Positions 1 to 64,000 of a stretch of 64,000 bases of DNA are shown here, in pieces. This DNA is from Bradyrhizobiaceae bacterium (GTDB lineage: Bacteria; Pseudomonadota; Alphaproteobacteria; Rhizobiales; Xanthobacteraceae). Each line of letters begins with the position of its first letter. The first letter of the stretch is position 1. Position numbers and translations under genes: made by a program. The stretch covers positions 25,733-89,732 of the forward strand of contig RXJJ01000009.1 in the NCBI GenBank assembly GCA_003963145.1. Direction: 5' to 3'. The notes under the pieces were generated by a model, which searched no databases, had not been told where the DNA came from, and saw only the letters and a program-made list of their open reading frames with translations.

Positions 1-1
1 T

Positions 2-1186
2 CCGGTATCGCTTTACTTGCTTGTCCCGGTCCTGCCGCTTCTGGCAAAATTATTCGATGCACCGGTTTCGGCCGTGCAGTTGAGTGTCGTGCTGTTCATG
101 ATCGGGCTCGCGATCTCGCAGCTCATCACCGGCCCCCTCTCAGACCGCTTCGGCCGCCGTCCTGTGCTGCTCGGCGGGCTTGGCTTGGGCGTTGCCGCAA
201 CCATCGCCTGCATCTTCGCGCAGACTCTGCCGCAGCTCGTCGTCGCGCGTTTCTTTCAGGCCCTTGGCGGCGCTACCGGCATGGTGATGTGCCGTGCGAT
301 CATCCGCGATATTTATCCGCGCCAGCAGATCGGCGGCATGATCGCACTTGTGACCGCCGTCATGATGATCGCCCAGATGATCAGTCCCCTGATCGGCGGC
401 GCCCTCGATATCTATTTCGGCTGGCATTCGATCTTCTATTTCATGGCTGCCGCGACGCTTCTGGTCACGAGCGGCGTGGCGCTCGGCCTGCCCGAGACAA
501 GACGCCGTCCGGTCTTTTCCGACGATGCGGGCTTCTTCAGGGACGTGCGTGCCCTGTCGTCGAGCCGCGCCTTCATCAGCTACGCGCTTTGCCAGATGCT
601 GGCCTCGGCCATCATCTTTATCTTCGCCGGCGGCGGCCCTTACATCGTGGTCGACCAGATGGCGCGCTCCACTGCCGAATATGGCCTGTGGTATGTGACG
701 GCCGGCTTCTCTTACATGGTCGGAAATCTGGTGTCGGTGCGACTGTCGCCCCGCCATGGCATCGACCGTATGATCTGGCTCGGCCTTGCGGTGCAGATTA
801 CGGGCGCTATCGCCAACACCATCCTGGGCGTCACCGGAATTAATCAGTCGCCGTCATGGCTGTTCGGCACGCATATGATCATCACCTTCGGCAACGCGTT
901 TGTAATGTCGAACGCCTCGGCCGGGGCCATCAGCGTCCGCCCTCAGGCTGCCGGCACGGCAGCCGGCATCATGGGATTCCTGCAATTCGGCTGCGGATCG
1001 CTGTTTTCCGAACTCGGCGCTTTTCTCGGGGGAAACTTCACCACGCCGCTGCCGGTCAATATCGCGATCTTGTTTACCTCAATGACCTGCGCGGCGGTGA
1101 TCGTGTTCATCCTTCCGCGCAACACCGGCGCCGTCAGCGAGGAAACCATGATCGAGGCGGAGGAAAGCGAAGCCGGTATTATGTAG
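2..1186 (+). CDS. Bcr/CflA-type drug resistance MFS transporter (5' end outside window)
   Basis: Frame is open to the left window edge. Multiple TM helices and MFS motif 'GPLSDRFGRRPVLLGG', Bcr/CflA-like. Confidence 0.85.
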   Translation, partial: PVSLYLLVPVLPLLAKLFDAPVSAVQLSVVLFMIGLAISQLITGPLSDRFGRRPVLLGGLGLGVAATIACIFAQTLPQLVVARFFQALGGATGMVMCRAIIRDIYPRQQIGGMIALVTAVMMIAQMISPLIGGALDIYFGWHSIFYFMAAATLLVTSGVALGLPETRRRPVFSDDAGFFRDVRALSSSRAFISYALCQMLASAIIFIFAGGGPYIVVDQMARSTAEYGLWYVTAGFSYMVGNLVSVRLSPRHGIDRMIWLGLAVQITGAIANTILGVTGINQSPSWLFGTHMIITFGNAFVMSNASAGAISVRPQAAGTAAGIMGFLQFGCGSLFSELGAFLGGNFTTPLPVNIAILFTSMTCAAVIVFILPRNTGAVSEETMIEAEESEAGIM

Positions 1187-1189
1187 CGA

Positions 1190-5013
<3,824 letters not shown>

Positions 5014-5025
5014 TGCCGTGCAATC

Positions 5026-5940
5026 CTATCCAAGGCCGAGCTTCTTGAAAGCCTTGCTGATGTAGGAGCTTTGATTCTCCTGGGGCTCGACGCCGCCCGA
5101 CTTTACAAGATTGTAGGCGTCTTTGTACCACCGGCTATCCGGAAAATTGTGGCCCAGAACGGCGGCGGCGGTCTGCGCCTCACCGACAATGCCGATCGCC
5201 ATATAAGCTTCGGTCAGGCGGGCCAGCGCTTCCTCGACATGGCGCGTAGTCTGATACTGGGTCACCACCACCTTGAAGCGGTTGATGGCAGCGGTGTAGT
5301 CGCGTTTCTCCATGTAATAGCGGCCGACATTCATTTCCTTGCCGGCCAGCTGGTCGCGCGCGCCCTCGATCTTCTTTTTCGCGGTGGTTGCATATTCGGA
5401 GGTCGGATATTTGCGAATCACTTCCTGCAACGCAGCGATCGCCTTTTCGGTCCGCCCCTGATCGCGCGAGACGTCCGGAATCTGGTCGTAGTTCGAGGCC
5501 GCGATCAGATATTGCGCGTAAGCGGCGTCGGGGCTTCCCGGATGCAGACTGATGTAACGGTTGGCCGAGGAGATCGCGTCGTCATAGCTGCCGGCCTCAT
5601 ACGAGGCGTAGGCCGACATCAGCAACGATTTGCGGGCGAGGTCCGAATAGGGATGCTGGCGATCCACTTCCTCGAATTTCTTCACCGCCTCGCGCTTGTC
5701 GTTCTTTTCGTTCAGAAGGTACAGACCCTCATTGTAGAGCTTGTCGGCCGGCTCATCGACAAAGACCTCGTCCTTCTTGAAGAACTTGTCGTAGAGGTCG
5801 GCGGTGCCGCAGCCGCCGAGCGGCGCGGCCATCACGGCGATGCCCGCTGCCAGCCACAACCGGCGGCCGATGCGATCCTGAAAAAGACGCTTCGCAAGCA
5901 TACGTGTTTCAACCGTCATGAATTCTGCAGACCCGGCCAC
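5026..5940 (-). CDS. bamD: Outer membrane assembly lipoprotein BamD (ComL/YfiO)
   Basis: TPR-like 'YNEGLYLLNEKNDKREAVKKFEEVDRQHPYSDLARKSLLMSAYASYEAGSYDDAI' and lipobox 'APLGGCG'. Confidence 0.93.
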   Translation of the reverse strand: MAGSAEFMTVETRMLAKRLFQDRIGRRLWLAAGIAVMAAPLGGCGTADLYDKFFKKDEVFVDEPADKLYNEGLYLLNEKNDKREAVKKFEEVDRQHPYSDLARKSLLMSAYASYEAGSYDDAISSANRYISLHPGSPDAAYAQYLIAASNYDQIPDVSRDQGRTEKAIAALQEVIRKYPTSEYATTAKKKIEGARDQLAGKEMNVGRYYMEKRDYTAAINRFKVVVTQYQTTRHVEEALARLTEAYMAIGIVGEAQTAAAVLGHNFPDSRWYKDAYNLVKSGGVEPQENQSSYISKAFKKLGLG

Positions 5941-6093
5941 CCGCCGATGCCGCCTATTTAGCCGAAAATGAGTTTCCGACCAACCGGATAGGCATACATT
6001 TCGCCTGCATTAAGGCCGGACATCGTGCCGGAAAACAGACTTTCCAGCTCATTATGCCCTGAAATATTTGAACCGGGAGTGTCGGAAAGAGGC

Positions 6094-7071
6094 TCAGGAG
6101 ACGTCCGGAGCAAAGGCCGGGGCCACGATACCGCCCGCAAGCAGACCGCCAACAGCGTCCGCGGTCACGCGCGGACGGCGCGCCGGCTCGGCTTCGACCA
6201 CCCGCCAGGCATGGCGATCGGCCAAAAGCGAGGTCAGAACGGCATGGTTGAGCTTGTGGCCGCCACGCACCGAACGGTACAGGCCAAGCAGCGGCAAACC
6301 GGCCAATGCAAGATCGCCGACGACGTCGAGCACCTTGTGGCGGACGCATTCGTCGGCGTAGCGCAGGCCTTCGGTATTGAGCAGACGATCCTCGTCGAAC
6401 ACCACCGAATTCTCGAACGAGGCACCGCGGGCGTAACCAGCGCTCCACAGTGCGGCGACATCCTTCATGCAGCCGAACGTGCGGGCACGGCAGACATCGC
6501 GGCGGAAGGTCTCGGGGGTCATGTCGAGATGCATGGCCTGACGGCCGATCAGCGGATTGCTGAAATTGATTTCGATTTCGGCACGGAAACCGCCGGCATA
6601 GGGCCGCAGTTCGCCGAAGGATTCGCCAATGGCGACCTGAATGGGCTTGAGAACCTCGATGAAACGGCGGGCGGCAGATTGCTGAACAATTCCGACTTCA
6701 TCGATCGCGGCAACGAAAGGCGCCGCGCTGCCGTCCATGATCGGAACTTCAGGACCATCAACCTCGACGGTGGCGTTATCGACGCCCATCCCGCGCAGAG
6801 CGGCGAGAACGTGTTCGGCAGTGGAAACCAGCGGACCGGTGTGGTCACCCAGCACGGTGGCGAGTTCGGTCGCAGTGACGGCGGAGGCGACGGCTTTGAC
6901 TTCGCGGTCGGCACCTTCAAGTCCGGTGCGGACGAAAACATAACCATCGTTGATTTTTGCAGGACAGAGAGTGAGATGAACTGGAGCACCGGAGTGGACC
7001 CCAACGCCCGTCAAGGTGACAGACGACCGAAGCGTTGTTTGCCGGCTGAATTTCATCCCAACTTCGCCCAA
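6094..7071 (-). CDS. lpxC: UDP-3-O-acyl-N-acetylglucosamine deacetylase LpxC
   Basis: 'QTTLRSSVTLTGVGVHSG', 'VSTAEHVLAAL', 'HKLNHAVLTSLLAD'. The start may be the internal Met at 7056. Confidence 0.96.
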   Translation of the reverse strand: MGEVGMKFSRQTTLRSSVTLTGVGVHSGAPVHLTLCPAKINDGYVFVRTGLEGADREVKAVASAVTATELATVLGDHTGPLVSTAEHVLAALRGMGVDNATVEVDGPEVPIMDGSAAPFVAAIDEVGIVQQSAARRFIEVLKPIQVAIGESFGELRPYAGGFRAEIEINFSNPLIGRQAMHLDMTPETFRRDVCRARTFGCMKDVAALWSAGYARGASFENSVVFDEDRLLNTEGLRYADECVRHKVLDVVGDLALAGLPLLGLYRSVRGGHKLNHAVLTSLLADRHAWRVVEAEPARRPRVTADAVGGLLAGGIVAPAFAPDVS

Positions 7072-7341
7072 TTTCTACACGACCTCGGAACCTTCGGCTT
7101 TCGCCGCACGACCGTTTTCCGGCCCTTCTGATTCCTTGTCGTCCCCAATGTGGAGGGACCTTGGCCCATTGCCGCTTCAGGCGCCACTCACGCTTGTTTA
7201 CGGATTGTTACCCCAAACCCGCCGCATTCCTCCATGCTGGCGCCATAATCCGGCAGCGAAATCCGTCGACATTTCCCGTATTACGCACGATAAATCAATA
7301 ACTTAATTGAGTTTCGGTCGCCGGATTGGGTGCAAAGCAAA

Positions 7342-7367
7342 ATGCCCCGGGTGAAAGCCCGGGGCAT
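7342..7367 (-). terminator. Rho-independent-like terminator downstream of ftsZ
   Basis: Perfect 10-bp stem ATGCCCCGGG / CCCGGGGCAT with a 6-nt loop. On the minus strand it is followed by a short T-rich run ('ttttgctttg'). Confidence 0.8.
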
Positions 7368-7405
7368 CAACCATTGTCACATTCAGAGCACACCTTGCCG
7401 TGAAC

Positions 7406-9160
7406 TTAGCTCGATTGCCGCCGCAGGAAAGCGGGGATGTCCAGATGATCGTCCGAGGGGGCTGCTGGGGCGACCGGCGCCGGACGTCCATGCGAATCAA
7501 GGCCCTGAGGCGCCGGACGGCGGCCATATTCAGATACCGGCTCACCACCGTATTCTGGCGGGATCGGACGCGGAGGCTTACGGGTCTGCAGTGGCGGCAT
7601 CTGCGGCATGGCGGGAGCAGAGGCGCGGGCGGCAATCGGCGGCTCATTGTCCTCATCGCGGCGGCCAAGGCCAACATTGGCCAGGCGCTGCAAGAGCGAG
7701 GTGCGGGTCTTTTGCGGATGCTCTTCCGGCATCTCGCCGCGGGCGCGGCGGATCTCGTTCTGGGCCGGTACCGGCAATTCCTCGAACGCAGGCATCCGCG
7801 GCGCGCGATGCGGCATCCGCTCGGCGGACGGCGGAATGAAAGCGGTCGGCGGAGCGGGCTCGTTCAGCTCCATGGGCTCATCGTGATCCGGGAACAAGGA
7901 CGGCTTCGGCGGGATCGGGCGAATGCTGACATCGCCATAGGCCGCCGGCTGGGCCGGAGCGTGCGGCGCACGGGCGGGAAAAGTCGGAGACACGGCTTCG
8001 GCGATCGCGGCGAGCGCAGCGCGGTCGATCTGATCGGCGCGCGCCGGAGCGGGTTGGGCTGGACGCGCGGCCTCCTTTTGCTGCGCGGCAATGCGATGGT
8101 TGTCGGCGCGCAGGCGCGCGGTGAGTTCGGCCAGACGGCTTTCCGGGGCACCGGACGAAGCCGTCGCCTGCGGGGCCGGCATGGCGACACGCGCAGTCTG
8201 GTCAATGCCGGTCGCGACGACGGACACCCGGATAATGCCGTCAAGGGATTCGTCGAAGGTCGCGCCGACAATGATGTTGGCGTCGTTATCGACCTCCTCG
8301 CGAATGCGGGTAGCCGCTTCGTCGACCTCGAACAGAGTCAGGTCCTTGCCACCGGTAATCGACACCAGCAGACCCTTCGCACCCCGCATCGAGGAATCGT
8401 CGATCAGGGGATTGGCGATCGCGGCCTCGGCGGCGGTCAGCGCCCGCTTCTCACCGGTCGATTCGCCGGTGCCCATCATTGCCTTGCCCATCTCCTTCAT
8501 CACCGCGCGGACGTCGGCGAAGTCGAGATTGATCAGGCCTTCCTTGACCATCAGATCGGTGATGCAGGCGACGCCCGAATAGAGCACCTGATCGGCCATC
8601 GCAAAGGCGTCGGCGAAGGTGGTCTTTTCGTTGGCGACACGGAACAGGTTCTGGTTCGGAATGATCAGCAGCGTGTCGACCACCTTCTGGAGTTCGGCAA
8701 TGCCGATCTCGGCGGTACGCATGCGGCGCTGACCCTCGAAGTGGAACGGCTTGGTAACGACGCCGACGGTGAGGATGCCCATCTCTCGCGCGGTCGCGGC
8801 GATCACGGGAGCCGCACCGGTGCCAGTGCCGCCACCCATGCCGGCGGTAACGAACACCATGTTCGCGCCGGTCAGATGATCGCGAATCTCGTCGATGACT
8901 TCCTGCGCCGCGGCCGCGCCGATATCCGGCTGCGATCCCGCGCCAAGACCCTGCGTCACGACGGTGCCCATCTGCACGAGACGTTCGGCCTTGGACATCG
9001 TCAGGGCCTGCGCGTCCGTGTTGGCGACAACGAAATCGACCCCCTGAAGGCCCGCCGTGATCATGTTGTTGACGGCATTGCCACCGGCGCCGCCGACGCC
9101 AAACACGGTGATGCGCGGCTTCAGCTCGCTGATTTCGGGCTTCTGAAGATCAAGTGTCAT
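7406..9160 (-). CDS. ftsZ: Cell division GTPase FtsZ
   Basis: '[14 protein letters not shown]', tubulin signature '[11 protein letters not shown]', long linker, C-terminal peptide '[13 protein letters not shown]'. Confidence 0.98.
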
Positions 9161-9247
9161 GTTTGCCTCTCGATTACGCGCGCGCGTTGATGATTCGACG
9201 ATACGCCGAAGAAGTTGAAGAATTTGATAAGGTTAATGGACCGGCCA

Positions 9248-10573
9248 TCAGAACCCCTCGCGAAGCCATCGCCCGACCTTTCCGATGTAACCGCCGTCTG
9301 TCCCTGTCATGAGCGGCCGCTTATGACGCGGCTCGACATGTTCGAGTTGAGCGAATTGCGGATAGACCAGAAGTCCCGCGGGAACCGCGAAGGACGCGCT
9401 TTTCGCTTCATTAGGCAGGCGGCTGAAGCCGAGCGGGCGGCCGACGCGAACGTCGCGGCCCAGGATGCGGCTGGCCAGTTCGGGAACTCCGGTCAGTTGC
9501 GAGGCGCCGCCGCTGAGGACGACCCGGGCACGCGGCTCTGCCGCAAAGGGGGACTCCACGAGGCGGTCCCTGACCATTTCAAAAATCTCCTCAACCCGCT
9601 GCCGGACGATGTTCGAAATCGTGGCACGGGAGAAAATATGCGGCGCATCACGCTCGTGACCGGCCGCCGCCTTCACGCTGACCATCTCGCGCGCATCGGA
9701 GCCGCCCGTCAGCACCGTGCCATATAAAGTCTTGATTCGCTCGGCATCCGCAATGGACGCGCCGATGCCACGTGCAAGATCCATCGTGACGTGTTGCCCA
9801 CCGAGCGCAAATCCGCTGGCATGGACGAAATGACCGCCGGAATAGACCGCGATCGTGGTTGTGCCCGCCCCCATCTCGACGACAGCCGCGCCGAGATCGG
9901 CCTCATCGTCGGTCAATAGCGAAAGACCCGCGAGATAGGGGCTTGCAGCCATGGCCTCGACGTTCAGATGACAGCGTTCCACCACCAGCATCAAGTTTTT
10001 TGCTGCAGGTGCGTCGGCGGTGACGACGTTCATGTCAACGCCGAACTGGTGCGCCACCATGCCGCGCGGATCGCGCACGCCCTTCACGCCGTCCAGCGCG
10101 TAACTCACGGGCAGCGCATGCAGAATGGTGCGGCCTTCGGCGGTCGCGTGGCGCATGCCCGCGCCAATCACGCGGTCGATATCGGATTGCGCGACCGCGC
10201 CATTGCGGGTTTCGGCAGAGGCTTCGATCAGCTGGCCGCTCAGCCGGCCGGCCGAGACCGACAGCAGAACCGACTCGACCCGTACCTTGGCCATGCGCTC
10301 GGCCAGCGCCACCGCGTGGCGCACCGAGTGCTCACATTCGTTCAGATCGCTTACCGCGCCGGCCTTGACCCCACGCGAGCGCACATGGCTCATGCCGATC
10401 AGTTCGACCGAATGGGTTCGGCCGCGCAGCATCTCGCTTGAGGGACAGGGCTTCAACCGCGCGATCAGGCACGCAATCTTGCTGGTGCCAATGTCGAGTG
10501 CGGCCACCAGCGCCGTCTTGTTCGGCGGCATCTGGCGCGTCTTCGGTGTCTGGCGGCCATTGAGCATGGTCAT
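9248..10573 (-). CDS. ftsA: Cell division protein FtsA
   Basis: Actin-like ATPase 'VAALDIGTSKIACLIAR' and 'VVEMGAGTTTIAVYSGG', between ftsQ and ftsZ. Confidence 0.97.
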   Translation of the reverse strand: MTMLNGRQTPKTRQMPPNKTALVAALDIGTSKIACLIARLKPCPSSEMLRGRTHSVELIGMSHVRSRGVKAGAVSDLNECEHSVRHAVALAERMAKVRVESVLLSVSAGRLSGQLIEASAETRNGAVAQSDIDRVIGAGMRHATAEGRTILHALPVSYALDGVKGVRDPRGMVAHQFGVDMNVVTADAPAAKNLMLVVERCHLNVEAMAASPYLAGLSLLTDDEADLGAAVVEMGAGTTTIAVYSGGHFVHASGFALGGQHVTMDLARGIGASIADAERIKTLYGTVLTGGSDAREMVSVKAAAGHERDAPHIFSRATISNIVRQRVEEIFEMVRDRLVESPFAAEPRARVVLSGGASQLTGVPELASRILGRDVRVGRPLGFSRLPNEAKSASFAVPAGLLVYPQFAQLEHVEPRHKRPLMTGTDGGYIGKVGRWLREGF

Positions 10574-11574
10574 GCGTCACCTGCCTTGCGTTTCGGCTTG
10601 GCGGCGTTGATGGCGTCCATGCGCGCCTTTGCGGCGTCCTCCGACAGGCGGACCGTCAAACGGTCCGGCAGGCGCATGTCGATCGCGGTGATGTCGCGCG
10701 AGAATAATTGTTCTTCGCTGTCGAGCCTGGACAGCGTCGCCAGCGCTTTATCGACGCCGTTTTCCGGCAGGCGCACGTCAAGGCCGTTGGCGAGACGCAA
10801 ATTCCAGCGCCGCTCGCCGACAAATACGATGGCCTTCACGCTCGATGAAATCTGCGGATATTGCGCGATCAGATCGAGAAAATCGCGGGCCCGGGTTTCA
10901 GCGCCCTTGCCGACGACCAGCGGCAGGTTCACGAAGCGCCGCGCCACATAAGGCTCCAGCACCGTGCCATCCTCGGAGATCACCGACAATTTGCCGTCCT
11001 GCTGCCACAACGCAAACGGCGCGCGCTCGGTAATCTCGATCTGCAAACGGCCGGGATAAAGTTTCTGAACGGTGGCTTCGCGGATCCAGGGATCGGCTTG
11101 CAGCCGCTCGCGCATGGTTGCAGCGTCGAGAAACAGCAGCGAGGAGCGGCCATTGACGCCGCCGACAGCAAGAATTTCGTCCTGGGTGAGCTGCTTGCGG
11201 CCGGTGATGGCGACGGAGGTGATGCGGAACCCGGCGGCATTGGCCATCGCGTTGCGGGTATCGCTCAGGGCGCCGGTGACGTCATCGGCATAACCGCCCT
11301 TCATCACGCCCAGCACGCCAGCGCAGAACAACAGCGCAAAGGTCGCGCCGGTGCCGACACCGCGCGGCAGCCATCGCTCGAGTGTGGCGATCAAGCCGTT
11401 ACGGTGCTGGTCGTTGAAATCGCGAGCCGTAAAAGCCGGTTCGGGAAGCAAGGTCGGCTTCAGATCGGAGACACGCGCCTTCGATGCCCTGGAAGCGGCC
11501 CTCTTCGTCTTCGCCGGATCGGACCGTCGCTGCGGCTGTTTTACCGGCCGAGAGAGGCGTCCTCCACCATCCAT
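10570..11574 (-). CDS. ftsQ: Cell division protein FtsQ
   Basis: N-terminal TM plus POTRA/FtsQ region ('FRITSVAITGRKQLTQDEILAVGGV'); overlaps ftsA start. Confidence 0.95.
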   Translation of the reverse strand: MDGGGRLSRPVKQPQRRSDPAKTKRAASRASKARVSDLKPTLLPEPAFTARDFNDQHRNGLIATLERWLPRGVGTGATFALLFCAGVLGVMKGGYADDVTGALSDTRNAMANAAGFRITSVAITGRKQLTQDEILAVGGVNGRSSLLFLDAATMRERLQADPWIREATVQKLYPGRLQIEITERAPFALWQQDGKLSVISEDGTVLEPYVARRFVNLPLVVGKGAETRARDFLDLIAQYPQISSSVKAIVFVGERRWNLRLANGLDVRLPENGVDKALATLSRLDSEEQLFSRDITAIDMRLPDRLTVRLSEDAAKARMDAINAAKPKRKAGDA

Positions 11575-12464
11575 TGCACCAACTCGTCAAATGTTACGCC
11601 CGCATACGCTGCAAGCTCTGGAACAAGTGACGTCTCGGTCATGCCGGGCTGGGTATTGACTTCGAGGCAGATCAATCCCCCCGTCCCCTCGATGCGGTCG
11701 TCGTAACGGAAATCCGCACGGCTCACGCCCCGGCAGCCAAGCGCCAGATGCGCCGCCAAGGTGAACCTTCGGACTTCCTGGTAAACAAAAGGTAAAATCG
11801 GCGCGGGCAGGATGTGTTTTGATGCGCCTTTTGAATACTTTGCCTCGTAATCATAAAATTTTACGAGAGGCACGATCTCGATTACGTCGCTCGCCTCGCC
11901 CTTGATGACCGCACAGGTCAGTTCCTTGCCAGCGACGTATTTTTCGACCAGGAGCTGGTCGCCATGAGGCCAGTCGTCGCGGAACAGCTCCTGCGGGGGA
12001 TGGGCATGCTCTTCGGTCACGATGAACACCCCGACGCTCGAGCCATCCGCCACTGGCTTGATGACGTAAGGCGGCTTCATCGCATGGCCCTTGGCCACCT
12101 CCGCGCGCGACAGGGTGAGACCTTCGGCAACTGGAACGCCCGCCGTGGCCAGCACGGTTTTGGCGAGATCCTTCTGCATGGCCAGTGAGGATGCGAGCAC
12201 ACCGGAATGGGAATAGGGAATCGCCAGTGTCTCGAGCACGCCCTGAATCGTCCCGTCCTCGCCCGGCCGTCCGTGCAGCATGACCAGCGCCACGTCCGGC
12301 CGGAGTTGATCGAGCACGGTGGCGATGTCGCGTTTCACGTCGATGCGGGTCACGCGATAGCCTTTGCGCTCGAGGGCCCCGGCACATGCCTCGCCCGACC
12401 GCAGCGAAACCTCGCGTTCCGACGACCATCCACCCATCAGGACTGCAACGTGTTTTGCACTCAT
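11541..12464 (-). CDS. ddl: D-alanine--D-alanine ligase
   Basis: 'VAVLMGGWSSEREVSLRSG', ATP-grasp 'PYVIKPVADGSSVGV', 'LICLEVNTQPGMTETSLVPE'. The ORF extends to 12665; the likely start is MSAKH at 12464. Confidence 0.96.
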   Translation of the reverse strand: MSAKHVAVLMGGWSSEREVSLRSGEACAGALERKGYRVTRIDVKRDIATVLDQLRPDVALVMLHGRPGEDGTIQGVLETLAIPYSHSGVLASSLAMQKDLAKTVLATAGVPVAEGLTLSRAEVAKGHAMKPPYVIKPVADGSSVGVFIVTEEHAHPPQELFRDDWPHGDQLLVEKYVAGKELTCAVIKGEASDVIEIVPLVKFYDYEAKYSKGASKHILPAPILPFVYQEVRRFTLAAHLALGCRGVSRADFRYDDRIEGTGGLICLEVNTQPGMTETSLVPELAAYAGVTFDELVQWMVEDASLGR

Positions 12465-12609
12465 GCTTGCTCCTTTGCGCGCCCTACCTACGCTGATTTG
12501 GCAGAGTGTCCAAGGGGACGACGGCACGCATTCCGGGCGCCAAAACAAAGACGCCGCAATAAAAATATGCCAAAACCCCGGCGGTCTCACGCTCGCGAAT
12601 GGAAACGCA

Positions 12610-13389
12610 ATGATCAGAGCCTGGCTCGATTTGTCGGCCCCCGGCATATTTGCCGTGCTTATCACGCTTTACTTTGGGATCGTGCTTCTGCTCACGCTTG
12701 TCGTATTCCACTCGCCCCTCAAAAGGCCGCTACAATCACTCAACGGCGTGGTCGCGCCGTTTTTCAGCTCGATTGCTATTCTGTTCGCGCTTCTGACCGG
12801 CTTTCTCGCCAACGACGTCAGCGACCGTAACCGCCAGGCCGTTCGCGCCGTTCAGACGGAGGCCGCCGAGTTGCACAATCTCTACACGCTCAGCGTCGCC
12901 TCTGTCTCCGACATGAGTGCCATCCGCGCCAAATGGGAGACCTACGTCAATTCTGTTGTAACGCGGGAATGGCCGGCGATGTCCGACAATCATCTCTCGC
13001 CGCAAACCTACACAGCGTATGACGATCTCCTGAAAGAGGTGAGCAATCCATCGATTGCCAAAAGCTCGGGCCAGGCGGTTCACGCGGCGCTTCTGAACAC
13101 TGGGGTTCGAATCGGCACCGCACGCAGCGACCGGCTCGCGCTGGCGTCGGACACCACGAACGATCTGAAATGGATCGTGGTGATCGTGCTCGGCGTTTTC
13201 ACCCAGATCGGAATTGCGCTGGTCCATCTCGATCGCCTGCGTGCTTTTATCGCGGCGCTCGTCGTGTTTTCCAGCGCGGCGATCGTGGCGCTTGGCTTCA
13301 TCGCAATGCAGGAATATCCGTTCTATGGCCCGCTGCAGATATCGGTTGCTCCGATTGCGGCCCAGATGTCGCTGGTGGAACAACAGTGA
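12610..13389 (+). CDS. DUF4239-like (bestrophin-like) integral membrane protein
   Basis: About 259 aa from MIRAWLDL. N-terminal and C-terminal TM helices flank a soluble segment 'VSDRNRQAVRAVQTEAAELHNLYTL'. Encoded opposite to the dcw genes. Confidence 0.7.
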   Translation: MIRAWLDLSAPGIFAVLITLYFGIVLLLTLVVFHSPLKRPLQSLNGVVAPFFSSIAILFALLTGFLANDVSDRNRQAVRAVQTEAAELHNLYTLSVASVSDMSAIRAKWETYVNSVVTREWPAMSDNHLSPQTYTAYDDLLKEVSNPSIAKSSGQAVHAALLNTGVRIGTARSDRLALASDTTNDLKWIVVIVLGVFTQIGIALVHLDRLRAFIAALVVFSSAAIVALGFIAMQEYPFYGPLQISVAPIAAQMSLVEQQ

Positions 13390-13392
13390 AAA

Positions 13393-14310
13393 TCAGGCGA
13401 CCCCGATCCGCTTGATTTCCCATTGCAGTTCGATGCCGGAATTTTCCTTCACGCGCGCACGCACGGTCTCACCAAGCGTTTCGATGTCATGACCCGTCGC
13501 ATCGCCCGTGTTGATAAGAAAGTTGCAGTGCATTTCAGAGACCTGCGCACCGCCAACTCGGAAGCCGCGCATTCCCGCAGCATCGATCAGTTTCCATGCG
13601 CTATGACCGGGCGGATTTTTGAACGTCGATCCGCCGGTCTTTTCGCGAATCGGCTGCGCCGTCTCGCGATGATTCTGCACCTCGACCATTCGCGCACGGA
13701 TTTTTTCAGGATCGGTGGTTTTTCCGCGAAACAGCGCCGAGGTAAACACGATCGACGGATCGACGCCGGAGTTGCGATAGACGAATTTCATCTCGGCGTT
13801 TGAAAATGTCACACGCTCGCCGCTGCGTGTCACGCCCGTCGCCTCGACCAGTACGTCCTTGGTCTCGCCGCCATTGGCGCCTGCATTCATGCGCAGCGCG
13901 CCACCGATCGAGCCGGGAATGCCGAAATAGAACTCCAGCCCGCCGATATTCGCCGCTGCAGCAGCTTCCGCGACGCGCTTGTCGAGCGCGGCCGTGCCCG
14001 CACGCACACTATCGCCATCCGCCTTGATTTCGCCGAAGCCGCGCGGCGACAGGCGAATGATCACGCCCTCGACACCGCCGTCGCGCACAATCAGATTGGA
14101 GCCGACGCCGACAGTATAAACCGCAACGTCGGCTGGCAGACGTTTTAGGAAATAAACCAAGTCATCTTCATCGGCGGGCGTGAACAGAATTTGCGCGACG
14201 CCGCCGACACGAAACCATGTCAAAGGCGCGAGCGGCTCGTTCGCGAGCAGGCGTCCGCGCAACTCAGGCATCGCGGATTTCAGATTGGCGCTGATGTCGG
14301 GAAAAGCCAC
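13393..14310 (-). CDS. murB: UDP-N-acetylenolpyruvoylglucosamine reductase MurB
   Basis: '[25 protein letters not shown]', '[17 protein letters not shown]', '[21 protein letters not shown]'. The ORF extends to 14385, but a GTG start at 14310 avoids overlap with murC. Confidence 0.95.
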
Positions 14311-14315
14311 GGCGT

Positions 14316-15719
14316 TTATCCCAAAGCCTTCAACTCGCCCGGCAAGGCGTAGGCCCATTGCGTGATATTGCCCGCGCCGAGGCACACGACAAAATCGTCA
14401 GGCTTGGCAACGCTTTTGATGAGCGGTGCGAGACTGGCGGCGCCGGGAAGCGGGATTACTTCGCGATGGCCGTGCGCGCGCAGGCCCAGCACGAAGGCAT
14501 CGCGGTCAACGCCGGGGATCGGTGCCTCGCCCGCTGCATAGACATCAGCGACGATCACGGCATCGGCGTCGTTGAAGCAGGTGCAGAATTCCTCGAACAA
14601 CGACTGCAGGCGGGTGTAGCGGTGCGGCTGCACCACGGCAATGACACGGCCTTTCGCGGTGTCGCGCGCGGCCTTGAGCACTGCGGCGATCTCCACCGGA
14701 TGATGACCGTAATCGTCGATAATGGTGACGCCGTTCCATTCGCCGGTCTTGGTGAAGCGGCGCTTAACGCCGCCGAAATCCGCGATGGCCTTGCGGATCG
14801 CATCGTCTGAAATGCCGATCTCGTGCGCCACCGCGATGGCAGCCGTGGCATTCAGCGCGTTGTGACGGCCCGGCATCGGCAGAACGAGATTCGCGATTTC
14901 GTGGGCGGCGCCGGTGCTGCGATTGCGGAATTCGACCTTGAATTTCGAACCTCCGGTGAACGGTTCAAGATCGGCGAGCCGCGCATCGGCCTGCGGGTTC
15001 TCGCCATAGGTGATGATTCGGCGATCCTCGATCTTGCCGACCAGCGCCTGCACCACCGGATGATCGGTGCACATCACCGCGAAGCCGTAAAACGGCACGC
15101 CTTCGACAAAACTGCGAAACGCGTCCTGCACCGCTTCGAAGGTCTTGAAATGATCGAGGTGCTCGGGATCGACATTGGTGACGATGGCGACGTCAGCCGG
15201 CAATTTCAGAAACGTGCCGTCGCTCTCGTCGGCTTCGACCACCATCCAGTCGCCCGCGCCGAGCCGCGCGTTGGTGCCATAGGCATTGATGATGCCGCCA
15301 TTGATGACGGTGGGATCGAGGTTGCCGGCATCGAGCAAAGTAGCCACCATCGACGTCGTCGTGGTCTTCCCGTGGGTACCGGCGATCGCAATGCAGCTTT
15401 TCAGCCGCATCAGTTCGGCGAGCATTTCGGCGCGGCGCACCACTGGAATGCGCAGGCCTCGTGCCGCGATCAGTTCCGGATTGTCGCGCTTGATCGCGGT
15501 CGACACCACAAGCACATCAGCGCCGGTGACGTTGTCCGCGCTGTGCCCGACAACGACCTTGATGCCCTTGTCGCGCAGGCGTGCGACGTTGGCATTTTCC
15601 GAAGCATCGGAGCCCTGCACCGTATAGCCGAGATTGCACAGCACTTCGGCGATGCCGCTCATGCCGATGCCGCCGATACCGACGAAGTGAATGGGGCCGA
15701 TTTCGCGCGGCAGTCTCAT
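14316..15719 (-). CDS. murC: UDP-N-acetylmuramate--L-alanine ligase MurC
   Basis: '[17 protein letters not shown]', '[16 protein letters not shown]', '[14 protein letters not shown]'. Confidence 0.97.
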
Positions 15720-15775
15720 CAGGCTCTCTCTGGTCTGGCCCGGTCAAAACCGGACGAATCTCCCTCTCTTCTGAC

Positions 15776-15810
15776 AAGACACGGTGGCCGGGACAAGCCC
15801 GGCATGACGG
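15776..15810. repeat. Short intergenic REP-like palindrome (gccggg-acaag-cccggc)
   Basis: 'ggtggccgggacaagcccggcatgacgg' in the murC upstream spacer. It resembles the 'gccgggacaagcccggc' palindromes common in alphaproteobacterial intergenic DNA (recalled, not searched). Confidence 0.5.
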
Positions 15811-15849
15811 AAAATGGAGCTTCACGGCGGTCCCGATCTGATGGCGACC

Positions 15850-15882
15850 AAGGTCCGGACACCCCAAGGACGCCCGGACCTA
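15850..15882. other. Intergenic hairpin (aggtccgg ... ccggacct) downstream of the hydrolase gene
   Basis: 8-bp perfect inverted repeat at 15851-15858 and 15874-15881. No U-run, so terminator function is uncertain. Confidence 0.4.
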
Positions 15883-15894
15883 TTATAGGGCAAA

Positions 15895-16677
15895 TCAGTA
15901 GAGCGCCTTGCGACCGGCCGCCTCAAGGATCAGGCTGGCGATTTCCCTGGGGTGAGACACCATGGCCAGGTGGCCGGCATCAACTTCAATGGTCTTGGCA
16001 TTCATGCGCTTGGCGAGAAAACGTTCCAGACCCGGATCAATCGTCTTGTCTTGCTTGGCCACTGCATAGAACGTCGGCTTGGTGTGCCACGCCGCAACCG
16101 TTGTCCGGTCAGCAAAGATCGAAGCTGCTGTATCGCCCTGCACCGCATAAAGCACCTTGGCCTGCTTTTCCGGTACGCCGTTGGCAAAATATTTCAGGAA
16201 CGCATCTTCCGACACGCGCGTGTAACCATCAAAATTCTGGACGCCGGCGCGAACCGGACCCGTTGGGAACTTTTTTGACAGCTCAACGAAATCCTCGTCG
16301 GCATCCGGTGCGCGCGCAGCGATATAGACCAGCGCGCTGATCTTGGGATCGCCACCGACCTGATTGACAACAGTCCCACTCCAGGAGTGTCCGACAAGCA
16401 CCGTCGGGCCGTCCTGCCGATCAATGACCCGCTGCGCCGCCTCGGCCGAATCCTTCAGCGAGCTGAGTGGATTTTGAACTGCCGTCACGTTGAGACCGGC
16501 TTTCTGCAAATAAGGGATAACTTCTGCCCAGCTCGAACCATCTGCCCATGCGCCATGCACAAGCACAACGTTCTTTGCCTGCACCGGCGTCGTTGTTTGT
16601 GCGTCGGCGCTGGCACCAGTGAAAATGGCTGCAAGCAACGTTGCTGTGGCAACCATAATCGTTCGATAGCTTTTCAT
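15895..16677 (-). CDS. Secreted alpha/beta hydrolase
   Basis: Signal peptide 'MKSYRTIMVATATLLAAIFTGASADAQ', 'VVLVHGAWADGSSW', nucleophile elbow 'LVGHSWSGTVV', 'DAGHLAMVSHPREIA'. The ORF extends to 16737. Confidence 0.9.
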   Translation of the reverse strand: MKSYRTIMVATATLLAAIFTGASADAQTTTPVQAKNVVLVHGAWADGSSWAEVIPYLQKAGLNVTAVQNPLSSLKDSAEAAQRVIDRQDGPTVLVGHSWSGTVVNQVGGDPKISALVYIAARAPDADEDFVELSKKFPTGPVRAGVQNFDGYTRVSEDAFLKYFANGVPEKQAKVLYAVQGDTAASIFADRTTVAAWHTKPTFYAVAKQDKTIDPGLERFLAKRMNAKTIEVDAGHLAMVSHPREIASLILEAAGRKALY

Positions 16678-16854
16678 GATTAAATGTCCTCGGGTTTGGT
16701 GAGGCGATTGCCTCGTACAAACACAAGTTCGATTCACAACGCGCGCGCGTTACGCGCACGCAAATGAGGTACGATCACAACATTGTTCCCGGAAAAAGAG
16801 CCTCGAGCCGACTTGGCCGGGAATAGTCTGAAGTCATCCAAGGGCGATCCGGGA

Positions 16855-17979
16855 TCAGATATGAGCAATGCTGGCGACCAGATCGGCCAGCCGCTCGGCC
16901 GCATCGAGGCGGCCCGCGCCGCGTGCGCTATTGGCCATTGCGGCAAGACGCGATGGCTCGGCGGCGAGCGCGGAAATTTCCGCAGCGAGGCGGTCCGGCG
17001 TGAAGTCACTCTGCGGAATCCGAATCGCTCCGCCCGCATCGGACAACACGCCGGCATTGGCGAACTGGTCCTGGTCGATGGCGCCGGGCAGCGGCACGAG
17101 AATTGACGGCCGCCCGATGGCGGCGAGTTCGGCCACCGTGCCCGCCCCCGAACGCGAAATGACAAGGTGGCTCGATGCAAGGCGCGCCAGAAGATCGCTG
17201 AAGAACGGCGCCAGTTCGGCATCGATCTTCAGCCTGCCGTAGACGTTGCGCACCCGGGCCATGTCTTCGTCCCGCACCTGCTGGGTGAGTTTCAGCCTGT
17301 TCCACAACGCCGGCTCAAGGCGCTCTATGGCGGGTGGTACGATGTCGGCCATCACGCGCGCGCCCTGACTGCCGCCGACGACGAGAAGTTTCAGCGGACC
17401 CGCCGGGTCCGGAGCGGCATAAGCCACCGCCGCCGCATCGAGAATCGCGGGCCGCATCGGCGTTCCGGTCACGGTGGCTTTTCCGGCAAGCGCAGGATCG
17501 CGATCGAACACGCCGGGCAGCGAGGTCGCAATCGCATTGACGCGAGACGCCAGCAGGCGATTGGCACGGCCGAGCACCGCGTTGGAATCGTGAATGACGG
17601 TTGGAATGCCGAGCAGTTTCGCGGCGAACAACGGCGGCAATGTCGGATAGCCGCCGAAGCCTATCACCACGGCCGGCTTCAGACGCGACATCAACGCAAC
17701 CGAAGCCGCAACGCCGGCGGACAGCATGACGGCGGTTCGCGCCAGCGAGATCGGATCGCGGCCGCGGATGGTTTCGCTCGGCACCACGTCGAGCATGTCC
17801 TTGGCGAACAAACCCGTATAGCGGGCAGCCCGGCTGTCGGTGACAAGGCGCACGCGCATGCCGCGCTTTATCAGTTCGCTGCCAAGCGCCTCGGCGGGAA
17901 ACAAATGGCCGCCAGTGCCGCCGGCAGCCAGCAGCACCAGAGGAGCGGGTTCGTTGAGGGCGGATTTGCTGTCAGGCAA
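16855..17979 (-). CDS. murG: Undecaprenyl-PP-MurNAc-pentapeptide-UDP-GlcNAc transferase MurG
   Basis: 'LLAAGGTGGHLFPAEALG', 'VIGFGGYPTLPPLFAAKLLGIPTVIHDSNAVLGRANRLLA', 'ISRSGAGTVAELAAIGRPSILVPLP'. Confidence 0.97.
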   Translation of the reverse strand: MPDSKSALNEPAPLVLLAAGGTGGHLFPAEALGSELIKRGMRVRLVTDSRAARYTGLFAKDMLDVVPSETIRGRDPISLARTAVMLSAGVAASVALMSRLKPAVVIGFGGYPTLPPLFAAKLLGIPTVIHDSNAVLGRANRLLASRVNAIATSLPGVFDRDPALAGKATVTGTPMRPAILDAAAVAYAAPDPAGPLKLLVVGGSQGARVMADIVPPAIERLEPALWNRLKLTQQVRDEDMARVRNVYGRLKIDAELAPFFSDLLARLASSHLVISRSGAGTVAELAAIGRPSILVPLPGAIDQDQFANAGVLSDAGGAIRIPQSDFTPDRLAAEISALAAEPSRLAAMANSARGAGRLDAAERLADLVASIAHI

Positions 17980-19123
17980 AGGCGCGCACGGCGTTGGATG
18001 CTCCGATCGATTCCATCTCGACGCGCGGGCGTTGCCGCGTCAAAGCCAGCAGCATGCCGATGCCGTAGGCGAGCGACACCATCGACGAGCCGCCATAGGA
18101 AATGAACGGAAGAGTCATACCCTTCGCCGGAATCAGATGCAAATTCACCGAAATATTGATCGCCGCCTGTGTGCCGAACATGATGGCCAGTCCGGCGATG
18201 GCGAAGCGCGAGAACAGGTCTTCGGTCGCATAGGCGCGCGCCAGCGAGCGCAACACAATGAAGGCGAATAATGCGAGAAGCGCGAGGCAAAGAATGATGC
18301 CGAATTCTTCCGCAGCCACGGCATAAACAAAATCGGTATGACTGTCCGGCAACAGGCGCTTTACGGTGCCCTCGCCCGGCCCCTGCCCGAACCAGCCGCC
18401 GCGCATGAAGGAATCCATCGCCAGATCGACCTGAAAGGTGTCGCCGGACGCGGGGTCCATAAACCTTTTAATGCGCCCCGCGACATGCGGCACCAGAAGA
18501 TAGGCGCTGAACAATCCGACAGCGGAGACCCCGACCAGACCAAACACCCAGATCATCCGCATGCCCGCGATGAAGAACAGCGAGCCCCACACGGTGGCGA
18601 CCAGCATCGTCTGGCCGAAGTCAGGCTCCATCACCAGAAGCGACACCAGCATGATCAGCAGGATCAGCGCCATGGATGTCGCCGGCATTTCCGGACGGCG
18701 CGCGGATTCGGAAAACAGCCACGCCACCAGAACCACGAAGGCGGGCTTGGCGGCTTCCGAGGCCTGAATGTTGACCCCGAGAACCGTGATCCAGCGCCGC
18801 GCGCCCTTGACCTCCGGTCCGAACATCAGAGTCGCGACAATCAGGATGATGCTGATCGCGAATACGATCAGCGCACTGCGGCGAACGTGCTTGGGCGACA
18901 GAAACGATGTCGCGATCATCACGATGATCGACGGAATCAGGAAAAGAACGTGACGATTGAAGAAATGAAACGGATCAAGCCCGATACGCGCGGCGACCGG
19001 CGGACTCGCCGCAAGCGACAGGATGACGCCGGCCAAAATCAGGGCCATGATCGCCGCCAAAAGCAGGCGATCGATCGTCCACCACCATTCGCTCAAGGGC
19101 GTGCGTTGTTCGCGAGAAATCAT
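17972..19123 (-). CDS. ftsW: Peptidoglycan polymerase / division protein FtsW
   Basis: SEDS family: 'QASEAAKPAFVVLVAWLFSE', 'LPDSHTDFVYAVAAEEFG', 'GMTLPFISYGGSSMVSLAYGIGMLLAL'. Confidence 0.96.
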   Translation of the reverse strand: MISREQRTPLSEWWWTIDRLLLAAIMALILAGVILSLAASPPVAARIGLDPFHFFNRHVLFLIPSIIVMIATSFLSPKHVRRSALIVFAISIILIVATLMFGPEVKGARRWITVLGVNIQASEAAKPAFVVLVAWLFSESARRPEMPATSMALILLIMLVSLLVMEPDFGQTMLVATVWGSLFFIAGMRMIWVFGLVGVSAVGLFSAYLLVPHVAGRIKRFMDPASGDTFQVDLAMDSFMRGGWFGQGPGEGTVKRLLPDSHTDFVYAVAAEEFGIILCLALLALFAFIVLRSLARAYATEDLFSRFAIAGLAIMFGTQAAINISVNLHLIPAKGMTLPFISYGGSSMVSLAYGIGMLLALTRQRPRVEMESIGASNAVRAFA

Positions 19124-19208
19124 GAATCGTCCCTGGGCGAATATCAGCCCATTGGTCGCCCATCATGGTTGCCAGAGTGTTAATGCCAGGTGAATTTCCC
19201 GCGCCCTC

Positions 19209-20606
19209 TTACGCCACGGGCTTAATCCCGGGCAAGGCCTGCACAAGCTTGCGGAAATAATCGCCGCGCACCTCGAAATTCGGAAACTGGTCGAAGGACG
19301 CGCAGGCGGGCGAGAGCAAAACCACCGCATTTTGAAGGTTTGAGGCCTCGGCATCGCTGGCGGCGTGCGGCACCGCCTCATCGAGCGTGCCGCTGATCTC
19401 GTGTGCCACGCCGCCGAGCGTCGCTGCAAACTCCTTCGCTGCCTCACCGATCAGATACGCCTTGCGGATACGGGGAAAGAATTCGCGCAGCGATTCGATG
19501 CCGCCGCTCTTCGGCTTGCCACCGGCAATCCAGAAAATATCGCCGAAGGACGATAATGCCCGCGCCGCCGCATCCGCGTTGGTGCCTTTCGAGTCGTTGA
19601 CGAACAGGACGTTGCCCTTCACGCCGATCTGCTCCATGCGGTGGGCAAGCCCGGGAAAGCTGCGAAGCCCCTTTTGCATGACATCGAACGGAACACCGAG
19701 CGCCAGCGCCGCGCTCGCGGCGCAGGCGGCGTTCTGTGCGTTGTGACGTCCGCGCAGCGAGCCGATGCCATGAAGATCGGCGATCAACGCCGTTTCATTC
19801 GCCGCACTCCGGAAAAGTTTCTCGCCCTCGAGCCAGACGCCGTTTTCAAGCTTGCGTTGAACCGAAATGCGAACGGTATGAATACCCGCGTGATCGGCGC
19901 GGTCGGCGGTCGCGGCGCTGAAGGGATCGTCCACGCCAACGATGGCCGTGCCTCCGCGCTGCACGCCCATCACGAGACGCTCCTTCACCGCGGCGTAATG
20001 CTCGATGCTGCCGTGCCGGTCGATGTGATCCTCGGTGACATTCAGCAGAATACCGACGCTCGGGTGCAACGATGGCGTCAGATCGATCTGATAGGACGAC
20101 ATCTCGATCACATGCACACGACCGAGCGCCGGCGGATCGAGCGACAGGATCGCGGTTCCGATATTGCCGCCCATCTGGGTATCGAAACCGGCTTCGCGCA
20201 TCAGATGCGCGATCAGGGCGGTCGTGGTCGATTTACCGTTGGTGCCGGTGATTGCGACAAAGGGCGCACTCGGCGCGACGCGCCGCCGCTCGCGGCAGAA
20301 TAGTTCGATGTCGCCGATGACTTCGACACCGGCGGCCCTCGCCATCTCCACCGTCCAGTGCGGTTTCGGATGAGTCAGCGGCACGCCCGGCGTCAGCACC
20401 AGCGCCGAAAAATGACTCCACGATACCGTGCGAAGATCGGCGGTGGTGAATCCGGCGCGCGCGGCCGCGGCAAGCTTGTCGGCGCTGTCATCGCTCGCGA
20501 TGACGTCCACACCGCCCGCCCTCAGCGCATCGCAGCTCGCAAGTCCCGATCCGCCAAGGCCGAAGACAGCAACGGTTTTGCCAGCGAAACTGGTGACCGG
20601 GATCAC
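19209..20606 (-). CDS. murD: UDP-N-acetylmuramoylalanine--D-glutamate ligase MurD
   Basis: '[28 protein letters not shown]', '[23 protein letters not shown]', '[18 protein letters not shown]'. Confidence 0.97.
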
Positions 20607-20610
20607 GCTC

Positions 20611-21696
20611 TCACCGCAACTTCAGCGTGGACAGGCCGGCCAGCGCCAGCATCACCGAGATGATCCAGAACCGGATCACGATCTGCGGTTCGGTCCAGCC
20701 GAGCTGCTCGAAATGATGATGGATCGGCGCCATCTTGAAAATGCGTTTCCCGGTGAGCTTGAAGGATGCCACCTGCACGATCACCGAGACCGCTTCCAGC
20801 ACGAACAGGCCGCCGATCACCGCCAGCACGATCTCGTGCTTGGTCGCGACCGCGATCGCGCCGAGCATGCCGCCGAGCGCGAGCGAGCCGGTATCGCCCA
20901 TGAAGATCGAGGCAGGCGGCGCATTGAACCATAAAAAGCCAAGTCCCGCGCCGAGCACCGCGCCACACAGCACGGCGAGTTCGCCGGTGCCCGCGACATA
21001 GCGGATTTGCAGATATTCGGCGAACACCGCGTTGCCGACGAGATAGGCGATCATGCCGAAGCTCGCCGCCGCGATCATCACCGGAACGATGGCGAGACCG
21101 TCGAGGCCGTCGGTGAGATTCACCGCATTGCCGGCGCCGACCATGATGAAGGTGCCGAAAATAATGAAGAACCAGCCGAATTTGAGCGCGAAATCCTTGA
21201 AGAAGGGAATCGCCAGGATCGTCGTCGTGGTGTCGCGACCGACCCAGACGATGATCGTGCAGGCGATCAGCGCAATCACCGATTCGACCGCCAATCGCGT
21301 GCGCCCCGAAAACCCGGCATGGGTCTGCTTGGTGACCTTCAGATAGTCGTCATAGAAACCGACGAAGCCGAAACCGAGCGTGACGAACAGAACGACCCAC
21401 ACATAGGGATTGCGCAGATTGGCCCACAGCAAGGTCGCCACCAGAAGGCCAGACAGGATCATCAGGCCGCCCATCGTCGGCGTGCCTTTTTTGGTGACGA
21501 GATGGGTCGGCGGGCCGTCGGCGCGGATCGGCTGGCCCTTGCCCTGCGCGAGGCGCAGATGGTCGATGATCCACGGACCGAACATGAACACGAACAGCGC
21601 GCCGGTCAGCATCGCCCCGCCGGTGCGAAATGTGATGTATCGAAAAACATTGATGCCGGGAATCGTGCCGACCAAATCAGTGAGCCAGTAAAACAT
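20611..21696 (-). CDS. mraY: Phospho-MurNAc-pentapeptide transferase MraY
   Basis: '[11 protein letters not shown]', '[14 protein letters not shown]', '[14 protein letters not shown]', '[12 protein letters not shown]', '[10 protein letters not shown]'. Confidence 0.98.
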
Positions 21697-21705
21697 TCAA
21701 ACCGC

Positions 21706-23142
21706 CTATACCGTCAGATCGTCGAGTGGGGCTTTGGAGGGAAATCGCTTTTCGAGTGCCGTGACGATCAGTTTCATGCGCGAACCGAGAGACCCCTTGA
21801 CCATGATGGCGTCGCCCGGACCGATTGCGGAGATGACCTGCGGCTCCAGCGCCGCGGACGTGTCGGCATAGCCGCCCTTCTTCGCTGAAGGAAGGGCCTC
21901 CCACAAATAACGCATCAACGGACCACAGCAGAATACCGCATCGATCCTGTTGACTTCGATGGCCTTGCCCAGACCGCGGTGAAGCTCTCCGCCCGCCGCA
22001 CCCAGTTCCAGCATGTCGCCCAGCACCGCAATGCGCCGTCCCCGCGCGCCAAGTTCAGCCTGACCCAGTACATTGAGTGCGGCGGCCATCGAGGCGGGAT
22101 TGGCATTGTAGCTTTCGTCGATCAAAGTCGCGGTCCCGCTCTCGACTTCGAGAATTTGCCGCACGCCGCGACCGCTCGCCGGCTTGAAGCGCGTGAGCGC
22201 GAGCGCTGAGAGAGCAAGGTCCGCGCCGGCAAGCGACGCCGCAGCGAGCACGGCCAGCGAATTCACCGCAATGTGCCGGCCCGGCACGCCGATTTTGTAA
22301 GCAACATGCTGCCCGAGAATGTCAGCATGCACGGCCGAGTCGGCCGGCTGCAGGGCGACATCGATCAGGCGCGCATCCGCCTTGTCCGCCGCTCCAAATG
22401 AGACGATGCGAGAGATACCGGCCGCTTTGGCCTTGTCCCGAAGCCGGGCGAATTGCGAATTGTCGATATTGAGAATGGCCGTTCCGTCCGGTTCGACGCC
22501 GGTAAAAATCTCAGCCTTGGCATCCGCAATCGCCTCGATCCCGGAGAAGAACTCCAGATGCACCGGCTCGACCGTGGTGACGATGGCAATGTGCGGCCGC
22601 ACCATTTTCACCAGCGGCTCGATTTCGCCGGCATGGTTCATGCCGATTTCAAAGATCGCAAATTTCGCGCTGGCCGGGCAGCGCGCCAGCGACAGCGGCA
22701 CACCCCAATGATTGTTAAATGAGGCGGCCGAGGCGTGAGTTTCGCCTTGATCCTGCAGCACGCAGCGCAAAGCTTCCTTGGTCGATGTCTTGCCGACCGA
22801 GCCAGTCACCGCGATGATTTTTGCCTGCAAGCGCGCGCGCGAAGCGCGGGCAAGATCGACCAGACCGGCAAGAACATCAGGCACGATCAGCAGCGGCAGA
22901 TCGCCGGAAAACCGGTCGCGATGCTGTTCGTCGATCACCGCAACACCGCCGCCATTCTTTAATGCGGCCTCGACGAAATCGTGGCCGTCATGCACGTCGC
23001 CCTTGATCGCGAAATAAGCTTCTCCGGGCGCAATGGTGCGGCTGTCGATGGAGAGACCCGTGGCGATCTCAGGCAACGTCCCGCTGCGCGCGGCCCGCAT
23101 CGCATCCGCCACCGCACCGATGGTCCATAATGGTCCACTCAT
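21706..23142 (-). CDS. murF: UDP-MurNAc-tripeptide--D-alanyl-D-alanine ligase MurF
   Basis: 'IIAVTGSVGKTSTKEALRCVL', 'FEIGMNHAGEIEPL', 'LIDESYNANPASMAAAL'. Confidence 0.97.
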   Translation of the reverse strand: MSGPLWTIGAVADAMRAARSGTLPEIATGLSIDSRTIAPGEAYFAIKGDVHDGHDFVEAALKNGGGVAVIDEQHRDRFSGDLPLLIVPDVLAGLVDLARASRARLQAKIIAVTGSVGKTSTKEALRCVLQDQGETHASAASFNNHWGVPLSLARCPASAKFAIFEIGMNHAGEIEPLVKMVRPHIAIVTTVEPVHLEFFSGIEAIADAKAEIFTGVEPDGTAILNIDNSQFARLRDKAKAAGISRIVSFGAADKADARLIDVALQPADSAVHADILGQHVAYKIGVPGRHIAVNSLAVLAAASLAGADLALSALALTRFKPASGRGVRQILEVESGTATLIDESYNANPASMAAALNVLGQAELGARGRRIAVLGDMLELGAAGGELHRGLGKAIEVNRIDAVFCCGPLMRYLWEALPSAKKGGYADTSAALEPQVISAIGPGDAIMVKGSLGSRMKLIVTALEKRFPSKAPLDDLTV

Positions 23143-24587
23143 GCGGCATGCTCCGCAAGCGCGGCCAGCGCAGTTTCGTGATCGCTGAAGGGAAGCACCT
23201 TGTCTCCGACGATCTGCCCTGTCTCGTGACCCTTGCCCGCGATCAGCAAGGCATCACCTGCCTGAAGCTGCGCGACAGCAGTGCGGATCGCCTGCGCACG
23301 GTCGCCGATTTCCCTTGCGCCCGTCGCCTCAGCGAGAATCGCGGCTCGGATCGCGGCGGGATTTTCACTGCGCGGGTTGTCGTCAGTGACGATCACCACA
23401 TCGGCCCCTGCAGCGGCGACGGCCCCCATCAAGGGCCGCTTGCCGGAATCGCGATCGCCGCCCGCGCCGAACACCACGACAAGCTTGCGGCTGGCATAAG
23501 GCCGCAGGGCTTCGAGCGCCTTCGCCAGCGCGTCGGGCTTGTGCGCGTAATCGACGAACACCGGCGCGCCGTTTCGCGAGCCGACCAGTTCGAGACGGCC
23601 TCTGGCGCCCTCGAGCTGCTCCAGCGCCGCGAACGCCTTGTCGGCATCGCCGCCCGTGCCGATGGCGAGACCCGCCGACACCAGCGCGTTCTCGATCTGG
23701 AATTCGCCGACCAGCGGTAGCCGCAAACGATATTTGCGGCCGTTGTGCTCCACCGAGATGATCTGGCCGAAACCCTCGATGGCCGCATCGCGCAGCGTGA
23801 TTGCAGTTCCCTTGCGTCCGACGGTCATGACATCGAGTCCGCGCTTGCGCGAGGCAGCAATCACGGTTTCGGAATGGTCGTGATCCGCGGCGATCACGGC
23901 AGGTCCGCCGGCGGCGACGAGATCGCTGAACAGCCTCAGCTTGGCGGCAAGATAATGCTCGACGGTCGGGTGATAATCCATGTGGTCGCGCGACAGATTG
24001 GTGAAGGCTCCGGCGCCGATGCGAACGCCATCCAGCCGATGCTGGTCGAGACCGTGCGACGAGGCTTCGAGCGCCAGATGGGTGACGCCCTCACCCGCGA
24101 TCTCGTCCAGCGAGCGATGCAGCGCAATCGGATCTGGCGTGGTGAGCGAGCCGTAGACCGTGCGCTTGGGCGAAACGAGCCCGATGGTGCCGATGCTGGC
24201 GGCCTGATGGCCGAGCCGTTCCCAGATCTGTCGGGTGAAGGCTGCGACCGAGGTCTTGCCGCTGGTGCCGGTGACGGCGGCAATGATCTGCGGCTGGCGG
24301 GGAAAGAATCTCGCGGCGGCGAGCGCCAGACTGCGCCTGGGATTCGCGCTTGTGACAAACACCGCCCGAGAATCTGCCTGCGGCAAACGGTCACCGACAA
24401 TGGCGACTGCGCCCCTGCCGATGGCCTGATCGATAAAGTGCACGCCGTCGAGTTTGGCCCCGCTGAGCGCGAAAAAGACATCGCCGGGCTTCACGGCGCG
24501 GCTGTCCACGGCCAGCCCGGCGGCCTCGACCTGCGCGGTCGGGACCGTCACTCCGGCATCGCCGCTGAAAAGGTCGCGAAGTTTCAA
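23139..24587 (-). CDS. murE: UDP-MurNAc-tripeptide synthetase MurE
   Basis: '[20 protein letters not shown]', '[16 protein letters not shown]', '[17 protein letters not shown]', 'DNPRSENP'. The ORF extends to 24887. A TTG start at 24587 ('[12 protein letters not shown]') after a GGGGA-like RBS fits best and removes the long overlap with ftsI. Confidence 0.94.
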
Positions 24588-24633
24588 GGAGTCCCCGCCT
24601 CGTGATCCGGTTCGCGTTCGTCCCGCCTCGCGA

Positions 24634-26379
24634 TTACCGGTTATCCTTCGATGCCGCAAGAATAAGGCGGTCGGACGGCGGCAGGTCGAAGCGCGGGGCG
24701 ATCCCGAGCAGTGGCGCGATTCGGGCAATGACATTGCCCCCGGTTGGCACGGCGTTCCAGCCGGAGGTGATAAAACCGTGGGTTTCAGGGAGCGCCTGCG
24801 GCTCGTCCAGCATGACCAGCAGCTGGTATTTCGGGTTGTCGGCCGGCAGGATGGCGGTGAAAGCATTGAGCACGCGCTTCTTGGCATATTTGCCGTTGAT
24901 GACCTTTTCAGCGGTGCCTGTCTTACCCCCGATATAATACCCTTTGACGTCAGCCTTCTTGGCGGTGCCGACTTCGGCGTTGAGGCGCATCAGGTAGCGC
25001 ATCTTGTCGCTGGTTTCGGTCTTGATGACCTTGCGCGCCAGCGCCATGGCTTCGGCTTCGGTGCGCTTGAGAAAGGTCGGCGGAATGAGATAGCCGCCAT
25101 TCACCAAGGCATCGATGCCCATCACCGCCTGCAGCGGCGCCACCGCCATGCCGTGACCGAACGCAATGGTGATGGTGTTGAGATCACTCCAGTGGCGCGG
25201 CAACAGCGGCGAGGCGCTTTCCGGCAATTCGGTGCGAAGGCGCGTCATCTGTCCCATCTTGGCGAGGAACGCCTTGTGCGCCTCGACGCCTTGCTGAAGC
25301 GCGACGCGCGCTGCGCCGACGTTGGATGAGTAGGTGAAGACTTCCTTGATGTTGATGAAGCGGCCGAGCGGATGGTCGTCGTGAATCGTGAACTTGCCGT
25401 ATTGCAGAGGCCCGCGGGCATCCACCGTCGAGTTCAGATTGATCTTGCCGGAATCCAGACCCATCGCCAGCGTGAAGGCCTTGAAGGTCGATCCCATTTC
25501 GTACACGCCCGTCGTCAGGCGGTTGATGCGGTCGGGATCGTTGGCCTCCTTGGGATTGTTCGGATCGAAGTCCGGCAATGAGACCATGGCGACGATCTCG
25601 CCGGTCCTGACATTTGAGACCAGACCCGATGCCGCCTTGGCGTGAAATTTGTCCTTGGCCTTGATGAGTTCATCGCGCAGCGCATGCTCGACACGCAAAT
25701 CGACCGCGAGCTGGATCGGTTCCTGCTGCCGGTCGGTGGCGAAGCCCGCGCGGTGCAGATCGGCAAGGCCGTTGCCGTCGAGCCATTTCTCGATGCCGGC
25801 GATGCCCTGGTTGTCGATATTGACCAGACCGATCAGATGCGAAACTTCCGGCCCGGTCGGATAGACACGCTTGTTCTCGCGCAAAAAACCGACGCCGGGC
25901 AGACCGAGCTTGAACACATCGCGCTGCTGCTGCGGCGTGAGCTCACGTTTGAGCCAGACAAAGCCCTTGCGCGACGACAGGCGGTCGCGCACTTCGCCGG
26001 CATCAAGATCGGGCAGCGTGCCGGTGAGAAGCTCGATAGCCTCGTCCTTGTCGATCAGCTTGCGCGGCTCGGCGAACAGCGAAGACGCCTTCACGTCGGT
26101 CGCGAGAATTTCGCCGTTGCGATCCAGGATATCTGGGCGCGCGGTGGCGATAGCATCCTGCGAGGAGGCGCGCCGCGTGCCATGGCTGTCGCCGATAATC
26201 GCATACATCATCAACCGTGCGGCGATGACCGCGAACACCATCGCGAAGGCGAGGATGGCGAGCCCGACACGCGCACGAGCCTTGGCGGCCCTGTCGACGT
26301 TGCGGCCATAGAGAAGCGTGCGGATCAGGCGCTGCCGCAGCGACTCTGAGGGTTTTCCGATGTGGATCACGTGGGTCAC
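24634..26379 (-). CDS. ftsI: Penicillin-binding protein 3 / peptidoglycan transpeptidase FtsI
   Basis: 581 aa. SxxK in '[11 protein letters not shown]', SxN '[12 protein letters not shown]', KTGT '[12 protein letters not shown]'. Confidence 0.97.
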
Positions 26380-26768
26380 CGCGGCATCCCCTGCTTTGGC
26401 ACGGAGCCGGTGGTGTCCGGAGCGGCATTATCGCCCGCAATCGTATCGATCATGGTACCGAGCGGGTCCGGATCGCCGGGTTTGGTAAAGCTCGGCGGAC
26501 GCGGCGGCAGATTCTTCAGCTGATCGAACTGCGATGCGTCGATCGGCCTCAATGTGAGGTGACGTTCGGCAAGACCCTGCAGGCGGCGCGGCGATGTCAG
26601 CGTCGACCATTCGGCGCGCAGCGCCGCGATCTGGTTGCGTTCCTCGCGAATATCGGCGCGCAGGCGGACGACACGTTCGGTCTGCACCGTCGATTCCATC
26701 TTGATGCGGTAGACATAGGCGGCCGCGACCACCAGCGAACAAATGACAAGGAAGTGGATGATCCTCAC
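26376..26768 (-). CDS. ftsL: Cell division protein FtsL
   Basis: Small bitopic protein with coiled-coil; 4-bp overlaps with rsmH and ftsI. Confidence 0.88.
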
Positions 26769-27808
26769 GACCGCCCTCCCCTCATCACGCTCGCCAATGT
26801 CGGCCAGCCGAAGGGTTCGTCTTCAGGATATGCCAGAGCCTGCGTGCGCCGGGCGGCGCGCAGCTTCGCCGATCGCGCGCGCGGGTTGGCCGCGACTTCG
26901 GCTTCACTTGCGACTACCGGACGCTTGGTCAAAATCTCGAAACTTGGTTCGACCCTCCGGGCTTCGGGCAAGTGACGCGAGCCGCCGCCGCCCTTCGCCC
27001 GCTCGTTGAGAAAATTCTTCACGATGCGGTCTTCGAGCGAATGGAATGTCACCACCACCAGACGGCCGTCCGGCTTCAGCACATGTTCGGAGGCCGTCAG
27101 CGCGGTCCGCAATTCGTCGAGTTCTTCATTGACGAAAATCCGCAAACCCTGAAACGTCCGCGTCGCCGGATGAATTTCACCGGGCTTGGCGCGCACCACG
27201 CGGGCGACGATGTCGGCCAATGCCCTGGTGGTCGTGATCGGTGCTTCGGTCCGCGCCTTAACAATGGCCCGTGCGACGGCGCGTGAGTGACGTTCCTCGC
27301 CGAAGATATAGATGACGTTGGCAAGATCGGCTTCCGAGGCTTTCGCAACCACATCGGCGGCGGACGGTCCGTCCGATCCCATCCGCATGTCGAGCGGCCC
27401 GTCATTGCGGAACGAGAAACCGCGTTCGGCGCGGTCGAGCTGCATCGACGACACGCCGATATCCATGACGACGCCATCGACCTTGCCGCCGGCCTGCGCG
27501 GCACAGATCGCCTCGAGATTGGAAAAGCGATCCTCCACCAGCGTGAGACGACCCTTAAAGCGATCGACCAGGTCGAACCCGCCTGCAATGGCGGTGCGAT
27601 CGCGATCGATGCCGATCACACGCGTGCCGGGTACATCGAGAATAGCGCGGCTGTAGCCGCCGGCGCCGAATGTCGCGTCCACATAAAGAGCGCCATCATG
27701 CGGAGCCAGAAAGTTCACAGCCTCCTGGCCGAGAACGGGGATATGGCGTGCGTCTGTGCGTGCGATCATCCCGCGTCGTGCTCCCTCGGCAAGACTGGCA
27801 GTCCGCAT
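26765..27808 (-). CDS. rsmH: 16S rRNA (cytosine(1402)-N4)-methyltransferase RsmH (MraW)
   Basis: '[36 protein letters not shown]', '[23 protein letters not shown]'. The start may be internal (27769). Confidence 0.97.
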
Positions 27809-27970
27809 GAAATTTGATGGTCTGCCATGGGAGTTCGAGCACCAATGGAACCGCGGATGGCGCGAATTTGGGCGCGATTCTTCACCCTTTAGTAGCGGTA
27901 ATTATCCTTAAGGAATCGTTGACGGACCGGAAATAGCCGCCCGCATGAAGCACCCGGCGGTTCAATCCAT

Positions 27971-28004
27971 TTTCAGCCGGATTGGCTGGTAAGCCGGCTT
28001 GAAA
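27971..28004. other. Intergenic hairpin downstream of the AraC-type gene
   Basis: 'tttcagccgg-attggctggtaa-gccggcttgaaa', stem with one bulge. No clear U-run. Confidence 0.35.
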
Positions 28005-28010
28005 TCACCC

Positions 28011-28931
28011 TCAACGGGATTGCCGGAACTGTCCTGGTGTTGCACCGACCAGCCGCCTGAAAACGGTTGAAAGGTGACTCTGGCTGGAAAATCCGGTTTC
28101 CAGCGCGATGTTCACCACCGAGGTGTCGGTGGCAAGTAGCAAATGCTTGGCGCGTTCAAGCCGGCGCGTCAGGACGTATTGGTGGATGGTTAATCCAAAC
28201 ACCTCGCGGAAAGATCGCGTGAGGGCCTGCGGAGACAGGCCTGCCTCGCGGGCGAGGCTCGCGATGTCAAGATTCTCGCCGAGATGCGCCTCGATATACT
28301 CCGGCAAACGCCGCAACGCGGGCGTGTCGGCGACAAGCATCGAATCGGCTTTCGCCACAGAGCCGGTCTGCCGTTGCAGCAGATGAAGAATGAGCGCGTT
28401 GACCAGACCGTCGACATACAAATTCGAGACGCCTGTCTCCGGCGCTTGAACCGCCTGCAGAAGCGACAGCGCGATCTGCTCCATGAACGGATCGTTCGAC
28501 CCGAGGCTGAGCTCGAGTGCGACACTGTCTTGCGCCTGGCTTGATGCCGCGCGGGCTAATTCATCGATCAACTCCTGTCGAAGATACAGCATCAGCATGT
28601 CCGACGATCCGTGCCGCAGCCAATCCATCCCTTCATGAGCGGGAAGAATGAAAAACTCGCGCGGACGGATCGTGGCCTGTTCGATCTGCCCGGTGTTTTC
28701 GAGACGGCGGTAAAGATAAGCGGGACGGTGCAGGCAATATGCGAGACAAGGATGGCCGGTCGATTGCAACGATCCCGACCAGCTGTTGACTTGGGCCAGC
28801 GCGGCGTAGACGTTTTTCCAGCCCCGGCCGGCGCTTTCGATCAGCAGGGTGTTCATCGGCATGTACGCGATCTTGTGAGTATCGCTTACGCCGAGTTCAG
28901 CCTCGAATTTCTGGGTCTGAGGAAACTGCAT
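28011..28931 (-). CDS. AraC-family transcriptional regulator
   Basis: C-terminal double HTH: 'LDIASLAREAGLSPQALTRSFREVFGLTIHQYVLTRRLERAKHLLLATDTSVVNIALETGFSSQSHLSTVFRRLVGATPGQFRQ'. The ORF extends to 29138; the likely start is at 28931. Confidence 0.92.
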   Translation of the reverse strand: MQFPQTQKFEAELGVSDTHKIAYMPMNTLLIESAGRGWKNVYAALAQVNSWSGSLQSTGHPCLAYCLHRPAYLYRRLENTGQIEQATIRPREFFILPAHEGMDWLRHGSSDMLMLYLRQELIDELARAASSQAQDSVALELSLGSNDPFMEQIALSLLQAVQAPETGVSNLYVDGLVNALILHLLQRQTGSVAKADSMLVADTPALRRLPEYIEAHLGENLDIASLAREAGLSPQALTRSFREVFGLTIHQYVLTRRLERAKHLLLATDTSVVNIALETGFSSQSHLSTVFRRLVGATPGQFRQSR

Positions 28932-29015
28932 TTCTTTCGTCCAGGCGCATGTTTTTCGCGCCAGCGCAGGTTTCCGAATTTGATCACACCCAAGTTTTTT
29001 TTGAAAGAACAAGAA

Positions 29016-29064
29016 TTGTTGGATCGCTAGCTTTCGAGAGAGTTCGCAAAAGCCGATCCAACAA
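29016..29064. promoter_or_regulatory. Candidate operator: perfect 11-bp inverted repeat in the araC-like/MFS divergent spacer
   Basis: TTGTTGGATCG (29016-29026) and CGATCCAACAA (29054-29064), 27-nt spacer. Confidence 0.55.
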
Positions 29065-29186
29065 ACAGGCAAATGATCGCCGGTTGAGCAGGTTTTGCAG
29101 TTCAAATGTGCAGAGGCCAACAAAATTCGTTGGTTCATCCGCTGCCCGGAACAATGTTTGAAACACAGTTCAAAGCGAGGAATGAA

Positions 29187-30875
29187 ATGGTGAGCATTAC
29201 GATGTCCACGTCAGCGCAAGCCGCCCCGACGGACAATGTCCCGCATCAGGGCCTCACGCGTGAAGAATTCAAGATCATCAGCGCATCGTGCGTCGGAACG
29301 GTGATCGAGTGGTATGACTTCATACTTTTCGGTGCAATTGCGCCCGTCATCGGCAAGCAGTTTTTCGCAAGCACCAATCCCACAACCGGACTGATCTTCG
29401 CGCTGCTCGCGTTCTCCGCGGCGTTCATCATCCGCCCGTTCGGCGCGATCGTGTTTGGCCGTATCGGCGACCTGATCGGCAGGAAATATACGTTTCTGAT
29501 AACGATCCTGATCATGGGCTTGTCGACATTTGCGGTCGGCCTGCTGCCGACCTATGCCAGCATCGGTATCGCCGCTCCCTGCATTCTTATCGCAATGCGC
29601 CTGCTGCAGGGTCTCGCCATCGGCGGCGAGTATGGCGGCGCGGCGGTGTTCGTTGCCGAACATTCACCCGACGGCAAGCGCGGTCTTTATACGTCATGGA
29701 TTCAGACAACCGGAACGCTCGGTGTCTTCCTCTCGCTGTTCGCCATCTTCGTCACGCGCTCTTACTTCGGAGAGCAGGCACTGGCCGACTGGGCCTGGCG
29801 CCTGCCGTTCCTGGTCTCGATCCTGCTTCTGGCAATTTCTGTATGGATGCGACTTGCGATGCAGGAGTCGCCGGTATTTCTCCAGATGAAGGCCGAAGGC
29901 CGCCAGTCGAACGCGCCGATCAGTGAGGCGTTCGGCCAATGGAAAAATCTTAAAATCGTGATCGTCGCGTTCGTGCTGTCCGCCGGCTTCGGCGTGATCT
30001 GGTACACGACACAACTCTACACGCTGATCTTCATGACCCAGACGCTGAAGATCGATGGCTGGACCGCCAATCTGATTGTGATGTTGTCACTGCTGCTCGC
30101 AACGCCATTTTTTGTGGCGTTCGGCTGGTTGTCCGACAAAATCGGACGCAAGAAGGTGATCCTGTCGGGGATTTTCCTCGCCGCCCTCGCGCTGTTCCCG
30201 ACCTTCAAAGCGATGACCCATTTCGCCAATCCCGCGCTGGAGCGCGCCGTTGCATCTTCGCCCGTGACAGTGATCGCCGACCCGGCTGATTGCCAGTTTC
30301 AGTTCAATCTGACCGGAACTTCGAAATTCACCTCGTCGTGCGACGTTGCGAAAGCCAAGCTGGTCTCGCTCGGCGTCAGCTACCGCAATGAAGCAGGCGC
30401 GAGCGGCCAGCCTGCGAGTATCCGGATCGGAAATACGGTCATCCCCTCCATCGACATCGCCCAGCTCTCCAAGGAAGACGGCGTCAAGCAGATGGCTGCG
30501 TTTTCGAGCGCCGTAACGAAGGCGATCGCGGATGCCGGCTATCCGTCAAAAGCCGACCCGGCCCAGGTGAATGTGCCGATGCTGTTGGCATTGAACTTCA
30601 TGCTGGTTTTCCTGCTCGCGGTTGCCTACGGCCCCGTCCCCGCGCTTTTGGTCGAACTGTTCCCCACTCGCATCCGCTATTCGTCACTGTCGCTGCCCTA
30701 CCATCTGGGGACCGGCTGGTTTGGCGGCATGGTCCCGACCATCGCCGTCGCGATGGTCGCCTACACCGGCAACATTTACTTCGGACTGTGGTTTCCGGTC
30801 GCCGTGGCGCTGTTCGCGGTCACCGTGAACTTCTTCTGCCTCCGCGAAACCAATGGAACTGACATCAAGGCTTGA
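29187..30875 (+). CDS. MFS transporter, metabolite:H+ symporter (MHS)-like, with a periplasmic insertion
   Basis: 'VGTVIEWYDFILFGAIAPVIGKQFF', 'RPFGAIVFGRIGDLIGRKYTFLITI', 'AIGGEYGGAAVFVAEHSP'. About 120-aa non-TM segment before the C-terminal helices. Confidence 0.92.
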   Translation: MVSITMSTSAQAAPTDNVPHQGLTREEFKIISASCVGTVIEWYDFILFGAIAPVIGKQFFASTNPTTGLIFALLAFSAAFIIRPFGAIVFGRIGDLIGRKYTFLITILIMGLSTFAVGLLPTYASIGIAAPCILIAMRLLQGLAIGGEYGGAAVFVAEHSPDGKRGLYTSWIQTTGTLGVFLSLFAIFVTRSYFGEQALADWAWRLPFLVSILLLAISVWMRLAMQESPVFLQMKAEGRQSNAPISEAFGQWKNLKIVIVAFVLSAGFGVIWYTTQLYTLIFMTQTLKIDGWTANLIVMLSLLLATPFFVAFGWLSDKIGRKKVILSGIFLAALALFPTFKAMTHFANPALERAVASSPVTVIADPADCQFQFNLTGTSKFTSSCDVAKAKLVSLGVSYRNEAGASGQPASIRIGNTVIPSIDIAQLSKEDGVKQMAAFSSAVTKAIADAGYPSKADPAQVNVPMLLALNFMLVFLLAVAYGPVPALLVELFPTRIRYSSLSLPYHLGTGWFGGMVPTIAVAMVAYTGNIYFGLWFPVAVALFAVTVNFFCLRETNGTDIKA

Positions 30876-30879
30876 TCCC

Positions 30880-31329
30880 ATGACACTCCATCAACGCAAG
30901 AAACCCGACGCCATGTTCAAAAAAATCGCTGTGACTCCTGAGGAAGTCGACACCATCGTCTCGAGCTGGACCACAGCCAAGACACTCTGCGACCCGGAAC
31001 AAACTGGCGGCAACATCAGTGCTGTCGCGCTCTACTTCAAACCGGGTCAGGGCCATGCGCGTCACAATCATCCCGAAACCGAGCAGCTGATCTATGTGAT
31101 ATCGGGCAAAGGCGAGATGATGATCGAGGAACCGGATGGAACCCAGATCAAGCAGACGATCACCGGTGGAAGTCTGGTCAATATTCCCAAGGGCGCCTAT
31201 CACTCGACGTTCAACACCGGTTGGGAAGCGTTACGTGTTTTCGCGGTCTATTCGCCTCCCGGACCGGAATCGGTGATGCGCAATTCGCCCGAGTTCACGA
31301 TTTTTCCACCGGGTGAAGTGCCTCGCTAA
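30880..31329 (+). CDS. Cupin domain protein
   Basis: 'ALYFKPGQGHARHNHPETEQLIYVISGKGEMMIEEPDGTQ' plus second motif 'GSLVNIPKGAYHSTFNTGWEALRVFAVYSPPG'. Confidence 0.9.
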   Translation: MTLHQRKKPDAMFKKIAVTPEEVDTIVSSWTTAKTLCDPEQTGGNISAVALYFKPGQGHARHNHPETEQLIYVISGKGEMMIEEPDGTQIKQTITGGSLVNIPKGAYHSTFNTGWEALRVFAVYSPPGPESVMRNSPEFTIFPPGEVPR

Positions 31330-31355
31330 CGGCAACAGTATATTCCGAAAAAATG

Positions 31356-31384
31356 CGCCGTCCGAAATTTCGGACGGCGTTTTT
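31356..31384 (+). terminator. Rho-independent terminator after the cupin gene
   Basis: Palindrome CGCCGTCCGAAATTTCGGACGGCG followed by 'TTTTTG'. Confidence 0.88.
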
Positions 31385-31536
31385 GTCGGCTATCAAAGCA
31401 TCGGCACAGACGTCACAAGTTCGGGTGTGGATAAATCCGGTTCCATCCGGAGATTGAATTGCTCGTGACGGTTCATGACGAAATAGTGACAGCAGTATCA
31501 GGGTGCCGCCGCTCTCCTGCCTGGATTGGTTGTCAA

Positions 31537-32409
31537 ATGTCGTTTTCACCAGCCTTCGCCGAACCGCCCCGTGCAGCGGCGCGCGTTCCGCATCGTCCAG
31601 GATTCAAGAGCGACATGAGTTTTCTGCCGGATTCGTCCGTCGTCTCCGACGTGACGCCGTCGGCCAATTTCAACGACCGCAAGAACGGCCGTGCGCCCGA
31701 CATGATCGTACTGCACTACACCGGCATGGCCGACGCTGAGAGCGCGATCTCGCGTCTGTATACTGCGGGCACCGAAGTGTCCGCCCATTACGTCGTGCTG
31801 GAGGATGGCGGCATCGTGCAATGCGTGAAGGAGAGTTTGCGGGCCTGGCACGCCGGTTCTTCGTCATGGGCGGGCGAAACCGATATCAATTCCGCCTCCA
31901 TCGGAATCGAGATCGTCAATCGCGGCCACGATCTTGGCTATCCGGATTTTCCGCTGCGCCAGATCGCAGCCGTGATTGCACTGTGCAAGGGTATCTCGCT
32001 GCGGCGAAATATCCCGAAACATCGCGTGCTGGCGCATTCGGATATCGCCCCCGGACGCAAGAAGGATCCCGGCGAGAAATTTCCCTGGCGGTTGCTTGCG
32101 GATTCCGGCGTCGGGCACTGGGTCGAGCCCGCGCCCATCGTCCGCAGTGAAAGCAAGATGCTCGGCGCCAGCGGCGATGAAGTGATGTCACTCCAGCGCG
32201 CGTTGGCCAATTACGGCTATGACGTGCGGCCATCGGGACAGTATGACGGCATGACAATGGATGCGGTGGCGGCCTTCCAGCGTCACTTCCGTCCCGACCG
32301 CGTGGACGGCGTGGCGGATTACTCCACACTGGCGACGTTGCGCCAGCTTCTGGAAACAATCCCGGCCGAAACCGGCAAGCCGGATTTGCTTCACCATCTC
32401 GCCTTTTAA
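31537..32409 (+). CDS. N-acetylmuramoyl-L-alanine amidase (Amidase_2) with C-terminal peptidoglycan-binding domain
   Basis: 'MIVLHYTGMADAESAI', 'VSAHYVVLEDGGIVQCV', 'HSDIAPGRKKDPGEKFPW', PG-binding 'VMSLQRALANYGYDVRPSGQYDGMTMDAVAAFQRHF'. Alternative start at 31615. Confidence 0.93.
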   Translation: MSFSPAFAEPPRAAARVPHRPGFKSDMSFLPDSSVVSDVTPSANFNDRKNGRAPDMIVLHYTGMADAESAISRLYTAGTEVSAHYVVLEDGGIVQCVKESLRAWHAGSSSWAGETDINSASIGIEIVNRGHDLGYPDFPLRQIAAVIALCKGISLRRNIPKHRVLAHSDIAPGRKKDPGEKFPWRLLADSGVGHWVEPAPIVRSESKMLGASGDEVMSLQRALANYGYDVRPSGQYDGMTMDAVAAFQRHFRPDRVDGVADYSTLATLRQLLETIPAETGKPDLLHHLAF

Positions 32410-32468
32410 CCGCTGCCACCTGCGCTCCACGCCTTGACGCATCGCGCCGCAGACGTCATGTCATCGGT

Positions 32469-32888
32469 GTCAGTCGGCCGGACGGCCGCTCTCGCAAGGA
32501 TCGAAAGGTCGCGGGGGAGGAAAGTCCGGGCTCCATCGACATACGGTGCCGGATAACGTCCGGCGGGGGCGACCCCAGGGACAGTGCCACAGAGAACGAA
32601 CCGCCTTTGTTTCGATAAAGGTAAGGGTGAAAAGGTGCGGTAAGAGCGCACCGGATGTCCGGCAACGGAGATCGCATGGCAAACCCCACCGGGAGCAAGA
32701 CCGAATAGGGACGGCATAGCGGCAAGTTCGTTTTCGAACGATAACTCCGCGGGGCGATGTCAGGCTCGCTGTCCGGGTAGGTTGCTTGAGGCGCGGGGTA
32801 ACTCGCGTCCCAGAGGAATGGCCGTCACGTCTTGAACGGTGCGAACCATTCAGGGCCCTACAGAACCCGGCTTACAGGCTGGCTGACG
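32469..32888 (+). ncRNA. rnpB: RNase P RNA, bacterial class A
   Basis: Core 'gaggaaagtccgggctcc', 'cagggacagtgccacagagaac', 'ggtaagggtgaaaaggtgcggtaagagcgcacc', 3' core 'acagaacccggcttacag'. P1 pairing of 32469-32479 (gtcagtcggcc) with 32877-32887 (ggctggctgac). Confidence 0.96.
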
Positions 32889-32937
32889 ACCGCATGAACA
32901 CGCAATTAAACCGGCGTGAACTGTCATGTGGACCAAT

Positions 32938-32969
32938 GAGGGGTCCGGCGCGAACACGCCGGACCCCTC
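32938..32969. terminator. Strong hairpin between rnpB and the DHA2 transporter gene
   Basis: GAGGGGTCCGGCG / CGCCGGACCCCTC, 13-bp perfect stem with a 6-nt loop. The U-run is weak. Confidence 0.65.
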
Positions 32970-32989
32970 TCCATTTCCGGATCGAGAAT

Positions 32990-34588
32990 CTAGTGCGCGC
33001 CGCCGCCCGCGCCGGCGCCCGCCTTCGGCTTGTTGACGAACACCACGAGGATGCTGAGCCCGACATAGAAGAATGTCAGCATGTAAAACGCATCGCCGAA
33101 CGCCATCACCGTCGCCTGCCGGTGCGCGATCATCGACAGTTCCTTCAGCGCCATCATCGCCGCATCGCCCATACCCTGAAATTTCTGCGTCAGCGTGTTG
33201 AGCAAATCGACCGCGGCGGCGCTGCCCCAGTTCATCCGGTCATGCAGGCGATCAATGTGAAAATCCGTTCTGTCGTTGAGAACTTCATTGATGAGAGCAA
33301 GTCCGACCGCGCCGCCAAGATTACGCGTCAGGTTGAAGAGGCCGGAGGCGTTCTTCATCATCGAGGGCGCCAGCGTGCCGAGCGCGATGTTGTTGACCGG
33401 GATCATCGCCAGCATGATGCCGACGCCGCGGAAGATCTGCGGCCACAAGAGTTCGTAGAAATCGAAATCGCGGGTAATCCACGTCATCTGCCAGGTGCTG
33501 GCGGCGAAGATCAGAAGTCCGGCCGCGATCATGTAGCGCGGATCGAGCCGCGTCATCAGCCGGCCGGCCAGCGGCGCCGCCACGAACATCGCAAGACCCG
33601 ACACGAACATGGTCTCGCCGATCATCACCGGGCTATAGCCGCGCACCTCGGCGAGATAGCGCGGATACATATAAGTCATGCCATAAAGGCCGATGCCGAC
33701 GCAGAACGAGAAGATGCTGCCGATGGCGAAGTTGCGGTTGGTGAAGGCGCGGATATCGACGATCGGCTCTTTCGCGGTCAGCACGCGCCAGAAGAACAGC
33801 ACCGTGGACACCGCGCAGATCATGCCCATGATCGCGACGGACTCGTCCTGGAACCACTGATATTGCGGCCCCTCTTCCAGCACATATTCCATTGCGCCGA
33901 GAAAGCCCGCCATCGTAATGAGGCCGAACCAGTCGAAATGATCGAGCAGCGCCAGATTCGGCTCGTCGAAATCGACCAGCGCCAGCACGCCGAGCGTGAC
34001 GCCGATGCCGGGCAGCACGTTGATGAAGAAAAGCCAGTGCCACGACATCACGTCGGTGATGTAGCCGCCCACCGTCGGGCCGATGGTCGGCGCGAGCGTC
34101 GCGACAAGGCCGATCACGGGCGTGACGATCGGCAGCTTGCTGCGCGGGAAGATCGTATAGGCGGAGGCGAACACCGTCGGGATCATGCCCGCGCCGAGAA
34201 AGCCCTGCACCGCGCGCCACAGGATCATCTGATCGATGTCGGAGGTCAGGCCGCACATGAAGCTCGCGCCGGTAAAGCCGGCGGCGGACATCGCGAACAG
34301 GATGCGGGTGCCGAACGCGCGGGACAGGAAGCCCGACAGCGGAATCGCGATGACCTCGGCGATCAGATAGGCGGTCTGCACCCACGACACTTCGGTGGAG
34401 GACGCGGACAGCCCGGCCTGAATGTCGGAGAGCGATGCGGAGACGATCTGAATGTCCAGGATCGACATGAACATGCCGAACACCATGATGACAAACGCGA
34501 TCATCCGCTTCGGATCGACCGCTTCCTCGGAAGCAGCCACCGAAGGCGCGGGAATATCGGCCGGTCCTGTTACTGTTGTGGAGGACAT
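32990..34588 (-). CDS. DHA2-family MFS multidrug transporter (EmrB-type)
   Basis: 14-TM-like protein: 'LDIQIVSASLSDIQAGLSASSTEVSWVQTAYLIAEVIAIPLSGFLSRAFG', 'GPTVGGYITDVMSWHWLFFINVLPG'. Confidence 0.93.
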   Translation of the reverse strand: MSSTTVTGPADIPAPSVAASEEAVDPKRMIAFVIMVFGMFMSILDIQIVSASLSDIQAGLSASSTEVSWVQTAYLIAEVIAIPLSGFLSRAFGTRILFAMSAAGFTGASFMCGLTSDIDQMILWRAVQGFLGAGMIPTVFASAYTIFPRSKLPIVTPVIGLVATLAPTIGPTVGGYITDVMSWHWLFFINVLPGIGVTLGVLALVDFDEPNLALLDHFDWFGLITMAGFLGAMEYVLEEGPQYQWFQDESVAIMGMICAVSTVLFFWRVLTAKEPIVDIRAFTNRNFAIGSIFSFCVGIGLYGMTYMYPRYLAEVRGYSPVMIGETMFVSGLAMFVAAPLAGRLMTRLDPRYMIAAGLLIFAASTWQMTWITRDFDFYELLWPQIFRGVGIMLAMIPVNNIALGTLAPSMMKNASGLFNLTRNLGGAVGLALINEVLNDRTDFHIDRLHDRMNWGSAAAVDLLNTLTQKFQGMGDAAMMALKELSMIAHRQATVMAFGDAFYMLTFFYVGLSILVVFVNKPKAGAGAGGGAH

Positions 34589-34627
34589 GACGTGCCTCGC
34601 CCGATGGCGCTTAGCGCCGCCGCGCTC

Positions 34628-35911
34628 TTAGTTCGCGGCGGATTTCGATGATGTCTCTTGTGCCGCCGCGTTCTGTGCCGACTGCGGTTCGGCTTTTGTG
34701 TTGACGCTGACGATCACCGACATGCCCGCGCGCATCAGATGCTCCTTGGCATCGGCTTCCGAAACGTGGACACGAACCGGCAACCGCTGCACGATCTTGG
34801 TGAAGTTGCCCGTCGCATTGTCCGGCGGCAGCAAAGTGAATACCGAGCCGGACGCCGGCGCGAGGCTTTCCACTACGCCGTCGAAAGTGCGGCCACTGAC
34901 AGCATCAACAGAAATGCTCACATGCTGCCCGGGGCGGATCCGCCCAAGCTGGGTCTCCTTGAAATTGGCGTCGATATAGACGTCATTCAGCGGCACCACA
35001 TTGGCAAGACGCTGGCCGACCTGAATGTAATCGCCCGCGTTGACCATGCGGTTGGAGAACACGCCGTCCACCGGCGCACGCACCGTGGTGAACGCAAGAT
35101 CGCGCTCCGCCTTGGCGAGCGAGGTCTTCAGTTCGGCAAGCTGGCCCTTGGCCTCGGCCTGCTGCGCGTTGATGACGTCAACCTGCGCCTGCGCGGCATC
35201 GAGCTGTGCCTGCGCGCCCTGCAGGCTGGCGACCGCCTGATCGCGGCCGGCCTTCGACACATCATAGGTGGCTTTCGATGCGAATCCCTTTGCGCTCAAT
35301 TCTTCCTGACGGGCGAAATCGGCCTGCGTGCGCTCGACCGCCGCCTGCGCCGAAGCCACCTGCGATTTTGCCTGATCAACCGCGCTCTGCTGCGCCAGCG
35401 CCTGCTTGCCGATGCGTTCGATCGTCGCTTCCTGCGTTCCGATCCTGGCCTTGGCATTGTTGACGGCGATCACGTAGTCACCATCGTCGATCTGGAACAG
35501 CAGATCGCCTGCCTTCACTTCACTGTTATCGCCAGCTGCAATTTTTGAAATGTATCCCGCAACCTTGGCGCCCAGCACGGTGTTGTTCGCACGCACATAG
35601 GCGTCGTCGGTCGTCACCCAGAAGCGTCCGACGAGCAGGTAGTGAATGCCGAAATAGACCGCGGCGAGCGCCGCCAGCGCGCCAATGCCCATAAACACCT
35701 TGCGGCGAAGTCCGGATTTGGCCGGGGCGGCCTTCTTTTGCTTTTTACCTTTCACCGGCGCTTCGACCACAGGTGCTTCGGCCGGAGCCTTGCCGGTCTC
35801 CCGAGGGGCGGAAGGCTGCTGCGGCCGCGCGGGTTCTGCCGCTGCAGATCCATCAGTCTCCTCGATAGGGCGAAGCAACCGGGCAGCTTGATCGCGTGCA
35901 GGGAGGGCCAT
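34628..35911 (-). CDS. HlyD/EmrA-family efflux adaptor
   Basis: N-terminal TM, 'WVTTDDAYVRANNTVLGAKVAGYI', long coiled-coil, 'FTTVRAPVDGVFSNRMVNAGDYIQVGQ'. Confidence 0.93.
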   Translation of the reverse strand: MALPARDQAARLLRPIEETDGSAAAEPARPQQPSAPRETGKAPAEAPVVEAPVKGKKQKKAAPAKSGLRRKVFMGIGALAALAAVYFGIHYLLVGRFWVTTDDAYVRANNTVLGAKVAGYISKIAAGDNSEVKAGDLLFQIDDGDYVIAVNNAKARIGTQEATIERIGKQALAQQSAVDQAKSQVASAQAAVERTQADFARQEELSAKGFASKATYDVSKAGRDQAVASLQGAQAQLDAAQAQVDVINAQQAEAKGQLAELKTSLAKAERDLAFTTVRAPVDGVFSNRMVNAGDYIQVGQRLANVVPLNDVYIDANFKETQLGRIRPGQHVSISVDAVSGRTFDGVVESLAPASGSVFTLLPPDNATGNFTKIVQRLPVRVHVSEADAKEHLMRAGMSVIVSVNTKAEPQSAQNAAAQETSSKSAAN

Positions 35912-36007
35912 CGCTATGATCCTGAACCATTATTCTGGCAAAAGGCCGGATAATGCCAATCGGCACGCTTTCTGGCCCTGTTGAAACCTCGGTAAATAGC
36001 ATTTAGG

Positions 36008-36030
36008 ATTGACCGAACCGTTCGGTCAAT
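36008..36030. promoter_or_regulatory. TetR-type operator candidate
   Basis: Perfect 11+1+11 palindrome ATTGACCGAAC-C-GTTCGGTCAAT in the spacer between the divergent emrA-like and tetR-like genes. Confidence 0.82.
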
Positions 36031-36113
36031 AGTAAATACGTCTCAGTCTTCAAATATTTTGATCCATATCTACCAATGGCTTCGGGGTTCCCATTATAGG
36101 TTAGTGTACAGCC

Positions 36114-36752
36114 ATGAACTCACCTGCCCCCTCCATGCCGGTCGCCGCCGGCGACGAAGACAGTGCCAAACGCCGCCAAATCCTTTTGGGCGCGCGGCAG
36201 GTTTTTCTCGATCTCGGTTTCGATGGCGCCAGCATGGGCGAGATTGCCAAGGCGGCGGGCGTTTCCAAGGGTACGCTCTACGTTTACTTCACCGACAAGC
36301 ACACGCTGTTCGAAGCGATGTGCGAATGCGAGATGCGCGTCCAGGGCATCGAGAAGCTGAGCATCAATCCGGACGATGATGTCGCCAGCGTGCTACGCAA
36401 ATTTGGACAGAGCTATATGGAGCTGCTCTGCCGGCCCCAGGGCGGCTCAACCATCCGCACCATCATGGCAATCGCGGAGCGCATGCCCGAGCTTGGGCGT
36501 CGCTATTATCATAACGTCCCGGCCAACTGGATCGGCAAGCTGGCGGACTATCTCAACAACCAGACCGCCGCCGGCCGTCTCGACATCGGCAATACGGAGC
36601 TTGCGGCTTCGCAGTTTCTGATGAGCTGTCAGGCTACGCTGTTCCTGCCCTTCATCATGCAGGTGTCGCCGCCGCCGAGCAGCGAGCGGATCGCCGAGGT
36701 GGTCGAGAGCGCGGTGCGGATGTTCTTGGCGGCGTATCAGGTCAAGTCGTAG
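36114..36752 (+). CDS. TetR/AcrR-family transcriptional regulator
   Basis: HTH 'RRQILLGARQVFLDLGFDGASMGEIAKAAGVSKGTLYVYFTDKHTLFEAM'. Confidence 0.95.
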   Translation: MNSPAPSMPVAAGDEDSAKRRQILLGARQVFLDLGFDGASMGEIAKAAGVSKGTLYVYFTDKHTLFEAMCECEMRVQGIEKLSINPDDDVASVLRKFGQSYMELLCRPQGGSTIRTIMAIAERMPELGRRYYHNVPANWIGKLADYLNNQTAAGRLDIGNTELAASQFLMSCQATLFLPFIMQVSPPPSSERIAEVVESAVRMFLAAYQVKS

Positions 36753-36769
36753 ACGGACTGGTCGGCAAG

Positions 36770-38008
36770 TCAGTCGCGATCGCCGATCCGCGATTCATCC
36801 TCGATGGTTGCCCGGTCGTCCTTCGACAATGGGCCCTTGGCGACAAAACGCTTCCCGCGCGTTCCGATCGATCCAGTGACGCCGTTGTCGCGCATGTCAC
36901 GGCTGGCATAGGGACGGCCGCCGGCGCGCGCGGCGACTTCCTCGCCTGACACCGCAGCCGGTTCGCAGATCACACGCCCGCTCGCGCGGCGCATCAGATC
37001 GACGTGAATGTGATTGTAGTGATAGATGTTCGCGCCTGGCCCGAGCACCGTGGTGAAGCGCTGGCACGCCGCGCCCTGAACATCGCGCAGAAAGCCCTGC
37101 TCTTCCGGCAGGCCCTTCCAGCCGTTCTGCACCGAAATGTAGCGTCCGTCCGCGAGCGTGAAGCCCGCGACATCGAGTGCGTTGCCGAACGCGTGCTCGG
37201 AAATATGCGCGTTCGGATTGCCGTTCATGCCGCGGCACGAATAGGCGGAGATCTGCTTGATCTCGACCACCCGCGCGCCGAACCAGCGGATCGCCGCCGG
37301 TTGCACGGCCTCGCTGATCCAGCCGTCCAGCGCGGAAACGATCGGACAGGCCAGCGTCGCAGTCGGCTTCAACGCAACGGGACCGACGGCCGACACCGGA
37401 TTTCCAACCGGACCGAGGCGCGGCAGCGAAGCGTTTGGCAGCGGATAATTCGAGGACGCGGAAGACGGTCGCGCCGTGTAGGGCGAACGTGAGGCCCCTG
37501 CGTTCGGATAGCGCTGCTGCGATGGCGCGCCGTAAGCCGCGTTGTCTTCATCGTCCGGCGGCTGTGCCACGCCGGGCGGGTTCAGAGACGTCGGCGCGCC
37601 GGGCGATGCGCCCTGATAGTTCGGCGGCGGATAGGACGACGAAGCGGGCGGCGAGGAAGAGTAAGACGGCTGCGCGTAGGATGGCTGCGGCTGCGACACC
37701 GGCCAGCGCGGCTGCGCGTTGCCGACGGCATTGGGTGGGCGCATGTCATCGACATAACCAAGCGAGGAGTTGCTTTCGCCGAGGGCTGCGACCTTCAGCG
37801 GAAACTCCGCGCCGCAAACCCCGGGACCGGCAATCGGGTCGATCCGCACAAGGTCCGGGCCTTCCTTCACCGCGCCGGATTTCAGGCAAGCGGCCTCCGC
37901 CTCGGCGCGCCAGGGTTCGCGTTCGGCCTGAAAGAAACCACGGCCGCAACCCGCCAGCGAGACAAGGACGAAGGAGCCGACAAGATACAAACGAACTCCG
38001 CGCGTCAT
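36770..38008 (-). CDS. Extensin-like family lipoprotein
   Basis: Lipobox 'LVSLAGCGRG', Pro/Ser/Tyr-rich middle, C-terminal 'SAYSCRGMNGNPNAHISEHAFGNALDVAGFTLADGR ... HYNHIHVDLMRR'. The ORF extends to 38095. Confidence 0.85.
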   Translation of the reverse strand: MTRGVRLYLVGSFVLVSLAGCGRGFFQAEREPWRAEAEAACLKSGAVKEGPDLVRIDPIAGPGVCGAEFPLKVAALGESNSSLGYVDDMRPPNAVGNAQPRWPVSQPQPSYAQPSYSSSPPASSSYPPPNYQGASPGAPTSLNPPGVAQPPDDEDNAAYGAPSQQRYPNAGASRSPYTARPSSASSNYPLPNASLPRLGPVGNPVSAVGPVALKPTATLACPIVSALDGWISEAVQPAAIRWFGARVVEIKQISAYSCRGMNGNPNAHISEHAFGNALDVAGFTLADGRYISVQNGWKGLPEEQGFLRDVQGAACQRFTTVLGPGANIYHYNHIHVDLMRRASGRVICEPAAVSGEEVAARAGGRPYASRDMRDNGVTGSIGTRGKRFVAKGPLSKDDRATIEDESRIGDRD

Positions 38009-38288
38009 CCGCGCAACGTCTGCGAATAAACTTAAGGACTCTTCAACGCGTTGTTTTTCAAGGTTTTTTAACCACGATGAGACCTTGCCGCGCAATCCTC
38101 GGACGCGCCCTTCGCATGTCCGGCGGCAGCGGCTGCGCGGCAGCCGTCATTCCGCTTGCTGTAATCGGGGCTGTTGTAAGGCGGACTCCGAGGAAATTCC
38201 TGTCGAACGGAAACATGCGCGGCTTTGCCGGAGCGCGTTTTGCTCTAGAATCACAGCCGGTAACGAGACAGGGCAACAGGATCGGCGC

Positions 38289-39533
38289 GTGACATTCAGC
38301 AGGTTTGCTCCCGCGCTGGCGTTCGGTCTGGCTCTCGGTGCGCTGATCGCCACATCGCCGGGTCTGGCGCAAAACAGCGTATCAACCCCCGCTCCTTCCG
38401 TGTCTCCCGTGCCACCGGCAACCGCTCCAGCCACGCCGCCATCGCAGGATCAGCCCCCTTCAAATCCCGCTCCAACGACGCCCGCGCCATCGGGCCAGCC
38501 TGCGCAAGGCGCGGCGGCTTCCAACATCCTGCCGCCGGCTGGCGATCCGGTCGGCAATATCGCAACGCTAACCGGCAGTGCGACGGTGTCGCGGTTCGGC
38601 AAGTCGAGCCCGCTGAAGACCGACGACGATATCTATATGGGCGACACGCTGCAGACCGGGGCCAATTCGGCGCTCAGCGTCACCTTCACCGACGACACCA
38701 CGTTCAAACTCAGCGCCAGCGCGCGGATCGTGGTGAATAAATATCTCTACGAGGAAGGCGGCAAGAACAACGCGGCGCTCTATAATGTCGCGCGCGGCAC
38801 CGTCGCCTTCGTCGCCAGCGCCGTGGCGAAAACCGGCGACATGAAGATCGCGACGCCGACCGCGACGCTCGGCATTCGCGGCACCACCGGCGTGATCGAC
38901 GTGCCGGACAATGTTTCGGCCAGCAGCGATGTCGCGATCAAACTCTATCCCGACGCGGATGGCCGTGTCGGGCATATCGAGGTGAACGGACGCGATGGCG
39001 CACGCCTCGGCCTGCTCTCGCAGGCGTCCAGCGGTTTTTCGATTCGCCCCGGCGCAGGCGGACGTTTCACCGCAGCGCCACTGCAGATTTCGCCGCAGAT
39101 CGCCGCGCGCGATCTCGGCTATGTGCGTCAGGTGCATGCCGCGCAGGGCATCGGACGGCAGATCGTGACGCGCCAGCGCGACCTTCGCCTGCAAAACCCG
39201 GCGCGGAAAAACGGACCGCAGCGCGGTCCCGGCAATCTGCAGCGTCCGCAAAACGCACCCGGCGGCCAGCGGCAAGGCGGGCCTCAACGTCCGCAGCCGG
39301 GACAGCGCCCCGAAGGCCGGCCGCAACTGCCCAGCGCTCCGGCGGCAAAGCCGGGCCAGCGCGCCAGCGAGACGCATGCGCCGCCGCTCCCGCAGCGGCC
39401 CGGCGCGCAGCAGCAGCGCATGCCGGGAACGCCGAATATGGGACGGCCTCGTGCGCCGCGGCAGCCCGGCCTGCCGCGCCGCGCGCCGCAGGGCATATCA
39501 AAGCCGCAAAAGACGCCGAAAAACGCGCACTGA
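38289..39533 (+). CDS. FecR-domain protein with Arg/Gln/Pro-rich tail
   Basis: GTG start with signal peptide 'VTFSRFAPALAFGLALGALIATSPGLAQ'; FecR-like 'LKTDDDIYMGDTLQTGANSALSVTFTDDTTFKLSASARIVVNKYLYEE'. Confidence 0.82.
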   Translation: MTFSRFAPALAFGLALGALIATSPGLAQNSVSTPAPSVSPVPPATAPATPPSQDQPPSNPAPTTPAPSGQPAQGAAASNILPPAGDPVGNIATLTGSATVSRFGKSSPLKTDDDIYMGDTLQTGANSALSVTFTDDTTFKLSASARIVVNKYLYEEGGKNNAALYNVARGTVAFVASAVAKTGDMKIATPTATLGIRGTTGVIDVPDNVSASSDVAIKLYPDADGRVGHIEVNGRDGARLGLLSQASSGFSIRPGAGGRFTAAPLQISPQIAARDLGYVRQVHAAQGIGRQIVTRQRDLRLQNPARKNGPQRGPGNLQRPQNAPGGQRQGGPQRPQPGQRPEGRPQLPSAPAAKPGQRASETHAPPLPQRPGAQQQRMPGTPNMGRPRAPRQPGLPRRAPQGISKPQKTPKNAH

Positions 39534-39624
39534 ATTTTGCCTGGGCCACACGCCGCACCGCTTCGGGGTGGCGGGCGCTGGTCAGCAGCGGTAAAACGCC
39601 AGCGAGGCCGCAGCCGGAAAATCC

Positions 39625-41166
39625 ATGAACCTGAAATCAATCGCGCTTGGATCGGTCATCATCGCCCTGTCGTTTTTCGCCAGCCTGCAAGCGATGAATT
39701 ATTTCTGGCCGATCGAGATCAAGCGGCTGGAGCTTGCGCCATTGCCGCCGCTGCCGCCCGTGGCACGGCAATCGGAGATTGTCGCGCCCGTCCGGATTTC
39801 ACTGGCGACCGTCAGCGCCGCGCTCGACCGCGCCACGCCGCGCAACATGAGCGGCAAGGCGCCGAATCCGGCCCCGCAACTTCTGAAGAACGCCGATCTC
39901 GACTGGACCGTGCAGCGCGGCGCCATCGCCACCAGCGGCGCGCAAAACACGCTGGCGCTGTCCACGCCGCTGAACGGGACTTTGACTGTGACGGGGTCGC
40001 TCAATACGGGCGAAGGCAGCCAGATCGGCAACGCGCTCGGCAATATCCTGGGCGGCAACGCCGCCAAGCAGATCGGCAACATCTCGATCAAATCGCTCAA
40101 CGCCAACGCGCAAATCCAGGGCAATCTGTCGATGACCGCGCGACCGGAGATCGCGCCGGGCTGGCGGGTCGATCCGAAGATCACCGCGCAGGTCGATCTC
40201 AACGACTCCACGCTCTCCGTCGCGGGCGCGAAGATGGCGGTGCCGGCGCAGGTCAAGCCGATGATCGACAAGAACGTCAGCGAGCAGATCGAGCGTTTCC
40301 AGGAGCGGCTGCGCAACGATACGTCGTTCGAGCAGACCATGCGCCGCGAATGGGACAAGATCTGCCGCTCGATTCCGCTTCCATCCTCATCGCCCGGCGC
40401 GCAGGGCCTGTTCATCGAAATGCGTCCCGTCAGGGCCATCGCCGCGCAGCCGCAGATCGACACCCGCAACATCACGCTCACCGTCGGGCTTCAAGCCGAG
40501 ACCCGCATCACTGGCGTGAAGACCAAACCCGACTGCCCATTTCCCGACAAGCTCGACATCGTGCCGACGCCCAATACCGGCCGCGTCGCCGTCGCGGTGC
40601 CCATCGACCTGCCCTTCACGGAAATCAGCCGCGTCGTCGAGGCGCAATTGCGCGACCGCACGTTTCCCGAGGATGGCAACGGCTCGGTGTCGGTACGCGT
40701 GAAGCGCGTCGAAATCGATGCCTCCGGCAACCGGCTGCTCGTCTCGCTGCTGGTGAACGCACGCGAGCGGACGAGCTGGTTCGGTCTCGGTGGCGACGCC
40801 ACAGTGCGGATCTGGGGCCGGCCCGTGCTCGACGAGCAGCAACAGATCCTGCGGCTGGCGGATCTCGATGTCGCGGTGGATGCCGGCGGCCTGATGAATA
40901 GAGCCGCCCAGGCGGCCACACCCTATCTGAAAAAAGCGTTGGCCGAGCACGCCACGGTCGATCTGAAGGCGATCGCGGCGGACGCGCAGCGCAAATTGTC
41001 CTCGATCATCACCGGCTTCCGCGCCATGGACAACGGCGTGCGCGTGAGCGCGGACGTCAACAATCTGCGCCTCGGCGATATCGCGTTCGATTCCGACACG
41101 CTGCGCGTCATCGCCGAGGCGACCGGTTCGATCGACGTGACCCTTACGGCGCTGCCGAACTTCTAG
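39625..41166 (+). CDS. DUF4403-like protein
   Basis: 513 aa, N-terminal signal/TM. Repeated 'RLLVSLLVNARERTSWFGLGGDATVRIWGRPVLDEQQQILRLADLDVAVD', 'WRVDPKITAQVDLNDSTLSVAG'. Confidence 0.75.
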   Translation: MNLKSIALGSVIIALSFFASLQAMNYFWPIEIKRLELAPLPPLPPVARQSEIVAPVRISLATVSAALDRATPRNMSGKAPNPAPQLLKNADLDWTVQRGAIATSGAQNTLALSTPLNGTLTVTGSLNTGEGSQIGNALGNILGGNAAKQIGNISIKSLNANAQIQGNLSMTARPEIAPGWRVDPKITAQVDLNDSTLSVAGAKMAVPAQVKPMIDKNVSEQIERFQERLRNDTSFEQTMRREWDKICRSIPLPSSSPGAQGLFIEMRPVRAIAAQPQIDTRNITLTVGLQAETRITGVKTKPDCPFPDKLDIVPTPNTGRVAVAVPIDLPFTEISRVVEAQLRDRTFPEDGNGSVSVRVKRVEIDASGNRLLVSLLVNARERTSWFGLGGDATVRIWGRPVLDEQQQILRLADLDVAVDAGGLMNRAAQAATPYLKKALAEHATVDLKAIAADAQRKLSSIITGFRAMDNGVRVSADVNNLRLGDIAFDSDTLRVIAEATGSIDVTLTALPNF

Positions 41167-41179
41167 CGCGGCTGAGTTG

Positions 41180-42028
41180 CTAGCGCGCCTTGCCCGCGCC
41201 GCTGGCGCTGGAGGCCACGGGCATATCGCCGGCTGTCACGATGTTGAGCGATTTGAGTTCGTCGGGCTTGAACACGAACAGCTTGTCCTTCGGCGTTTCC
41301 ATCGCATGAATCCACATCTGCGTATTCACGCCCATGTCGGTGAGATAACGCTGGCAGCGCGCGGAAATGCGCTGGGCGTCGCTCATGTCGTCATGCTGAA
41401 CCTGGCTATCCTTCGCAGACGTCATGGAGAACACCTGATGGACGCCGATGGCCGCCTTCGCACCGGCCCGGCGCTCGACGCCGCCGGCGAACATCAGCGG
41501 GCACGATGACGCGCAGATTTTTCCCGATTCCACCTCGGTCGCCAGCTTGCGTTCGCGGATCAGCTTTCCCATCGCCAGCGCGTCGGCGACCGATCCGCCC
41601 GGTGAATTCAGCACCACGGTCTTGATGTAGTCGCCACGCTTGTTCACCTCGGACGCGAAGCTCTCGGAAATGCCAGGTGTGATGGTCCCGGTCGCCATCA
41701 GCTTGCCCTCGCCGACAAGTTCGAACGTCATCGGCTTGCCGAGCACGCCCTGCGATTGCGGCATCGGCATCAGCCGGCGGTCGCCGCCCGGCAGCAGCGG
41801 CGCGAGGATCGACGGGACGAGACCAGGCGAGGATGGAGCCGCGTCGTCGTCCGGCCTGGTCAGCGCCGCGTCGGCATTGCCGACGAGACCGTTCATCGAT
41901 GCGAGATCGGCCGCCAGCACAGCGACAGTCACCGCCAGAACGCCACGGAAAATCCAGCGCAGCACCTGCTCGTCGGGATTGCCCGACAACCATGCGTGTA
42001 ACCTGTCCTTCCATGAAGACAACGTCAT
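41180..42028 (-). CDS. Membrane-anchored ClpP/crotonase-fold (SDH protease-like) protein
   Basis: 'IKTVVLNSPGGSVADALAMGKLIRERKLATEVESGKICASSCPLMFAGGVERRAGAKAAIGVHQVF', preceded by one TM helix. Confidence 0.8.
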   Translation of the reverse strand: MTLSSWKDRLHAWLSGNPDEQVLRWIFRGVLAVTVAVLAADLASMNGLVGNADAALTRPDDDAAPSSPGLVPSILAPLLPGGDRRLMPMPQSQGVLGKPMTFELVGEGKLMATGTITPGISESFASEVNKRGDYIKTVVLNSPGGSVADALAMGKLIRERKLATEVESGKICASSCPLMFAGGVERRAGAKAAIGVHQVFSMTSAKDSQVQHDDMSDAQRISARCQRYLTDMGVNTQMWIHAMETPKDKLFVFKPDELKSLNIVTAGDMPVASSASGAGKAR

Positions 42029-42034
42029 GGCGAT

Positions 42035-43330
42035 TTACTTATGAGGCCGCGCCGAGGACAACGGCGTAACGTTCTCCTCATCGCTCGCAGCAGGCTTCGT
42101 CTCGACCGCCGGATCGTGCGCCGGCTGCGCCGGAGGATGCGTGGCCGCCTGCCGCGCCGCCTCGACATCGCGCGCCATGCGAAGCGCGGACATCAGTTCG
42201 CCCGCCGTCATGTTGGCTGCACTGGGTTCGGGCAGGCCCTCGCGGCGAATTGCGGCGTGAACCACGCAGAGGATCAGCACCAGCACCGCCGGCATCAGGT
42301 CGATGGAGATCGCGCCGGCCCAGCTCGGGATGAAATCGCCCGCATAGCGCAGCACCGCCTCCGCCGGCGACATCGACTGGAAGCGCGCCGGCTCGACCTT
42401 CGGCGTCGCCAAAATCTTGTCGGCGGCGTCGGCGAGCGAAGCCGATTGCGCGGCGATCGCGCCTTCGACCTTGCCGACCACTGCCGTCTGACGCTCGGCG
42501 AGGTCGGATGTCCGCCCGCCCGCGGCCGGGGCGATGAAGCCGGACATCAGGCTGGTCGCCGCGCGTTTGACGGAAGGAGCAACCGAAGTCTGCTGCAGAT
42601 TGGCGACGATGCCCGACACCGCCAGCGACTCGGTGGCGAACGCATCGCTGCGCGCCGCGATGGGTCCGCGATCTGAAATCAACTCGCGCATCTTGGTGAG
42701 GTGCTTGCCGCCTTCCTCGAACAGCGCGGTCGCGCGCTTGCCGGAGGCCTGCACCTCCTGCGCGAGACTATCGAGCTGGCTCGACATCTGGGTGAGCAAC
42801 TGAACCACCGTGCCCGAACCCGATGTTCCGGTCAGCGACCCGGCCCGCTCGGCTTCGGCGAGTTTGGAAAATCGCGTCGAGGCCATCTGGATATCCGGCA
42901 GCAGACTTTGCGCGGCGATGGCGTTGGAGTTCGCAGTGTCGAGATCGCGGGTATAATTCTGCACCGTGATCGCAAGATGCTGCTGGATCGCCGCCGCGCC
43001 GGCCAGCGCCGAAGCGTTGAGCCATGACGACATCGCCACGATCATCAGCGAGCCGAGCAGCATGCAGCCGAACATCAGGTTGCGCCCGGTGCGGTTCACC
43101 ACATGCGGCATGAACTGCATCAGGAAGACCCAGAACGCGTAAATGCCGACCGACACGGCGACCGAGTAGATCACGGCCGCGAAAAACACCGTGGTGGCGC
43201 TGCCATTCAGCAGCTCGCGCACGCCGAGATAGGTGTAAACGCCAGCCGCAAGCGCGAGGATCGCTGTCGTGATCTTGAGCGTCACTTCGAGGCGCTCAAC
43301 CCCTTTGGTTAACAGCAGTGATGTGGACAT
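42035..43330 (-). CDS. Uncharacterised integral membrane protein, about 4 TM, long soluble/coiled region
   Basis: 'ITTAILALAAGVYTYLGVRELL', 'VFFAAVIYSVAVSVGIYAFWVFLMQFMPHVV', 'ISIDLMPAVLVLILCVVHAAI'. 6-nt gap to the downstream gene. Confidence 0.65.
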   Translation of the reverse strand: MSTSLLLTKGVERLEVTLKITTAILALAAGVYTYLGVRELLNGSATTVFFAAVIYSVAVSVGIYAFWVFLMQFMPHVVNRTGRNLMFGCMLLGSLMIVAMSSWLNASALAGAAAIQQHLAITVQNYTRDLDTANSNAIAAQSLLPDIQMASTRFSKLAEAERAGSLTGTSGSGTVVQLLTQMSSQLDSLAQEVQASGKRATALFEEGGKHLTKMRELISDRGPIAARSDAFATESLAVSGIVANLQQTSVAPSVKRAATSLMSGFIAPAAGGRTSDLAERQTAVVGKVEGAIAAQSASLADAADKILATPKVEPARFQSMSPAEAVLRYAGDFIPSWAGAISIDLMPAVLVLILCVVHAAIRREGLPEPSAANMTAGELMSALRMARDVEAARQAATHPPAQPAHDPAVETKPAASDEENVTPLSSARPHK

Positions 43331-43560
43331 GATTCATTCCGTCGGCTCCCCAAAAGCCGCGCCAAGCATCGCCCCCGCTGTACGTAAGTCCCTATGATCT
43401 AGCGATAAATTCGGGCGACATGATGTCTCCACATTCGCCTGTCATGGAACCGTCTTCCGCGCGCTGCTTCTGATTTGGGCAGTGCATTGTCCGCGCGTTG
43501 GCCGCCGTTCCGGCCCAGTGCCCCGCCCGGACTCAATTCCACGAACCAGGGACAATCTAC

Positions 43561-44037
43561 ATGAAGAGATTTGCGCTCGCCGCATTCGCGGCGCTGTCGG
43601 CGATTCCGTGCGCGTTCGCACAGGGCGCCGATTATCAGGCCATGGTGGCCAGCCACGCCGCCGCCAACGGCGTTCCCGTCGAGCTCGTTCACCGCGTCAT
43701 CATGCGCGAGAGCCGTTACAACCCCCGCGCCGTCAGCAAAGGCAATTACGGCATGATGCAGATCCGCCTGCAGACCGCACGCGGCCTCGGCTACACCGGA
43801 ACCGCGCAGGGCCTGCTCGATCCCGAAACCAACCTCACCTATGCCGTGAAGTATCTCGCCGGCGCCTACCAGGCGGCGGGCGGCAATTACGACCGCGCCG
43901 TGCATTATTATGCGGCGGGCTATTACGGCGCCACCAAGCGCCAGCGCCTGATGGACGCCAACGCGCAGATGCTGTCCTACGATGACAACGGCAACCCCGT
44001 GCAGCAGGTTCACCGCCGCCATCACCGTCATCACTAA
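43561..44037 (+). CDS. Lytic transglycosylase (SLT domain)
   Basis: Signal peptide; 'ELVHRVIMRESRYNPRAVSKGNYGMMQIRLQTARGLGYTGTAQGLLDPETNLTYAVKYLAGAYQAAGGNYDRAVHYYAAGY'. Confidence 0.92.
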   Translation: MKRFALAAFAALSAIPCAFAQGADYQAMVASHAAANGVPVELVHRVIMRESRYNPRAVSKGNYGMMQIRLQTARGLGYTGTAQGLLDPETNLTYAVKYLAGAYQAAGGNYDRAVHYYAAGYYGATKRQRLMDANAQMLSYDDNGNPVQQVHRRHHRHH

Positions 44038-44061
44038 GCGTTCAGATGATGCCGCTGGCGC

Positions 44062-44502
44062 CTATTGCGCCGGCGGCCCCGGCGGCTTGATCACCTGCGG
44101 GCGGCCGTTTTCGTCGATGGACACATAGGTGAAATTGCCATCGGTCACGAGAATGGTGCCGCTCTCGCCGCGACGCTGCACCCATGCCTCGATATGCACC
44201 GTGATCGAGGTTCGTCCGATATGGACCGTCGAGCCATAGACCGAGACGAGATCGCCGACATAAACGGGTTTGCGAAACGTCATCGCCTCGATGGCGACCG
44301 TCACATTGCGCGACATCGTGGTCTTGTAGGCGAACACGCTTCCCGCGATGTCCATCTGGCTCAGCAGCCAGCCGCCGAAAATATCGCCGTTCTGGTTGGT
44401 ATCCGCCGGCATCGCCAGCGTGCGGATGGACAGTTCGCCGTAGGGTTCGGTGGGAGGATTGGGGCGAGCGGGCGTGGTGCCCGTGACTGGCGCATCCGTC
44501 AT
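44062..44502 (-). CDS. Acyl-CoA thioesterase (hotdog fold, YciA-like)
   Basis: 'SIRTLAMPADTNQNGDIFGGWLLSQMDIAGSVFAYKTT'. Confidence 0.92.
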   Translation of the reverse strand: MTDAPVTGTTPARPNPPTEPYGELSIRTLAMPADTNQNGDIFGGWLLSQMDIAGSVFAYKTTMSRNVTVAIEAMTFRKPVYVGDLVSVYGSTVHIGRTSITVHIEAWVQRRGESGTILVTDGNFTYVSIDENGRPQVIKPPGPPAQ

Positions 44503-44530
44503 CTTTGAATATCCGTCAAGATCATCAGGT

Positions 44531-46615
44531 TTATCGAAAGGTCAGCCAGCCGGCGTCCGGCTTGAAACGGTCGCCATAAAGCTGCACAAGCGCGGCAAGT
44601 GCGTTGGAGACGTTCTCCGGTCCGCGGGTGCGCGCGTAGTTCAGCGGGCCGCCGCGGAACGGCGCGTAACCCGTGCCGAAGATCATCGCGCCGTCCACCA
44701 CGTCGGCATTGTCCACGATGCCCTCGCGCAGGCAGGCGACGCAGACATTCGACATCGGCAGGATCAGCCGGTCGATCATGTCGTCGGTTGGCGGCGCTGC
44801 AAGCGGGCCTTTTTGCACCTTGCCGTTCTTCCAGTCGTAGAAGCCCTTGCCGGTCTTGCGGCCGAGTTCGCCCTTGGCGACTTTCTCGCGCAGCCACGCC
44901 GGGGCCGGCGGCAGCGCCTCACCGAAACGCTCGCGCAACTCGTCGCCGACCGCAAGGCAGATATCGAGGCCGACCTGATCGGCAAGCTCGATCGGACCCA
45001 TCGGCATGCCGAACTTCTCGGCGGCGGCGTCGATGGTGGTCTTGTCGATCTTCTCGTCCATCATCACCATCGCTTCCAGCATGTACGGCGTCAGCGCCCG
45101 GTTGACGAGGAAGCCCGGCGAGCTCTTCACCGGCAGCGGCAGGCGGTCGATGCCGCCGACGAATTTCATCGCGGTCGCCAGCGCGCCCTGGTCGACACCG
45201 TCATGGCTGACGACCTCGACCAGCTGCAGGCGCGACACCGGATTGAAGAAATGCAGGCCGAGCAGGCGCTCCGGATTTTTCAGCGTGGTGCGCAGATCCT
45301 GCAGCGGAATGCTGGAGGTGTTGGTGGCGAGAATGGCGCCGGGCTTCATCACCGCCTCGACACCGGCATAGACTTTCTGTTTCAAAGTCAGCTTTTCCGG
45401 CACCGCCTCGATGATGAGATCGGCGTTGCGCGCGCCGTCGCCGTTCAGATCCGGAATCAGGCGGTCGAGCGCGTCGCGCACGCCGATCTTCTTGCGGATC
45501 ACCTTGCCGTAGAGATCGGCCGCGCGCTTCATCGCGCCCGCGATCGGCTCCGGCTTCATGTCGGCCAGGGTCACGCGAAGACCGCGATTGGCGCACCAGG
45601 CGGCGATGTCGCCGCCCATCGCGCCCGCGCCGATGACGTGAACATGCCGGATCGTGTTCTTGCCGCCGGCGAGCTTTTTCATCTCGTCGCGCAGGAAGAA
45701 CACACGAATGAGATTCCGCGCCGTCGGCGTCACCATCAATTTGGCGAAGGATGGCTGCTCGGCGGCGAGCATGTCCTTGCGGCTGCCGCCATGACGCTCC
45801 CACAGGTCGATCAGCGCATAAGGCGCGGGATAATGATCCTGCGGCGCGGTCTTGTTCGCCTGCGCGCGCATGCGCGAGCCAAGCAGTCCCCGCACCGGCG
45901 CGAAATTCAGGATGCTGACCAGCGCACCCGGTTTGTTGCGGCGCAGGCGGCCGAAGATCGCGTCCTTCACCGCGCCCCGAACATGACGCTCCTGCGTCAC
46001 CGCATCGACAAGGCCGAGCGACTTCGCCTTGCGCGCGTCGATGGTTTTGCCCGTGAGCATCATCGTCATCGCCTCGACGGGATTGACGAGATGGGCGAAG
46101 CGCGCGGTGCCGCCGAAGCCGGGATGCAGGCCGAGCAGCACTTCGGGGAAACCGAAACGGGCGTCGTCGATGGCGATGCGAGCATGGCAGGCGAGCACCA
46201 GTTCAAGCCCGCCGCCGAGGCAGAAGCCGTGGATCACCGCGACGGTCGGAATTTTCAGAGCCTCGAAACGGTCGAGAATCCCGTGAACGCGGCCGATGGC
46301 GCTCTGAACCGTCGCCTCGTCGTTCAGCCCCTTGAACTCGTTGATGTCCGCGCCCGCGACGAAACCGGACTTCTTGGCCGAGCGCAGCACGATACCGGCA
46401 GGGCGGTCAGTCTCCATCGCCGTGACGATGGACGCGAATTCCTCCAGCACTTCGGTCGAGAGCGTGTTGGCGCTGGTGCCGGCGCGGTCGATCAGAACCC
46501 ACGCGATGCCGTCCTCGTCGCGCGTCACCTTGAAGTTCTTGTAAGGCCCGGCGACCGGCTCGGGTCCGAGTTCGAGCACACGGTCCTTCAGGACGTTCAT
46601 GATTTTGCTGTCCAT
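44531..46615 (-). CDS. fadJ: Multifunctional fatty-acid oxidation protein (enoyl-CoA hydratase / 3-hydroxyacyl-CoA dehydrogenase)
   Basis: Crotonase part 'GFVAGADINEF ... HGFCLGGGLELVLACHARIA' plus HADH 'VHVIGAGAMGGDIAAWCANRG ... LGLHFFNPV'. Confidence 0.93.
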   Translation of the reverse strand: MDSKIMNVLKDRVLELGPEPVAGPYKNFKVTRDEDGIAWVLIDRAGTSANTLSTEVLEEFASIVTAMETDRPAGIVLRSAKKSGFVAGADINEFKGLNDEATVQSAIGRVHGILDRFEALKIPTVAVIHGFCLGGGLELVLACHARIAIDDARFGFPEVLLGLHPGFGGTARFAHLVNPVEAMTMMLTGKTIDARKAKSLGLVDAVTQERHVRGAVKDAIFGRLRRNKPGALVSILNFAPVRGLLGSRMRAQANKTAPQDHYPAPYALIDLWERHGGSRKDMLAAEQPSFAKLMVTPTARNLIRVFFLRDEMKKLAGGKNTIRHVHVIGAGAMGGDIAAWCANRGLRVTLADMKPEPIAGAMKRAADLYGKVIRKKIGVRDALDRLIPDLNGDGARNADLIIEAVPEKLTLKQKVYAGVEAVMKPGAILATNTSSIPLQDLRTTLKNPERLLGLHFFNPVSRLQLVEVVSHDGVDQGALATAMKFVGGIDRLPLPVKSSPGFLVNRALTPYMLEAMVMMDEKIDKTTIDAAAEKFGMPMGPIELADQVGLDICLAVGDELRERFGEALPPAPAWLREKVAKGELGRKTGKGFYDWKNGKVQKGPLAAPPTDDMIDRLILPMSNVCVACLREGIVDNADVVDGAMIFGTGYAPFRGGPLNYARTRGPENVSNALAALVQLYGDRFKPDAGWLTFR

Positions 46616-46625
46616 GATCGTCCCC

Positions 46626-47909
46626 TTAAACCGTTTCGATCAGCATGGCGCCGCCGAGGCCACCGCCGATGCATTCCGTTGCGATGCCGCGTTTGGTGCC
46701 GAGCCGCTTCATCGCGTTGACCAGATGCAGCACGATGCGATTGCCGCTGGTGCCGACCGGATGGCCGAGGCTGATGGCGCCGCCGTCGACATTGAGTCTG
46801 GCGCGGTCGATCTCGCCCGCCGCACCGCTGAGGCCAAGCACCTCGCGGCAGAACTTGTCGTCCTTCCACGCCGCGAGACAGGCCAGCAATTGCGAGGCGA
46901 ACGCCTCGTTGATTTCCCAGGTCTCGATGTCCTGCAATGTCAGATTGTGCTTCTTCAGAAGCTTGGTCGCCGACAGCACCGGCCCGAAGCCCATGATGGA
47001 CGGATCGAGGCCCGCCCACGCGCTGTCGGTGATGACGGCTTTCGGCGTCAGCCCGTGTTTCTTCACCGCGTCTTCGGAAGCGAGAATGGTCCAGCACGCG
47101 CCGTCGGTGATCTGCGAGGAATTGCCCGCCGTCACCTGCCCCCACGGCCGCTCGAACGCCGGCTTGAGCTTGGCGAGCTTGTCCATCGACGAATCCGGCC
47201 GCACGCCGTCATCGTGATCGTAGAACTTGCCATCCCGCGCGAAGGCGGTCTCGATCTCGTTTTTCAGAAAGCCCTGCGACTGCGCGTTGGCGAGACGCTT
47301 GTGGCTCTCGACGGCGTAGGCGTCCGCCTCCTCGCGCGTCACGCCCATCAGATGCGCGACGACCTCGGCGGTCTGGCCCATGTTGAGTTCGGTGACGGGA
47401 TCGGTCAGCCCGCGCTCGAGCCCAATGATCGGCTTGAAGAATGAGGGCCGCACGCCGAGGATCGCACTCAGCCGCGCCATCGCGGTGCGCGCGCTCATGA
47501 GTTTTGCGAACCAGCGCACGCCGGAGGCGGGATAGACCAGCGGCGCGTAGCTCAGCGCCTCGGTGCCGCCCGCGAGAATCATGTCGGCGTCACCGGCCTC
47601 GATGTAGCGGTACGCCGTATCGATCGACTGCATGCCCGAACCGCAATTGATCTGCACGGTGAAGGCGACCATGTCCTCGCCCATGCCGAGCCGCAGCGCG
47701 GCGACGCGCGCCGGATTCATCTCGTCGGCGATGACGTTGACGCAGCCGAGGATGACCTGATCGAACGCTTCCGGCGCAAAGGGCTGGCGCGCGAGAAGCG
47801 GACGCCCCGCCTGCACCGCGAGATCGACCGGGGTGAATGGTCCGGGTCCGCCTTGCGCCTTGAGAAACGGCGTGCGGCTGCCATCGATGATGTAAACGGG
47901 ACGCGCCAT
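46626..47909 (-). CDS. Acetyl-CoA C-acyltransferase (thiolase)
   Basis: 'VQINCGSGMQSIDTAYRYI', 'WEINEAFASQLLA', 'NVDGGAISLGHPVGTSGNRIV', 'CIGGGLGGAMLIE'. Confidence 0.95.
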   Translation of the reverse strand: MARPVYIIDGSRTPFLKAQGGPGPFTPVDLAVQAGRPLLARQPFAPEAFDQVILGCVNVIADEMNPARVAALRLGMGEDMVAFTVQINCGSGMQSIDTAYRYIEAGDADMILAGGTEALSYAPLVYPASGVRWFAKLMSARTAMARLSAILGVRPSFFKPIIGLERGLTDPVTELNMGQTAEVVAHLMGVTREEADAYAVESHKRLANAQSQGFLKNEIETAFARDGKFYDHDDGVRPDSSMDKLAKLKPAFERPWGQVTAGNSSQITDGACWTILASEDAVKKHGLTPKAVITDSAWAGLDPSIMGFGPVLSATKLLKKHNLTLQDIETWEINEAFASQLLACLAAWKDDKFCREVLGLSGAAGEIDRARLNVDGGAISLGHPVGTSGNRIVLHLVNAMKRLGTKRGIATECIGGGLGGAMLIETV

Positions 47910-50164
47910 CAGCTTGCTGCCCTTTCAGGGGAAGAATGCGTTTTCTTGTAGATCGGCGACAGCGCCTCGGGCGCGAAATCGTCGACTTCGACGACCTTCA
48001 TGACCGCCTCGTGCGCGGTCCTGATCGCGCCGGCCTCGTCCGCCGTGATGACGCCGCGTTTTACCGCCTCGTCGGGATCGCGGATACGCGCGGCGCGCAT
48101 TTTCTTCTCGATCGGCGCATTGGCGGTGACCAGCGCGAAGGCGCGCTCCAGCCGCGCGATCGGACCGTCGTCATTCGCGCCGGGCTCATAGAGTCCGGAG
48201 ATCAGACGGTCGCGCGCGGCGGAGGGCTCCAGCACCAGCTGCGCGCAGCGCTGCACCACTTTGTCGGACGGGCCGAGCCCGTTCGCGCCGAACGGCTGCA
48301 CGACGAATTTCAAAATCGCGGCGACAAAACGGTTCGGCAGATTCGCCAGCACTTCGGCGAAGCGATTTTCCATCGTGCGGATGCCGTTCGCCATCACCCA
48401 TTGCAGCGCCGGAAGATCGTCCTGCTGACGGCCCTCGTCCTCCCAGCGCTTGAGCGCGGCGGAGAGCAGATAAAGCTCGGAGAGAATGTCGCCGAGACGG
48501 GCGGACAGCATTTCCTTGCGTTTCAGCGCGCCGCCAAGCGTGAGAAACGCCATGTCGGCGGTGAGCGCGAAGGCGGTCGAATAGCGCGAGAGCTGGCGGT
48601 AATAGCCGGTCGCGGCGCCTGCGTCCGGCGCGGGCGCGAACACGCCGCCGGTCCAGCTACGGCCCCACGCGCGGAAGAAATTCGCAGCCGCGTGCCCGAC
48701 ATGATTCCAGAACGCGGTGTCGAAGGCCTCGAGCCCAGCCTGCTGGTCCGGATTGCCGATCGCTGTCATCTCCTTCAGGAGATAGGGATGCGCGCGCACC
48801 GAGCCCTGCCCGAACACGATCAAATTGCGGGTCAGGATGTTCGCGCCTTCCACCGTGATCGCCACCGGCACCGAGCGGTAGAGATTGCCCATGTAGTTCT
48901 GCGGCCCGTCGATGATCGCCTTGCCGCCGTGAATGTCCATCGCGTCGTCGGTGACAATGCGCAGCCGCTCGGTCGCATGCAGCTTCATGATGCCGGAGAT
49001 CACCGCCGGGTGCTTGCCCTGATTGAGCGCGGCGCAGGTCAGCCGCCGCGCCGCGTCGATCTGGTAGGCCGTGCCGGCAATGCGAGCCAGCGGCTCCTCG
49101 ATGCCCTCGAACTTGCCGATCGGAATATTGAACTGCTCACGGATGCGGGCATAGGCGCCGGCGGCGCGCGCACAATAAGCCGCGCCGGATGCGGATTGCG
49201 AAGGCAGCGAAATGCCGCGCCCTGCCGCGAGCGCGCTCATCAGCATCTTCCAGCCCTGGCCGATGCGCTCCTGCCCGCCGATGACGTAATCGAGCGGAAT
49301 GAAAACATCCTTGCCCCAGTTCGGGCCGTTCTGGAACACCTGCATCGCGGGAAAATGACGGCGACCGATACTGACGCCCGGCAGATGGGTCGGGATCAAC
49401 GCCACCGTAATGCCGAGCTGCTCCTCGTTGCCGATCAGGTGATCAGGGTCGCTTGCCTTGAAGGCAAGGCCGAGCAATGTCGCGACCGGACCGAGCGTGA
49501 TGTAACGCTTGTGCCAGTTGAGGCGCAGGCCGAGGACCTCCTTGCCCTCGAACGTGCCCTTGCAGATCACGCCGGTATCGATCATCGAGGCCGCGTCCGA
49601 TCCGGCCTCCGGACTGGTCAGGCCGAAGCAGGGAATTTCGCGCCCGTCCGCGAGACCCGGCAGCCATTTGTTCTGCTGCTCTTTGGTGCCGAACCGCATC
49701 AGAAGCTCACCCGGCCCGAGCGAATTGGGCACCATCACCGTGACGGCGGCAGTAACCGAACGCGAGGAGATTTTCCGGATCACTTCGGAATGCGCGAAGG
49801 GCGAAAAGCCGAGACCGCCGAATTCCTTCGGAATGATCATGCCGAGAAATTTGTTGTGCCGGATGAAATCCCACACTTCGGGCGGCAGATCGCGCCAATC
49901 CCAGTTGACTTTCCAGTCGTCCACCATGGCGCAGAGTTCGTCGACCGGACCGTTCAGAAACGCGGTTTCCTCATCGGTCAGTTTGGCGGAGGGATAGGCC
50001 AGAAGCTTTGCCCAGTCGGGATTGCCGGTGAAAAGATCGGCGTCCCACCAAACGTCCCCCGCCTCAAGCGCCTCGCGCTCGGTATCGGACATCGAGGGCA
50101 GCACCCTGTGCGCCCATGCGAAAATCGGCTTGGTGAGGACATCGCGGCGGAAGGAGAAGCTCAT
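47909..50164 (-). CDS. fadE: Acyl-CoA dehydrogenase, FadE-type
   Basis: About 751 aa. 'MIIPKEFGGLGFSPFAHSEVIRKISSRSVTAAVTVMVPNSLGPGELLMRFGT', 'CFGLTSPEAGSDAASM', 'DDAMDIHGGKAIIDGPQNYMGNLYRSVPVAITVEGANILTRNLIVFGQGSVRAHPY'. The ORF extends to 50209. Confidence 0.94.
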   Translation of the reverse strand: MSFSFRRDVLTKPIFAWAHRVLPSMSDTEREALEAGDVWWDADLFTGNPDWAKLLAYPSAKLTDEETAFLNGPVDELCAMVDDWKVNWDWRDLPPEVWDFIRHNKFLGMIIPKEFGGLGFSPFAHSEVIRKISSRSVTAAVTVMVPNSLGPGELLMRFGTKEQQNKWLPGLADGREIPCFGLTSPEAGSDAASMIDTGVICKGTFEGKEVLGLRLNWHKRYITLGPVATLLGLAFKASDPDHLIGNEEQLGITVALIPTHLPGVSIGRRHFPAMQVFQNGPNWGKDVFIPLDYVIGGQERIGQGWKMLMSALAAGRGISLPSQSASGAAYCARAAGAYARIREQFNIPIGKFEGIEEPLARIAGTAYQIDAARRLTCAALNQGKHPAVISGIMKLHATERLRIVTDDAMDIHGGKAIIDGPQNYMGNLYRSVPVAITVEGANILTRNLIVFGQGSVRAHPYLLKEMTAIGNPDQQAGLEAFDTAFWNHVGHAAANFFRAWGRSWTGGVFAPAPDAGAATGYYRQLSRYSTAFALTADMAFLTLGGALKRKEMLSARLGDILSELYLLSAALKRWEDEGRQQDDLPALQWVMANGIRTMENRFAEVLANLPNRFVAAILKFVVQPFGANGLGPSDKVVQRCAQLVLEPSAARDRLISGLYEPGANDDGPIARLERAFALVTANAPIEKKMRAARIRDPDEAVKRGVITADEAGAIRTAHEAVMKVVEVDDFAPEALSPIYKKTHSSPERAAS

Positions 50165-50190
50165 GGGACGATCCTCTTTCTCCAAAACGG

Positions 50191-50220
50191 CCAATCGGAC
50201 GGCAACCAATCGGGCGGCAG
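50191..50220. repeat. Tandem 15-bp direct repeat upstream of fadE
   Basis: ccaatcggacggcaa / ccaatcgggcggcag (13/15 identical), 27-56 nt upstream of the fadE start. Confidence 0.45.
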
Positions 50221-50402
50221 ATAGCCGTTATCCGACTCCTCAGCGGCTGACAATTCCTGACATCAGGGTATCGGGCTCAATTGGCCGTGCATATCTACTG
50301 GGCGGGCGGATCTGAAATACGCTCGTCACATTATATATGAAATCCCACACACCGCAGGTAGTGCAATCGACAGGTATTTCCAGCGTTCCGATCGAATGGT
50401 TG

Positions 50403-51020
50403 TCAGGTCGGCCGTAGCATTTCGAACATCGCGTCGGGCCGGATTTCGGCATAATCGCCGGCGCGGCCGGCGCGCAAAACCGGATGCGCCAGAGCTGTCT
50501 GATACACGCCGTCGACAATCAGCCGGCTGTCGATATGGACCGCGACAACCTCGCCGAGCGCGAGCCACGCCTGCGCCTTGACGCCATCGGCGCCCTGATG
50601 TTGCACGATCTGAGCAAGTTTGCACTCGAACGACACCAGGCTCTCGCCGACACGCGGCACGTTCACGATCCGCGAGGGCACCTCGGTCAATCCGGCAAGT
50701 TCGAATTCGTCCACGCCGTGCGGCACGCTCGCGGATGTGACGTTCATCTGCTCGGCGACATGCTTCGTCACCAGATTCCAGACAAACTCCTTCGTCTCGG
50801 ACACGTTGGCGATGGTGTCTTTCCATGCGGTCGAGGAAAATCCGATGATCGGCGGATGGTAATTGAAGGCATTGAAGAAGCTGTAGGGCGCGAGGTTGAC
50901 CTGCCCTTTTGCGTCGCGCGACGAAATCCAGCCGATCGGGCGCGGTCCGACAATGGCGTTAAAGGGATCGTGCCGCAGGCCGTGCCCCTTCGAGGGTTCA
51001 TAGAAATGCATTTCGTTCAT
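50403..51020 (-). CDS. Flavin reductase-like (FMN-binding split barrel) protein
   Basis: 'HDPFNAIVGPRPIGWISSRDAKGQVNLAPYSFFNAFNYHPPIIGFSS', 'EFVWNLVTKHVAEQMNVTSA'. The ORF extends to 51101. Confidence 0.9.
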   Translation of the reverse strand: MNEMHFYEPSKGHGLRHDPFNAIVGPRPIGWISSRDAKGQVNLAPYSFFNAFNYHPPIIGFSSTAWKDTIANVSETKEFVWNLVTKHVAEQMNVTSASVPHGVDEFELAGLTEVPSRIVNVPRVGESLVSFECKLAQIVQHQGADGVKAQAWLALGEVVAVHIDSRLIVDGVYQTALAHPVLRAGRAGDYAEIRPDAMFEMLRPT

Positions 51021-51140
51021 CAGACCGTTCCCAAAACTCGATTTGTTCCATCGCAGATGTCGCAATTTAACCCGGGTTTCGCAAGGAACATGCATCGCCA
51101 CGCTCCGTTAACAGGGCGAACCTAACGCGAGGAGATCATC

Positions 51141-51356
51141 ATGGGTGCTGTTACCGACAAGATCAAAGGAACGACCAACGAAGCCGTCGGCAAGGCCAAG
51201 CAGGGTATCGGCGAGGCGACTGGCGACGCGAAACTTCGCGGCGAAGGCGCCGTGCAGGAAGCCAAGGGCCATGGCCAGAAGGCTGTTGGCGACGCCAAGG
51301 ATGCGGCGAAGGAAGCCGTCAACAAGGCGGCCGAGCTTGCCAATCGCAAGCTCTGA
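51141..51356 (+). CDS. CsbD family stress-response protein
   Basis: 71 aa: '[62 protein letters not shown]'. Confidence 0.93.
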
Positions 51357-51381
51357 GAGAAAAGCAAAACTGGAGAAAAAG

Positions 51382-51407
51382 TCGGCCTTTCGGGGCCGAT
51401 TTTTTTG
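51382..51407 (+). terminator. Rho-independent terminator after csbD-like gene
   Basis: TCGGCC-tttcgg-GGCCGA followed by TTTTTTT. Confidence 0.85.
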
Positions 51408-51633
51408 TTCAAAAACAGCCCCAAACGGGGTGCTTTTTAAGGTCACTATTTTGGAAAGATAGCTGTCTTGCTCATCAAGTAAATCTTTACCTAGCTATTT
51501 CACGCAAACGCAATTCCCCGCCCTTAATCCATAGGGATACGGCGTCTCAGGACTGCGAGTTATTTCATCGCATTCGGAGCGACGAGACTGGACAGAAGTG
51601 AACAAACACTCGCCGGTCGCTGGGGAGCGATAA

Positions 51634-53511
51634 ATGTCCATCGCGCAGATGATGAAAGACCTCGACGCCGGTCTGAAGCAGACCGGCCAGGACTTTCTGC
51701 ATCAAGGAAAAATTCCCGGGAATACCCGCCCCGGCAACCACAGCCTGCGCCGCAAGCTGTTCATAGGCCTGAGCATCGCCATCGTCTGCACCAGCGTTCT
51801 CGCGGCAAATGTGATCCTCCGCTCTTACGACGACTATAAACTCGCGCGGAAAAACCTTCGGGAGATCGAAACCTACCGGCTGATCCTCGACGTAGCCAAT
51901 GTTCTTTCCGCCGAACGCGGGCCATCCAACAGCGTGCTGGGCGCGGATATTCTCGCCGACAGCGCGCTGCAGGCCAATCTCAGCGAATTCAGGACGCGCA
52001 GCGACGCCGCACTCGACCGGTTGTCGAGCCTCTACCGCGACGCCAGCGGCCCGCATCCGCTCGTCCCGGCAATCCTGCTCAATCCCGTACGTCAGCAGCT
52101 TGCATTCGCACGCTCGCAAGTCGACAGCCTGACCGCCATTCCGCGCGGGATGCGGCCGCTCGAGGACGTGCAATCGGTCATTGAAAGCATGTTCAAGGTG
52201 ATCGACATTTTTCAGGCAGTGATCCGCTGGAAGGTGGCGACCCTGTCCAGTTCCAATCCCGGCCTTGCCGCAGCATTGCAGACCGGCCAGATGCTGGGGG
52301 ACCTGCGCGAATATGGCGGACGTCTGGCGTCGCAGATCATGGCACCCATCGCGGTCAACCAGAAAATTCCGCTGAGCAACCTGGTCGACAACAACCGCAC
52401 GCGCGGCCGGCTCGAACAAATCTGGCAGCTGATCGGCGGCGGCGATTCGATCGGCTATCGCGATCCTCTCCTCGCCAGCGCCCTCCACGAGGCTGACCGC
52501 CTTTTCTTCGGCGACGGGCTTCGGATGACGGACGCGCTGATCGCCCAGGGCCGGCTTTCCGGAAACTACACGATGAGCGCCGCGGACTACACCTCCAATT
52601 ATGTCCGCACGCTCGTGCCGCTCGAACGGCTGCGAACGACCTACCTCGACATCACGATCAAACAACTCGCGGCCGATCAAAACCGCGCGCTGGTCAAACT
52701 GTCATCGGCCATCGCTGTCACGACCATCATTCTCGCCATTCTGATCGGGCTCGTGCTGGTCGCCCAGAAATATATTTTCGGGCCGCTGCTGGTCGCGCGC
52801 GACGAGGTGATCAGTCTCGCCGAGGATCGCCCGACGGCGGCGCGTTCGACGCGGCGATACGCCAGCGAACTGAAAAGCCTGTTCGACGCCATCGACATTC
52901 TGCGAAACAATCTCGCCGAGCGCGCTTCGCTGACGCGGCAACTCAAGCATCAGGCCGAAACCGATGGCCTGACGGGCCTCATGAACCGGCGCGCGCTCGA
53001 CCTGATCGGCGAAAGCCAGACCAGCAATCAGGTGATGGCCAACGGCGTCTGCCTGATCCTGATGGATATCGATCACTTCAAGGCCATAAACGACACTCAC
53101 GGCCATCTGGTCGGCGATCAGGTTCTGAACGAAACGGTTTGCGTCGTTCGCAACATGCTGCGATCCGACGATATCTTTGCCCGTTACGGCGGGGAAGAAT
53201 TCATCCTCATGATTTCCGGCAACGATCTCGCCGCCAGTGTCGCGACGGCCAAGCGTATCCGGAGGACGCTGGAGGCTCATCCCATCCCGCTTCCCGATGG
53301 CGGCACACTCAACATCACCTCCAGCTTCGGCGTGGCGAGCGGTCATCTGGGGCGGCACGCGTGGCCGCGCCTGCTCGAGGCCGCCGACAAGGCGCTTTAT
53401 CGCGCCAAGGCGGACGGACGCAACTGCGTGCGCTTCGCGGCAAGCGACGAACCGGCTTTCGCTCCGGATCAGGACCAGCCGGCACCAGGCCGCCTCGCCG
53501 CCGCCGGTTGA
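51634..53511 (+). CDS. Membrane diguanylate cyclase (GGEEF) with large periplasmic sensor region
   Basis: Two TM helices flank about 300 aa; 'DIDHFKAINDTHGHLVGDQVL', 'RSDDIFARYGGEEFILMISG'. Confidence 0.93.
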   Translation: MSIAQMMKDLDAGLKQTGQDFLHQGKIPGNTRPGNHSLRRKLFIGLSIAIVCTSVLAANVILRSYDDYKLARKNLREIETYRLILDVANVLSAERGPSNSVLGADILADSALQANLSEFRTRSDAALDRLSSLYRDASGPHPLVPAILLNPVRQQLAFARSQVDSLTAIPRGMRPLEDVQSVIESMFKVIDIFQAVIRWKVATLSSSNPGLAAALQTGQMLGDLREYGGRLASQIMAPIAVNQKIPLSNLVDNNRTRGRLEQIWQLIGGGDSIGYRDPLLASALHEADRLFFGDGLRMTDALIAQGRLSGNYTMSAADYTSNYVRTLVPLERLRTTYLDITIKQLAADQNRALVKLSSAIAVTTIILAILIGLVLVAQKYIFGPLLVARDEVISLAEDRPTAARSTRRYASELKSLFDAIDILRNNLAERASLTRQLKHQAETDGLTGLMNRRALDLIGESQTSNQVMANGVCLILMDIDHFKAINDTHGHLVGDQVLNETVCVVRNMLRSDDIFARYGGEEFILMISGNDLAASVATAKRIRRTLEAHPIPLPDGGTLNITSSFGVASGHLGRHAWPRLLEAADKALYRAKADGRNCVRFAASDEPAFAPDQDQPAPGRLAAAG

Positions 53512-53520
53512 AGCGCCCGC

Positions 53521-53904
53521 TTAAAGCGCGCCTTCAGCCTTGAGAACTTCATGCGCAGCCTTGAACGCTTCCAGCCCCGCCGGAACGCCGCAATACGTCG
53601 TCGCATGGATCAGGACTTCCTTGATCTCATCAACAGTGACGCCATTGGTCAGCGCACCGCGCACATGGAGCTTGAGTTCGGCCGGTTTGCCGAGCGCGGT
53701 GAGCATCGCAAGATTGATCAGGCTGCGCGTCTTGCGGTCGAGACCGGGCCGCGACCAGGCATGGCCCCAGCACCATTCGGTCGTGATGGTCTGAAACGCC
53801 ATCATGAAATCGTCCGCCTTGGCAAGGCTGCCGTCGACATAATCCGTGCCGAGCACCTCGCGGCGCACTTTCAACCCTTTTTCAAATTGCTCGCTGCGGC
53901 TCAT
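53521..53904 (-). CDS. Carboxymuconolactone decarboxylase (AhpD-like) family protein
   Basis: 'WGHAWSRPGLDRKTRSLINLAMLTALGKPAELKLHVRGALTNGVTVDEIKEVLIHATTYCGVPAGLEAF'. Confidence 0.93.
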   Translation of the reverse strand: MSRSEQFEKGLKVRREVLGTDYVDGSLAKADDFMMAFQTITTEWCWGHAWSRPGLDRKTRSLINLAMLTALGKPAELKLHVRGALTNGVTVDEIKEVLIHATTYCGVPAGLEAFKAAHEVLKAEGAL

Positions 53905-53934
53905 TTGTTCGTCTCCCGGTGTTCGTGACAGTAT

Positions 53935-54726
53935 TTATTCGTAGATCGGCAGGTCCGGCAGCGACCCCTGCAACGGACGGCCTTCAAGACTTGCGATGGC
54001 GGTGCAGCCCAGACTGTTGCTGATGAACGCCGCATCAGCCCGCACGAGATCCGGTTCTGTCAGCTTTATCTCGCTTGCCGCTATCCGAGGAATGATTTTC
54101 GCCCGCGCGAGACCCGGAAGAATACCGCTCGCCAGTTGCGGCGTGAGCCACCGCCCACCGATGCGGACGAATATATTGCCGACCGTGGCGCAGGCCACCT
54201 CGCCCTTGGTGTTGAGCATCAGGGCATCGGTCGCGCCTTTCGCAACCGCTTCGCGCCGCGCCAGAATGTTGTCACCGTAATTGAGCGATTTGATTCCGGA
54301 CAAGGGCGAGTATTCGTTGCGGCGCGTGGCGCGGCAGATCACCAGATGCTGCGGCGGCAATTGCCCCGCTGCGGCTGCGGTGATGAGCAGCGTCGGGTAG
54401 CCGGGATTGTCGGAGCTCCACAGCCCGCGCTGCGAGGTCGGCCCGCGCGTCAGCGTGATACGCACCGCGCTCGCGGCATGACCGTGATTGGTCAGCAGGC
54501 TGGTCACCGCAGCTTCTATCGCGCTGTCATCATAGGGCACGCTCAGACCGAGGCATTCGGCGCCCGCGCGCAGGCGCGCCAGATGGTCCGCGAACCATAG
54601 CGGCCTGTTGCCCGCGGCACGCAGGGTTTCAAACACACCGTCGGCCAGCGTGAAGCCGCGATCGCTGACCGCGATCCTCGCCTCGCTTTGCGCGATCAAC
54701 CTGCCATTGCACCAGACAAACGGCAT
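53935..54726 (-). CDS. pabC: Class IV aminotransferase, probable 4-amino-4-deoxychorismate lyase
   Basis: 'ISDRGFTLADGVFETLRA' (as VSDRGFTLADGVFETLRA), 'GIKSLNYGDNILARREAVAKGATDALMLNTKGEVACATVGNIF'. Start overlaps the PabA-PabB stop. Confidence 0.85.
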   Translation of the reverse strand: MPFVWCNGRLIAQSEARIAVSDRGFTLADGVFETLRAAGNRPLWFADHLARLRAGAECLGLSVPYDDSAIEAAVTSLLTNHGHAASAVRITLTRGPTSQRGLWSSDNPGYPTLLITAAAAGQLPPQHLVICRATRRNEYSPLSGIKSLNYGDNILARREAVAKGATDALMLNTKGEVACATVGNIFVRIGGRWLTPQLASGILPGLARAKIIPRIAASEIKLTEPDLVRADAAFISNSLGCTAIASLEGRPLQGSLPDLPIYE

Positions 54727-56864
54727 CAGGAGCGCGATCCGCCGGCTTTTCGCGTGCCGCCGCGCAATGACGCGCCGGAGGACACAAGGCGATAGAGCTT
54801 GTCATCAAATCGGCCGTACAGCGCGGTCACGATGGCTGCGATGGATGCTTTCGCCTTCAACAGCATCTCCTGATATTCACGATCGGGTGTCGAGGCCGCC
54901 ACCACGCCGCCGCCGGTGCCCATGGTCAGCCGGCCATTCATGGCGACGATGGTGCGGATGACAATGCTGAGATCGGCCGCGCCGTCATCGCCGATCCAGC
55001 CGAGACACCCGGAGTAGATGCCGCGCGGCCGTTGCTCCAGTGCGTCGATGAACTCGACCGTGCAGTATTTCGGCGCGCCGGTCATCGAGCCACCTGGAAA
55101 CGCATCACGTAAAAGGTCGGCAACGCTCCGGTCCGGTTTCAGGTTGCCGCGCACCGTGCTGACCATCTGATGCACCGTCTCGAAGCTTTCGATGTCGAAC
55201 AGTTTCGGCACCTGCACGCTGCCGACCTCGCAACTGTGCGACAGATCGTTGCGCAACAGATCGACGATCATGCCGTTTTCGGCGCGATCCTTTTCGCTAG
55301 CGCGCAGTTCATCGGCCAGCGCGCGATCGCGCACCGGATTGGCGTCGCGCCGGATCGTACCCTTGATCGGCTTGGTCTCGACATGCCCCATGGCATCAGC
55401 GGACAGAAAACGCTCGGGCGACGCGCTGAGCACCGCGCCATCCGGCCAGCGGATCAAGGCCGCGAATGGCGCGGGGTTGAGACGGCGGACGGTGCGGTAC
55501 AAAACGAACGGATCGATATCCGCCGAACACGACAGTTCGTTGGTGAGGCAGACCTGATAGGTTTCGCCGCGCGCGATCAGGTCGAGGCATTGCCGGACAT
55601 GATCGAGATATTGCGCCTCGTCCTGATCCATCGCGATGGAGAGAGGCTCGCGCGGAGCGCTGGTTTTCGGCATTGGCGGGACCGCAGCCGTCTCGATGCG
55701 GGCGATGGTGGACGCGATCCATTGCTCTGCGCTCGCAGCCTCATCGGGAGGCGCGATGACGCAGACATAGGTTTTGCCGTCGACATGATCGACAGCGATG
55801 AAGCGGTCGGCGCGGATCAGCAGGGCGTCGGGCGCGGGCGACACGCGGCTTGCTGGATAACCGCAGTCGCTGCGCAATTCATAGCCGAACCAGCCGACAT
55901 ACCCGCCCCTGAACGGATAGGGCGGCGGCGTCTGCGGGGCGCTTCGTTCCTGCTTGTCGAGATAGGACAGGATCTCTGTTTTTTCGCTACGCGTGCCGCC
56001 TGCGGTCGTGACGTCCAATATCCTGTCGCGCGCGTTGTAGCGCAGCACCTGCGTACGCGGCCCGGACGCATCGCCGATATAGGACCAGCGCGCGCTCGCG
56101 CGATCGGCAACATTGCTGTCGAGCCAGAACGAATAAGGCGCGTCCGTGCAGAGCGCGGCGTAGGCGGCTTCGGTGTCCACCGCGCGCGGCAATTCGCGCC
56201 AGAACGCCTTGCGTGCGTCCGAAGCCGGCGCCGCCGCGCGCCTGTTTTTCGCAGGAGGCGAAAACGAAAAGGACTTGCGGCTGGAGACCTGCAGCGACAG
56301 GTCGCGGAAATTCTGTATCAGCAGCCGGCCGTGTTCGGTCAGCACCGACTCGGGATGAAACTGCACGCCCCATTGCGGACGCTCCCGGTGCGCCACGCCC
56401 ATCACCAGACCGTCCTCGGTCCACGCCGTTTCGAGAAGGACGCGCGGCAGCGGCCGCCGGATCAGAAACGAATGATAGCGCGCACCTTCGAAGGGCGAGG
56501 GCAGGCCCTTGAACAATCCCTGCCCGTGATGATGAATACGCGAGGCCAGCCCGTGCACCAGCGACGGCGCCTGCGCCAGTACGCCGCCTTCGGCCTGCGC
56601 GAGACCCTGATGGCCAAGGCACACGCCGAGCAGCGGCGTCTGCGAACGCGCAATCACGTCGCTGCAGACGCCGAAATCTCCGGATGTGTCCGCCCGGCCC
56701 GGCCCCGGAGAAATCACGATGTTGTCGAAATGGCGCGCGGCGAGTTCAGCCCATGTCGTTTCGTCGTTACGCACGACCACGGGCTCCTCCTGATTGATCT
56801 CTGCAATCAGGTGAACGAGGTTGTAGGTGAACGAATCGTAATTATCGATGACCAGCGTCTTCAT
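54726..56864 (-). CDS. pabB: Fused aminodeoxychorismate synthase (PabA glutaminase + PabB)
   Basis: GATase 'LLGVCLGHQGLAQ ... WGVQFHPESVLTEHGRLLIQNF' fused to chorismate-binding domain with 'ETKPIKGTIRRDANPVRD' and 'FPGGSMTGAPKYCTVEFID'. The ORF extends to 57023. Confidence 0.92.
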   Translation of the reverse strand: MKTLVIDNYDSFTYNLVHLIAEINQEEPVVVRNDETTWAELAARHFDNIVISPGPGRADTSGDFGVCSDVIARSQTPLLGVCLGHQGLAQAEGGVLAQAPSLVHGLASRIHHHGQGLFKGLPSPFEGARYHSFLIRRPLPRVLLETAWTEDGLVMGVAHRERPQWGVQFHPESVLTEHGRLLIQNFRDLSLQVSSRKSFSFSPPAKNRRAAAPASDARKAFWRELPRAVDTEAAYAALCTDAPYSFWLDSNVADRASARWSYIGDASGPRTQVLRYNARDRILDVTTAGGTRSEKTEILSYLDKQERSAPQTPPPYPFRGGYVGWFGYELRSDCGYPASRVSPAPDALLIRADRFIAVDHVDGKTYVCVIAPPDEAASAEQWIASTIARIETAAVPPMPKTSAPREPLSIAMDQDEAQYLDHVRQCLDLIARGETYQVCLTNELSCSADIDPFVLYRTVRRLNPAPFAALIRWPDGAVLSASPERFLSADAMGHVETKPIKGTIRRDANPVRDRALADELRASEKDRAENGMIVDLLRNDLSHSCEVGSVQVPKLFDIESFETVHQMVSTVRGNLKPDRSVADLLRDAFPGGSMTGAPKYCTVEFIDALEQRPRGIYSGCLGWIGDDGAADLSIVIRTIVAMNGRLTMGTGGGVVAASTPDREYQEMLLKAKASIAAIVTALYGRFDDKLYRLVSSGASLRGGTRKAGGSRS

Positions 56865-57108
56865 AAGACAGGCAGACTCGAGACAGGAAGCTCGCGCGAC
56901 TCGCGGCAGGCGCTCCGCCACAGGCCGGACAAGGCGATTGGAAAATTGGTCCGCAAGCCCGTTCACGGTGGCAACGCAGGAGCACGGCGAGACGGTTGCC
57001 GACGCCAATATATTCGCTCGCATCGCCCAAGAATAGACCGAAGAACAGACTAAAGAACTGACCCCGCTTCCGCGCCTTCCTGCGCGCCGGCTAAAGATCC
57101 GACAGATC

Positions 57109-57471
57109 TCAGTCCCACTTCGCGTCCAGCTCCACCGGCATCCGTATCTGAGCGGCCCGCTCTCCGTGGTCAGGGCGCGGCAGAACCGCGTCGTCCCTGT
57201 CCTCGAGCAGATAGCTGTAGGGAATACCGTGCCACATCAGTTCTCTCTGCAAACGGCGGAACTTCGCCGACACGATCGCTCTGTGAATCGAAACATAGAT
57301 TCCCCGGACCCAGCCGGCGGCGGCACGCAAAACCGAAGGCGCGCGCGCGACCGCGCGCCGGACATGTGCGCCTTCGCCGTCCCGTTCTATCGGTGGCTGA
57401 TTCCGGCTGATCAGATAAGTCCGGTCATCGTCGGTATATGGACCCTGACGTCCGTGATCCAAAAGTGCCAT
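57109..57471 (-). CDS. Hypothetical protein, about 120 aa
   Basis: ORF with plausible start 'MALLDHGRQGPYTDDDRTYLISRNQPP'. No recognised domain. Confidence 0.45.
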   Translation of the reverse strand: MALLDHGRQGPYTDDDRTYLISRNQPPIERDGEGAHVRRAVARAPSVLRAAAGWVRGIYVSIHRAIVSAKFRRLQRELMWHGIPYSYLLEDRDDAVLPRPDHGERAAQIRMPVELDAKWD

Positions 57472-57758
57472 GTGAGCACCTCCTGAGCGGCGGCGAAGTC
57501 GCCGCGACAGATCACAAGATGCGGAGCAGACCATAGGAATTCGAGACGGTCGCCGGCCCTGTGTTATATGCGCGGCATAAACGTGGGACTTTTGCCTCGA
57601 AAGAGCGCCTCAACGGATAATTCCCGCTGATGCCCGGATTACGCCTGACAGGCATTCTGTTTCACGCATTGATCCACCCCCGGGATGACGCCTATCAACG
57701 CGGACCGTCACAAAAGGCCGCACGCATCGCCTTCTGACGGTTCGGAGAACTTCCTGAC

Positions 57759-59153
57759 ATGGATGCGAGCGTAGAACCACGGCCCACACTGGCTGCCGGC
57801 GATCTTCCTCCTGAACGGAGAATGTGGGCGGCGATTGCAGTGTTCGCCGCGCTGGCGATGGCGTCACTGGATACCGCAATCGCCAACGTCGCGCTTCCCG
57901 CCATTTCCACCAATCTGAATACCAGCCCCGCCGATGCGGTCTGGGTGGTCAACGTCTATCAAATCGGGCTTATGGTCACGCTGCTGCCGCTCGGCGCGCT
58001 CGGCGAGATCATCGGCCACAAGCGGATCTATCTCGCCGGCCTGATCCTGTTCACTGTCGCCTCGCTGCTGTGCGCGCTGGCTTGGTCGCTTCCGACGCTG
58101 CTGGTCGGACGCGCCCTGCAGGGCCTCGGCGCCGGCGGCATCATGAGTGTGAATACGGCGTTGGTCCGCTTCATCTATCCTCCGCACCGGCTGGGGCAAG
58201 GCTATGGACACAATGCCCTCGTGGTCGGCACGGCCTTCACGCTCGGCCCCACGGTCGCCTCCGGCATCCTGTCGATCGGCTCATGGCCCTGGCTGTTCGC
58301 CATCAACGTTCCATTTGGAATCGCCGCCCTGGCGATCGGCTTCAGGATGCTGCCCCAGACGCCCCGCGCATCGCATCAATTCGATTTTCCTGCCGCGTTT
58401 CTGGCGGCCGGCTGCATCGGCCTGTTCGTGACCGGCATCGGCAGTGCGGCGCACGGCGCCACATTGTCGCTGGTGTTGATGGGTATCGCCGCAGCCACCG
58501 TGCTCGGATGGATTCTGATCCGTCGGCAGGCCGATCATCCCGCGCCGATGCTGCCGATCGATCTTTTCCGCCGTCCGATGTTCGCGCTCTCGACCGGCAC
58601 CGCGGTCTGTTCCTTCGCGGTGCAGGGACTCGCCTTCGTGTCGCTGCCGTTTTACTTCGAGGACATTCTGGGCCGCTCGCAAGTCGAGACCGGCTTCTTC
58701 ATCACCCCCTGGCCGCTGGTGGTCGCGGTGATGGCGCCTATTGCTGGCAGGCTGGCAGACCGCTACCACGCCGGCGGATTGGGCGGCGGCGGTCTTTTCA
58801 TACTGAGCATCGGCATGGCGCTGCTGGCGATGCTGCCGGACAATCCCGGCATCCCAAACATTATCTGGCGCATCGCGCTATGCGGCATCGGATTCGGCTT
58901 TTTTCAGGCTCCCAATATGAAGGCGATCATGACCAGCGCGCCGCCGTCGCGCGCCGGTGGCGCGAGCAGCATTGTCGCCACCGCGCGCCTGACAGGCCAG
59001 ACGACCGGTGCTGCACTGGCCGCGTTGTGCTTCAATGTCGCCGGGCACGAAGGCGCGACACTCGCTTTGGCGCTCGGCGCGATCTTCGCGGCGATCGGCT
59101 CAGCTACGAGTTTCATTCGCCTGATCGCGGCTCCGAACGAATCCCGCGAATAA
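57759..59153 (+). CDS. DHA2-family MFS transporter
   Basis: 'LDTAIANVALPAISTNLNTSPADAVWVVNVYQIGLMVTLLPLGALGEIIGHKRIYLAGLI'. Confidence 0.92.
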   Translation: MDASVEPRPTLAAGDLPPERRMWAAIAVFAALAMASLDTAIANVALPAISTNLNTSPADAVWVVNVYQIGLMVTLLPLGALGEIIGHKRIYLAGLILFTVASLLCALAWSLPTLLVGRALQGLGAGGIMSVNTALVRFIYPPHRLGQGYGHNALVVGTAFTLGPTVASGILSIGSWPWLFAINVPFGIAALAIGFRMLPQTPRASHQFDFPAAFLAAGCIGLFVTGIGSAAHGATLSLVLMGIAAATVLGWILIRRQADHPAPMLPIDLFRRPMFALSTGTAVCSFAVQGLAFVSLPFYFEDILGRSQVETGFFITPWPLVVAVMAPIAGRLADRYHAGGLGGGGLFILSIGMALLAMLPDNPGIPNIIWRIALCGIGFGFFQAPNMKAIMTSAPPSRAGGASSIVATARLTGQTTGAALAALCFNVAGHEGATLALALGAIFAAIGSATSFIRLIAAPNESRE

Positions 59154-59205
59154 ACGCGCGCCTGTAAAACTTTGATATACCGCGCTTTTGAGTTAATGAG
59201 CCCGC

Positions 59206-60198
59206 ATGACGCAAGCTCGATCAAGCCGCCTCGGGGGATTCGGTCACGCGGCCCCTGAAAACAGGGTCGAGAACGCGGTCATCGAGGACCAGCTCGGCCT
59301 TGCGCGCGGCTGGATCGAGCGCCGCACCGGCATCAAGGCGCGGCGCTGGGTGCTGCCCGGTGAAACGCTGAGCGGCCTTGCAGCAAAGGCCGGCGCTCAC
59401 GCGCTCGATGACGCAGGCGTGGCGCGGCAGGACATCGCGCTGACCATATTGGCGACCTCGACGCCGGATCATCTGCTGCCGCCATCCGCGCCCCTGCTGA
59501 CGCATCAGCTCGACTTGCGCAATTCCGGCGCTGTCGATCTCGCAGGCGCCTGCTCGGGCTTCGTCTATGCACTCATTCTGGCGGATGGCTTCGTCAGGAC
59601 ACAGGGCAAGCCGGCCCTCGTGGTCGCCGCAAACATCCTGAGCCGCCGCATCAATCCGCAGGAACGCGCCTCCAGCGTCGTGTTCGCCGACGCCGCGGGC
59701 GCCGTGGTTCTCGTGCCATCGGACGATCCCGGCAAGGGCCTGCTCGGGAGCGACCTCGCGGCCGACGGCACGCATTACGATTTGATCAAGATCCCGGCAG
59801 GCGGCAGCACTATGCCCTTCGAACCCGGAATCGACCCGCGTGAATTCCTGATGGCGATGCCGGATGGCAAAAAGGTCTTCACCAACGCGGTCAACATCAT
59901 GACCCGCTGCGGGAAGGCCGCACTCGCAAACGCCGGCACAGAAGCCGGAGACATGCACCGTTTCGTGCCGCATCAGGCCAACATGCGAATCTTCGAAGCC
60001 GTGCGCGACAATCTCGGACTTTCCGATGCCTGCGAGACGGTGCGGACGATCGACGAATACGGCAATTCGTCGGCCGCGACGGTGGCGCTGTCGCTGTCGG
60101 TTGCCAATCAGCGAAAGCCATTCGCGCCGGGTGAGCGGATTCTTCTGACCGCTGCGGGCGCAGGCCTGACCGGCGCCGCGGCTGTCGTGGGAATTTAA
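59206..60198 (+). CDS. Beta-ketoacyl-ACP synthase III-like enzyme
   Basis: Catalytic Cys '[14 protein letters not shown]', His '[14 protein letters not shown]', Asn '[16 protein letters not shown]'. Confidence 0.92.
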
Positions 60199-60205
60199 CC
60201 CAGCC

Positions 60206-63200
60206 TCAGTGCTGCGAATCCGCCTTGGGATCGTTGCCGCCCTGCCTGCTGAACCACTCCTTCGTCTTTTCCCGCATCCGCTGAATGGTCACATACAGCA
60301 TCGGAATGATGAAAACGCCGATCGAGCTGGCGGCGAGCATGCCGCCGAACACCGCCGTGCCGACCGCGCGGCGGCTGAGCTGGGCGGCGCCGGTCGCAAT
60401 GACCAGCGGCACAAGACCGAGAATGAAGGCGATCGACGTCATCATCACCGCACGGAATCGCATTTTCGCTCCGAGCGCCGCAGCCTCCTCGATGCTGAGA
60501 CCCGCCTCGCGCTGCTCCTTGGCGAATTCGACGATCAGAATGCCGTTCTTCGCCGCGAGCGCGATCAGCACCACAAGACCGATCTGGCCGTAAAGATCGA
60601 GGTTGAGGCCCGCGATCTTGATGCCGAGGTAGGAGCCGAGCACGCCGACGACAACGGACAGCAGGACGGGGATCGGAATCGACCAGCTTTCATAGAGCGC
60701 CACCAGGAACAGGTAGGCGAACAGCACCGCGAGCGCGAGAATGATTCCGGTCTGGCCCGAAGCCTGCTGTTCCTGAAACGCCGTGCCGGTCCATTCAAAG
60801 CCGTAGCCCTGCGGTAGCGTCGTGTCGGCGAGCTGCGCCATCGTCGCAATCGCGGTGCCCGACGACACGCCGGGCGCGGGGCTGCCGTTGATGGTCACCG
60901 CGCGGAAATTGTTATAACGGGTGATGACCTGCGGCCCGGTGACGACTTTCAGGCCCGCGATCGAACGCATCGGCACCATGTCGCCCTTGGCGTTGCGGAC
61001 ATAGATCTTCCAGATGTCGCGGATATCGCGGCGGTCATTTTCCAGTCCCTGGATATTGACCTGCCAGGTGCGGCCGAACAGGTTGAAGTTGTTGACGTAG
61101 AATCCGCCGAGCGTCGATTGCAGCGACGAAAACACGTCACTCATGTTCAGCCCGAGCACCTGCGCCTTCGAACGATCAATATCGAGATAGAGCGACGGAT
61201 TCGTCGCGGTGAAGGTGGAGAACACACGCGCGAGCGTCGGCTCGCGGTTGGCGGCTCCGATCAGGCCGTTCATGACGCTGCCGAGTTGGACCGGATCCTG
61301 TCCTTCCAGCGCCTCGAGGATGAATTCAAAGCCACCGCTGGTTGAAAGTCCGATGATCGGCGGCAGGTTGAAGGGCAGCACGTTGGCCGTTCTGATCTTT
61401 GAGCCTCCCGCAAAGACTTGCCCGATCAGGGCCTGGGCGGATTCGGCAGCCGCGCGCCGGTCCGCGAACGGCTTGAGGCGCGCGACCATGAAGGCCGCAT
61501 TCGGCTCGTTGCCGCCGTCAAGCAGCGAGAAGCCGATGATCGACAGCGTATGCTCGATGGATGGAATCTGCTTCAGCAGATCCTCCACCTGCTTGGCCGC
61601 GGCGCTCGAGCGTGCCACCGATGCGCCGTCGGGCAATTGCAGGGCGATAAAGAACGCGCCCTGATCTTCCTCGGGCAGGAAGCCTGTCGGCGTGATCTTC
61701 GACAGCCCGAAGATGCTGCCGGCAAAGACCAGCACGACCACCAGCGACACAATGGCCACGCGGATCAGCCGATGCACGACATCGGAGTAGCGGTCGCGCA
61801 CCCAGTCGATGCCGCCGAGCACGCGTGCCATGATGCCGCGTTTCGGCCCCGTATGTCGCAGGAACACGGCGCACAGAGCCGGTGACAGCGTCAGCGCGTT
61901 CAGCGCGGAAATCAGCATCGCGCAGCTGATGGTGACAGCGAACTGGCGGAACAGCGTGCCTGAAATACCCGGAATGAACGCAATCGGGACGAACACCGAC
62001 AGCAGAACGAGCGTAATGGCGATGATCGGCGCGGTGATCTGCTCCATCGCCTTTTTGGTCGCGTCCGCCGGCGATATGTCCGGCTCCTCTTCCATCACGC
62101 GCTCGACGTTCTCGACCACGACGATGGCGTCATCCACCACGATGCCGATGGCGAGCACCATGGCGAGCAGCGACACCGTGTTCGCCGAATAGCCGAGCGT
62201 CAGAAGCAGCGCGAACGTGCCGATCAGGCTGACCGGAACGGCGATGGCGGGGATGATGGTCGCGCGCAGATTGCCGAGGAAGAGATACACGACGATCACA
62301 ACCAGCACGAATGCTTCGCCGAGCGTCTTGAGCACTTCGGAGATGGTGTCGGTCACGAAGGTGGTGGAATCGTACTGGACGAGATAGGTCAGGCCCGGCG
62401 GAAAGCGGGTAGACAGTTTCTGGAGTGTCGCCTGCACTGCTTTCGCTGTCGTCACCGCATTGGCGCCGGGCGACAGGTAGATGCCGATCGGCACGCCGGG
62501 GCGGCCGTCGATGCGCGATTCGCTGTCGAGATTCTGCGCGCCGATCTCGACATGCGCGACGTCGCTGATCCGCAGCACCGAGCCGTCCGGGTTCGCGCGC
62601 AGCACGATCTTGCCGAACTGCTCCGCGGTTGTCAGGCGGCCCTGGGTCTGGACGTTGAACTGGAATTGCTGATCTTCCCCGATCGGCCGCGCGCCGATGC
62701 GCCCGACCGGCGCCTGCACGCTTTGCGCGCGGATCGCGGCGATCACGTCCGATGGCGCAAGATTGAGACTCGTCAAGCGCTGCGTATCGAACCAGATCCG
62801 CATCGAATAGTTCATCTTCGCGAACAGCGTCGCCTGTCCGACACCGGGCGTGCGGGAAATCGCGTCCAGCACGTTGATGATCGCATAGTTGGTGATGAAC
62901 AGCGGGTCCTGCTGGCCGTTGTCGCTGTACAGCACGATGAATTGCAGCACCGCGGAGGATTTCTTCTGGACGACGAGCCCCTGCGCCTGCACCTCGGTCG
63001 GCAATTGCGACAGCGCAGTCTGCACGCGGTTGTTGACGTTGACGGTGTTGATGTCGGGGTTGGTGCCGAGCGCGAACGACACCGTCAGCGTGTAGCTGCC
63101 GTCATTGCCGCTGGTCGATTTCATGTAGAGCGCGCGGTCGACGCCGACCACCTGCGCTTCGAGCGGCTGGGCAACGCTGGATTCCACCACGTCCGCGGAA

Positions 63201-63358
63201 GCGCCGGGGAAGGTGCCGGTGACCGTCACCTGCGGCGGCACGATGTCCGGAAACTGCGCGACGGGAATTTGCAGCAGCGCAAGACCGCCGGCGAGCGTGA
63301 TAACGATCGCGATGACGATGGCGAGCCGGGGACGGTCGACGAAAACGGCTGAAATCAT
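60206..63358 (-). CDS. RND (HAE1) efflux permease
   Basis: 1050 aa. '[59 protein letters not shown]', '[20 protein letters not shown]', '[25 protein letters not shown]'. Confidence 0.97.
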
Positions 63359-64000
63359 GGAGTCGTGCTCGGCGGCTTGGCGCTCGGAGTGCCGGCGGGT
63401 TCATTCTGAACATGTCCGTCGCTTGGCGCGGCCTTCATGCTCTGCTCGATCAGCGCGCTGACGGGACCCGGCGTGACAGCGGCTCCCGGACGCACGCGCT
63501 GCAGGCCCTCGACAATCACCTTGTCGCCGACCGAAAGGCCATTCATCACCGCTGCAATCGTCGCGGTCGATTGACCCAGATGAATGCGGCGCTGCTCTGC
63601 CTTGTTGTCGGGGCCGAGAAGAAAGACGTAATCGCCCTGCTGGTCGGTCAGAACCGCCGCACGCGGAATTGCAACGACTTCCACCGGCTGCACACCTTCC
63701 AGAAGGACGGTGACGAATTCGCCGTCGGTCAGTTCACGCAGGGTGTTGGTTTTCGGGGCCGAGGGAAAAACCATCGGATTTTTGATCACACCGCGCAGGG
63801 TGATGGTGTCGGTGCTCTGGGAAATCGTATTGTTGACGAAATTCAACTGGCCGCTCTCATTGTACATGCGCCCGTCCGGCAGCTGCAGGCGGATGATGAC
63901 CGCACCGAATCCCTCCTTGCCGTAACGCGCGCGCAGATCCAGCGCCTCGCGCACCGACACCGGGAAGGTCACGTACATCGGATCCTGGCTCACGATCGTC
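63355..64000 (-). CDS. RND efflux periplasmic adaptor (N-terminus outside window)
   Basis: '[39 protein letters not shown]', '[30 protein letters not shown]'. Frame open to the right window edge. Confidence 0.9.

Follow-up and report, generated by a model that had tools for sequence, protein, structure and literature searches.

The mraZ gene is usually the first gene of the dcw cluster, and its product is among the most conserved bacterial regulators. In the DNA analysed here (the window, 64,000 nucleotides of contig RXJJ01000009.1 from a Bradyrhizobiaceae bacterium), the cluster opens directly with rsmH, and a module of AraC, MHS-transporter and cupin genes lies upstream. What became of mraZ, and from which promoter does the operon now run? 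A first-pass annotation had proposed that the module entered between rsmH and the amidase/rnpB block, and that in doing so it may have displaced or deleted mraZ and left the operon with a different promoter and control. We consider it very probable that mraZ was lost in an ancestor, that the module arrived later and in this species only, and that the dcw operon runs on a retained, probably CtrA-timed promoter. The dcw head and its ancestral neighbours lie in the window as follows:

24634-26379, minus strand: ftsI/pbp, dcw head, after ftsL
26376-26768, minus strand: ftsL, dcw head, after rsmH
26765-27808, minus strand: rsmH (PF01795, E 2e-101; TIGR00006 equivalog, E 1e-96)
31459-32409, plus strand: AmpD-like N-acetylmuramoyl-L-alanine amidase (PF01510, E 2e-33), the ancestral divergent neighbour of rsmH
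32470-32890, plus strand: rnpB, RNase P RNA class A (RF00010, 312 bits)

The gene order rsmH-ftsL-ftsI is that of MraZ-controlled dcw operons, such as those of E. coli and Neisseria elongata; unlike in these operons, mraZ and the intact operator are both gone. The annotated ATG of rsmH (27808) is probably 13 codons too early and the likely start is codon 14 at 27769, because homologues begin near codons 14-20 and the alignments of most of them open at about residue 20. Gene calls and profile searches bear out that only 202 bp separate rsmH from the co-directional araC-like gene, that no mraZ is present and that the AraC/MHS/cupin module lies upstream.

The absence extends to the whole genome (3.86 Mb, 99.8% complete, 32 contigs). 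Neither the window nor the remainder of the assembly gave a MraZ match with Pfam PF02381, and a family-specific MraZ profile, built in this analysis, found none in this genome even at E<=1. The family profile is sensitive: of 150 family genomes sampled, 145 were good, and it recovered mraZ in 67 of these, with E<1e-70 in nearly every case (66 of 145 by PF02381). Within the window's own genus, PF02381 found mraZ in 0/9 genomes, and the family profile at E<=1 gave nothing credible in 29 of 29 genomes, several of them single-contig; the best genus match (E 0.12) lay in an unrelated frame. It might be argued that mraZ is present and was missed through divergence or an assembly gap, given an assembly of 32 contigs in which ctrA itself is divided between two contig ends. 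However, the region upstream of rsmH lies wholly inside the window, and together with the uniformly negative genus and the decay of the MraZ operator described below, this leaves a missed gene scarcely credible.

Every sampled member of a clade of 12 genera lacks mraZ, Rhodopseudomonas included (genus g26; L198, a contig of R. infernalis, and L200 of G137 are identical). In an RsmH tree, which is a single-gene quick tree, the 55 rows without mraZ from these 12 genera make up one starred group (98%), and five losses are needed across the family, that of the clade and four elsewhere. In an order-wide sample, mraZ was present in 200 of 286 good genomes, so that its loss is recurrent and not the rule. 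Also order-wide, 31 of the 117 sampled genera, other families included, had no mraZ match, which makes further independent losses likely.

Stubs of mraZ persist directly upstream of rsmH in two of the lineages that lack the gene. Inside the clade, genus g24 (L193, L194 and L054) retains an N-terminal fragment, beginning MGLFVSSLILRLDAK, directly before rsmH; outside the clade, g11 (L177, L072 and L180) retains C-terminal fragments at the same place. With scores of 12-21 bits, these stubs stand clear of 20 shuffled sets, in which the highest score was 6.6. The window's own genus shows no such stub. The position of the stubs beside rsmH argues that mraZ decayed in place. Taken with the distribution of the gene, comparison shows an in-place loss in the ancestor of the 12-genus clade: mraZ is missing from this bacterium because of an old loss, in an ancestor that it shares with about a dozen genera.

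The module itself is a real insertion, and on this point the first-pass annotation was right. Its features are:

27925-31475, no strand: inserted segment of about 3551 bp, in place of about 107 bp of ancestral amidase-rsmH intergenic DNA
28011-29138, minus strand: AraC-family regulator (PF12833, E 7e-27), likely start about 28931
29106-30875, plus strand: MHS-type metabolite/H+ symporter (TIGR00883, 346.7 bits, below the curated cut-off of 443; PF00083), likely start about 29187
30853-31329, plus strand: single-domain cupin (PF07883, E 4e-11)
31355-31380, no strand: bidirectional terminator-like hairpin after the cupin gene (11-pair stem and T-tract, both strands)

In G162 (L115), the closest relative by RsmH, the site is empty: in a blastn comparison with the window, homology resumes at 27924 and at 31476, and therefore about 3551 bp took the place of about 107 bp. 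All 41 clade loci read with flanks (24, and 17 more of the genus) lack the module and have the amidase gene as the immediate, divergent neighbour of rsmH. A segment found in one species, with an empty site in relatives and collinear flanks, has the features of a recent horizontal insertion. Its G+C content is slightly lower than that of its surroundings, 52-60% against mostly 59-67%. There is no mobility gene (integrase or transposase) among the module genes, and no long flanking repeat pair was found around the module.

No close homologue of the cupin occurs in the 28 other genomes of the genus, where the best-scoring match is 26% identical. The best relative of the AraC regulator among 399 family genomes is 49% identical, and an alignment search of GTDB contigs with strict patterns returned only two relatives, at 51% and 45%, so that no donor could be identified. 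When the cupin and MHS proteins were searched against plasmids, no relative reached 60%; those of the symporter borne on plasmids are 54-58% identical. In L197 and L199, relatives of the cupin (56-61%) adjoin relatives of the AraC regulator as a convergent pair; the pair in L197 stands beside genes for a CoA-transferase III, a glutathione S-transferase and an oligopeptide ABC system, and oligopeptide ABC genes are also near the pair in L199. In the module, the AraC gene is divergent from the symporter-cupin pair. The neighbourhoods in L197 and L199 suggest a catabolic or uptake role for the module genes, which would be unrelated to division.

Did this insertion remove mraZ and exchange the promoter? 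The displacement reading correctly holds that a module entered upstream of rsmH and that mraZ is truly absent. However, mraZ is likewise missing from all sampled relatives that are free of the module, and there too the amidase and rsmH are neighbours, which is the very arrangement that the first-pass annotation had named as speaking against displacement. Furthermore, a conserved promoter block and a decayed MraZ operator remain between the insertion and rsmH, and the proposed change of promoter is not supported. We thus regard displacement or deletion of mraZ by the module, with a swapped promoter, as extremely improbable; comparison shows the module to be a later insertion, separate from the loss of mraZ and confined to this species.

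The two retained elements upstream of rsmH are:

27908-27922, minus strand: CtrA-like box TCAA-N7-TTAA (TCAACGATTCCTTAA), in the conserved rsmH promoter block
27806-27831, minus strand: decayed MraZ-operator relic CCCA-N6-ACCA-N6-TTCA-TG, with 9 of the 12 operator bases, which runs up to the annotated rsmH ATG

Only 2 bp separate the CtrA-like box from the insertion upstream of it. In the window, the box has 7 of the 8 bases of TTAA-N7-TTAA, the mismatch lying in the first half-site. TCAA-N7-TTAA or a one-base variant was found upstream of rsmH in 42 of 42 clade sequences, against a chance expectation of 2.9% per sequence; as the clade sequences are related, this figure is a conservation footprint and not 42 independent tests. 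When about two dozen clade sequences, drawn from 12 genera, were aligned, the mean identity per column rose from 43% before the box to 92% within it, and was 77% over the next 35 nt. A box of the same type precedes mraZ in 34 of 49 genomes that have the gene, which indicates that the box is older than the loss. The genome carries a ctrA orthologue, in two contig-end pieces (C22 and C23) that are 91-92% identical to a CtrA query.

Known MraZ operators, as in E. coli, consist of TGGG repeats at 10-bp spacing. In all 49 mraZ-containing genomes (23 genera), a CCCA-N6-CCCA-N6-CCCA triad is found 56-200 bp upstream of mraZ, perfect in 41 and with one change in 8 (11-12 of 12 operator bases). On the opposite strand this triad reads as three TGGG repeats with 10-bp spacing, and so matches the three repeats of MraZ-regulated dcw operons. 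The perfect triad is found in 0/69 genomes without mraZ; a score of 11 of 12 is reached in six of these, all of them clade members. The independent losers g11, g21, g29 and g31 are likewise without an intact triad. The relation between mraZ and operator comprises only 3-5 independent contrasts, too few to test for significance; in almost all random pairings, every contrast points the same way.

A decayed relic of the operator survives in part of the clade. In the six genomes that score 11 of 12, it is of the CCCATGG type and lies at the place that matches the intact operator, some 90-100 bp beyond the CtrA-like box on its downstream side. The window contains no intact TGGG-repeat operator, only the relic with 9 of 12 bases, at the equivalent position about 90 bp downstream of its box. 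A conserved ATG follows the relic; it was considered as the start of a leader peptide or of a mini-MraZ and rejected, the frames differing between genera. In the clade alignment described above, the relic has a mean column identity of 74%, against 62% for the spacer before it and 57% after it. This might mean that the relic is still under selection and that another, non-orthologous DNA-binding regulator replaces MraZ there, working with CtrA; we hold this to be unlikely.

Which factor acts at the conserved box? A CtrA motif has been predicted upstream of mraZ in S. meliloti, with the consensus TAA-N7-TTAAC (PMC3616915), and the box at rsmH resembles those of CtrA-linked alphaproteobacterial promoters in its TTAA-N7-TTAA type, its promoter-like position and its place before a cell-division operon. 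As a putative CtrA site, it differs from them by one mismatch, in the first half-site. We infer that CtrA probably binds at this box. In Rhodobacter sphaeroides, direct activation of mraZ-mraY by NtrX has been demonstrated (PMC7240162) and CenR has been located at the promoter of mraZ (PMC9275681), so that regulators besides CtrA are plausible at a dcw head. The box could accordingly be the site of NtrX, CenR or some other regulator that replaces MraZ, all the more as it is one base off the CtrA consensus in all clade members. That only part of the mraZ-containing genomes have a CtrA-type box also speaks against CtrA. Yet the spacing and sequence of the half-sites fit both TTAA-N7-TTAA and the S. 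meliloti consensus, and the motifs reported for NtrX (GCA-N9-TGC) and CenR (TGA-N8-TGA) do not describe the conserved block. A non-CtrA factor is thus possible, though clearly the less likely assignment.

Control could also have passed to the newcomer, if the inserted AraC has been recruited in this species to drive the dcw operon or to modulate it. The gene is co-directional with rsmH and close to it, and no terminator-like hairpin was found on their shared strand between the two (27809-28010), so that read-through from araC into the dcw operon is possible. The ancestral promoter is nevertheless intact downstream of the insertion, and AraC relatives elsewhere adjoin cupin genes, away from dcw genes. 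Co-option appears quite improbable to us.

The preferred history is one of ancestral loss followed by a much later insertion. In the ancestor of the 12-genus clade, mraZ was lost in place, as the comparison shows; the TGGG-repeat operator then decayed, while the promoter with its CtrA-like box remained and came to head rsmH directly. Much later, as comparison also shows, about 3.55 kb carrying the AraC regulator, the MHS symporter, the cupin and the terminator entered between this promoter and the divergent amidase gene. Transcription of the dcw genes would start at the ancestral promoter, with CtrA probably setting its timing and without MraZ feedback. Apart from possible read-through, the AraC regulator would act on the uptake/cupin pair rather than on the dcw genes. 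From the sequence, an ancestral, probably CtrA-linked promoter acting without MraZ feedback is the most likely control of the operon.

Loss of mraZ is a known kind of event. The gene was lost in multicellular, longitudinally dividing Neisseriaceae, and its deletion in N. elongata lowered the expression of the first dcw genes (PMC9395523); loss is also known in Mollicutes (PMC5138195). As in the Neisseriaceae (PMC9395523), the loss described here is lineage-specific and sits atop an otherwise intact dcw cluster. However, the neisserial loss tracks a change of cell shape, whereas the present one spans 12 alphaproteobacterial genera and could be traced through operator decay and stubs. In Rhodobacter sphaeroides, response regulators likewise act at the dcw head, there alongside MraZ (PMC7240162, PMC9275681); that species retains mraZ, and the published NtrX and CenR motifs differ from the box conserved here. 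In the freely accessible literature that the search covered, we found no report of mraZ loss in this alphaproteobacterial group. The present case is new, and operator decay and stubs make it unusually well resolved. About five losses have been mapped in the family, together with stubs, matched operator decay and a CtrA-type promoter that stayed in place. It thereby offers a natural set of knock-outs, which permits a direct test of dcw control with and without MraZ in close relatives; a MraZ operator is predicted in about half of the family.

Past rnpB, at 32990-36752, the window continues with a DHA2-type MFS pump, an HlyD/EmrA-like protein and a TetR-like regulator, names that come from reading the sequence and not from a family search; this block is conserved in many members of the clade.
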